From: an uncultured Colwellia sp. | Lineage (GTDB): Bacteria; Pseudomonadota; Gammaproteobacteria; Enterobacterales; Alteromonadaceae | DNA length: 44,261 nt | Direction of reading: 5' to 3' | Assembly (NCBI GenBank): GCA_913049915.1 | Contig: CAJWZC010000023.1 | Span: 1-44,261 of the forward strand | Shown: piece by piece, positions 1 to 44,261 of the stretch | Layout of the letters: every line of letters starts with the position of its first letter | Numbering within the stretch: position 1 is the first letter of the stretch | Notes under the pieces: model-generated | What the model saw: only the letters and a program-made list of their open reading frames with translations | The model's database searches: none | Told to the model about the DNA's origin: nothing | Program-made: the position numbers and the translations under genes

Positions 1-320
1 ACTTGCTCATCAGAAAACCCTGTAGTACCTATAACAAGAGATTTTTTGTTGTCATTGCACCAAATAATATTTTCGAGGGTGGTATCTATCGAAGTAAAAT
101 CAATAAAAACATCCGCAGCAGCCAATTGTGTTAATTCTGTTGACGTTTTAATACCTATTGCGCCAATACCCGTTAATTCTCCTAAATCAAAATCGACAAA
201 AGATGAACTGCTACGTACACTACCACCAACCAATTCAATACTTGCATGCTCGTGTGCTGCCTGAATTAAATTACGTCCCATACGGCCACTACAACCTAAA
301 ATAGCTACTTTTACTTTCAT
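1..320 (-). CDS. dapB: 4-hydroxy-tetrahydrodipicolinate reductase, N-terminal part (cut by window edge)
   Basis: This cytoplasmic enzyme reduces hydroxy-tetrahydrodipicolinate with NAD(P)H in the diaminopimelate/lysine pathway. Only about 106 residues from the start codon at 320 are present; the rest lies left of the window. The N-terminal Rossmann motif GCSGRMG is at residues 9-15. Further on is the family segment VFIDFTS, and near the edge VIGTTGFSDEQ, both typical of DapB. The ATG at 318-320 places the dinucleotide-binding motif at the usual distance from the N terminus. The gene reads toward the left edge, so its downstream neighbour cannot be seen. Identification rests on motif recognition and is strong despite the truncation. 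Confidence 0.93.
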   Translation of the reverse strand, partial: MKVKVAILGCSGRMGRNLIQAAHEHASIELVGGSVRSSSSFVDFDLGELTGIGAIGIKTSTELTQLAAADVFIDFTSIDTTLENIIWCNDNKKSLVIGTTGFSDEQ

Positions 321-401
321 AATGTTCTCTACTGTTCTTTTGATAAGAGCGGAAACCGCCGATAAATTTTATTTAAATACTCGAAACCACATAACGCAAT
401 G

Positions 402-818
402 CTACCAACTAAGTGGTTTAGTTAATATTAACGAGCTATCTAGTTCATGAGAAATGACATTAATAATTTTCAATGTCCCCTCATTGTCTAACACATGGTA
501 AATAGCAGTGAAGTCAGCAAAGACTTGCCCCTGGCCATCGATAAAATCCCAATCTATGCACACTAAATATAACTGTTTGCTGACCAGCTCAAAAGAGGCT
601 TTCTTGACAATGATATTACTGGTCTTTGCTTCTTTGAGTTGAGTGAAAATAGTACCAAACTCTTCAAGACAATCAGCTTGGCTCGAAAGTAAAACTACTT
701 TATCAGGTGTATTTAGTGTGCATGGTAAGTGATAACAAACGCTCACGCCCTCTAGGTCATATTGAAGGAAGGCATTTTGATAGCTTTTAAATAACTGTTG
801 TAATTTGATTTGTGACAT
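402..818 (-). CDS. Small NTF2/SnoaL-like domain protein, function unknown
   Basis: A 138-residue soluble protein with no signal peptide or membrane segment. The pattern looks like the NTF2/SnoaL cone fold: an N-terminal amphipathic helix, a 'YxLPC' segment after the helix, then beta-rich stretches (VCIDWDFIDGQGQVFADFTAIYH) ending in a short hydrophobic tail. Such proteins may be small enzymes, binding proteins or scaffolds; no catalytic residues can be assigned. It lies 66 bp downstream of fklB on the same strand, but the hairpin at 844-872 lies between them, so it may be transcribed by readthrough or from its own promoter. The ORF looks real because of its length, ATG start and lack of a competing frame. 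Function is not known. Confidence 0.7.
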   Translation of the reverse strand: MSQIKLQQLFKSYQNAFLQYDLEGVSVCYHLPCTLNTPDKVVLLSSQADCLEEFGTIFTQLKEAKTSNIIVKKASFELVSKQLYLVCIDWDFIDGQGQVFADFTAIYHVLDNEGTLKIINVISHELDSSLILTKPLSW

Positions 819-843
819 AGGCTCTATATACTTGTTTTAGCTT

Positions 844-872
844 AAAAAAAAGCCCTCAATTGAGGGCTTTTT
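844..872 (-). terminator. Rho-independent terminator of fklB
   Basis: A perfect palindrome, AGCCCTCAATTGAGGGCT (851-868), is flanked by A-rich DNA on the left and T-rich DNA on the right. It can therefore end transcripts in both directions. By position it ends the fklB transcript before the NTF2-like gene. Confidence 0.85.
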
Positions 873-884
873 ATAATACGCTAT

Positions 885-1496
885 TTACTTGATGCTTAAT
901 AATTCAACATCAAATACTAACGTAGCATATGGAGGTATAGCACCTTGAGAGCCGCGCTCGCCGTATGCTAAATCATAAGGTATGGTTAATTTCCACTTAC
1001 TGCCTTCAGTCATTAACTGTAGTGCTTCAGTCCAACCAGCGATAACGCCATTTACAGGGAACTCAGCTGGTTGGCCACGTTCAACAGAACTATCAAAAAC
1101 ATCACCGTTAGCAAATGTACCGTGGTAATGAACACTTACAGTGCTTTCAGCTGCTGGCTTTTCGCCTTCACCAGTAGTAATTACTTCGTACTGTAAACCA
1201 GACTCAGTTACGTGAACTTCATCGCGTTTAGCATTATCAGCTAAGAATTTTTCGCCTTCAGCTGATGCTTCTTTAGCAGCCGCTTGTTCTTGCTCTTGTA
1301 ATTTCTTAGAAACTACAGAGAAAGCTGCGTTTAAATCTTCATCTGAAACTTGGCTAGTCGCATCAGCAAGCGCATCAGCAATACCAGCTTGCACTGCAGT
1401 GATATCAAATTCTTTAAAAGGGTTGTTACGAAGTTGATCGCCTAGTTGACGACCTACGCCATAGCTAACACGTTGTTCAATAGTTTCAAAACTCAT
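885..1496 (-). CDS. fklB: FKBP-type peptidyl-prolyl cis-trans isomerase (FKBP22/FklB-like)
   Basis: A 203-residue dimeric prolyl isomerase that speeds folding steps at proline. Residues about 1-95 form the helical FKBP N-terminal dimerisation domain (SYGVGRQLGDQL and a Lys/Glu/Ala-rich helix). Residues about 110-203 form the FKBP catalytic domain, with VSVHYHGTFANGDVFDSS, the PVNGVIAGWTEAL pocket loop, and YGERGSQGAIPPYATLVFDVELL at the end. There is no signal peptide, which favours cytoplasmic FklB over periplasmic FkpA. It is the usual length for FklB. It is a single gene followed by a strong terminator. In psychrophiles FKBP22 is often abundant and thought to help cold folding; that is family knowledge, not shown here. 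Confidence 0.92.
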   Translation of the reverse strand: MSFETIEQRVSYGVGRQLGDQLRNNPFKEFDITAVQAGIADALADATSQVSDEDLNAAFSVVSKKLQEQEQAAAKEASAEGEKFLADNAKRDEVHVTESGLQYEVITTGEGEKPAAESTVSVHYHGTFANGDVFDSSVERGQPAEFPVNGVIAGWTEALQLMTEGSKWKLTIPYDLAYGERGSQGAIPPYATLVFDVELLSIK

Positions 1497-1690
1497 CGGT
1501 ATATAAACTCCAGACTAAATTGTCTTTTTAATGATTAATATTTTTAAAGTAAACCTAATTAATTAAAGGTTTCAAATTATCGCGATTCTAGCATAAAAGC
1601 TCTAATGCGAACAACTTGAAATTACCCAAGTAGCTTAATAATTAGTAGTGAAGAACAACAGGTATCACATTCAAATAAAGTCCTAAAAAC

Positions 1691-1724
1691 AAAAACTCGT
1701 TATCTTTTAAGGAAACGAGTTTTT
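1691..1724 (-). terminator. Rho-independent terminator of putP
   Basis: An 11-bp perfect stem (1691-1701 with 1714-1724, AAAAACTCGTT/AACGAGTTTTT) has a 12-nt loop. On the minus strand the 3' arm ends in a T-run. It lies about 30 bp after the putP stop codon. Confidence 0.8.
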
Positions 1725-1754
1725 GAACGAACTATTTATTACATCATAAATTGC

Positions 1755-3242
1755 TTATTTATGAACCTCTAACATTTCATCAAACTTAATACAGATGCTC
1801 TCTTCAACTTTAGGAGAAAGTTTACTGACGATATATATAGCCAATGAACAAACAATAAACCCTGGTACTATTTCATACATAACAGCACTAAGCGCCTGCC
1901 CACCAATGGTAATAGGTGCATAAATCCAGATGAGTACTGTGATCGCGCCACTTAACATACCAGCTAATGCACCATTACGTGTCATATCTTTCCAATACAA
2001 ACAGCCAATAATAACAGGACCAAAAGCAGCACCAAATCCGGCCCAAGCATTACTCACTAAACTTAAGATACTGCTATCACGATCATAGGCTAAGTAAATA
2101 GCAACCAATGCTACGACGAACACTGAAATTCTCCCTACTAACACTAATTGCTTTTCACTAGCATCGCGATGTAGAAACGCTTGATAAAAATCACCGGTAA
2201 GCGAACTAGAAGTAACGAGCAATTGAGAGGATATAGTACTCATTATTGCGGCTAGAATAGCAGCAAGTAAAAACCCTGCAATTAACGGACTAAATAATAA
2301 TTGAGATAATACGATAAAAATAGTCTCTGCATCACCTAACTTCATTCCTGTTTTAGCGACATAAGAAATACCGGCTAAACCGGTTGCCATAGCACCAATA
2401 ATAGCAACAATCATCCAGCTCATACCTATGCGGCGCGCTGTTGGCATTTCTTTGACACTTCTAATCGCCATGAAGCGAACAATTATATGTGGTTGACCAA
2501 AGTAACCTAATCCCCAAGCCATAGCAGAAATAATACTAATTACGCTGACGCCACTAAAAATATTAAGTAAATCTGGGTTTATCATTTCGATAGTACTTTT
2601 CATCTCAGCTAAACCACCTACTTCACTTATCGCAACAACAGGCACTAAGATTAAGGCAACGAACATAATACAACCTTGCACAAAGTCAGTTAAGCTTACG
2701 GCTAAAAACCCGCCAAATAATGTATAGGCTACAACAACACTGGCAGTCACATATAAGCCAACTTCATAGTTTAAGCCAAAAGAACTTTCAAACAACTTAC
2801 CACCGGCAACAACACCACTTGATGTGTAAAGGGTAAAAAATACTACGATAACTACCGATGATACGATTCTTAATAAGCGTGATTTATCGTTAAATCTATT
2901 TTCAAAAAAGTCAGGCAAGGTAATTGAATCATTGGCTATTTCGGTATAAGTTCTAAGTCGTGGTGCAACCACTAAGTAATTAAGAAACGCGCCAAGGACT
3001 AAACCAATAGCGATCCAAAGACTACTCACGCCACTTATATACATAGCGCCAGGTAATCCCATTAACATCCAGCCACTCATGTCAGAAGCACCAGCAGATA
3101 GTGCTGCAACACTCGGCGATAAACTACGACCACCTAACATATAGCCAGCAACATCGCTGGTAGATTTTTTATAGGCGTATAAGCCAATTAATAGCATGAC
3201 GATGAAGTAAAGAGTTAAAGAAATTAGAGTACCGATAGCCAA
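1755..3242 (-). CDS. putP: Sodium/proline symporter
   Basis: A 495-residue inner-membrane carrier of the solute:sodium symporter family that takes up L-proline with Na+. About 13 hydrophobic segments are visible. The PutP hallmark segment around residues 40-65 (LGGRSLSPSVAALSAGASDMSGW) contains the conserved Ser/Ala/Asp residues of the Na+ and substrate sites. GLGYFGQPHIIVRFMA in the middle and AWAGFGAAFGPVII later are also typical of PutP. The length matches the family (about 500). The gene stands alone with its own terminator. Proline uptake serves as carbon and nitrogen supply or as osmoprotection in a marine cell. Another family member (for example a pantothenate carrier) is unlikely given the proline-type motifs. 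Confidence 0.93.
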   Translation of the reverse strand: MAIGTLISLTLYFIVMLLIGLYAYKKSTSDVAGYMLGGRSLSPSVAALSAGASDMSGWMLMGLPGAMYISGVSSLWIAIGLVLGAFLNYLVVAPRLRTYTEIANDSITLPDFFENRFNDKSRLLRIVSSVVIVVFFTLYTSSGVVAGGKLFESSFGLNYEVGLYVTASVVVAYTLFGGFLAVSLTDFVQGCIMFVALILVPVVAISEVGGLAEMKSTIEMINPDLLNIFSGVSVISIISAMAWGLGYFGQPHIIVRFMAIRSVKEMPTARRIGMSWMIVAIIGAMATGLAGISYVAKTGMKLGDAETIFIVLSQLLFSPLIAGFLLAAILAAIMSTISSQLLVTSSSLTGDFYQAFLHRDASEKQLVLVGRISVFVVALVAIYLAYDRDSSILSLVSNAWAGFGAAFGPVIIGCLYWKDMTRNGALAGMLSGAITVLIWIYAPITIGGQALSAVMYEIVPGFIVCSLAIYIVSKLSPKVEESICIKFDEMLEVHK

Positions 3243-3506
3243 AGTAATTACCTGCTTATTGTGAGCGAGTGAATGGTTGAAGTGGCTAAACTATCAAAAT
3301 TAGTCAAACAATGAAACCTTAGTAAGGTAAGTCATTATCTGCTTCGAAATAATACATACGTTAATGGAAAGTAAATAAGACGGTTGATAAAGCCCCGATT
3401 AAAGATATAAACGCAAAGAAATTCAAAAAACTAATGCAAAAAATATAGCTATACCATATATTCAATGGTAATTACCCTATAGATCCTGAGCTAGTTAATA
3501 ACCTTT

Positions 3507-4727
3507 ATGAATTTTTACGCTGCAAGACAACCTATTTTAGACAAGAGTAAAAAACTTTTTGCTTATGAATTGCTTTTTCGTGACGGCATAAATAATGTAT
3601 TTCCTGATATAGATGGTGATGAAGCCACCAGTAAAATGATTGAAGCAAGCCAATTTAATATGGGTATCAGTGAGTTTACCGGCAGCAAGCCAGCTTTTAT
3701 CAACTTTACCCTTCAAACGTTGAGCCAAGGTTATCCTGAAATGCTTACGCCTGACGAAGTTGTGGTAGAAATTCTTGAAACGATAAAGCCAGGTAAAAAA
3801 CTTTTAGCTCTTTGTAAAGATTTATATAAAAAAGGTTATACCCTAGCCTTAGATGATTACGAACATCAAAGTGTATGGGTCCATTTCTACCCTTATATTA
3901 AAATAATTAAAATTGATATCCGTCAAAGTGGACTTGATGAAATTAAAGAAGTGCTTACCGCAGTTAAAGATCATCCACATATAAAAATGTTAGCTGAAAA
4001 AGTTGAAACTTATGAAGAATATAATCAAATGCTGCAACTCGGTTTTGATTACTTCCAAGGCTACTTCTTCGCTAAACCTGAAATGATCAAAACTAAGAGC
4101 TTATCTCCTTCACAAATAGCAATGGCAGAATTACTTTATGAAACGTCTAAAACTGAGCTTGATTTAAATAGTATCACTAATGTTTTTGAACGTGATGTTT
4201 CTTTATCTTATAAGCTGTTACGTTATGCAAATTCAGCAATTTTCAAGCGTCGCAACGAAATATCGACTATTAAACAAGCCTTAGTTATTTTAGGCTCTGG
4301 TGAATTGAAACGCTTTATTGGACTAATGTTTGCGGTAACCGCAAATCCTGATAAACCCTCTGAATTAATCAATTTAGCGATGACAAGAGCAAAGTTTTGT
4401 GAGTTAGTTGCACAGGATATTCGTTCACAACTTGATATTTCTATCGCCTTTTTGACTGGCCTATTATCGATGATTGATGCAATATTAGATGAAGAAATGG
4501 CGACAGTATTAGATAAACTACCACTTTCAAAGGATATAAAAGATCCGCTACTCACTAAAAAAGGAGTTATGGCAGCATTGATAAAACTTATTGAGTTTAT
4601 TGAGCAGGCCGATTGGGATAAAACCACGTTAATTATGGAAAAGTTAAAACTTGATAAAGATAAAGTGGTCGAACATTACAGCCAAGCCGTTGCTTGGGCT
4701 GATGAGCAAACACAAGTTATTGATTAA
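3507..4727 (+). CDS. EAL-HDOD (YuxH-type) signalling protein
   Basis: A 406-residue soluble two-domain protein. Residues about 1-195 form an EAL-like domain. The signature is ELLFR at 21-25. Further positions that align with the metal/substrate site are N67, E88, D116-D117, K135, E164 and Q184 (QGYFFAKP). However, the loop normally reading DDFGTGYSS is DDYEHQSVW, so c-di-GMP hydrolysis is doubtful. Residues about 200-400 form an HDOD domain (AELLYETSKTELDLNSI, then SLSYKLLRYANSA and IKQALVILGSGELKRFIGLM), which lacks HD catalytic residues and usually mediates protein contacts. The architecture matches CdgJ-like proteins that affect motility in Vibrio. It is a single gene; a weak hairpin (4771-4801) follows. 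Confidence 0.87.
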   Translation: MNFYAARQPILDKSKKLFAYELLFRDGINNVFPDIDGDEATSKMIEASQFNMGISEFTGSKPAFINFTLQTLSQGYPEMLTPDEVVVEILETIKPGKKLLALCKDLYKKGYTLALDDYEHQSVWVHFYPYIKIIKIDIRQSGLDEIKEVLTAVKDHPHIKMLAEKVETYEEYNQMLQLGFDYFQGYFFAKPEMIKTKSLSPSQIAMAELLYETSKTELDLNSITNVFERDVSLSYKLLRYANSAIFKRRNEISTIKQALVILGSGELKRFIGLMFAVTANPDKPSELINLAMTRAKFCELVAQDIRSQLDISIAFLTGLLSMIDAILDEEMATVLDKLPLSKDIKDPLLTKKGVMAALIKLIEFIEQADWDKTTLIMEKLKLDKDKVVEHYSQAVAWADEQTQVID

Positions 4728-4770
4728 TAAATGCCAAGGCTTGCGAAAATTATAACTCGTTGAGTCATTT

Positions 4771-4803
4771 AAAAGATCGGTAACGATATTATTGATCTTT
4801 TTA
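4771..4803 (+). terminator. Weak terminator-like hairpin after the EAL-HDOD gene
   Basis: AAAAGATC (4771-4778) can pair with GATCTTTT (4794-4801), and a long T-rich tract follows directly. The stem is short and AT-rich, so the call rests on the stem plus the T-run. Confidence 0.5.
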
Positions 4804-4842
4804 TTTTTATTTTTATTTTTATTTTTTATTTTTTATTTATAA
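4798..4842 (+). repeat. T-rich tandem repeat, unit about TTTTTA
   Basis: About seven slightly uneven copies of TTTTTA follow one another in the 385-bp gap between the EAL-HDOD gene and the NhaC-type antiporter gene. The tract is prone to slippage. The rest of the gap (to 5112) is AT-rich and holds no gene I can support; it should contain the antiporter promoter. Confidence 0.75.
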
Positions 4843-5112
4843 AAAAGACTAACTAATCTTACTAAAAACCACATATTATAAATTTATAAGTGAACAGTCC
4901 ATTGCCTAAAATCTTGTAATTCGTCATTATCGAAATGTATTATCTCATCCCTTCTTTGGCGTATGCTTCTTATAATAATATACAACAAGTACTTTTTACT
5001 GCTGTAATCACATCTAAATAGTCAAAATCATTTAGCCATCTAAACATCTAAGTTGACAGTTAGAATTTTACTTTTATAATACTACAACAATATTATTTTA
5101 TGTAGTTCTGTT

Positions 5113-6444
5113 ATGACTGATAAAGAAGCCCCACAAGAAAACTTATTTGCCCTATTTCCATTTGCCATTTTTCTAGGTCTATTTCTTGGTACCGGTATTA
5201 TTTTAACGCTACAAGGTGTTGATTTTGCATTTTATCAACTACCTGCAAGTATTGCTATTATTCCAGCAATTATAGCTTCAATGATGATAGGTAAATTTCT
5301 CTCTAAAAGCACTATAGAACAACAAATCGTACAATTTGTCAGTGGTGCAGGCCATAATAATATTACTACCATGTGTATTATTTATTTACTTGCCGGGGCT
5401 TTTGCCGTAGTAGCAAAAGCTACTGGTAGTGTTGATGCAAGCGTACAGCTTGGGTTAGCCATATTCCCTGACTACTTATTACTACCCGGTTTATTTCTAG
5501 TAGCTGCGTTCTTATCTACGGCGATGGGAACCTCAATGGGCACAATTGCAGCAATTGCTCCAGTTGCATTAGGCTTTGTTGAGACGGCAAACTTAGATGC
5601 CGCACTTGTTGCAGGCTGTTTAGTTTCAGGAGCAATATTTGGTGATAACCTATCTATTATTTCTGATACCACTATCGCCTCCACACGTAGCCAAGGCGCG
5701 CACATGAAAGATAAATTTAAGGTTAACTTTAAATTTGCCGTTCCAGCTGCACTGATTTGTTTGGTGATATTCACCGTATTAGGCGGTGAAATAAATAATG
5801 AACTAAATAGCGAATCCACTGTTATAGGTTTAATTCCCTATGTGGTAATCCTTGTACTGGCCTTAATGGGGGTAAATGTTTTTGTTGTTTTAATATTAGG
5901 TATTCTTTTAGCCGCGGCCATTGGCATGATAACTAATGGTTATCAGTTATCAGCATGGTTAATAGATATCACAGCAGGATTCTCAAGCATGCAGGACATT
6001 TTTATATTGTCTCTATTTATTGGCGGTTTAAGTGAATTAGTAAGCCAACAAGGTGGTTTATCAGCTTTGACGAGACTTATAGAAACACTAGCTAGAAAAA
6101 TAACTCCTAATAATAAGAAACGTGCGGCGGGATTAGGAATAGCAGGACTTGCTTTTATCTGTAACTTCTTTACTGCAAATAATACAGTATCGATTATTAT
6201 CACCGGTGATACGGCCAAAAATCTTGCCACTGATAGCGGCTTATCCCCTGCGGAGTCAGCCAGTTTACTCGATGTTTTTGCCTGTATTAACCAAGGACTA
6301 TTACCTTACGGTGCTCAGGCGTTATTGCTAGGTGCAACATTGCATATATCGCCACTGTCTGTAGCAAGCCATGCATATTATCCGATGATATTATTGTTTG
6401 TAGCTGGCTTCGCATTTTGGCGATTAACCCGTAAAACTAAATAA
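5113..6444 (+). CDS. NhaC-family Na+/H+ antiporter
   Basis: A 443-residue inner-membrane protein with about 11 hydrophobic segments. The central motif FGDNLSIISDTTIASTRSQG is characteristic of the Na+/H+ antiporter NhaC family, as is the STAMGTSMGTIAAIAPVA segment before it. Near the end, CNFFTANNTVSIIITGDTAK and CINQGLLPYGAQALLLG are also family-like. It probably exchanges Na+ or another small substrate for protons; relatives include malate-lactate and tyrosine transporters, so the substrate is uncertain. The first 10 residues are cytoplasmic. It is monocistronic and converges on ligA, with a shared bidirectional terminator. The start ATG at 5113 has only a weak Shine-Dalgarno sequence. Confidence 0.85.
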   Translation: MTDKEAPQENLFALFPFAIFLGLFLGTGIILTLQGVDFAFYQLPASIAIIPAIIASMMIGKFLSKSTIEQQIVQFVSGAGHNNITTMCIIYLLAGAFAVVAKATGSVDASVQLGLAIFPDYLLLPGLFLVAAFLSTAMGTSMGTIAAIAPVALGFVETANLDAALVAGCLVSGAIFGDNLSIISDTTIASTRSQGAHMKDKFKVNFKFAVPAALICLVIFTVLGGEINNELNSESTVIGLIPYVVILVLALMGVNVFVVLILGILLAAAIGMITNGYQLSAWLIDITAGFSSMQDIFILSLFIGGLSELVSQQGGLSALTRLIETLARKITPNNKKRAAGLGIAGLAFICNFFTANNTVSIIITGDTAKNLATDSGLSPAESASLLDVFACINQGLLPYGAQALLLGATLHISPLSVASHAYYPMILLFVAGFAFWRLTRKTK

Positions 6445-6487
6445 CTATTTTGTATTTAGTTTTACAACTACTTCTTAGTAGGACATC

Positions 6488-6515
6488 AAAAAGGACGCGA
6501 TTGAGCGTCCTTTTT
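6488..6515. terminator. Bidirectional terminator between the NhaC-type gene and ligA
   Basis: AAAAAGGACGC (6488-6498) and GCGTCCTTTTT (6505-6515) form an 11-bp perfect stem with a 6-nt loop and T-runs on both strands. It sits between two convergent genes. Confidence 0.9.
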
Positions 6516-6548
6516 CTTATTTATTTACTATGAAAAATTATCCATTAA

Positions 6549-8636
<2,088 letters not shown>

Positions 8637-8666
8637 TTAGTAATATTTAGATGATTTTCAGATAAT

Positions 8667-8690
8667 AAAAACGGGCAGCCGCCCGTTTTA
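8667..8690 (-). terminator. Rho-independent terminator between zipA and ligA
   Basis: AAAACGGGC (8668-8676) and GCCCGTTTT (8681-8689) form a 9-bp perfect stem with a 4-nt loop. It can work on either strand; by position it ends zipA messages, so ligA probably has its own promoter or depends on readthrough. Confidence 0.85.
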
Positions 8691-8727
8691 CATAATAAAG
8701 AATAGAACCGTAGTATGATTATAAATA

Positions 8728-9900
8728 TTATTCCATCAGAGCAATTCGGCTTTTACGATCAAACTCTCGTATCTTACCTAAGTAGTGCTGCTCTGTTTGT
8801 TTCGTCATAACATTGCGTTTATCATCGATAACTTGTGCATTAAACTCTTGCGCTAACTGCTTAGCCGCATTAAGCATTTGTTCGAAAACAGCCAAAGAAT
8901 CCCCCGCATTAGGTAAGGTCATAAATAAACTAACACCTCGCGTGGCGAAATTTTCCATACTATCTAAATCGAACGATCCTGGGTTCATGATGTTCGCCAA
9001 ACTAAAAGTCACTTTACCGTTACCAGCACTATCTTCATGACGGTGAAATATATTCATTTCACCGTACTTTAAACCAAGAGTCAGTAAACTAGGTAATAAT
9101 GCCGCACCAAACATTTGTTGATTAGCTGGCATTACTACCGATAAAATAATAACTTGTGGTTCTAATTTTGTTTTACGTTTATCAAGTGCTGCAGCTGATA
9201 TACTTTTCTGGTTATCAAAGTCAATTTCTATTTGATCACGTTTTAACACGGGTTTTGATTGTGTTTTTTTAGCGTGATTAGTTGGTTCTCGAGTAGGCTT
9301 CGCTTGTGTAACAGGCTGTTCGTATAAAGGTTCAATATCAACCTGTATTTTTGGTTCTAAAGAGTTATTATCACTAATTTTGTTAGAAGACCCAGTAAAT
9401 GGTGTTAACTCATCACCTAATTCATCTTTAGTAAATTGGGTACTATTATCTTCTTGAAAAATTTTTTGAGCGTTTTCTTGATGATCGTCTTTGAACCAAT
9501 CATCTTCAATGCTGCTATCTAATACCTGAACTGAGCTATTATCAATTTTTTTAACTTGTTCTTCTGCAAATTGCCCAGCAAGATCGTCTAAAACATCCTT
9601 TTTTATTGATATTTGGCTTTTAGATAGATCATCGGGTAACTGAACACCTGCAGTAATAGTCTCATCTTCTAGGTTTAGCTTGTCACTTTGTCTACTAAGT
9701 TTAACTTTTACTTGTCCAACACCATCTTGATCAAAGCCTTTACGATCAAAGTCACGTGATATCGGATCGATTTTATCTTTCGATGCTTTTAGCTTGTAGG
9801 GATTTTTTTGTTTTCTTATTATCCATAAACCATGAATGAATATTGCGGAAATGACAATGGCACTAAGTATAATTAAGACGTTTCTGAAGTTATCTTCCAT
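8728..9900 (-). CDS. zipA: Cell division protein ZipA
   Basis: A 390-residue bitopic inner-membrane protein that tethers FtsZ to the membrane at the division site. Residues about 7-27 form the N-terminal membrane anchor (VLIILSAIVISAIFIHGLWII). They are followed by a short basic stretch (RKQKNPYKLK) and a long, low-complexity acidic/Gln-rich linker (about 30-245). The C-terminal FtsZ-binding domain is at about 248-390 (VIILSVVMPANQQMFGAALLPSLLTLGL, then HRHEDSAGNGKVTFSLANIMNPGSF). The linker is poorly conserved, as usual. Gene order cysZ (divergent)-zipA-ligA is the conserved gammaproteobacterial arrangement and supports the call. Confidence 0.95.
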   Translation of the reverse strand: MEDNFRNVLIILSAIVISAIFIHGLWIIRKQKNPYKLKASKDKIDPISRDFDRKGFDQDGVGQVKVKLSRQSDKLNLEDETITAGVQLPDDLSKSQISIKKDVLDDLAGQFAEEQVKKIDNSSVQVLDSSIEDDWFKDDHQENAQKIFQEDNSTQFTKDELGDELTPFTGSSNKISDNNSLEPKIQVDIEPLYEQPVTQAKPTREPTNHAKKTQSKPVLKRDQIEIDFDNQKSISAAALDKRKTKLEPQVIILSVVMPANQQMFGAALLPSLLTLGLKYGEMNIFHRHEDSAGNGKVTFSLANIMNPGSFDLDSMENFATRGVSLFMTLPNAGDSLAVFEQMLNAAKQLAQEFNAQVIDDKRNVMTKQTEQHYLGKIREFDRKSRIALME

Positions 9901-10073
9901 TTCGAGCCTATTTACTCTCTTGAACTATTTTTTATGCGATGTTTATCGCTGTATATTTACAGGAAACTTTATCAGAAATCAGAGAGATTTGTAACAACTT
10001 AATGTTTAAAAGTATGAAAAAACATTCTATACTCTCGCGAATAATATCAGTTACTTAGGAATACTTTAACGCC

Positions 10074-10829
10074 ATGTCACAATCCCCTAAACAAACTAAA
10101 TATATGCCTATGAAACACAGTGGCGCAAGCTATTTTATTAAAGGCTTTAGTCTGATAAGACAAAAAGGTATACGCCGCTTTGTATTTATCCCTTTAGCAA
10201 TCAATGTATTATTATTTAGTTTTGCCTTTTATTTTGTCTATTTAGAGCTAAATAACTATATGGAAAGTATTATAGCGTGGCTACCCAGCTGGCTTAATTG
10301 GTTAAGTATTGTGCTGTGGCCTTTAGCAGTACTTACTGTGCTAGTCATATTTTCTTTTATTTTTAGTACCGTGGCTAATTGGCTTGCAGCGCCCTTCAAT
10401 GGATTATTATCTGAAAAAATGGAGGCTATTTTATCAGGCCAAAAAGTACCACCAGGTGATATGCTCGACATAGCTAAAGATATTCCTAGAACATTAAGTA
10501 GAGAATGGCAGAAGCTTAGCTATTACTTACCCCGTGCAATAGGATTTTTTATTATACTGTGTTTTTTACCTATTTTTGGTCAAATAATTTGGTTTTTATT
10601 CATTGCTTGGATGATGGCGATACAATATAAAGATTATCCTTTTGATAATAATAAAATTTCCTTTACTCAGATGAAAGATATACTAAAAAAAAATAAAGGT
10701 CTGAGTTATAGCTTTGGTATTACAGTCGCAGTATTTTCTATGATCCCCATTGTTAACCTTGTTGTTATGCCTGTAGCTATTTGTGGCGCTACTGCTTTAT
10801 GGGTCGATTATTATCAGGATAAAGTATAA
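10074..10829 (+). CDS. cysZ: CysZ sulfate transport protein
   Basis: A 251-residue inner-membrane protein that brings sulfate into the cell for cysteine synthesis. It shows the CysZ pattern: an N-terminal GASYFIKGFSLIRQKGIRRFVFIPLAIN segment, hydrophobic segments near residues 35-55 and 70-100, then the two-part hydrophobic region (GFFIILCFLPIFGQIIWFLFIAWMMAIQYKDYP) and a last hydrophobic hairpin. The DYPFDN motif after the third block is well conserved in the family. The length fits (E. coli 253). It is transcribed divergently from zipA, as in E. coli. No CysB site was recognised in the 173-bp gap. Confidence 0.93.
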   Translation: MSQSPKQTKYMPMKHSGASYFIKGFSLIRQKGIRRFVFIPLAINVLLFSFAFYFVYLELNNYMESIIAWLPSWLNWLSIVLWPLAVLTVLVIFSFIFSTVANWLAAPFNGLLSEKMEAILSGQKVPPGDMLDIAKDIPRTLSREWQKLSYYLPRAIGFFIILCFLPIFGQIIWFLFIAWMMAIQYKDYPFDNNKISFTQMKDILKKNKGLSYSFGITVAVFSMIPIVNLVVMPVAICGATALWVDYYQDKV

Positions 10830-10965
10830 ACAGTCAAAAAACATTTAGGGTCTGAGCTTTATAACCTTTTTAATGCTATTTACTATCCAGTTATCGCGTT
10901 AGTACTAAAAATCGTATATATTTAAATTATATAAAGAAAATTAAACTTGAACGGAAGTGACTTAA

Positions 10966-11418
10966 ATGAAAGTAAAACAAGTTATTAAGCATTTTACATT
11001 ACTTAGCATGGTAGCCGTTGGCGTTAGTGCTTGTTCTACAACACAAGATATAGAAGAACAAACAGCTCCAGCACCTGTTGTTTTAGAACCAATGATTGAA
11101 GAGCCAGTCGTTGAGGAGCCTGAAGTAGTTAGCGCAATAATAAATAATGGTGTTATTGATATCCCTGTCTTGGAAGATGCTCAAGTTTTTGCCGAGTTTA
11201 GCGACGCACTGCCCGCTGTAATTAATTACTTCACCCAATCAACTGAAGCTCAAGTTATCAGTTTTTATCAACAAGCCTTTGGTGCAGCAAATTCACAAGA
11301 GCGTAAACGGGACAGGTTGACGCTAAAATACCAAGGGGGTAAAGAGAAAATGCGCGTTGTTATTTCACAACAGAATAAAAAGTACCAAGTAGATGTTATT
11401 ATTGAAAATAATGATTAA
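10966..11418 (+). CDS. Small lipoprotein of unknown function
   Basis: A 150-residue predicted lipoprotein. The signal peptide is basic then hydrophobic (KVKQVIKHFTLLSMVAVGV) and ends in a lipobox V-S-A-C with the lipidated Cys at 23. Residues about 30-55 are a Pro/Glu/Val-rich spacer (APAPVVLEPMIEEPVVEEPE). The rest is a small folded domain with a basic patch (NSQERKRDRLTLKYQGGKEKMRVV). Ser follows the Cys, which favours outer-membrane sorting by the Lol system also encoded here. It is downstream of cysZ with a 136-bp gap and ends in a strong bidirectional terminator. I do not recognise the family and assign no function. Confidence 0.82.
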   Translation: MKVKQVIKHFTLLSMVAVGVSACSTTQDIEEQTAPAPVVLEPMIEEPVVEEPEVVSAIINNGVIDIPVLEDAQVFAEFSDALPAVINYFTQSTEAQVISFYQQAFGAANSQERKRDRLTLKYQGGKEKMRVVISQQNKKYQVDVIIENND

Positions 11419-11480
11419 TACTCTCGATTAAATATTAATAACATGAGTATACTTCCTCGGTGTAATAATAGCGTTAAATA

Positions 11481-11516
11481 AAAAAGGGCTCAATGTTTCC
11501 ACATTGAGCCCTTTTT
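11481..11516. terminator. Bidirectional terminator between the lipoprotein and M1 peptidase genes
   Basis: A 16-bp perfect stem (11481-11496 with 11501-11516, core AGGGCTCAATGT) with loop TTCC and T-runs in both directions lies between two convergent genes. Confidence 0.93.
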
Positions 11517-11538
11517 TATTATCAGTAATATGACTTTA

Positions 11539-13443
11539 TTACTTCAAAACACCATCTACTGTACCTTGGGCTAAACCATGGTAACCCGGGCGAGCTTGTT
11601 GATATACCTCAATTGCCCATGCCTTGTTCTCTGCTGTTTTGGCAAGTTCTTTATACAAAGGCACGATTAACTTACGTCGACCAATGCTTTTTAGATAAGT
11701 AGCCATTGCAGGATAAACATCTTTGTAACCCGCACGAACTGATAACAAGTACCATGCATGAGTAATCTCTGCATTAGTACTATTTGTTAAATTAAATTTC
11801 TTATCTAAGTTAGTCATACGCTCTAGGCTAGTATCTAACGGTAAGTTATTAATAAAATACAACCATTCGTGTAATGTCCACTGCTTTGTTGGCAATTGTG
11901 TCAACGTTAATTCATTAGCAACTAACTGGTTTATTTGCTTATCAATGACCTTGAAGGCATTTGAAGTAGGCTGTGGTGCATAGCTTGGTAAACCTACGTT
12001 GAAAATCCACTCATTTATTTCGCTATCGCTAACAATATTTGGATACTTATCAGTCAAATTAGCTTTTAAGTATTTAACAAAGTTCTCGGTACCTAGACTT
12101 TCGAAAGCATGGCTATCAAAATATTCTAAAACGAAAGCATCAAAACGTTCGCGACCAAACTTCTCTTCTAGGTACATTAAAAATAATTGACCTTTAACAT
12201 AAGGTACACCTGAGAATGCATCATCAGGATCACGACCTTTTAAATCGATATAAAGTTTAGTATCACCGGGATCAAGTTCAAGTAATTCTACATTTAAGTC
12301 TTGTGCGCCAAGCGCTTGCTCCATCACCGCTCGTTCAGTACCAAAAACAGCTTCCATAATACGGTTTTCAACGTAACTGGTAAAACCTTCGTTTAACCAT
12401 AGGTCTCGCCAGCTTTCATTAGTGACTAAGTTACCTGACCAAGAATGAGCAAGTTCATGAGCAATTAAGTTAACTAAACTTTTATCACCTGCAACAACAG
12501 TTGGTGTGATAAATGATAGACGAGGATTTTCCATGCCGCCAAAAGGAAAGCTTGGTGGTAACATCAATAAGTCGTAACGACCCCAACGATATTTACCATA
12601 CATCTCTTCAGCTTTATCAATCATCGCCTGGGTATCATCAAATTCAGCAACGGCTGCATCTAAAATATAAGCTTCAGCATAAATACCTGTTTGATGACTC
12701 ATTGCTTGAAACTGAAGGTCACCTACACCAATAGCAATTAAGTAAGGAGGAATAGCTTGTGGCATTGAGAAGAAATAATCGCCATCACGCTCTGTACCTA
12801 GTTCATTATTAGCACTCATTACCGCTAATAAGTCTTTATCGGTAGTAATACGGGCAGTATAAGTTACGCGAACACTGGGTGTATCTTGAATAGGTATCCA
12901 AGAACGCGCATGAATTGCTTGGTTTTGACTAAATAGAAAAGGTTTTTCTTTACCGGCAGTTTGCTCAGCTGATAACCACTGTAAGCCGGAAGCTTTTTCT
13001 GTTGAGTGATAATAAACACGGACTTTTTTAGCGTTAAATTGTGTATTGATAGTTAGCTTACTACCTAAAACATCATCGCGCTTAGCTAAATCATAGTTTA
13101 CTTTTACCCATTGGCCTTGGCTATTTTTTGCCATGATACGGTGAATAACAAGGTCACGTGTATCCAAAATTAATGGTGTTTTACTGCCGCTCAACCAATT
13201 TAGTGATAGCTCTGCAAAGCCAGATAATGATTTTTTATCAAAATCGACATTAAGATCAAGGTATACATGGGTAGCCTTGACTTGATCATAATTAGCATAA
13301 GTATATGCATCAGTTAATGTAGACACATTAACTTGTTTATGGGCGTCGTGTTGATTAATAGTAGCATCATGTGCCCGTGTAACTGGCGCTATAGACACAA
13401 CAAAAGTGCTGAGTAATAAGCAAAGTTTTGAAAAATGTTTCAT
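11539..13443 (-). CDS. Secreted M1-family zinc aminopeptidase (LTA4-hydrolase-like)
   Basis: A 634-residue exported peptidase that removes N-terminal residues from peptides. A Sec signal peptide covers residues 1-24 (cleavage near VTRA-HD). The substrate exopeptidase motif GGMEN is at 302-306, and the zinc site is HELAH at 329-333 with the third ligand E352 in [10 protein letters not shown]. The C-terminal part is alpha-helical, as in leukotriene-A4-hydrolase-type M1 enzymes ([20 protein letters not shown] and onward). The length and domain order match bacterial LTA4H-like aminopeptidases, which are periplasmic or secreted. It likely feeds on peptides, common in marine heterotrophs. It is a single gene between motY (upstream, same strand, with a terminator) and a shared terminator downstream. 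Confidence 0.92.
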
Positions 13444-13498
13444 TACATTTTATACCTTAAAATTAAATAGTCGCACTCAAATAAAGCACAGACAAAAC

Positions 13499-13530
13499 AG
13501 GCCTGTAGATTACTGCGAATCGACAGGCCT
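13499..13530 (-). terminator. Terminator-like hairpin after motY
   Basis: AGGCCTGT (13499-13506) pairs with ACAGGCCT (13523-13530). On the minus strand the stem is followed by GTTTTGTC. It is about 90 bp past the motY stop. Confidence 0.65.
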
Positions 13531-13618
13531 ATTCAATACTTTACTGTACTTTTTTTGTAGGTTTTCTTACGTTTATAGCAAGTATTATTTACAGCACTGG
13601 TATGAAAGTCCTGTAAAC

Positions 13619-14515
13619 TTAGAGTTTTTGCATTTGAATAACAACGCGACGGTTTTTTCCTCGACCGAGCGTAGTCTCATTAGAGGAGATATGACGTTTT
13701 TCACCATAACCCTTTGCTTCTATACGGCTAACTTCAATACCATTTTGGACAAAGTAATCCCTTATTTTAGCTGCTCGTCGTTCCGATAACTTCAAGTTTG
13801 ACCAACGGCCACCATAACTATCAGAGTAAGCATCAATTAATACCAATTCTAATCCCGGGTCTAGACTTAAATATTCACGTATCATTTCTATACGTCTTTG
13901 TGATGCTTTAGTGAATTTATCACTACTTGATTGATAGTTAAGTACGGTATAAGAGATATCATCAAAACTGTAGTTCAGTAAATTAGCGACACAGCCAACA
14001 AAGTCTGTATAAGCTTTTTTAAAACGGGCCGTCGATAAGCCAACTGATATTTTATCTTGTTCGCTATACCAGTCATTATAATAAAAGGTTGGACTCATAC
14101 CTTGCTCTAGTTCACTTAACATAGTCCAAGCTACTTTTTTTGGGAGGCTCGGATTAAATTGTTTATGTAATTTCATCTTAGCTAAAGTGCGCGAACCTAT
14201 ACCCGGCTGCCAGTTAGGTGCAACACTACGAACTTCAGCTAAAGAGTAGTTATCGGGCAATAGCATCATATCTAACTCAAATTCCATATTAAGCTGACGA
14301 CTTGCTTTTGCTGAAAATCGTGCTTCACCATAGCGAGGGATCTGATGGGATAAGGTACATTGTAGACGAGAATCATCCGATAGCTGCCATTTAGACGTAT
14401 GTATATCTGCGCTGTATTGACGTATACCTGCTTTTACATCACCAATAAGAAAACTAGTCATTAAACTAGTTATTACAAGAAAGTATGTACTCATTGATGT
14501 AATTATATGTTTCAT
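13619..14515 (-). CDS. motY: Sodium-driven flagellar motor protein MotY
   Basis: A 298-residue periplasmic protein that forms part of the T ring around the polar flagellar basal body and helps seat the Na+-driven PomAB stator. It has a signal peptide (cleavage near residue 29, DVKA-GIRQY). The MotY N-terminal domain follows: SKWQLSDDSRLQCTLSHQIPRYGEARF, the acidic FELDMM segment, and SELEQGMSPTFYYNDW. The C-terminal OmpA-type peptidoglycan-binding domain has LIDAYSDSYGG, LSERRAAKIRDYF and KGYGEKR...GRGKNRRVVI. I chose the ATG at 14515; the extension to 14533 would use TTG. It is divergent from rnt, an order also seen in Vibrio. The T ring points to Na+-powered polar flagella, although no other flagellar gene is in the window. 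Confidence 0.93.
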   Translation of the reverse strand: MKHIITSMSTYFLVITSLMTSFLIGDVKAGIRQYSADIHTSKWQLSDDSRLQCTLSHQIPRYGEARFSAKASRQLNMEFELDMMLLPDNYSLAEVRSVAPNWQPGIGSRTLAKMKLHKQFNPSLPKKVAWTMLSELEQGMSPTFYYNDWYSEQDKISVGLSTARFKKAYTDFVGCVANLLNYSFDDISYTVLNYQSSSDKFTKASQRRIEMIREYLSLDPGLELVLIDAYSDSYGGRWSNLKLSERRAAKIRDYFVQNGIEVSRIEAKGYGEKRHISSNETTLGRGKNRRVVIQMQKL

Positions 14516-14744
14516 AATTTTGCACAATATCAATAGCAGTAACAGGACAATTCACTTTATCCTGTATAGGATGTATAAGGTATCGCCCTAAAGTTATATA
14601 ACTTTAGCATTTTATCGGTAAAAAATCGCTTTACTGGGTAAATAAATAGACTTTATGACTTATAAGCGATCTTCACTGTCGTTTTTAAATAAACTTTCTG
14701 CGATAATAATTAGTATTATTTAAATCTCTATTACTTAGTAACCA

Positions 14745-15443
14745 ATGCCTGAATCAAGCGCTATAGACACCCAGCAAAAAAAACAACTTAATACTGATAA
14801 AGTTAAAAGCAAGTTTGCTCAAAGATTTCGCGGTTACTTTCCCGTTGTTATTGACGTAGAAACAGCAGGTTTTAACTCTCAAACCGATGCACTACTAGAG
14901 CTTGCGGCCTCTGTATTACATTTAGATGAAGACACCGGTAATTTATCTATCGATGAAACCATACAGTTTAATATCGAGCCTTTTGAAGGTGCTAATCTTG
15001 AGCAAAAAGCGCTGGAATTTACTGGTATAGACCCAACAAACCCATTACGCGGTGCGGTTGATGAAGACGAAGCACTTAAAGTGCTGTTTAAAATGGTTCG
15101 AAAAAAGATGAAAGCTGCAGGTTGTCAACGCGCAATTATTGTTGCTCATAATGCAGCTTTTGATTTAGGTTTTTTAAATGCCGCTACGGAGCGCTGTAAT
15201 ATTAAACGCAGTCCTTTCCATAGTTTTGTCAGTTTTGATACCACAACGCTTGCAGGTCTTGCTTTAGGTCAAACTGTTTTAGCAAAAGCTTGTATTGCTG
15301 CCAAAATAGACTTTAACAATAGTGAAGCGCATAGCGCATTATATGATACTGAAAAAACAGCTGAACTATTTTGTCATATCGTTAATAAGTGGCAAGCACT
15401 TGGTGGTTGGCCATTAATAGATGAAGAGTTAGAGCTAGATTAG
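14745..15443 (+). CDS. rnt: Ribonuclease T
   Basis: A 232-residue DEDDh 3'-5' exoribonuclease that trims the 3' ends of tRNA and other stable RNAs. The three exonuclease motifs are visible: Exo I with D and E in VIDVETAGF (near 38-46), Exo II in [10 protein letters not shown], and Exo III with His and Asp in [30 protein letters not shown] is the RNase T signature start. The C terminus is acidic, as usual. The first 25 residues are polar and specific to this lineage. It is monocistronic with a strong terminator at 15468-15491. The neighbourhood rnt-grxD-sodB resembles that of E. coli. Confidence 0.95.
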
Positions 15444-15467
15444 CTAAATACAAACTAAAATTGATAT

Positions 15468-15491
15468 AAAAAAACCGCTTCCGCGGTTTTT
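15468..15491. terminator. Terminator between rnt and the peroxiredoxin gene
   Basis: AAAACCGC (15471-15478) and GCGGTTTT (15483-15490) with loop TTCC and long A/T runs form a bidirectional terminator between convergent genes. Confidence 0.88.
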
Positions 15492-15557
15492 TTTATATCT
15501 AAATTTTACAATGCTAATTTAAATTATTTAACTAATTAACCCTGTAATTAACAAAAC

Positions 15558-16163
15558 TTATAACTGTTCTGCATTGTCAGTAAGGTAAGCAGCAACACCT
15601 TCAGGAGAAGCAGTCATGCCTTTATCACCTTTGTTCCAACCAGCTGGACAAACTTCACCATGGTCTTGATGGAATTGTAGTGCATCAACCATACGTAACA
15701 TTTCATCTACATCACGACCTAGTGGTAAATCGTTAATTACTTGATGACGTACATTACCTTCTTCATCAATTAAGAAAGAACCACGAAATGCAACACCAGC
15801 TTCAGGATGTTCAACGTCGTATGCTTTACAGATTTCATGTTTAGTATCAGCAACTAAAGTGTATTGTACTGGACCAATACCACCTTCATTTACTGGAGTG
15901 TTACGCCATGCATTATGTGAAAACTGTGAATCGATAGAAACACCAATAACTACTACGCCACGGCTTTTAAACTCTTCCATGCGGTGATCAAAAGCTAAAA
16001 GCTCAGATGGACAAACAAAAGTAAAATCTAAAGGATAGAAAAATACTACTGCTTTTTTGCCGCTAATGGCTTCGCTTAATGTAAAGCTATCTACAATTTC
16101 ACCACTACCAAGTACTGCTGCTGCTGTGAAATCTGGTGCTTGACGACCAACTAATACACTCAT
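15558..16163 (-). CDS. Typical 2-Cys peroxiredoxin (AhpC/TSA family)
   Basis: A 201-residue cytoplasmic peroxidase that reduces H2O2 and organic peroxides. The peroxidatic cysteine is C51 in FYPLDFTFVCPSE and the resolving cysteine is C172 in GEVCPAGWNKG. GGIGPVQYTLVAD matches the GGLG loop, and the tail ends AAYLTDNAEQL, close to the arrangement of over-oxidation-sensitive enzymes. I chose the ATG at 16163 because a GGAG ribosome binding site lies 7 nt upstream; a TTG at 16175 is rejected. It is 76 bp downstream of grxD on the same strand and next to sodB, forming an oxidative-stress group. A disulfide reductase partner is not encoded nearby, so thioredoxin is the likely reductant. Confidence 0.94.
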   Translation of the reverse strand: MSVLVGRQAPDFTAAAVLGSGEIVDSFTLSEAISGKKAVVFFYPLDFTFVCPSELLAFDHRMEEFKSRGVVVIGVSIDSQFSHNAWRNTPVNEGGIGPVQYTLVADTKHEICKAYDVEHPEAGVAFRGSFLIDEEGNVRHQVINDLPLGRDVDEMLRMVDALQFHQDHGEVCPAGWNKGDKGMTASPEGVAAYLTDNAEQL

Positions 16164-16239
16164 TTTATACTCCAATTTTATTTATGTTTGATTTACCTAC
16201 CGACAAAGATTGTCGCTGGTATATGTTAAGTAATCTGTA

Positions 16240-16590
16240 TTATGCTTCTGCTGAACTATCTTCTACTGAAGTATACTTAGCCGCTGCTTCTTTAACCAAG
16301 GTTTGTAATTCACCCTGCTGAAACATTTCCATAATAATATCACAGCCGCCAACTAATTCACCGTCAACCCATAATTGTGGAAAGGTTGGCCAATCAGCAT
16401 ATTTAGGTAATTCCGCACGAATATCAGGATTTTGTAAAATATCCACATAAGCAAATTTCTCTTCACAAGAGATTAATGCTTGTGAAGCTTGTGATGAAAA
16501 GCCACAATTTGGTAATTTAGGAGACCCTTTCATGTATAGTAAGATTGTATTTTCACTAATTTGTTCTTTAATGCGCTCAATTGTATCCAT
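16240..16590 (-). CDS. grxD: Monothiol glutaredoxin Grx4 type
   Basis: A 116-residue monothiol glutaredoxin that carries or senses [2Fe-2S] clusters. The CGFS active site is at residues 29-32 within KGSPKLPNCGFSSQA. The glutathione-binding segments are WPTFPQLWVDGELVGGCDI (TP motif as TF-P, then GG-CD). The length and sequence match E. coli GrxD. It is followed by the peroxiredoxin gene (76-bp gap, probably cotranscribed) and divergent from sodB across 267 bp, as grxD neighbours sodB in other gammaproteobacteria. The shared promoter region contains a 14-bp near-palindrome (AATACTTGAGTATT, 16782-16795) of unknown meaning. Confidence 0.94.
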   Translation of the reverse strand: MDTIERIKEQISENTILLYMKGSPKLPNCGFSSQASQALISCEEKFAYVDILQNPDIRAELPKYADWPTFPQLWVDGELVGGCDIIMEMFQQGELQTLVKEAAAKYTSVEDSSAEA

Positions 16591-16857
16591 AGTACCCTCT
16601 ATTAATTAATACTTATTCTATTCTTTTGTACCTATATATCTTACATATGGAGATAAAAAATCAATTATCAACTCTTTTCAATACAACATAATAGAATAAG
16701 TACTATTATCTAAAACAGCTTAGCTATTGATTTTAAAATGTATAGCCTTGATAATTAGCATCACAATACCAATATATAAATAATACTTGAGTATTTTACT
16801 CGCGTTTATATGAAAAAACACCAATTTTTGATTAAAATTTATAATTAGGAGAGCATA

Positions 16858-17439
16858 ATGTCCATTGAATTACCTACATTACCTTACGAGCAAGATGCAT
16901 TAGAGCCGCACATTTCAGCAGAAACATTATCATTCCATTACGGCAAGCATCACAACACTTATGTTGTAAAGCTTAATGGTTTAATTGGCGGTACTGAATT
17001 TGAGAATAAAAGTTTAGAAGAGATTGTTAAAACGTCTTCAGCTGGTATTTTTAATAATGCAGCACAAATATGGAATCATACTTTTTATTGGAATAGCTTA
17101 GCGCCAGATGCTGGTGGTGAACCATCTGGTGATTTATTAGCAGCTATCATTAGTAGCTTTGGTTCTTTTGCTGAATTTAAAGCTAAGTTTACTGATAGCG
17201 CTATCAATAACTTTGGCTCTAGCTGGACGTGGTTAGTAAAAAATACTGATGGCAGCTTAGCTATTGTTAATACTTCAAATGCAGCAACGCCATTAACTGA
17301 CGAAGGTGTTACGCCACTTCTTACGGTTGATTTATGGGAACATGCTTACTACATAGATTACCGTAACGTAAGACCTGATTACCTTAACGGTTTTTGGGCA
17401 TTAGCTAACTGGGATTTTGCTCAAGCTAACTTTAGCTAA
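16858..17439 (+). CDS. sodB: Iron superoxide dismutase
   Basis: A 193-residue cytoplasmic enzyme that turns superoxide into O2 and H2O2. Metal ligands are H27 ([12 protein letters not shown]), H74 (WNHTFYW), D158 and H162 (DLWEHAYY). Q70 in AAQIWNH marks the iron type rather than manganese. The length is that of E. coli SodB. A good Shine-Dalgarno AGGAG precedes the ATG by 6 nt. It stands alone, next to grxD and the peroxiredoxin, which remove the H2O2 it makes. A 40-bp hairpin element with TATACCCG ends lies 18 bp after the stop and may serve as the 3' end of the message. Confidence 0.97.
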
Positions 17440-17456
17440 TATAAACAAAGTCACTT

Positions 17457-17496
17457 TATACCCGTGCCATTTATTCCTTAATTGGTAGCGGGTATA
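17457..17496. repeat. Palindromic repeat with TATACCCG ends, copy 1
   Basis: TATACCCG (17457-17464) pairs with CGGGTATA (17489-17496), and GCCA pairs with TGGT inside. The ends (TATACCCGTGCCATTTA and GTAGCGGGTATA) match those of the 89-bp element at 28563-28651. It could act as a transcript end for sodB. Confidence 0.75.
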
Positions 17497-18060
17497 TATT
17501 CCATAGATTTTGACTCATTGTTAAACCTTCGTAGATAGAGTGTAGACCTTCATAACTCCATTTCAAAATGACTTTTCCTGATTGACCAGTTATAAATCCC
17601 CGTTTTGTTACATTACATTTATTAATCAATAATAAAATTTAAATTTATTTAATGAATAAAAATGTTTTTATTTCTTTACTATTATTGTATTCACAATCGA
17701 TACTTGAATAAAAATTCAGTCTACAGCACTCTATTTTCCTGTTATATACTTAATTAATGAATAATTACGTATTAAATCTAAATTTTTAAATTTTTAAATT
17801 TTTAAATTGTCGGAATAAATTAAGACGATTAAAATAGGTTTTTTTCTGAGTTAGCGCAACGATATTTTCACTCTTTCTCCCCAAGAGATATCATTAACTA
17901 GAATACTCTGAATTGATATTGATTATCTTTTCTCTCTGACATGTTTCTTGGAATTTATCTTCCTTCTATCAACTTGATATTTAAGTTGGCCCACACTTAG
18001 TTTGCGGGCTTTTTTATCTTTTTTTTAGTAAAGTGGATAATTGAAAGAAAATATGGCGGA
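17497..18060. other. Long intergenic region after sodB: AT-rich repeat and orphan terminator
   Basis: No gene is supported in this stretch. It holds a 29-bp run of the 8-bp unit AAATTTTT (17780-17808). Near its end is a plus-strand terminator-like hairpin (GCCCACA near 17989-17995 with TGCGGGC at 18003-18009, one mismatch), followed by a T-run. The hairpin is about 560 bp from sodB, with no known gene before it on that strand. Confidence 0.55.
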
Positions 18061-19335
18061 TTATAGTTGCCCTAATACTTGCGCAGGTTCTATTTTAGTT
18101 GCCCGCCATGCTGGGTATATTGTTGCCAATAAACTCATGATTAGTGCGGTGGTAAACGTGGCATAAACATCACTCGCATGTAAAACACTAGGTAAATAAT
18201 TAATAAAATAGACATCGCCAGATAAAAATGTAATTCCCATAAACTGCTCTACCGTACTAATAATACTGGTAAGATTTAGCGCTAAATAAACACCACACAT
18301 AGCGCCTAATAGACTGCCAACGACACCGTTAACCAATCCTTGGACAATAAAAGTCAACATAATAGTTTTTGAGCTTGCTCCCATGGTTTTTAAAATAGCG
18401 ATGTCACCTTGTTTTTCATTAACCGCCATAATTAAGGTTGAAACAATATTAAAACTCGCTACCGCAATGACTAACACCAAAACAATAAACATCACCATAC
18501 GCACCAATTGAATATCATTAAATAAATGTCCCTGACTACGAGTCCAATTATTAGGATAAACATAGTGATCAAAGTGAGAGAGAACTTGCCGAGCAACTTT
18601 AGGTGCTGAAAAAACATCAGTAACTTTAAGGCGTATGCTTTGTGTTTCATTCGCTTTATAGCCCATAACATCACTAGCTAGATAAAGGGGTATATAGGCT
18701 AAAGTCTCGTCTATGGTGCCACCAAATTTGAAAATACCAACAACTTCTACCTGTCTGGTGATAGGTGCTGAAAATATTTTTTTAATATCTTCAGCTCCTT
18801 GTGCTTGTGGCGGTGGTAACAATAGTTGTATTTTATCACCTAGTTTCACAGAGAGTTTTTTCGCCACGCCACTACCAATAATAATGGAGTTTTCATCTGA
18901 CGCTTTAGTCATTAAGCTCTGCCACTTGCCAGCAATAATATAATCATCAATACTCGATACTTGCATTTCAAGCAACGCATCTACGCCACGAATTTCTATC
19001 GCCTTTAGCTTCAAACCATGTTGTAGCATGCCAGTCATTGTAATCACTGGTGCTGCTGCAATGACATTTGGCTCAGTTTGTACTTTTTTAATACTTTTTC
19101 GCCAATCTTTTATCGGCTCATTAACACTGACTAGTTCAACGTGCGGCACTATCGAAAGAAGCTTTTGAGATAACTCACGTTCAAAGCCATTCATAGCGCT
19201 TAGCACGACAATAAGTACGGTTACGCCTAAGGCGATCCCAATAGTAGAAGAGGCAGAGATAAAAGCTGAAAAACCATCACCATGTCGGCTGCTAACATAA
19301 CGCCAGCCTAAAAAAATACTTAATGGTTTAAACAT
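18061..19335 (-). CDS. lolE: Lipoprotein-releasing system membrane subunit LolE
   Basis: A 424-residue inner-membrane subunit of the LolCDE ABC transporter, which extracts outer-membrane lipoproteins and hands them to LolA. One N-terminal membrane helix is followed by a large periplasmic domain (residues about 50-270), then three C-terminal helices of the FtsX type. Signatures are SSTIGIALGVTVLIVVLSAMNGFEREL near the start, DIQLVRMVMFIVLVLVIAVASFNIVSTLIMAV in the middle, and YPAWRATKIEPAQVL at the end. Strong similarity to E. coli LolE (AMNGFEREL, FLSGDVYFI) separates it from LolC. I chose the ATG at 19335, which overlaps the lolD stop by 8 nt (ATGTTTAA); longer starts upstream are possible. 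It is the last gene of lolC-lolD-lolE. Confidence 0.93.
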   Translation of the reverse strand: MFKPLSIFLGWRYVSSRHGDGFSAFISASSTIGIALGVTVLIVVLSAMNGFERELSQKLLSIVPHVELVSVNEPIKDWRKSIKKVQTEPNVIAAAPVITMTGMLQHGLKLKAIEIRGVDALLEMQVSSIDDYIIAGKWQSLMTKASDENSIIIGSGVAKKLSVKLGDKIQLLLPPPQAQGAEDIKKIFSAPITRQVEVVGIFKFGGTIDETLAYIPLYLASDVMGYKANETQSIRLKVTDVFSAPKVARQVLSHFDHYVYPNNWTRSQGHLFNDIQLVRMVMFIVLVLVIAVASFNIVSTLIMAVNEKQGDIAILKTMGASSKTIMLTFIVQGLVNGVVGSLLGAMCGVYLALNLTSIISTVEQFMGITFLSGDVYFINYLPSVLHASDVYATFTTALIMSLLATIYPAWRATKIEPAQVLGQL

Positions 19336-20092
19336 GGTTTTCATTAACCTGATGTTCACTATTTTCACTAGCACTAATGCTATTTTTAATAGGTAGCGCT
19401 TGGTCAATTATATCGTTAAGTGGTAATAATTTCCCTTGTACTAACTTTACTTGTCTATCCATACGATTAGCTAATACTAAATCGTGAGTAACGATAACAA
19501 AGCTAGTATTCGCGGTTTTATTTAAACTGCGAATCAATTGATAAATTTGTTCTGCGGTATCGCTATCTAAATTACCGGTAGGCTCATCGGCCAACACCAA
19601 AGAAGGTTTAGTCACTAATGCACGAGCAATCGCAACACGTTGACGTTCGCCACCTGATAATTGTGAAGGCCGGTAATCAATTCGATGAGACAAGCCAACT
19701 TGGTCAAGCATCTCTTTGGCTACTAATAATGCTTTTTTTGGTTTTTTACCTTGGATCATTAAAGGCATGGCTACGTTTTCTTGCGCACTAAATTCCATCA
19801 TCAAATGGTGAAACTGATAAATAAAACCGATATGCTGATTTCTAAATTTAGATCTTTCTTTATCAGATAACTGGTGAATATCAATATCATTAATAAGCAC
19901 GTGTCCTGAGCTTGGAGAATCTAATGCGCCTGCAAGGTGTAAAAAGGTACTTTTTCCGCAACCAGAACTGCCCACTACCGCCAGTAGCTCACCTTTATCG
20001 ACGCTCAGCTCTAGGTCATTTAATACTTTAGTTTCAATATCACCTTGTTTATATGATTTCGAAAGTTGGCAACACTGTAATACTTTACTCAT
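19328..20092 (-). CDS. lolD: Lipoprotein-releasing ABC transporter ATPase LolD
   Basis: A 254-residue cytoplasmic ATPase that powers LolCE. Walker A is GSSGCGKST at residues 41-49, the Q-loop region is IGFIYQFHHLMMEFSAQENV, the ABC signature is LSGGERQRVAIARAL, and Walker B is LVLADEPTGNLD. The H-loop is VIVTHD. YQFHHLMMEFSA resembles the LolD motif that contacts LolC and LolE. It is about 20 residues longer at the C terminus than E. coli LolD; the extra tail is polar (SISASENSEHQVNENHV). It starts 12 bp after the lolC stop and overlaps lolE, so the three genes are translationally linked. Confidence 0.95.
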   Translation of the reverse strand: MSKVLQCCQLSKSYKQGDIETKVLNDLELSVDKGELLAVVGSSGCGKSTFLHLAGALDSPSSGHVLINDIDIHQLSDKERSKFRNQHIGFIYQFHHLMMEFSAQENVAMPLMIQGKKPKKALLVAKEMLDQVGLSHRIDYRPSQLSGGERQRVAIARALVTKPSLVLADEPTGNLDSDTAEQIYQLIRSLNKTANTSFVIVTHDLVLANRMDRQVKLVQGKLLPLNDIIDQALPIKNSISASENSEHQVNENHV

Positions 20093-20104
20093 TAATTTAT
20101 GGCC

Positions 20105-21394
20105 TTATTCATTTCGTAATACCTGTGCTGGCTGAGTCGTAGAGGCTTGATATGCTGGGTAAAGCGTCGCAATAAAGCTCATTACTAGTGCTGAAAATAT
20201 AATAGTAAACACATCAAACGACTCGATTTTTACCGGTAATTCTTGCATGCCAAAACCAAATAGATTGACACCTATAACCAGCATTATATCGTTCAAGTTC
20301 AGTGCCAATATCACACCGAGAATGCCACCTAAGCTAACCCCCCACAAGCCATTAACCATGCCTTGTGTTATAAAAATTTTAATAACATCTATGCGCGCTA
20401 AACCGAGTGTTTGCAATATGCCAATTTCAGCCTGTTTCTCCACAACAACCATTACTAAGGCTGAAACAATATTAAATGCAGCAACCGCAACGATTAAACT
20501 TAGCATTAACCACATCATATTTTTTTCCATTTTCACAGCAGAGAATAGTGCTCCTTGGCTTTCATCCCAAGTACTAAAGTTAACTGAGTGAAGTATTTTA
20601 TTTTGTGGTGATACTTGTTGCTTCACTTGCTTTTGCTCAAGTCTTTTCACCACGTCTTTGGCGTTAAAAGCATCATCTAAATACAGTCGTAATTTATCAA
20701 TGCCATCACCGGTTCGTCTTAGCAATTTAGCGCCATAACGGCTATCAACATAAACCATGGCATCATCAACTGGTGAGCCAAGATGAAAAATACCCGCTAT
20801 GGTAAATACGCGTTGTACCGGAATACGCCCCATGGGTGTAAAAACGCTTTTATTAGGTAACACTAAGCGCACTTCATCACCAAGATTGACCTGTAACTTA
20901 TTGGCTAAAGACTGCCCGATGATCAAGGAATAACGTTGCTTGGAGAGCATTTCCATGCTGCCAGAAACCATATGGGTATTGATGATATTTGTTTGTTCAT
21001 ATTTTGTCATGATGCCTTGAACGAGAACACCTTGAAGACCCTTAACAGATTGGATTAAGGCTTCACTTTCAAGAAAAGGTGTTACTTGAAGTACATGGGG
21101 CTGGGTTAATAATTCTTCTCGTAAGGCTGGCCAGCGCGAAATTTGCTGATTATTGTTTTCTTTATTCGTCTTATTGTCATTGAAATCACTAACAATAACG
21201 TGGGGAACGATACCTAAAATACGTTTTTTTAATTCCCCTTCAAAACCATTCATAACAGAAACAACAGTAATAAGTGCCGCCACTCCTAATAAAATACCAA
21301 CAGTGGAAAAAAAAGTAATAAAAGAAACAAAGCCAGTATGGCTTTTGCTACGACTATAACGTAGCCCGATGAATATACTAATAGGTTGAAACAT
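20105..21394 (-). CDS. lolC: Lipoprotein-releasing system membrane subunit LolC
   Basis: A 429-residue inner-membrane subunit of LolCDE that recruits LolA on the periplasmic side. It has the FtsX/MacB topology: one helix near residues 25-50 (FSTVGILLGVAALITVVSVMNGFEGEL), a periplasmic domain to about 290, then three helices. The segment NFSTWDESQGALFSAVKMEKNMMWLMLSLIVAVAAFNIVSALVMVV is LolC-like. It is somewhat longer than E. coli LolC (399), with a polar insertion near residue 75 (DNKTNKENNNQQ). It is the first gene of the operon. The upstream 179 bp to the divergent PilZ-like gene must hold its promoter. Confidence 0.94.
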   Translation of the reverse strand: MFQPISIFIGLRYSRSKSHTGFVSFITFFSTVGILLGVAALITVVSVMNGFEGELKKRILGIVPHVIVSDFNDNKTNKENNNQQISRWPALREELLTQPHVLQVTPFLESEALIQSVKGLQGVLVQGIMTKYEQTNIINTHMVSGSMEMLSKQRYSLIIGQSLANKLQVNLGDEVRLVLPNKSVFTPMGRIPVQRVFTIAGIFHLGSPVDDAMVYVDSRYGAKLLRRTGDGIDKLRLYLDDAFNAKDVVKRLEQKQVKQQVSPQNKILHSVNFSTWDESQGALFSAVKMEKNMMWLMLSLIVAVAAFNIVSALVMVVVEKQAEIGILQTLGLARIDVIKIFITQGMVNGLWGVSLGGILGVILALNLNDIMLVIGVNLFGFGMQELPVKIESFDVFTIIFSALVMSFIATLYPAYQASTTQPAQVLRNE

Positions 21395-21573
21395 TGAGGT
21401 ATTATTATTTTATCTGGTACTGATTTAGAATACTATGTAGCATAACACAGTCATTATAATTGTCTGAGGTAAATAGTCTTTGAGATATTTATCGTTACAA
21501 TTTTATCTTATATTTATAAACAAGCTTTTATATTATTTATAAAAGCACTACCTTCTTTCTGGAAATAAACGAT

Positions 21574-22173
21574 ATGAACTCTCTTTCTCTTGAACAAAAG
21601 TTAGCACAATATCATGAGTTTTTTGCCATTGAACACCAATTTTCAGTAAATATTATGCCTATTGATATAACTGAAGCCAGCAGTTTTGACCAGTTTACCG
21701 CCGGTATTCCTATACCATTTAGACTCGCTACCGATATGAGCGAAATAGATCAATCAGCATTAAGATCATTACAGAATTTAGGCAGTAACGCTTCTCAATT
21801 AGTGAGCTTTCTTAACCAACAATCACAGAAAATTGATTTACTTATCGGCTATATATTAAGTCAACAGGATGAAGTACAACATAGATACCAAGGATTAGAG
21901 TTTGGTGGTGGCGGCATTAAGTTTATCAGTAATAAAGCATTTAATACCGGCCAATTTCTTGAAGTGAAGGTGTTTTTGCTAAAAAATAATTGCGCTGTAT
22001 ATTGCTATGGTGAAGTTATAGCAGTTGAGTCAACTAATGATCTTTTTATCCATAAAGTGACCTTTCACTTTATTCGAGAAGAAGATAGAGAGGTATTAGT
22101 GCGTACCAGCTTACTTCAGCAATCTAAGCAATTGCAAAAGCTAGCTAAAATACGTAATCAAGAGAATAAATAA
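21574..22173 (+). CDS. PilZ-like domain protein with degenerate c-di-GMP motif
   Basis: A 199-residue soluble protein. Residues about 1-95 are helical. Residues about 100-185 look like a PilZ beta barrel (RYQGLEFGGGGIKF, then GQFLEVKVFLLKNNCAVYCYGEVIAV and HKVTFHFIREEDREVLV). A working PilZ domain has RxxxR and then (D/N)xSxxG; here these are replaced by a plain HRYQG and FGGGGI, so canonical c-di-GMP binding is unlikely. The fold assignment comes from pattern only. It is divergent from lolC and convergent with a chemoreceptor gene. A role in envelope or motility signalling is possible but not shown. Confidence 0.7.
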   Translation: MNSLSLEQKLAQYHEFFAIEHQFSVNIMPIDITEASSFDQFTAGIPIPFRLATDMSEIDQSALRSLQNLGSNASQLVSFLNQQSQKIDLLIGYILSQQDEVQHRYQGLEFGGGGIKFISNKAFNTGQFLEVKVFLLKNNCAVYCYGEVIAVESTNDLFIHKVTFHFIREEDREVLVRTSLLQQSKQLQKLAKIRNQENK

Positions 22174-22218
22174 TTCTATCAACTTGTCTTTAATTTCAGA
22201 CTTGGTTTTAATTGATAA

Positions 22219-23385
22219 TTAAACACAAATTCTATTAATAGTTAGCTCTACTTCTTGTGACGTTTGTTGCTGTTGCTCAGCATGGGCTGCGACGGAGTTT
22301 AAACCGCGGTTAATTTTACCACTCAATGACACAACAGCCAACATACTATCATTGATAGACGACGTTGCATTTTGTTGCGCTAATGTACTACTGGCAATTT
22401 GTGATGTTAAGTTATCAACATCTTGAAAAGCTTGACCTATTTTATCTAAAGCATTAACAACCTCAGCAGAGTAACTCAAAGAGTCTTGAGTTAATTTATG
22501 GCCTCGGCTAATACTATTAACTGCATTGGTTGATTTAGCTTGTAATCCTTCAACCATAGACTGTATTTCTACCGTTGATTGTTGAGTACGATGTGCTAAT
22601 GCACGCACTTCGTCTGCGACAACAGCAAAGCCTCGTCCCTGTTCTCCAGCACGAGCGGCTTCTATCGCCGCATTTAAAGCTAATAAATTTGTTTGATCGG
22701 CAATACCCCTAATCACGTCTAACACCGAGCCGATACGAGCACTTTCTTCTTGTAATAATTCAAGTTCTTTTGCCATGTCACCTACTTCACTAGCCACTGC
22801 TTCAATCGTTTTCTGACTGGTATTTGAGGAGTTAACGCCACTTGCTAGCGTTTCCATCACTGAACTAGTTGTCTCACTTACTTGCTCTGCAGTGTTAGAC
22901 AAACTCAGTGAAGTATTAGCGACATCCTCAATAGACTCTGCCATTTTAGCCATTTTTCCTGCTGAGCTCTCGACAAGATTAACTGAGTCGTTCATCTGTA
23001 AAGACAATGAAGTAGAACCTTGGCGTAATATTCCAGTTTCTTGACGAATAACACTAACAACATCAGCTAAGCCAACAATAAAGAGACTAAGTTCATTGGT
23101 CACATGAGCAAGCTCATCATTAGCGAGATCTTTTAATGGCTCTGAAGGAGCCTCCTCAATGCTAACCACCATATCAAGGTAAGCTTTAAGCTGAATTAAT
23201 CGCTTGGTTAACATTTTGTTGAAAAAGAGATAACTTGCAATAGTTTGCACAAAAACTAAAATACAAAAAAATAATATCTGAGTAAAATTAATTACTGAGC
23301 CATTAATAAGAAAAAGACTAATAATAAAAAAGAGACCAATTACTAAGTTTGGTATGAGGAGCTTTATCGATAATCTATTGAGCAT
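22219..23385 (-). CDS. Methyl-accepting chemotaxis protein without a periplasmic domain
   Basis: A 388-residue chemoreceptor. Two hydrophobic segments near residues 10-30 and 36-56 ([18 protein letters not shown] and [19 protein letters not shown]) lie almost back to back, leaving no room for a periplasmic ligand domain. A short HAMP-like region (about 57-110) and a long coiled coil follow. The highly conserved signalling tip is [37 protein letters not shown], which contacts CheA/CheW. I chose the ATG at 23385, preceded by AAGAGA; the longer frame begins with TTG at 23430. It probably senses the membrane or an internal cue. No other che gene is in the window. Confidence 0.9.
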
Positions 23386-23512
23386 ACTGTTTCTCTTTAT
23401 TATTAGGATACGTGCTAAAATTTCTATCAAGCATTTTATATAATAGAATTTATACCTGTATAGCTTTATTTTTGCTAGTATTTTTAATCAAGATTATCAA
23501 TAAGTGTTATAT

Positions 23513-23686
23513 ATGTCAGTCATAGCAATAATTATTACAGTCCTTGCAATCGGTATTATAGTGGGAGGTGTTTTTTTATTAAAAAAATCGGCACACAAGT
23601 TCAATTTAACAGCTGAGCAATTAGCTAGCATCAAGAAACGTAATAAAGCGCTAGAAAAAAAAGAAAAGGAGCAAGAAGACAAATAA
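23513..23686 (+). CDS. Small membrane protein, DUF2897-like
   Basis: A 57-residue peptide with one N-terminal membrane helix (SVIAIIITVLAIGIIVGGVFLLKK) and a very basic/acidic, coiled-coil-like tail (KKRNKALEKKEKEQEDK). This layout fits DUF2897, a family of about 60 residues in marine gammaproteobacteria with no known function; I recall this from pattern, so it is moderately sure. I chose the ATG at 23513 over a GTG at 23504, which would add three residues. It is divergent from the chemoreceptor gene. Confidence 0.65.
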   Translation: MSVIAIIITVLAIGIIVGGVFLLKKSAHKFNLTAEQLASIKKRNKALEKKEKEQEDK

Positions 23687-24063
23687 TAAACTGGGGGATA
23701 AGGTCTTAATCAAATGATAAACAAACTTTGTTTTTATTGGCCCATATACTTTCAATAAAGGCCTTTAAATACAATGCCTTCAAAATGTTTTTCCATTTAT
23801 CCGCGACCACCTCCCCCCAAATCACCATCGCTTTTTTTCAGTTGTTACTAGAATATACAGGGAAAATGCACTTGCCATAGTTGTTTACCCATAGATTATT
23901 ATTGCTGTTATCATACTAGATATATTATAACAGCTACCAATCAAGATTCATGTTGCAATGTATACTTTCAGATATAGCAGTTATATTATTAAAAATAACT
24001 TTTACTTATCTTTTTCATGACATAAAGTGTCTTGAATTTAACTACTCAATGTGACGTAAACCT
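23687..24063. other. Intergenic region before the carbonic anhydrase gene
   Basis: 377 bp without a gene I can support. It is AT-rich apart from a C-rich patch (CCACCTCCCCCC near 23809-23820). It must contain the promoter of the carbonic anhydrase gene. I see no clear operator or repeat. Confidence 0.5.
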
Positions 24064-24663
24064 ATGACAGCCATTCAACACCTGTTTGATAATAATAAAC
24101 AATGGGCAGAAAAAAGAACAAAAGAAAATCCTGAATTCTTCAAAAGATTATCTGAACAGCAATCACCAAAATACTTATGGATAGGTTGCTCAGATTCACG
24201 CGTGCCTGCTAACGCGCTTTTAGGAATGGATCCAGGAGAGGTTTTTGTACACCGCAATATTGCTAATCAGGTCATTCATACTGACTTAAATTGCTTATCC
24301 GTTATTCAATATGCTGTCGATGTATTAAAAGTACAACATATTATTGTCTGTGGTCATTATGGTTGTGGTGGTGTCAGTGCTGCGCTTGACAATAAAAGTC
24401 ATGGATTAATAGATAACTGGTTACGTCACATAGAAGATGTTTACCGCTTCCATCAAGAAGAAATGGACCAAATAACAGATGAAAAAGAACGTATTAACTT
24501 ATTATGTGAACTCAATGTTATAGAACAAGTGGCCAATATCTCTAAGACTAATACTCTAGTAAACGCATGGAAAAGTAATCAAGATATTACTATTCATGGC
24601 TTAGTATATAACTTACACGATGGTATTTTAAAAGACTTAAACGTATCTACTAATAGTAAATAA
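24064..24663 (+). CDS. can: Beta-class carbonic anhydrase
   Basis: A 199-residue cytoplasmic zinc enzyme that interconverts CO2 and bicarbonate. The zinc ligands and dyad are C42, D44 and R46 (CSDSR), H98 and C101 (CGHYGCGG), the same positions as in E. coli Can. Close similarity runs through NIANQVIHTDLNCLSVIQYAVDVL and LCELNVIEQVANI. It ends about 20 residues earlier than E. coli Can, after LKDLNVSTNSK, losing the C-terminal helix; the core is intact. It is monocistronic. A MITE-like element begins about 10 bp after the stop codon. Confidence 0.95.
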   Translation: MTAIQHLFDNNKQWAEKRTKENPEFFKRLSEQQSPKYLWIGCSDSRVPANALLGMDPGEVFVHRNIANQVIHTDLNCLSVIQYAVDVLKVQHIIVCGHYGCGGVSAALDNKSHGLIDNWLRHIEDVYRFHQEEMDQITDEKERINLLCELNVIEQVANISKTNTLVNAWKSNQDITIHGLVYNLHDGILKDLNVSTNSK

Positions 24664-24673
24664 AGACTAGGGT

Positions 24674-24927
24674 CTGTTGAACTTTCGAGATTGTTTTTGC
24701 AGCTATTTGTTGAGTATTTATACAAGGTAGAACCTTGATAGTGTGGTTATTCTACATAAAAAGATGATAACGCTTGAAAATGGCCAACAAACGCTGTCTG
24801 AAGAATTCAACTAAAAGCGTTTTACTCTTTGTTGAGTAGTATTTGCTTAGAATAACTCTGCTACATAATAGCCGCCGCGATTAAAACGCTTTTATCTCGA
24901 AAAAATTTAATCGCGAAAGGTCAATAG
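24674..24927. mobile_element. MITE-like element with imperfect terminal inverted repeats
   Basis: The ends CTGTTGAACTTTCGAGATT (24674-24692) and AATCGCGAAAGGTCAATAG (24909-24927) are inverted repeats that match at 16 of 19 positions. The 254-bp body has no ORF. Inside the right end is a perfect 10-bp inverted repeat (CGCGATTAAA 24876-24885, TTTAATCGCG 24906-24915). A clear target-site duplication was not found. It fits a small non-autonomous element, but no transposase or second copy is in the window. Confidence 0.6.
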
Positions 24928-24973
24928 GCTATAGTTATCGAAGTAATGTCTTCAGATAACAAAATTGAGTTAT

Positions 24974-25014
24974 AAAAAAAGCCAACCAACTTACTCCGTT
25001 TGTCGGCTTCTTTT
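24974..25014 (-). terminator. Terminator of the HPPD gene
   Basis: On the minus strand AAGCCGAC pairs with GTTGGCTT (one G-U pair) and a T-run of 7 follows. The arms are at 24979-24986 and 25002-25009, just past the HPPD stop. Confidence 0.8.
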
Positions 25015-25038
25015 ATTAGTCAGTGATAGTTTTATTTT

Positions 25039-26094
25039 TTATAAAACGCCACGTTCCATTTGATTTAGTTCAATCGATTTAAATAAGGTTGAGAAGTTAC
25101 CCTCACCAAAACCTTGATCGTCTACGCGCTGAATCATTTCAATAAAAATAGGACCAAATAGATTTTTAGTAAATATCTGTAATAAATAAGAATTTTCATT
25201 TTGGCTATCAATCAATATTTGATGTTCTTTAATACGTGCTTTATCTTCTTTTACCCAAGGTACGCGATCAAAAATCTCATCATAATACTCAGGTACAATA
25301 TTAAGTGTATCAATTATTGAGCTATCTAACTTATCCAGCGAGCCAACAAGATCATCTGTTATAAAAGCTAAGTGCTGTACGCCAGGACCATTATATTCAT
25401 CTAAATATTCATCAATTTGATTATTCGTACTCCCCTTTCCTTCATTGATTGGAATACAGAATTTTCCACAAGGTGAAGCAAGTGCATAGGAAATCAATGC
25501 TGTTTTAACACCTTTAATATCAAAGTATCGAACTTCAGTAAAACCAAAAACATCTTTGTAAAAGTCAGCCCATTTATGCATGGTACCTTGATAAACATTA
25601 TTAGTTAAATGGTCTACCGCTAAAAAGCCTTTATCTTTAAACAATACTGGCTCTGCAATATCTTCAAAGTCGGTCTCATATATTAAACCTTTATTGACGC
25701 CTGTTTTTGAAAAGTTCTCAATGAAATAGATAAGGCTATCTCCGATGCCATAAATAGCAGGATACGGAAGTTTATTTACTTCATTTATAGCAGATTTTGC
25801 TCCGCGCTTAACTGCTTCGGTAAAAGCAAAGTCAGCATTTTCTACACGCCAGCCCATAGAACAAATAGCAGGACCATGGCTTTTAGCAAACTCTTTAGAA
25901 AAACCGGCTTTTTCTTTATTTATTAAAAAATGGATATCATTTTGATTAAAATACTCAACATCACGCCCTTTCATTTTTTTAGTTTTAGAAAAACCAAAAC
26001 CATAGAAAGCTTTTTCCATAAAGTCTGAATCTGGTGTAGCGTATTCAGTAAACTCAATACCACATAATTTTAGCGGGTTTTTACTATCAGTCAT
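25039..26094 (-). CDS. hppD: 4-hydroxyphenylpyruvate dioxygenase
   Basis: A 351-residue Fe(II) dioxygenase that turns 4-hydroxyphenylpyruvate into homogentisate in tyrosine breakdown, and toward pyomelanin. It has two vicinal-oxygen-chelate domains. The iron ligands are H162 (AVDHLTNNV), H241 (VQHLAF) and E319 (FIEMIQR). The C-terminal gate helix (GFGEGNFSTLFKSIE) is typical. The length is that of bacterial HPPDs. It stands alone with its own terminator; homogentisate dioxygenase and later steps are not in the window. The 507-bp gap to the divergent yeaG holds its promoter. Confidence 0.95.
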   Translation of the reverse strand: MTDSKNPLKLCGIEFTEYATPDSDFMEKAFYGFGFSKTKKMKGRDVEYFNQNDIHFLINKEKAGFSKEFAKSHGPAICSMGWRVENADFAFTEAVKRGAKSAINEVNKLPYPAIYGIGDSLIYFIENFSKTGVNKGLIYETDFEDIAEPVLFKDKGFLAVDHLTNNVYQGTMHKWADFYKDVFGFTEVRYFDIKGVKTALISYALASPCGKFCIPINEGKGSTNNQIDEYLDEYNGPGVQHLAFITDDLVGSLDKLDSSIIDTLNIVPEYYDEIFDRVPWVKEDKARIKEHQILIDSQNENSYLLQIFTKNLFGPIFIEMIQRVDDQGFGEGNFSTLFKSIELNQMERGVL

Positions 26095-26601
26095 TGTTAT
26101 CTCTCTATCATTCGATTTTTTGTCTTAAAGCTATTATCAATGGCAATTGAACGAAGCGAAAGTCCTCATAGGACGAGGCTTAAAAGTAGGTTGTAACATA
26201 AGTTGTACGAGTATGAGTCTGAAAAAAAAGAATACTGCTTACAAGGCCATACTATGGCTAGCAGCTGAGTGTAAACAAATATTAACATCTTGTTAGTAGG
26301 TAGAAAAAATAGGTAACATTTACCAATATTTAATATTATATAAACAATTAAAGTTTTCTCTTTATATTGAAACTACTACTTTTAATTAGAGTATCGTTAG
26401 TTAATTAAAAATTATCGAGTAGATCTAAAAAAATTTCTCATCAATTATAATTTAATTACATAAATTCCTTAGCAAAACTAGCAAGAACAACTAACCTTAA
26501 AATATAGCAAGTGCTTATTACTTTACCTTTACAAGCTGTTAGGTGCTGGCTTTTACTAATTTTATCTTAATGGTTTGCATTGTGTTCTCTTGGAGGTAGT
26601 T
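26095..26601. other. Divergent promoter region between hppD and yeaG
   Basis: No gene is seen. Notable are a small hairpin (GTCC-TCATA-GGAC near 26162-26174) and a palindrome GGTAACATTTACC (26312-26324), which could be an operator. A ribosome binding site GGAGG (26592-26596) belongs to yeaG. Confidence 0.5.
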
Positions 26602-28536
26602 ATGAGTATTTTTCAACATTATCAAACGCGCTATGAGCAGGCCCAACAAGAAGAGTTTGGCTTACAAGAATTTTTAACTATTTGTAAAGACGATAGTCTA
26701 GCTTATGCTAGTGCTTCGGAGCGTTTACTGACTGCCATCGGTGAGGCTGAAATGGTCGATACAGCGACTGATCCGAGCCTTAGTAGAATTTTTTCAAACA
26801 GGGTTATTAAACGCTACCCTGCTTTTGTTAATTTTTATGGTATGGAAGAAGCCATTGAGCAAATAGTGTCTTATTTAAAGCATGCTTCACAAGGCTTAGA
26901 AGAACATAAACAAATCCTATATTTATTAGGTCCTGTTGGTGGGGGTAAATCATCACTAGCAGAAAAATTAAAGGCTTTGATGCAACAAGAGCCTATTTAT
27001 GTGTTATGCGCAAATGGTATCCGTAGCCCGGTAAATGATCATCCTTTTTGCTTATTTGATGCCCATAATGATGGAAAAATTCTTAAAGATGAATACAACA
27101 TTCCTGCTCGATACTTAAATAACATAATCTCTCCATGGGCTGCTAAGCGCTTAAATGAATTTAAAGGCGACATTGCTCAGTTTACAGTGATTAAAGTTTA
27201 TCCTTCTATTTTAGATCAAATTGCCATAGCGAAAACTGAGCCTGGCGATGATAACAACCAAGATATCTCAGCACTGGTCGGTAAAGTTGATATTAGACAA
27301 CTTGAACATTTTGCTCAAAACGATGCTGATGCTTATAGCTATTCAGGTGCTTTATGTCGAGCCAATCAAGGTTTGATGGAGTTTGTCGAAATGTTTAAAG
27401 CGCCGATAAAAGTACTGCACCCTTTACTAACCGCTACCCAAGAAGGGAACTATAATCCTACTGAAGGACTTTCAGCTTTACCTTTTAACGGAATTTTACT
27501 TGCCCATTCAAATGAATCTGAATGGCAAACATTTAGAAATAACAAAAATAACGAAGCATTCTTAGACCGTGTCTATATTGTTAAAGTACCTTATTGTATG
27601 CGTGTTTCTGAAGAAGTTAATATCTATAAAAAACTACTCGAGCACAGTGAATTAAAGACAGCGCAGTGTGCCCCGGATACATTAGATATTCTTGCTCAAT
27701 TCTCGGTATTATCTCGTCTGAAAGATCCGGTTAACTCAAGTATTTATTCGAAAATGCGTGTTTATGATGGTGAGACGCTCAAAGATACCGATCCAAAAGC
27801 AAAATCCTACCAAGAATATCGTGACTATGCTGGTATTGATGAAGGTATGTCAGGATTATCAACTCGTTTTGCTTTTAAAATTTTATCTCGGGTATTCAAC
27901 TTCGATAGTGTTGAAGTTGCTGCAAACCCTGTTCATTTATTCTATGTATTAGAACAACAAGTTGAACGAGAGCAACTACCTAAAGAAATTACTGAGCGCT
28001 ATTTAGAGTTCATCAAAGGATATTTAACACCTCAATATATAGAGTTTATTGGTAAAGAAATTCAAACAGCTTACCTAGAATCCTACTCTGAATATGGACA
28101 AAACATTTTCGATCGCTATGTTACTTATGCAGACTTTTGGATTCAGGATCAAGAGTATAGAGATGCCGAAACAGGTCAATTATTTGACCGACAATCCCTC
28201 AATGATGAGTTAGAGAAAATTGAAAAACCTGCTGGTATTAGTAATCCTAAAGACTTTCGTAATGAAATCGTAAATTTTGTTTTACGAGCAAAAGCTAATA
28301 ACAATGGTAAAAACCCGGTTTGGACAAGTTATGAAAAACTTAGGACTGTTATTGAGAAAAAAATGTTTTCTAATACTGAAGATTTACTCCCTGTTATTTC
28401 TTTTAATACTAAAACATCAACAGATGATCAACAAAAACATGATGACTTTGTTAAACGTATGATGACAAAAGGCTATACCCAAAAACAGGTTCGCTTATTA
28501 TCTGAATGGTATTTACGGGTTAGAAAGTCTTCTTAA
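26602..28536 (+). CDS. yeaG: PrkA-type serine protein kinase YeaG
   Basis: A 644-residue protein, the same length as E. coli YeaG and near-identical in many blocks. It has an N-terminal AAA+ domain with Walker A GPVGGGKS at residues 110-117, conserved segments ANGIRSPVNDHPFCLF and AKTEPGDDNNQDISALVGK, and a C-terminal PrkA kinase-like domain ending LSEWYLRVRKSS. E. coli YeaG is linked to stationary phase and long nitrogen starvation through RpoS; that is family knowledge. The ATG at 26602 has GGAGG 5 nt upstream; a longer frame from 26575 is rejected. It is the first gene of yeaG-yeaH-ycgB. Confidence 0.96.
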   Translation: MSIFQHYQTRYEQAQQEEFGLQEFLTICKDDSLAYASASERLLTAIGEAEMVDTATDPSLSRIFSNRVIKRYPAFVNFYGMEEAIEQIVSYLKHASQGLEEHKQILYLLGPVGGGKSSLAEKLKALMQQEPIYVLCANGIRSPVNDHPFCLFDAHNDGKILKDEYNIPARYLNNIISPWAAKRLNEFKGDIAQFTVIKVYPSILDQIAIAKTEPGDDNNQDISALVGKVDIRQLEHFAQNDADAYSYSGALCRANQGLMEFVEMFKAPIKVLHPLLTATQEGNYNPTEGLSALPFNGILLAHSNESEWQTFRNNKNNEAFLDRVYIVKVPYCMRVSEEVNIYKKLLEHSELKTAQCAPDTLDILAQFSVLSRLKDPVNSSIYSKMRVYDGETLKDTDPKAKSYQEYRDYAGIDEGMSGLSTRFAFKILSRVFNFDSVEVAANPVHLFYVLEQQVEREQLPKEITERYLEFIKGYLTPQYIEFIGKEIQTAYLESYSEYGQNIFDRYVTYADFWIQDQEYRDAETGQLFDRQSLNDELEKIEKPAGISNPKDFRNEIVNFVLRAKANNNGKNPVWTSYEKLRTVIEKKMFSNTEDLLPVISFNTKTSTDDQQKHDDFVKRMMTKGYTQKQVRLLSEWYLRVRKSS

Positions 28537-28562
28537 GTCGTATCTCTTATATAAAAAGAATA

Positions 28563-28651
28563 TATACCCGTTCCATTTAAATAAGCTGCTTTTAGTGAGA
28601 TTAGATGACTCACGATCGATGAAACACACATATTGATTGTTAGCGGGTATA
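28563..28651. repeat. Palindromic repeat with TATACCCG ends, copy 2 (inside the yeaG-yeaH operon)
   Basis: TATACCCG (28563-28570) and CGGGTATA (28644-28651) are perfect inverted ends around an 89-bp element with no ORF. The ends match those after sodB (17457-17496) over 8 bp on the right plus TAG, and over TATACCCGTnCCATTTA on the left. The middle differs and is longer. It fills almost the whole yeaG-yeaH gap. Confidence 0.8.
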
Positions 28652-28674
28652 AATAAAAGAGATAAGGAGAACGT

Positions 28675-29940
28675 ATGGCCAACTTTATTGATAGACGTCT
28701 TAATAGTAAAAATAAAAGCACTGTTAACCGTCAGCGCTTTTTAAGACGTTATAAAAACCAAATTAAAAAGTCTGTTTCTGAAGCAATAAATCAACGTGGC
28801 GTGACAGATATTGATTCTGGTGAAAATATTGTAATCCCAAAGAAGGACTTATCTGAGCCTGCCTTTCATCAAGGTGGTAGCGGTATAAAAGATAGGGTTC
28901 ATCCTGGTAATGATCAGTTTACGACGGGTGATAGAATTCCTCGTCCACCGAAAAAACAAGGTCAAGGTGCTGGCGAAGGTGATGCAAGTGATAATGGCGA
29001 AGGTGATGATGAATTTACTTTTTCAATTTCTAAAGAAGAGTATTTAAATCTTCTTTTTGAGGATCTAGAGTTACCTAATCTTGAAAAGAATCAGTTAGAT
29101 AAATTAATCGAGTATAAAAAAGTTCGTAGTGGTTTTTGTGCTGAAGGTGTCGCTTCAAATATCGATATTGTCAAATCTCTTCAAGGCTCAATTGCTCGAC
29201 GTATCGCGATGACAGCATCAAAGCGTAAAAAGCTAAAAGTACTTGAAGAGGCATTATTGGCTTTAAATAATGATACACACGATAATATTCAACAACAACG
29301 TGATTTGTTTACTGAAATTGATAATATAAAAGCAGCGATAGCTAAGGTTCCTTTTATTGATACCTTCGATTTACGTTTTCGTAATTATGCCAAGCAAGCG
29401 GTTCCTACTTCCAAAGCGGTAATGTTTTGCTTAATGGATGTATCGGGCTCTATGGACCAAGCAACGAAAGAGATAGCGAAACGCTTTTATATCTTACTCT
29501 ATCTATTTCTTAGCCGTACCTATAAGAATATTGATGTGGTTTATATTAGGCACCATACTCAGGCTAAAGAAGTTGATGAGCATGAGTTCTTCTACTCTCA
29601 AGAAACAGGCGGAACTATTGCATCAAGTGCTTTAGAGCTTATGAATGAAATAATTACTGAACGCTATAATGACAACCAGTGGAATATCTATGGTGCTCAG
29701 GCATCAGATGGCGATAATTGGGCAGATGATTCTCCCCAGTGTAAGGCAATATTAGAACAGCAAATATTACCTAAAAGTCGATATTTTAGTTATATCGAAA
29801 TAACCCAGCGAGCCCATCAGACATTATGGAAGCACTATCAAGAAGTAGAGGATTCTCACTCTAACTTTGCGATGCAACATATTAAGTCTGTTACTGATAT
29901 CTATCCTGTGTTTAGAGAGCTTTTCAAAAAAACACACTGA
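28675..29940 (+). CDS. yeaH: YeaH, DUF444/vWA-like protein
   Basis: A 421-residue soluble protein of the YeaH/YhbH (DUF444) family. An N-terminal basic region ([29 protein letters not shown]) is followed by a Gly/Asp-rich linker (about 95-112). The C-terminal half looks like a von Willebrand A domain with the metal-site motif DVSGS at 255-259. [18 protein letters not shown] is family-typical. The partner of YeaG in most genomes, it is thought to act with it, though its biochemistry is unclear. It starts with a good AAGGAG ribosome site, 138 bp after yeaG. That gap is mostly filled by a palindromic repeat. Confidence 0.94.
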
Positions 29941-29983
29941 CTGTATCTTAACAAAATTGATTAACAAAATAAGGGGATAATTA

Positions 29984-31522
29984 ATGACAAATTCTCAAAG
30001 TGACCCTATTCAGAAAATAAAAGTAACTCCATTAGATGATACACCTGATTGGACTTTTGAATTACTGGGACAATACCAGCACGAAATAGCTCGTGTTGCA
30101 GATTTTTATCGGTTAGATACCTATACCAATCAAATAGAAGTAATCACGGCAGAGCAAATGATGGATGCTTATGCAAGTGTAGGTATGCCCATAGGTTATA
30201 GTCATTGGACGTTTGGTAAAAAATTTATACAAACAGAACAAAACTATAAACGTGGTCAAATGGGCTTGGCTTATGAAATAGTGATTAATTCTAGCCCTTG
30301 CATATCATATCTAATGGAAGAAAACACACTAACCATGCAAGCCCTAGTAATGGCGCATGCCTGTTACGGTCATAATTCCTTCTTTAAGGGAAATTATTTA
30401 TTTAAGTCCTGGACCGACGCTAGCTCTATTATTGATTACTTATTATTTGCAAAAAACTATATTGCCCAATGTGAACAAAAATATGGCATTAGTGAAGTAG
30501 AAGCAACGTTAGATGCTTGTCATGCTTTAATGAGCCATGGGGTTGATCGTTATAAAAGACCACAAAAAATATCATTAGATGAAGAGCTTAAAAGACAGTC
30601 TGAACGAGCTGAGTATCTACAGTCACAAGTAAACGCGCTTTGGCGTACTGTTCCCAAAAAAGAGCAAAAGGATAATGAAAAAGAATATATTTTTCCAAAA
30701 GAACCACAAGAAAATATTTTATATTTCATTGAAAAAAATGCCCCGCTACTTCAGCCATGGCAAAGAGAGATTGTCAGAATTGTAAGGAAAATTTCACAGT
30801 ATTTCTACCCTCAAAAACAAACGCAGGTAATGAATGAAGGCTGGGCATGTTTTTGGCATTATACTATTTTAAACCACTTATACGATGAAGGTTTAGTAAC
30901 AGATAAATTTATGTTGGAGTTTTTACACAGTCATACCAACGTTGTTACCCAACCAGAATATAATAGTAGGTATTATTCAGGGATAAATCCTTATGCCTTA
31001 GGATTTAATATGTTCATTGATATTAGACGTATCTGCGAATACCCAACAGAAGAAGACAAAGAGTATTTTCCTGAAATAGCAGGCAGTAACTGGGTAGACA
31101 CCTTGCATTTTGCTATGGAGAACTTTAAAGATGAAAGTTTTATCAGCCAATATTTATCACCAAAATTAATACGTGATTTTAAGTTATTTCATATTCATGA
31201 TGATAGTGATAACAATTATGTTGAAATTGGTGCAATTCATAATGAACAAGGATATAAGAAAGTTCGTCACAACCTCGCCAATCAATATAACCTCAGTAAT
31301 GTAGAGGTAAATATTCAAATAGTTGATGCAAATATTGATGGTGATAGAGCGCTAACCCTCAGGTATACACCACACAACGACATAGAGCTAGCGAACTCAA
31401 AAGATGAAGTATTAAAACACCTACATTATTTATGGCACTTTGACGTTAAGATTATCCAGAAAAGTAAATCAGGTAAAGATCAAGTCATTGCCTGCTGTGC
31501 AAAAAAAAATAAGGATGATTAA
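29984..31522 (+). CDS. ycgB: SpoVR family protein YcgB
   Basis: A 512-residue soluble protein of the SpoVR family (E. coli YcgB is 510). Typical blocks are GMPIGYSHWTFGKKFIQTE, AHACYGHNSFFKGNYLF, PWQREIVRIVRKISQYFYPQKQTQVMNEGWACFWHY and NPYALGFNMFIDIRRICEYP. The His/Glu/Cys-rich pattern suggests a metal site, but the reaction is not known. It is the third gene of the yeaG-yeaH-ycgB set; in E. coli ycgB lies apart from yeaGH but is under RpoS too. A Shine-Dalgarno AAGGGG precedes the ATG. The message ends in a perfect 19-bp hairpin that starts inside the last codons. Confidence 0.94.
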   Translation: MTNSQSDPIQKIKVTPLDDTPDWTFELLGQYQHEIARVADFYRLDTYTNQIEVITAEQMMDAYASVGMPIGYSHWTFGKKFIQTEQNYKRGQMGLAYEIVINSSPCISYLMEENTLTMQALVMAHACYGHNSFFKGNYLFKSWTDASSIIDYLLFAKNYIAQCEQKYGISEVEATLDACHALMSHGVDRYKRPQKISLDEELKRQSERAEYLQSQVNALWRTVPKKEQKDNEKEYIFPKEPQENILYFIEKNAPLLQPWQREIVRIVRKISQYFYPQKQTQVMNEGWACFWHYTILNHLYDEGLVTDKFMLEFLHSHTNVVTQPEYNSRYYSGINPYALGFNMFIDIRRICEYPTEEDKEYFPEIAGSNWVDTLHFAMENFKDESFISQYLSPKLIRDFKLFHIHDDSDNNYVEIGAIHNEQGYKKVRHNLANQYNLSNVEVNIQIVDANIDGDRALTLRYTPHNDIELANSKDEVLKHLHYLWHFDVKIIQKSKSGKDQVIACCAKKNKDD

Positions 31523-31549
31523 TACCAATAGTATTAATCATCCTTATTT
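31507..31549 (+). terminator. Strong hairpin at the end of ycgB, overlapping the stop codon
   Basis: A perfect 19-bp stem (31507-31525 with 31531-31549) has loop CAATA. The left arm contains the last codons and the TAA (31520-31522), and the right arm ends in ATTT. It may end or protect the operon message. The rest of the gap to fadR (31550-31835) shows nothing I can name. Confidence 0.75.
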
Positions 31550-31835
31550 AAATTTATCGCGATATGTATACACTTTACCATTGAAAGTGGAGGATTTCAG
31601 TAGGAATTAAAGTTACTTTAGGCTAAAAAAATCATTTCAGCATAGTCATCCTATATCTCAATTTTTTTAACGCTATATAAAGTGAATTTAACCACATCAA
31701 AGAAGTGCTATGGCCTCGTCACTTAATTGTTACTGTTATTTATAAGGCAATAACCATTATTTCATCACTGCGCCTGAGTTGAAATGGTTCAAACACTATG
31801 AAACATACATCTTGAGTAGTAACGAATATAGAATA

Positions 31836-32549
31836 TTAGTCTTCAGATAACTCTTTTAATACTTCATCCTTTAATTCACTCCAAAGCGCGCCTGAATCAA
31901 TACCATATTTTCTAACAGCTAATATAGCACCATCAAACTCATTGGTTTGAGCCAACTCTATTAAGGCTTGGTAATATGCTCTCGATATTTCACGCCCCGT
32001 AGGGTGAGCAAAATATAAGTTACCAATTCGTGAATGCAAGCCACTCAAACCATTAAGTATTAATAGGTAGATTGAGTTTCCTGATGCAACAACTAAATCT
32101 TTATTTAATTGATAATCAAACTTAGAAAAAGCTTCACCTGTATCTTCAATATCCAAATAGCCTTGAAGCATTTCTATTGTTTTTTCTGGATTGTTTTTTA
32201 TTGCACCACGTATATATATAGCACTGATATTAGTGCGTGCTGATAACATGTTATCCACTAAATCAGGAATACCATCTTGGTCTAATTGCGCCAGTGTTTC
32301 TAAAATATTTAAACTAGATGTTTCCCAGAAGTTATTTACTTTAGTTGGCTTACCATGCTTAATAGTTAACCATCCATCTCTAGCTAATCGCTGTAATACT
32401 TCTCTAAGCGTAGTTCGAGTTACCCCTATAAGTTCAGAGAGTTCGCGTTCTGCGGGTAATATCGAGCCAGGAGGAAAACCACCATTCCAAATAGATTCAA
32501 CGATATATTGTTCCGCAAATCCTGCTGGGCTTTTAGCTTTTATGACCAT
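31836..32549 (-). CDS. fadR: Fatty acid metabolism regulator FadR
   Basis: A 237-residue GntR-family repressor/activator that senses acyl-CoA and controls fatty-acid breakdown and unsaturated fatty acid synthesis. The N-terminal winged helix (about 1-74) reads [72 protein letters not shown], almost the same as E. coli. The C-terminal acyl-CoA domain (about 80-237) is more diverged. Length matches (E. coli 239). It is divergent from nhaD across 824 bp. A FadR-like operator lies 50 bp upstream of its start, which would fit autoregulation. Confidence 0.95.
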
Positions 32550-32566
32550 TGACTATAGTTACCTGA

Positions 32567-32590
32567 GAATAAGAATAAGGATAAGAATAA
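32567..32590. repeat. Hexamer tandem repeat in the fadR leader
   Basis: Four copies of GAATAA (third copy GGATAA) lie 18-41 bp upstream of the fadR start codon. The tract sits between the start codon and the FadR-like operator, so copy number could alter promoter or leader spacing. Confidence 0.8.
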
Positions 32591-32598
32591 ATTGCTAA

Positions 32599-32611
32599 CA
32601 GATTGTACCAG
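32599..32611 (-). promoter_or_regulatory. Putative FadR operator upstream of fadR
   Basis: On the minus strand the site reads CTGGTACAATCTG. With two flanking bases each side it matches the E. coli fadB operator ATCTGGTACGACCAGAT at 12 of 17 positions, by eye. Position (about 50 bp from the fadR start) suits autoregulation. It is inference and not tested. Confidence 0.45.
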
Positions 32612-33373
32612 AAGTAGACTTATGTACAAGCGCGATAATGATACAAAAAACCTGACTAGTAGTACTTATAATCTAGATCTAATGATAATGAGAAAGTCTA
32701 CAATTTTTTCATTATACACTTGTTATTTTAATCAAAGTTGATTAGCTATTAGCTTACATAATGGAAGAGAGTTCATTCTGTTGGAATAGCATTTATCGAC
32801 TATAAATTATAAGGGACAAATATTTCTCTCTGCACAGTTTATTAAGCATAATATTTTATAGTGACGAGAGAGCGATCACACATAGGTTAGATTAACAATA
32901 GAACAAATATTTATATTTCAAGGTTATTTAGTAGTTTGAATGATTCTAGCATTAGTAAGGCTTATCTCATCTAGCGGGTATCAAAATATTATTATCGTTA
33001 TGTCACTATAAAATAATTTTTACCACTATTTCAAATAACAATACTTTCAGCATGATAATAATTTATCTCCTATCTTAATTGGCATAACAAAATTTAATAA
33101 TAGTATATTAAAAGATTGATTATTAAGTAGCATATACATAAATTATAAATATTATAGGCATCTAAAAGTGTGTCTAACTATAAATTTCAGATGAAATCAT
33201 CTATGTAACTATACTTAACAGCTTACTGTTAGCTTGTTATAAATGAAACTGATAGCCTTCATCAATAAAATTCAACAGCATCATGTGTCAATACGTTAAA
33301 ATTTTGTTAGAATCCAAGCCGAATAATAATCGCTAAATTAGCATATAACTTTACATTCCATTTAGAGAACAAC
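32612..33373. other. Long AT-rich region between fadR and nhaD
   Basis: No gene is supported. An orphan TAGCGGGTAT (32972-32981) matches the right end of the TATACCCG repeat, but no left arm is seen. A 39-codon ORF at 32622-32741 has no ribosome binding site and is not called. The nhaD promoter should lie in the last 100 bp. Confidence 0.5.
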
Positions 33374-34774
33374 ATGAAACCACTTGTATACGTTTTACTA
33401 GCGTTGATAGTAGTGCTTTTTCCAAGCATGACTTTTGCTTCAGAGGCTGCACATCAAAGTATTGATTTAACCAATCACTGGATTGGTTATACCGCTATTG
33501 CTATATTCGTTTTAGCTTATACCTTAGTTATTTTAGAAGAACAATTACATTTAAGAAAATCAAAACCAGTACTACTTGCTGCAGGTCTTATTTGGATTTT
33601 AATCGCTGCTTATTATAGCGCTAATGGTATGCCCCATGCTGCAGAAATAGCTATTCGCCATAATTTTCTTGAATATGCCGAGTTATTCTTCTTCTTATTA
33701 GTTGCCATGACTTATATCAATGCACTTTTAGAACGCGATGTTTTTACTTCACTTCGTGATTTGTTAGTGCAAAAAGGTTTTAGCTATAGAGCGCTATTTT
33801 GGATAACAGGTATTCTAGCTTTCTTTATCTCTCCAATAGCTGATAATCTGACAACCGCGTTAATCATGTGTGCCGTAGTATTAGCTGTTGGCAAAGATGA
33901 GCCTAAATTCATTGCTATGAGCTGTATCAATATTGTTGTTGGTGCAAACGCTGGTGGTGCATTTAGCCCATTTGGTGATATCACTACGCTAATGGTTTGG
34001 CAAAAAGGTATAGTGCAATTTACAGAATTCTTCAGCTTATTCTTACCTGCTGTTGTAAACTTTATTATCCCTGCGTTTATTATGCAGTTTTTTTTACCTG
34101 CGGGTAAACCAAATTCAACTTCAAATGAAATAACACAGATCAAAAAAGGTGGTTTAATCATCGTTGGTTTGTTTATCCTTACTATTATTACTGCTGTATG
34201 TTTCCATAACTTCCTACATTTACCTCCTGTATTTGGCATGATGTTAGGTTTAGCTTATTTAAAATTCTTTGGTTACTACATCCGTCGTTCTGGCCATGGT
34301 GAAATTGATCATTCAGATTCACCAACCAGCCATAAAACTCAAGACGATTTTGATGTTTTTAATAAAATAGCTAAAGCAGAGTGGGACACTTTATTCTTCT
34401 TCTATGGTGTTATCCTTGCTGTTGGTGGTCTAGGCTTCATTGGTTACCTGGGTATGGCATCAGAATTTATGTATGGTGAGCTAGGGGCAACAAATGCTAA
34501 TATTTTAGTTGGTGTTTTATCTGCAATAGTTGATAACATCCCGGTCATGTTTGCGGTATTAACGATGAACCCTGATATGAATCATACACAATGGCTATTA
34601 GTAACATTAACAGCTGGTGTTGGCGGTAGCTTATTATCGGTAGGCTCTGCTGCAGGTGTTGCCTTGATGGGTCAAGCAAGAGGTTATTATACTTTCTTCA
34701 GTCATCTAAAATGGACTCCAGTAATTTCGCTAGGTTACGCAGCAAGTATTTATGTACACTTACTGATAAATTAA
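33374..34774 (+). CDS. nhaD: NhaD-type Na+/H+ antiporter
   Basis: A 466-residue inner-membrane Na+(Li+)/H+ antiporter that removes Na+ under alkaline or salty conditions. It begins with a cleavable signal-like segment (VYVLLALIVVLFPSMTFA-SE), which NhaD proteins have, then about 12 hydrophobic segments. Hallmarks are FISPIADNLTTALIMCAVVLAV, VGANAGGAFSPFGDITTLMVWQKG, and near the end LSAIVDNIPVMFAVLTMNPDM and GVGGSLLSVGSAAGVALMGQA. These mark the ion transporter superfamily and fit NhaD best. It lies between fadR and dsbB, where enterobacteria have nhaB, but the sequence is not NhaB. Start ATG at 33374. Confidence 0.92.
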   Translation: MKPLVYVLLALIVVLFPSMTFASEAAHQSIDLTNHWIGYTAIAIFVLAYTLVILEEQLHLRKSKPVLLAAGLIWILIAAYYSANGMPHAAEIAIRHNFLEYAELFFFLLVAMTYINALLERDVFTSLRDLLVQKGFSYRALFWITGILAFFISPIADNLTTALIMCAVVLAVGKDEPKFIAMSCINIVVGANAGGAFSPFGDITTLMVWQKGIVQFTEFFSLFLPAVVNFIIPAFIMQFFLPAGKPNSTSNEITQIKKGGLIIVGLFILTIITAVCFHNFLHLPPVFGMMLGLAYLKFFGYYIRRSGHGEIDHSDSPTSHKTQDDFDVFNKIAKAEWDTLFFFYGVILAVGGLGFIGYLGMASEFMYGELGATNANILVGVLSAIVDNIPVMFAVLTMNPDMNHTQWLLVTLTAGVGGSLLSVGSAAGVALMGQARGYYTFFSHLKWTPVISLGYAASIYVHLLIN

Positions 34775-34787
34775 TAGTCCGTAGCAG

Positions 34788-34845
34788 AGGCTTACATATA
34801 TTATGTAAGCCTAAAGTGAAGAAATACTTAATCTGTAATTTCTTC
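34788..34845. other. Two perfect hairpins in the nhaD 3' region
   Basis: AGGCTTACATA/TATGTAAGCCT (34788-34798 with 34802-34812) is an 11-bp stem with a 3-nt loop. GAAGAAAT/ATTTCTTC (34818-34825 with 34838-34845) follows. Neither has a T-run, so they may be RNA-stability or regulatory hairpins rather than terminators. Confidence 0.6.
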
Positions 34846-34856
34846 ATGTTATTGTT

Positions 34857-34888
34857 AAAAAGCTTCTAGTTTATTAGAGGCTTTTTTA
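34857..34888 (+). terminator. Terminator of nhaD
   Basis: AAAAAGCTTCTA and TAGAGGCTTTTTT form a 12-bp stem with one G-U pair, followed by a T-run. It lies just before dsbB, so dsbB probably has its own promoter or depends on readthrough. Confidence 0.82.
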
Positions 34889-34911
34889 TTGAAATTTTTT
34901 GAGGATTTTTT

Positions 34912-35430
34912 GTGAACTACTTAAGCAATATAACTACCAGCCAAAGACCATGGTTACTTCTAGCAACTTCCGCACTTGGTCTTGAGCTATCAGCTTTATT
35001 CTTCCAATATGTGCTAGATCTAGCACCTTGTATCATGTGCGTGTATCAACGACTTGCTATTTTAGCTATTTTTTTCGCTGGTGTTATCGGTACTGTGGGA
35101 TGTAATAAGACTATTGCTCGAAGTCTGGCTTATACTTTGTGGGGTACGGGCGCAATTTGGGGGCTTATTATTGCGTTAGAGCATGTAGAGATGCAGGCTA
35201 GTAGCGGTTCACTGTTCTTTAGTTGTGAATTTATACCAAATTTTCCAACATGGGCACCTTTACATGAATGGATTCCCTTTTTGTTTGAAGCTAGTGGAGA
35301 TTGTGGTGAGATAAGCTGGCAGTTTTTAGATTACAGCATGCCACAGTGGATGATTACCATTTATGCACTCTATACGGCAGTATTCGTGCTTATGCTATTG
35401 AATCGACTAGTCTGTGCTAAAAAGCTATAA
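34912..35430 (+). CDS. dsbB: Disulfide bond formation protein DsbB
   Basis: A 172-residue inner-membrane protein that re-oxidises DsbA and passes electrons to quinone. It has four hydrophobic helices. The first periplasmic cysteine pair is C40-C43 (CIMC) followed by Q46-R47, the quinone-contact position (R48 in E. coli). The second pair is C105 and C131 (SCEFIPNFP and GDCGE). The start is GTG at 34912 with TGAGGA about 7 nt upstream; no ATG fits better. Position after the nha gene and close to fadR is conserved, although the antiporter differs. A hairpin at 35450-35484 may end the transcript. Confidence 0.93.
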
Positions 35431-35449
35431 CACCAAGTAGTCATAAATT

Positions 35450-35484
35450 AAGAAGATAATAGGCTGTTATACCATTATCTTCTT
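35450..35484 (+). terminator. Probable terminator hairpin after dsbB
   Basis: AAGAAGATAAT (35450-35460) and ATTATCTTCTT (35474-35484) form an 11-bp perfect stem, followed by a pyrimidine-rich tail (CTCTTA) rather than a full T-run. Confidence 0.55.
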
Positions 35485-35554
35485 CTCTTACTAAATATAT
35501 TCCCATGCCACTAGCTATTTCTCAGCGAACGCTAAAATAGAAAAAATAGTACTA

Positions 35555-36305
35555 CTATCTACCTTTATCCACTGACCATATTTCATAAATAGTAGCGGTA
35601 GTTGCCAACAAATGAAGTAAACTCGACGTAAATAAGGCGTGAGGGGTAGCGGTAAAGACAACGCCTACTAATAAAAGCAATAATCAACCACTCTCGACTA
35701 CTTTGTCAGGCGGTACCTCAACGAAAAGATACAGCATTAAACAGGCTACTAAGGTTTGATACAACCTAGTATGAGACCTGGAATAATAAGAAAAATATTT
35801 TTTAAATAATATTTCTTTAGGCAAAAAATACCGCTAAAAATATTCTGGTTACAATACCCAATATGACTTAGTTGGCAAAACTAATTTCGGGTATTAACAG
35901 TACAATACCGATAACAATTATCAAAGCTGTGATCATGTCTTTTACTTTTGGCACTGTTTTATTAAATAAAGGCTCAATAAAAACGACGATAACTGGATAA
36001 GTAAAAAAACCGATCATGCCGACAGTAATTATCGCTAAAGGCATGCCTATAAAATAAGTTAGTCAATGTAGGCCGACCACACATATTAGCACGATGGCAA
36101 TAGCCTAATCTTTAAAGCTTATTAAAGTTAGCTGTTTTTTTACAACGTTGATAACGTAAATAATGTTATGTCAGTTATACACGTTCGATAAATAGTTATA
36201 TCAAGGGCAGATGAACCAATTAGTTTAGAATATAGCTCAGTACTGCTAAAGAAGAAAACTACAATAAGTAAATAGAGCAAGCTTTGCTTTTCAGCTTTGA
36301 TTATT
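35555..36305 (-). pseudogene. Decayed EamA/DMT-family transporter pseudogene
   Basis: Reading the minus strand with frame changes gives the remains of a drug/metabolite (EamA-type) transporter of about 300 residues. The N-terminal helix is LLYLLIVVFFFSSTELYSKL, then SSALDITIYR. After a frameshift come ISFKD*AIAIVLICVVGLH*LTYFIGM, ITVGMIGFFTYPVIVVFIEP, LFNKTVPKVKDM and VIGIVLLIPEISFAN (asterisks are in-frame stops). After more stops and another frameshift come YQTLVACLML, a further stop, and GVVFTATPHALFTSSL. The part normally holding the last helices is missing. At least five stops, two frameshifts and a deletion make it non-functional. A bordering inverted repeat (AATACCC/GGGTATT, 35853-35895) lies inside it. 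The family name is from pattern and is fairly sure. Confidence 0.75.
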
Positions 36306-36370
36306 GAGGATGTTTAAAAGATACTTTTCATTAGTAACGATACGCTATTTATATTTTAATTGAAATTTAC

Positions 36371-36892
36371 CTAATCAATATCATTCAGTGGCCAGATGAC
36401 AATGTGATTTTCAAAATTCTCAATACTAACCGCATTATCTTTGACTATTTTTCCTCTTACCGACATGCCAGCTTTATGCATAGCTGACTTATTGCCATTA
36501 TGAAGTAAAGGATGCCATGACGGCATACCTCGGCCTTCTTGTAGGCGACGATAGGTGCAACTTGGTGGCATAAAAAATACTGCGTCAATATTTTCTTGTG
36601 TTAAACGAACACAATCAGGTACTAATGTGGTGCGTTGCTCATATTTAGAACATTGACAAGATTTTTCATTAAGTAAGTGACAAGCAATATTAGAATAAAA
36701 AATATGCTCACCTTCATTGATATGATCGGTCGGTAAAAGCTCAGAAGCTTCATCGGTATCTTCATCATCAATAAACTTGTTAAGGCAGCATTTAGCACAA
36801 CCATCGCACAATGACTCCCATTCAGGTCGAGTCATATCGGCTAGCGTTTTAGTTTGCCAAAAAGGCTGTTTTTCTGTATTTTTATCGATCAT
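36371..36892 (-). CDS. ycgN: YcgN-type cysteine-cluster protein (UPF0260)
   Basis: A 173-residue cytoplasmic protein with an N-terminal cluster C29, C32, C35, C36 (CDGCAKCC) and more cysteines (ACHLLNEKSCQCSKY, PDCVRL, PSCTYR), which suggests a Zn or Fe-S site. FWQTKTLADMTRPEWESLCDGC and GMPSWHPLLHNGNKSAMH are the YcgN signature. It carries an insertion near residues 48-60 (ASELLPTDHINEG) absent in E. coli YcgN. Function is not known. It is downstream of the mltB-like gene with a 96-bp gap; the order rnd-ycgL-mltB-ycgN is conserved in related genera. Confidence 0.92.
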   Translation of the reverse strand: MIDKNTEKQPFWQTKTLADMTRPEWESLCDGCAKCCLNKFIDDEDTDEASELLPTDHINEGEHIFYSNIACHLLNEKSCQCSKYEQRTTLVPDCVRLTQENIDAVFFMPPSCTYRRLQEGRGMPSWHPLLHNGNKSAMHKAGMSVRGKIVKDNAVSIENFENHIVIWPLNDID

Positions 36893-36988
36893 TTACTACT
36901 ACTTACTTTACGAATTAATTGTCGACGAACTTACTAAGGGTTTATTGCTTCACTTATTAATAGCTTTACTCATAAATATATTTATAAA

Positions 36989-38032
36989 TCACTGGATAGG
37001 TGGAAATTTAATACGATCAGATAAATGGCCAACTGAGCTAACAAAATAATAAGATAAATTCCAATGCATTAAACTCTTATAGTTATCATAAGCAAGATAG
37101 ACACGGCCATTTTTATCATCGGGAAAAACTAGCGCGGCTCTAATATCCACATTGGGTAAATTAGTACCATCAGTTCGCCTTACACCTAGTGCTTGCCATT
37201 GAGAGAGGGTTCTTTCTGTTTTAGACCACGCTTTTAACCAATTTTTTCGACTACCAGTATTTTTTGGAATAGCTAAACTATAGTCAAAGTCTTTTGGCAA
37301 CTTAACTTGCCGACCCCAAGTAATTTCATCACTCCAACCTTCTTTTTGTAAGTAATTGGCCATGGATGAAAAAATATCGGCTTGGTTTTGCCAAATATCC
37401 TTTTTACCATCACCATCGCCATCAACTGCATAACCTAAAAAAGATGTTGGCATAAATTGATTTTGGCCCATAGCCCCTGCCCATGATCCCTTCATATTTT
37501 TACTACTAATATGACCTTCATCTAATATAGTTAGTGCTGCCATTAATTGTTTTTTAAAGAATGTTTCACGACGCCCTTCATAGGCCAATGTTGATAAAGC
37601 GGAGATTACATTATAGCCACCGGTAAACTTACCAAAATTAGTTTCAAGCCCCCACAAAGCGACAATAAAACGTGGTTGAACTTGATATTTTTCACCTACC
37701 TGATTTAACAGTACTTGGTGTTCTTTATACAAGGCTCTAGCTTTATCTACTTTCCATTTAGGGACACGCTTAGGTAGATAAGTATCTAGCGTTTCAATAT
37801 TTTCAGGCTGACTTCTATCAGCTTTAACGGCACGTTTGTGAAAGGTTACTTGAGAAAAACTATCATTAACCAAATCTTCGCTAAAACCTTTCTCTATTGC
37901 TTCAGCTTTTAGTGTCACTACATATTTAGCAAAACCTCCTTCAGTAAGCTCTACTTCTGCAGCGATTGATTGATTGATCACACCTACCGTAATAAGAGCT
38001 GATAAAGCGACAACTTTAATTAGAAAATTCAT
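36989..38032 (-). CDS. Lytic murein transglycosylase, MltB family
   Basis: A 347-residue periplasmic enzyme that cleaves peptidoglycan and leaves 1,6-anhydro ends. A Sec signal peptide covers residues 1-25 (SIAA-E), and there is no lipobox, so it is soluble rather than the lipoprotein MltB. The catalytic Glu is E130 in ALWGLETNFGKFTGGYNV. SWAGAMGQNQFMPTSF and DGDGDGKKDIW are typical of the SltB/MltB (transglycosylase 3) family. The C-terminal peptidoglycan-binding domain of some relatives is absent. Its ATG overlaps the ycgL stop by one base (TAATG), so the two are coupled. Confidence 0.92.
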   Translation of the reverse strand: MNFLIKVVALSALITVGVINQSIAAEVELTEGGFAKYVVTLKAEAIEKGFSEDLVNDSFSQVTFHKRAVKADRSQPENIETLDTYLPKRVPKWKVDKARALYKEHQVLLNQVGEKYQVQPRFIVALWGLETNFGKFTGGYNVISALSTLAYEGRRETFFKKQLMAALTILDEGHISSKNMKGSWAGAMGQNQFMPTSFLGYAVDGDGDGKKDIWQNQADIFSSMANYLQKEGWSDEITWGRQVKLPKDFDYSLAIPKNTGSRKNWLKAWSKTERTLSQWQALGVRRTDGTNLPNVDIRAALVFPDDKNGRVYLAYDNYKSLMHWNLSYYFVSSVGHLSDRIKFPPIQ

Positions 38033-38325
38033 TAAAAATCTCCTTGCCCTTTTTCAGCGATCATAGCTTTTTTATGTTCTTTTAATAAATCTTCAGGTGG
38101 TGGTGGTAACTGTAAATAAAAACCTTGTTCAACTAGACTTACCTTTACTTTTTCTAAGTCAGCTATTGCTAACTTATCTTTAGTGGCTAAATTAATTAAA
38201 GTAACTAAATTTGGCGTACCAAACATCCTCATTAATTCAACAGGAACACTGGAGAATTCATCACGTTTATTAACAAAAAGATAAGTTTGAGCTTTTTTTG
38301 AGCTTTTATAAATGGCACACAGCAT
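38032..38325 (-). CDS. ycgL: YcgL domain protein
   Basis: A 97-residue small soluble protein of the YcgL family, with start MLCAIYKSSKKAQTYLFV and end GFYLQLPPPPEDLL, both conserved. The structure is known for E. coli YcgL, but its function is not. It overlaps the mltB-like gene by one base and lies 187 bp downstream of rnd. The gap holds a hairpin at 38361-38395. Confidence 0.92.
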   Translation of the reverse strand: MLCAIYKSSKKAQTYLFVNKRDEFSSVPVELMRMFGTPNLVTLINLATKDKLAIADLEKVKVSLVEQGFYLQLPPPPEDLLKEHKKAMIAEKGQGDF

Positions 38326-38360
38326 AATGGAGACCTATAGGAAAGTGAGATAATAGTATG

Positions 38361-38395
38361 AGACCAATCGGACTAATTAATTAATCCGCTTGGTC
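38361..38395. other. Hairpin between rnd and ycgL
   Basis: AGACCAATCGGA and TCCGCTTGGTCT pair over 11 of 12 positions around an AT-rich loop. There is no T-run on either strand, so it is a poor terminator; it may be a processing or stability element. Confidence 0.55.
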
Positions 38396-38512
38396 TAATC
38401 ATTCAATATATCATGAGCCAAGAGTGAACCCCATAGTAACTCAATGAAAATGTGTTAACGAAAGTGTAAATTAAGCAGGTAATTGACATAGAAAACGAAG
38501 GTATTTCAACCG

Positions 38513-39652
38513 TTATTTATAACCATTTTGAGCAAAATATAATAAAGGTTGACCAAATAATGGCTCACGCCAACTTGATAATAACTCTACTTTGCTGGTA
38601 CTTTTACCCGCATCATTTAAGTCCAAATACCATGTTAAAAATTGATTAATCTGCTTTTTTGAAGCAACATTTTCTATAGCCAAGCCGTTATTCTCAGCAG
38701 CAGATACTAAAAAAGCTTTTACTTGTTTAAATATTTGCTTGTAACCTGGATAGTCATCTAAACGATCAATTTTATCTGGATAACTATTTACGTCAGCTTG
38801 CTCTGCCTGGCATAATACTGCCAGCATAGCTTTTCCTTTATGACGAATATCAATTACTTCGGCTCCTTCAAGCGATGCCATGGCAATAACACTATCTGGA
38901 TTACTTTGTGCTAATGCCATTAAAGTATGATCTTTTGCAACAAAACCAATAGGTAAGTCACGCTTTTTTGCTTGCTGAAAACGCCAACTTGCCAGGTATT
39001 TTAATGTATTTAACTGTTTAGGATTTAAACGCCAACTCATCTTAATATTAAGATACATTTCGTTTTCATCTAGCGGCGTAAACTTTTTATCAATCATGCT
39101 CTGTGTTTCTAGCTTTGCATAAGCTAAAAATCCAATCTCAGTTATTTCAGTTAATAATCTAGGATACAGAGAAAATAAATGGTCAACATCAGCACTGGCA
39201 TAAACTAACTGTTTTTCAGTTAATGGTCTTCTAGTCCAATCCGTACGTGATTCTGATTTATCTAGTTCAATACCAGTATAATGATTTACCATGGCTGCAT
39301 AGCCGAGTGATAATCCATGACCTAAGAATGACATAATTATCTGACTATCAATTAAATTGACCGGTTTACAATTTCCTGCCGTCAAGAAAACTTCTAAATC
39401 TTCAGAACAAGCATGCAACACTTTAGTGATATTTTCATTAGTGAGTAACGCCCAAAATGGCGTTAAATCCTCAATAGCAATAGGATCAATAAGTGCTAAT
39501 TGCTCTCCATCGCATACCTGAAGTAATCCTAACTTAGCATACAGAGTTCGTGTTCGAACAAACTCGGTATCAATAGCTAACACTTTAGCATTAGCTAGTT
39601 GTTCACATAACTTATTTAAGCTGTTCTGATCTTCAATCAATTGATAGTGCAT
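38513..39652 (-). CDS. rnd: Ribonuclease D
   Basis: A 379-residue DEDDy 3'-5' exoribonuclease involved in tRNA 3' processing. Exo I residues D28 and E30 are in LAIDTEFVR. Exo II is VLHACSEDLEVF, and Exo III holds the Tyr and Asp in YASADVDHLF. RTDWTRRPLTEKQLVYA is the RNase D signature. A HRDC domain follows (about residues 210-290: LKYLASWRFQQAKKRDLPIGFVAKD). The length matches (E. coli 375). It starts 20 bp after rluB ends, so the two are likely cotranscribed. Confidence 0.95.
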   Translation of the reverse strand: MHYQLIEDQNSLNKLCEQLANAKVLAIDTEFVRTRTLYAKLGLLQVCDGEQLALIDPIAIEDLTPFWALLTNENITKVLHACSEDLEVFLTAGNCKPVNLIDSQIIMSFLGHGLSLGYAAMVNHYTGIELDKSESRTDWTRRPLTEKQLVYASADVDHLFSLYPRLLTEITEIGFLAYAKLETQSMIDKKFTPLDENEMYLNIKMSWRLNPKQLNTLKYLASWRFQQAKKRDLPIGFVAKDHTLMALAQSNPDSVIAMASLEGAEVIDIRHKGKAMLAVLCQAEQADVNSYPDKIDRLDDYPGYKQIFKQVKAFLVSAAENNGLAIENVASKKQINQFLTWYLDLNDAGKSTSKVELLSSWREPLFGQPLLYFAQNGYK

Positions 39653-39672
39653 AATTTTTAATTCTACTACGG

Positions 39673-40740
39673 CTACTTATGGCGACGACGGTTACTTTGC
39701 TGATTACGTTGCTGATGTTTTTTAACTGAGCGACGAATTCGACGACTCTTGGCATTATCCATTGCTTTTTCATCAACTTTCACCTTACTTTCTATTTCAG
39801 GTGTCAACTCTACTAATTTGCGATAATAATTTACTTCTTTTAATGCCAGTTCTCTCCAACCACCCATAGGTAATTGACGTTGCATTTCCATATCACCATA
39901 ACGTACTCGGATAAGACGACTGACTTGCACATCTTGGCTTTCCCATAAACGACGAACTTCTCGGTTACGTCCTTCAGATAATACAACATGGAACCAATGA
40001 TTTCGCCCTTCACCACCACGGTAGGTTATCTTTTGAAACCGTGCCATACCATCTTCTAATTTAACACCAGTACGTAACGTTTGTAACATAGCTTCGTTTA
40101 TTTCACCAAAGACGCGTACTGCGTATTCACGCTCAACCTTTTGTGATGGATGCATTAATCGGTTGGCTAATTCGCCATCCGTAGTAAATAACAACATACC
40201 CGAGGTATTTATATCTAAACGACCAACGGCAACCCAACGACCTGCTTCAAGAGGTGGAAGACGATCAAAAACGGTAGCTCTTCCTTCAGGATCTTTACGT
40301 GTACACATTTCACCTTCAGGCTTGTTATAGATAAGTACGCGACAAATATCTTCATCTTGCGCAGTTAGTTTAACGTGATGACCATCAAGACGAATTTGTT
40401 CAGTACCGTTAATTCTATCACCTAAAAAAGCGACTTTACCATCAATGCTAACACGACCTTCACTGATCATTGTCTCCATTTCACGGCGAGAACCTTTACC
40501 AGCACGAGCTAATACTTTTTGTACTTTCTCTGAATCTTTATGTGTTGCGGTTTTAAAGTCGACTTTCTCTACTTTTTCAGGCTCTATTTTATACTGTCCT
40601 TTTTTTCCAACAACTTTTTTCGCAACATCTTTTTTAGTCAAACCTTTCTTGACACTGCCTTTTTTCTCAGTACCACGCGTGCCATATTTTTTATCAATGG
40701 CTTCGTCTTTTCTTGTTTGTTTTTTCTTGTCTACCGTCAT
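39673..40740 (-). CDS. rluB: 23S rRNA pseudouridine synthase RluB
   Basis: A 355-residue enzyme that makes pseudouridine at position 2605 of 23S rRNA. Residues about 1-65 are a Lys-rich tail likely to bind RNA. Residues about 70-125 form an S4 domain ([30 protein letters not shown]). The catalytic domain has D176 in GRLDINTSG, plus [16 protein letters not shown] and [15 protein letters not shown]. The C-terminal end is also basic ([23 protein letters not shown]). The pattern fits RluB rather than RluE/RluF. It lies between yciO and rnd, as in related genomes. Confidence 0.93.
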
Positions 40741-40854
40741 TATCTTTTACTCTGTTACGTCAGTAGCAGCTCCCTTGTAGCTAACTTCTGGCTCATTGTT
40801 CAGGTTCAATGACCTAATAGAAACTGCAATTATTTATTTGCAATTTAATTCAGG

Positions 40855-41475
40855 TTACTGAAATGGAGAAGAGTCTCCTTCTCCTACGCGTATTATCTCA
40901 ATACTGTCATTAGAAAAATCAATCACAGTGGTAGGGTGTTCCCCTAAATATCCACCATTGACGATAAGGTCAACTTGATGTTCTAGCAAATCTCGAATTT
41001 GTTCAGGATCATATTCAGCCATATCTTGGCCAGGCATAATCAAACTGGTAGACATTATAGGCTCTGCAAGTTCAGTCAACAAGGCTTGCGCTATAGTATT
41101 ATTAGGTACTCTTATGCCTATTGTTTTCTTTTTAGGATTTAATAAACGTTTAGGCACTTCTTTACTACCTTTAAAAATAAAAGTGTAAGGCCCAGGAGTA
41201 TTATTTTTTAGTAATCGGTAAGCGGTGTTATCGATTCTAGTGTATTCTGATATTTGCGACAAATCTTGACACACTAAGGTAAAGTTATGGTTTTTATCTA
41301 TATCTCTGATTTGACAAATACGTTCTAGTGCTTTTTTATCACCTAAATGACAACCTAATGCATAACCTGAATCTGTTGGATAAACAATCACACCACCTTG
41401 TTTAATAATGTCTGCCGCTTGTTTCATGAGGCGACCCTGGGGATTATCTGGGTGTACATAAAAAAACTGACTCAT
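40855..41475 (-). CDS. yciO: YciO, YrdC/Sua5-family protein
   Basis: A 206-residue cytoplasmic protein of the YrdC-like family, which binds RNA, ATP and threonine in tRNA threonylcarbamoyl-adenosine synthesis. Nearly all blocks match E. coli YciO: MSQFFYVHPDNPQGRL, GGVIVYPTDSGYALGC, KNNTPGPYTFI, KTIGIRVPNN, STSLIMPG and VDLIVNGGYLG. TsaC does the main reaction in E. coli; the role of YciO is less clear. It is 97 bp downstream of rnm and before rluB, the usual order. Confidence 0.94.
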   Translation of the reverse strand: MSQFFYVHPDNPQGRLMKQAADIIKQGGVIVYPTDSGYALGCHLGDKKALERICQIRDIDKNHNFTLVCQDLSQISEYTRIDNTAYRLLKNNTPGPYTFIFKGSKEVPKRLLNPKKKTIGIRVPNNTIAQALLTELAEPIMSTSLIMPGQDMAEYDPEQIRDLLEHQVDLIVNGGYLGEHPTTVIDFSNDSIEIIRVGEGDSSPFQ

Positions 41476-41572
41476 GAGATTTTCCTTTGCTTTAAAGAGG
41501 TATTTATTAACTACTTAGTATTTATATTCAGTTCCAATAAAAGCTTTTAGTTTTATTAACTACGGACGACTT

Positions 41573-42478
41573 TTATTGCCATTGTGCCCAAATAGGTTTA
41601 GCGCCTACAGGCATAGTTAGGTTTCGCCCTATATCACTCCACCTATTAGGATAATGAAAATCAGATCCCATGGAAGCATGCAAATCATATTCTTGACAAT
41701 AACCCAACATTTTCTGTCTTTGTTCTGGACTCATTTGCGGTAATACCACTTCTAAACCATCGCCAGCGACTTCACTAAAGTGAACAATCAAACGTCGTAA
41801 CCACTTAGCAGAAAGATCATATCTGATAGGATGAGCCATCACCGCACTGCCCCCAGCGTGATGTACAGCATCAATAGCCTCTTTAATACTACACCAGTTA
41901 GGTTTTACATAAGCGCGTTGCCCTTTTGAGCCTTTCTTACCAATATATTTATCAAAGGCTTGTTGCATAGTATTTACATGCCCTTGTTGATGGAGCACTT
42001 TAGCAAAATGAGCACGTGTAATTGAACCTTCACCAGCCATTTCTTTAGCATCAGCATAAATAGATGGAAAACCGCACTTAGCTAATTTCTCGCCCATTGA
42101 AATAGCACGTTCTTCTCTTGCTTGTTGTTGCAATGCTATCAATGCTGTTAATTCAGAATTATTTTTATTAATATTTAACCCCACAATATGAATTTCAAAT
42201 CCCTGCCATGCGGTAGATATTTCAATACCATCAATCAATTTTAGTGGAATTTTTTTCTCGTCTATATGCTTTTGCGCTATATCAAGACCAGCGACAGTGT
42301 CATGGTCTGTAATTGCTAAAACATCAATTTGGAAGTTAGCAGCCCTATCTATCAAGCTTTGCGGCGACAAGCCGCCATCAGAGCAATTAGTATGGCTGTG
42401 TAGGTCAATACGTTTATGGGCAAAACCTTCCATTTTTACTATCTGATGTGGGAAATCAGTGGTTGACAGCAACGCCAT
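41573..42478 (-). CDS. rnm: RNase AM / PHP-domain exonuclease (YciV/TrpH)
   Basis: A 301-residue PHP-domain enzyme that in E. coli (RNase AM) trims 5' ends of rRNAs and acts on short 3',5'-phosphates. The metal-binding motifs are IDLHSHTNCSDGGLSP, VLAITDHDTVAGL, GIEIST, SAVMAHPIRYDLS and ASMGSDFH. The start is uncertain: ATG at 42478 is used; ATG at 42433 would give an N terminus of the same length as E. coli, and the longest frame begins with TTG at 42508. It is divergent from the trp operon, a conserved arrangement that gave the old name trpH. Confidence 0.92.
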   Translation of the reverse strand: MALLSTTDFPHQIVKMEGFAHKRIDLHSHTNCSDGGLSPQSLIDRAANFQIDVLAITDHDTVAGLDIAQKHIDEKKIPLKLIDGIEISTAWQGFEIHIVGLNINKNNSELTALIALQQQAREERAISMGEKLAKCGFPSIYADAKEMAGEGSITRAHFAKVLHQQGHVNTMQQAFDKYIGKKGSKGQRAYVKPNWCSIKEAIDAVHHAGGSAVMAHPIRYDLSAKWLRRLIVHFSEVAGDGLEVVLPQMSPEQRQKMLGYCQEYDLHASMGSDFHYPNRWSDIGRNLTMPVGAKPIWAQWQ

Positions 42479-42546
42479 AATAAGGTCTTCTATAGGGGTA
42501 AAACTCAATGTTATGATAAGTTTACTGATAACGAGTAAACAATGAT

Positions 42547-42598
42547 ACTTTTTCCTTTATTTTCCTTATTTTTGGAAAATAAAAAATAAGGAAAAAGT
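42547..42598. repeat. Long inverted repeat in the rnm/trp divergent promoter region
   Basis: ACTTTTTCCTT (42547-42557) plus TATTTTCC (42558-42565) pairs with GGAAAATA (42574-42581) and AAGGAAAAAGT (42588-42598). The stem is 19 bp with one 6-nt bulge, around loop TTATTTTT. It is almost free of GC. It sits in a divergent promoter region, so it is not placed as a terminator for either gene. Confidence 0.8.
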
Positions 42599-42621
42599 GA
42601 CTAATACTGAGTGACTAATAC
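42597..42621 (+). promoter_or_regulatory. Direct repeat upstream of the trp leader
   Basis: GTGACTAATAC occurs at 42597-42607 and 42611-42621, 14 bp apart, about 35-60 bp upstream of the first Trp leader ORF. It may be part of the promoter or an activator/repressor site. No full TrpR operator was found. Confidence 0.45.
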
Positions 42622-42655
42622 CTAATAAATCATCGAAAATAAAGGCTAGTTAAAA

Positions 42656-42712
42656 ATGAATACAGCAATAATAAGCATAACATTAATTTGGTGGTGGCAT
42701 AACTCGACATAA
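42656..42712 (+). CDS. trpL: Trp operon leader peptide 1 (three consecutive Trp)
   Basis: An 18-codon ORF, MNTAIISITLIWWWHNST, with three Trp codons in a row at 42689-42697 and stop at 42710-42712. AAGG (42642-42645) lies 10 nt before the ATG. The terminator at 42763-42790 follows. Pairing supports attenuation: CATAAC (42698-42703) can pair with GTTGTG (42717-42722), or GGGTT (42715-42719) can instead pair with AACCC (42766-42770) and disrupt the terminator. A ribosome stalled on the Trp codons would free the second option. This is classic Trp attenuation, inferred from sequence only. Confidence 0.85.
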   Translation: MNTAIISITLIWWWHNST

Positions 42713-42762
42713 TTGGGTTGTGATAATTGCGTGTATCTTAAATAAGATTAAACAAATTTCAA

Positions 42763-42790
42763 AAAAACCCGCCCTTATTAGCGGGTTTTT
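42763..42790 (+). terminator. Trp attenuator terminator
   Basis: AAAAACCCGC (42763-42772) and GCGGGTTTTT (42781-42790) form a 10-bp stem with loop CCTTATTA and a T-run. It is 50 bp after the leader peptide stop and overlaps the predicted antiterminator. Confidence 0.88.
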
Positions 42791-42858
42791 CTCGTTAAAG
42801 TGTTCGAGATATACTGTCGAAATGAAGTTATATCATGTGTATTAATAAAGGATTTAAA

Positions 42859-42915
42859 ATGAATAGAACAAAAACATGGTTTATTTGGTGGCTATTGCCT
42901 ATTTACGCAGGCTGA
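42859..42915 (+). CDS. Second Trp-rich mini-ORF between the attenuator and trpE
   Basis: An 18-codon ORF, MNRTKTWFIWWLLPIYAG, has Trp codons at 42877, 42886 and 42889. It has a strong ribosome binding site (AAAGGA, 42847-42852, 6 nt from the ATG), better than that of leader 1 or trpE. The stop (42913-42915) is 38 nt before the trpE ATG. Around its end, ATTGCCT and AGGC-(TGA)-CAAT can pair, and a T-run (42919-42923) follows, so a second weak attenuator is possible. It starts MN like leader 1 and shares ATTTGGTGGC, so it may be a duplicate. Whether it is translated and whether it controls trpE is unknown. Confidence 0.65.
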   Translation: MNRTKTWFIWWLLPIYAG

Positions 42916-42953
42916 CAATTTTTCTTTAAATAAACACTATAGAAGTAATTAAC

Positions 42954-44261
42954 ATGACAAAAAATTTATCTAGTAAAATAGGTGTTGTATCTCTTATCGG
43001 AGTGAACACCATACAAGACAGTAGCCGCTATCAAAATGATCCGTTAAGCGTTTACCAATTATTGTGTTACCAACAATATCATAATATCTTGTTAGAATCT
43101 GCCGAGATTGATAAGAAGCATTTATTAAAAAGCCTATTATTAACTGATGCCGCAGTCAAAATTGTTTGTAATGGTCATTCTGTCACTTTTACTGCACTCA
43201 CTTTAAATGGTGAAAGCGCTATTGATTTTGCCGCAGCTCAATTAGAACAACACGCTAACATAACACTTGCTGATGATGGAAAATCCTTTCAAGCAACATT
43301 TAGCGAGGTCGCTAAAGATCTTGATGAGAAAGCACGTTTAAGTGCAACAAACCCATTACATAGTTTGCGATTATTCAATCAACTCACCGATGACAAAAGT
43401 CACCCTTTTTCTGTATTTTTAGGCGGTGTTTTTGCCTTTGACCTTATGGCTATTACAGAGCAATTACCCAAAGTTGTTGACGGTGATAATACCTGTCCTG
43501 ATTTTGTTTATTACTTAGCTGAAACGTTAGTTATTATTGATCATGAATTACAAAGCACTGAAATCATTGGTAATGTATTCAATTACAATAACGCTGAAAA
43601 ATCTAAACAAAGCCAATTAGCTATATCGAATCGTGTTGCGCATATTAAAGAGACTCTAGCCCTTTCTATTGATGCTAAGCAAGTATCGACATTAAGCCCT
43701 TCATTTGCTGATATTGCTAATAAAAAAGAATTTAATGAACAATTGAAAGTTGATATTAGTGACAAACGTTATTGTGAGATTGTTGAGCAATTAAAAGAAA
43801 ATATTCGAGCGGGTGATATTTTTCAAGTAGTTCCGTCACGTACATTTACCTTACCTTGTTTTGATTCCATTGCCGCTTATAAAGCGCTCAAGCTAAGTAA
43901 TCCAAGTCCTTACATGTTTTACCTAAAAGATAGCGACTTTTGTATTTTTGGTGCATCTCCCGAATCCGCATTAAAATACCAAGCCAGTAATCGTCATGTC
44001 GAGATTTATCCTATTGCCGGAACGCGTCCTCGCGGTTTTGATAAGCAGGGTAATATTTCGTTAGACCTAGACAGCCGCATTGAACTAGAGCTAAGACAAG
44101 ATAAAAAGGAATCAGCTGAGCATATTATGTTGGTAGATTTAGCGAGAAATGACATTGCTAGAGTTTCCCAGCCCGGCACTCGTTATGTTGCTGAGTTACT
44201 TAAAGTAGATCGCTACTCTCATGTAATGCACTTAGTTTCCCGAGTATGCGGGACGTTACAA
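42954..44261 (+). CDS. trpE: Anthranilate synthase component I (cut by window edge)
   Basis: The first 436 residues of the enzyme that makes anthranilate from chorismate, the first step of tryptophan synthesis. Start ATG at 42954; the frame is open to the last base, so the C-terminal part is beyond the window. The feedback-inhibition motif LLES is at 46-49, showing that Trp inhibits it. The chorismate-binding region has [37 protein letters not shown] and [15 protein letters not shown]. It is the first gene of the trp operon, read divergently from rnm. Expression is probably set by the leader/attenuator upstream, with a second Trp-rich mini-ORF just before it. Confidence 0.96.

Follow-up and report, generated by a model that had tools for sequence, protein, structure and literature searches.

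The window analysed here, a stretch of 44,261 nucleotides from an uncultured Colwellia sp., runs out within trpE. The 300 bases 5' of this gene hold, in this order, a small open reading frame (ORF1), a terminator hairpin with its T-run, a second small frame (ORF2), a spacer and the trpE ATG (Table 1). ORF1 is a trp leader peptide of the usual kind, followed by an attenuator, as the original prediction had it, and the further mini-ORF with three Trp codons that it placed 38 nt before trpE lies where it was expected, preceded by AAAGGA. The sharing of ATTTGGTGGC between both frames, also claimed there, is real, the start regions being 82% alike over 22 nt. By this likeness within the window, ORF2 may be a duplicate of ORF1. 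When the leader was shuffled 20,000 times with its dinucleotides preserved, 0.49% of the shuffles contained a mini-ORF that starts with ATG and has three Trp codons or more, and 0.045% contained at least two such starts, nested starts being scored separately.

Table 1. Elements of the trp leader and their positions in the window
Feature	Position	Strand	Basis or detail
ORF1, trp leader peptide (MNTAIISITLIWWWHNST, then stop)	42656..42712	+	sequence, conservation in relatives
Attenuator hairpin (AAAAACCCGC/GCGGGTTTTT) with T-run	42763..42792	+	arms 42763-42772 and 42781-42790
Shine-Dalgarno-like AAAGGA of ORF2	42847..42852	+	sequence
ORF2, here named trpL2 (MNRTKTWFIWWLLPIYAG, then stop), inferred arrest peptide	42859..42915	+	comparison across loci
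Conserved core WFIWWLLPIYAG, 12 codons abutting the stop	42877..42912	+	L, P, Y, A and G invariant
Stop tetranucleotide TGAC of ORF2	42913..42916	+	TGAC in 83/88 loci
Spacer of 38 nt, ORF2 stop to trpE ATG	42916..42953	+	sequence
Weak trpE ribosome binding site AGAAG	42941-42945	+	sequence
trpE, anthranilate synthase component I, runs off the window	42954..44261	+	PF00425, PF04715

In the window, the pairings CATAAC:GTTGTG and GGGTT:AACCC can be read by eye as a candidate alternative antiterminator pairing. A stock terminator scan calls the hairpin of the window on the minus strand only, as on the plus strand the T-run falls inside the stem. The leader as a whole (42640-42970) folds no more stably than its shuffles (z -0.42), the window has no Rfam match at gathering thresholds, and a search for a pattern like the TrpR box, allowing up to 3 mismatches to the consensus, found none in it. 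Upstream, between a divergent PHP-domain gene and ORF1, lies a near-perfect inverted repeat (ACTTTTTCCTTTATTTT / AAAAATAAGGAAAAAGT, 42547-42598) together with a perfect 14-bp nested pair, followed on its 3' side by a tandem 14-mer (AGTGACTAATAC.., 42596-42623). This repeat region is possibly a promoter or operator region.

The distribution of ORF2 was approached in several ways. A trpE protein search of contigs from one genome per species gave 105 confirmed loci, the best 80 of which were kept, and WF-x-WW codons precede trpE in 43 of these best 80. A scan made without this pattern covered the 500 nt upstream of each trpE match and took any mini-ORF that contained WW or three Trp; it returned the same ORF2 peptide in the same loci and, among the best 80, no other ORF2-like variants. 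Comparison across relatives, proposed along with the original prediction, has thus found both ORF2 and its Trp codons to be kept. Carriers among the best 80 comprise every Colwellia, Litorilituus and Pseudocolwellia locus except L009, whose contig begins too near trpE to be scored, as well as two Alteromonadaceae MAGs and two of five Thalassotalea loci; in the same set ORF2 is absent from Psychromonas, Rheinheimera, Arsukibacterium, Alteromonas, Photobacterium, Aestuariibacter and a few MAGs.

Whole-genome pattern searches gave a compatible picture. Among 196 genomes of the window's family, 62 contain the string WFxWWLxPxYAG-stop, in a single copy each, and a reversed control pattern had zero matches in these 196 genomes; the genome G008 carries the variant WYLWWLLPIYAG. 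Leaders were scanned in 20 of the 134 family genomes lacking the exact pattern, and divergent ORF2s elsewhere among them may be missed. With a looser string (WWLxPxYAG-stop), matches came from 10 genomes among 394 sampled for the order and 2 among 369 for the class, all of them in the window's own family. NCBIfam and PDB, queried with an ORF2 relative, returned no match. A trpE tree of 130 sequences gathers the carriers in one clade (support 0.99), which also contains genomes without ORF2, several of them on the Thalassotalea side and one other (L156). These non-carriers (L156, L157, L159, L056/L064 and L040/L158) are read as losses, so that, as far as the pattern searches reach, ORF2 is found only in one Colwellia/Thalassotalea clade, with losses.

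In all, 88 distinct loci encode the ORF2 C-terminus WF[I/L/M]WWL[L/Q]P[I/L]YAG directly before the stop codon, one of them with WY. A WWH-, WWWH- or WWFH-type ORF1 lies no more than 700 nt upstream in 88/88, and a Trp-rich leader is present in each of the 20 leaders scanned in genomes without the exact ORF2 pattern (18 WWWH, one WWWP and one WHWW). Because it occurs in all of those 20 loci as well as in every ORF2 carrier, the ORF1-type leader is held to be the older of the two. Its attenuator is equally regular: a hairpin with T-run stands between ORF1 and ORF2 in 88/88 loci by our own loosened scan, which was adopted since a stricter scan of this interval (62/88) lets long stems swallow the T-run, and the CCCGC..GCGGG core of the hairpin is shared by 77 of the 88.

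Strong selection acts on the ORF2 peptide, chiefly on its C-terminal 12 residues, as judged by codon changes. After removal of duplicate loci and placement of the 88 carriers on the trpE tree, parsimony counted 21, 19, 14, 16 and 10 changes in the core codons for L, P, Y, A and G, all synonymous, that is, 80 synonymous changes and no amino-acid change over these five codons. The search patterns behind half of the 88 loci fixed these very residues; a recount was therefore made over 44 loci (the 43 found by WF-x-WW codons and the window's own), in which the last seven residues were unfixed. It gave 12, 10, 8, 6 and 7 changes, again all synonymous (43 in total), and the search pattern is thereby dismissed as the source of the invariance. 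Where the core does vary, it does so conservatively (I/L/M; L or Q; I/L; F with one Y), and its third positions vary freely. The N-terminal residues differ in both sequence and length, with the nearest ATG 6 or 8 codons before the core. Conservation at the peptide level near the peptidyl transferase end, combined with a free N-terminus, is the pattern expected of an arrest peptide, and the important part of ORF2, by this comparison, is the stretch that would sit closest to the peptidyl transferase centre of a ribosome arriving at the stop codon.

Constraint extends beyond the peptide into the stop codon and the base behind it. These four bases read TGAC in 83 of the 88 loci, TAAC in 2, TAAA in 2 and TAGC in 1. 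As controls, ORF1 in the same loci has TGA in 2/88 and TGAC in 0/88, and the 31 long ORFs of the window have TGA in 2 and TGAC in 1. On the tree, the base 3' of the ORF2 stop changed twice, against 17-33 changes at the next 35 spacer positions. TAA or TAG is used at five loci, mostly on early branches (L083, L110, L118, L130 and L132), so UGA is preferred rather than essential. UGAC is a weak termination signal in E. coli. In OAZ1 reporters, UGA_C is described as terminating less than UGA_U, in a paper that itself cites an E. coli study on the base after the stop codon (PMC9841425). Since the whole C-terminal dozen and UGAC are constrained together, the evidence points to the nascent peptide and its termination; the original idea that Trp-tRNA is simply read a second time falls short, the constraint reaching beyond the Trp codons.

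The distance from ORF2 to the following gene is conserved irrespective of what that gene is. The first long gene is trpE in 62/88 loci, the frame being confirmed directly in 60 and, in L038 and L124, by a match that begins a few bases before the chosen start but in frame. In the other 26/88, a DAHP synthase (DAHPS) of 337-339 aa precedes trpE, its identity having been checked in NCBIfam for one and by the N-terminus for the others; this Bacillus-type DAHP synthase heads the trp operon in part of the clade (L117, L119-L122, L125-L128 and others). The gap from stop to ATG is 28-39 nt in 80/88 loci (57/62 trpE-first and 23/26 DAHPS-first), with start codons chosen by script as the in-frame ATG with the best Shine-Dalgarno match, so that single gap values may be off. 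In these 80, a ribosome with its P site at the last Gly codon would have the ATG of the first gene 34-45 nt away. An in-frame trpE ATG overlaps the DAHPS stop in 19 of the 26 DAHPS-first loci, through which control of the first gene could reach trpE.

The remaining eight loci deviate in two ways. In two Thalassotalea loci (L036 and L037), a third mini-ORF begins 31 nt past the ORF2 stop and its TGA overlaps the trpE ATG; it looks like a putative substitute for the first gene in coupling. The six others have longer gaps of 45-145 nt, which hairpins, if formed, would shorten to 30-39 nt; compared with shuffles, strong folds are limited to L133 (0.002) and L155 (0.014), whereas those of L103 and L118 are borderline, at 0.056 each, and those of L019 and L129 do not stand out. 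The 80 normal gaps have no predicted hairpin below -3 kcal/mol. A fusion of ORF2 to the first gene by frameshift or readthrough was considered and rejected, as the gap lengths occupy all three frames.

The near-unchanged peptide suggests that ORF2 may halt its own ribosome and so tune the output of the first enzyme. By a slight margin over even chances, we favour ORF2 as a second, cis-acting trp leader peptide, whose inferred arrest at the stop would add a translational gate on the first gene. The nascent chain of 18-20 aa, wholly within the exit tunnel, would slow or block peptide release, leaving the ribosome parked, the stop codon occupying its A site and its front edge beside the initiation region of the first gene; by the comparison of loci, a ribosome finishing ORF2 ends about 35 nt before the start codon of whichever gene is first. 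When Trp is replete, ribosomes would pass the WxxWW codons, arrest at the stop and hinder 30S loading on the first gene, and free L-Trp may strengthen this arrest, as in TnaC. Under Trp starvation they would instead stall at W10/W11, seven to eight codons (21-24 nt) upstream, and the start of the first gene would stay free. The result would be a double gate, on transcription through ORF1 and its attenuator, which read charged tRNA-Trp, and then on translation through ORF2. The extra regulatory step originally ascribed to ORF2 thus survives as a translational step on the first gene, which is the best fit, and not as a second transcription attenuation, for which a terminator-like site is seen in 1/88 loci.

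The sign of this control is probably feedback repression when Trp is plentiful, which is judged the likelier since it is what an operon for Trp biosynthesis would call for, provided that the ribosome is positioned by Trp codons or by Trp itself. By footprint estimates, a gap of 28-39 nt is close to the shortest that would accommodate both a parked ribosome and an initiating 30S subunit. Being this close to the limit, the arrangement could also mean activation, the parked ribosome covering the nascent RNA against Rho and RNases or passing ribosomes on by coupling, in the manner of tna. The lower limit of 28 nt on the spacing, beside the upper one, would not be needed for occlusion alone, and TnaC arrest is described as switching on its operon by shielding a rut site (PMC8429421). 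However, positive coupling through the Trp codons would give the wrong sign, with less trpE when Trp is short, unless something other than Trp induces the arrest, and the spacer sequence is unconserved, its bases changing freely; we regard activation as a real but minor possibility. More doubtful is an action in trans of the released ORF2 peptide, like that of peTrpL in S. meliloti. Conservation of the peptide itself is in keeping with it, one trans-acting trp leader peptide being already on record (PMC7298713), but it leaves unexplained why the stop is UGAC, why the conserved block runs exactly up to it, why the first gene lies at a fixed distance and why each genome has a single copy, at the trp operon.

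Further readings invoke RNA structure. A stall on the Trp codons of ORF2 might alter a fold that hides the ribosome binding site of the first gene; such a codon-based translational attenuation draws on the three invariant Trp codons and on the complementarity, in the window, of the W-F-I-W codons (GTTTATTT) to AAATAAAC of the spacer. Yet over the 80 normal-gap loci the mean predicted accessibility of this site is 0.55 for the free RNA, 0.61 with a ribosome at W11 and 0.63 with a ribosome at the stop, and a difference above 0.1 favours the W11 position in 15 loci and the stop position in 24. With no consistent direction, there is no common fold that hides the site. The spacer is again unconserved, the core third positions are free, and neither LxPxYAG nor UGAC would be accounted for, which makes this reading quite unlikely. 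By the criterion of erm-type systems, an RNA switch masking the Shine-Dalgarno sequence was likewise rejected, the accessibility effect being inconsistent over the 80 loci. A second transcription attenuator, with a weak terminator following ORF2, is very improbable: the predicted element (ATTGCCT/AGGC..CAAT) can be drawn by eye in the window as a bulged hairpin with a T-run, but no terminator is called after ORF2 in the window, and the same loosened scan finds one there in 1/88 loci, against 88/88 before ORF2. That ORF2 is unused, and kept by chance or recent common descent, has nothing in its favour but the small size of the frame; the many synonymous and almost absent missense changes in the core, also in the 44-locus subset, refute it and reduce its probability to a negligible one.

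A cis-acting arrest at the ORF2 stop, if true, would add to the natural arrest peptides a new family that conservation alone has brought to light, with members short enough for direct cryo-EM. It would also mean that bacteria can set a nascent-peptide gate behind a classical attenuator on one messenger. Should Trp induce the arrest, ORF2 would be a feedback-repressing counterpart of TnaC, allowing a test of how the same amino acid is sensed by a different tunnel motif. A literature search, in which subscription papers were thinly covered and absence is therefore weak evidence, found neither the ORF2 peptide nor any second leader peptide upstream of trpE on record.

The closest parallel among known systems is TnaC of E. 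coli, in which Trp12 is described as stacking on free L-Trp and as needing an aromatic residue behind it, with RF2 blocked by the peptide at UGA (PMC8429421). ORF2 resembles it in its invariant Trp plus aromatic residue (WF[ILM]WW compared with WFNID), in the UGA stop and in the link to Trp physiology; its W is followed by F in 87 loci and by Y in one, at a position that the collecting patterns fixed as F or F/Y. The distance from this Trp to the last residue is also near, 11 in ORF2 and 12 in TnaC. In contrast, ORF2 has Trp and Gly where TnaC has Asp16 and the terminal Pro24 (88/88, the Gly being unfixed by the search in 44), follows a separate attenuator, and precedes genes of Trp synthesis (trpE in 62, DAHP synthase in 26) rather than tnaA. 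It is of the leader or arrest-peptide kind but, by sequence, is not a TnaC. As for tnaA itself, a full-length match was seen in one of 118 family genomes (G109, of the window's genus, locus L215), below the curated cut-off of the model; a TnaC-like leader with a WYNLD motif lies upstream of it, ending in TAA and without the final Pro.

Classical TrpL with its attenuator is matched by ORF1, with Trp codons followed by a terminator hairpin, whereas ORF2 has no terminator of its own and its peptide is conserved far beyond the Trp codons. Two leader peptides in one regulatory region, ermBL and ermBL2, are described for ErmB (PMC8274638). The ermB frames overlap and serve a drug response, whereas ORF1 and ORF2 are separate, have a terminator between them and belong to a biosynthetic operon. 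In fungi, the arginine attenuator peptide represses a biosynthetic gene when the end product stalls the ribosome at the stop codon of a leader ORF. The logic of ORF2 would be the same only if Trp-induced arrest holds; the fungal system works through eukaryotic scanning, and its sequence is unrelated. It is tempting to propose, tentatively and at well below even chances, that the operon carries two serial leader peptides for two Trp signals, with ORF1 reading charged tRNA-Trp to govern transcription and ORF2 sensing free Trp in the ribosome to repress translation, as a new family of arrest peptides that would be to bacteria what the arginine attenuator peptide is to fungi.
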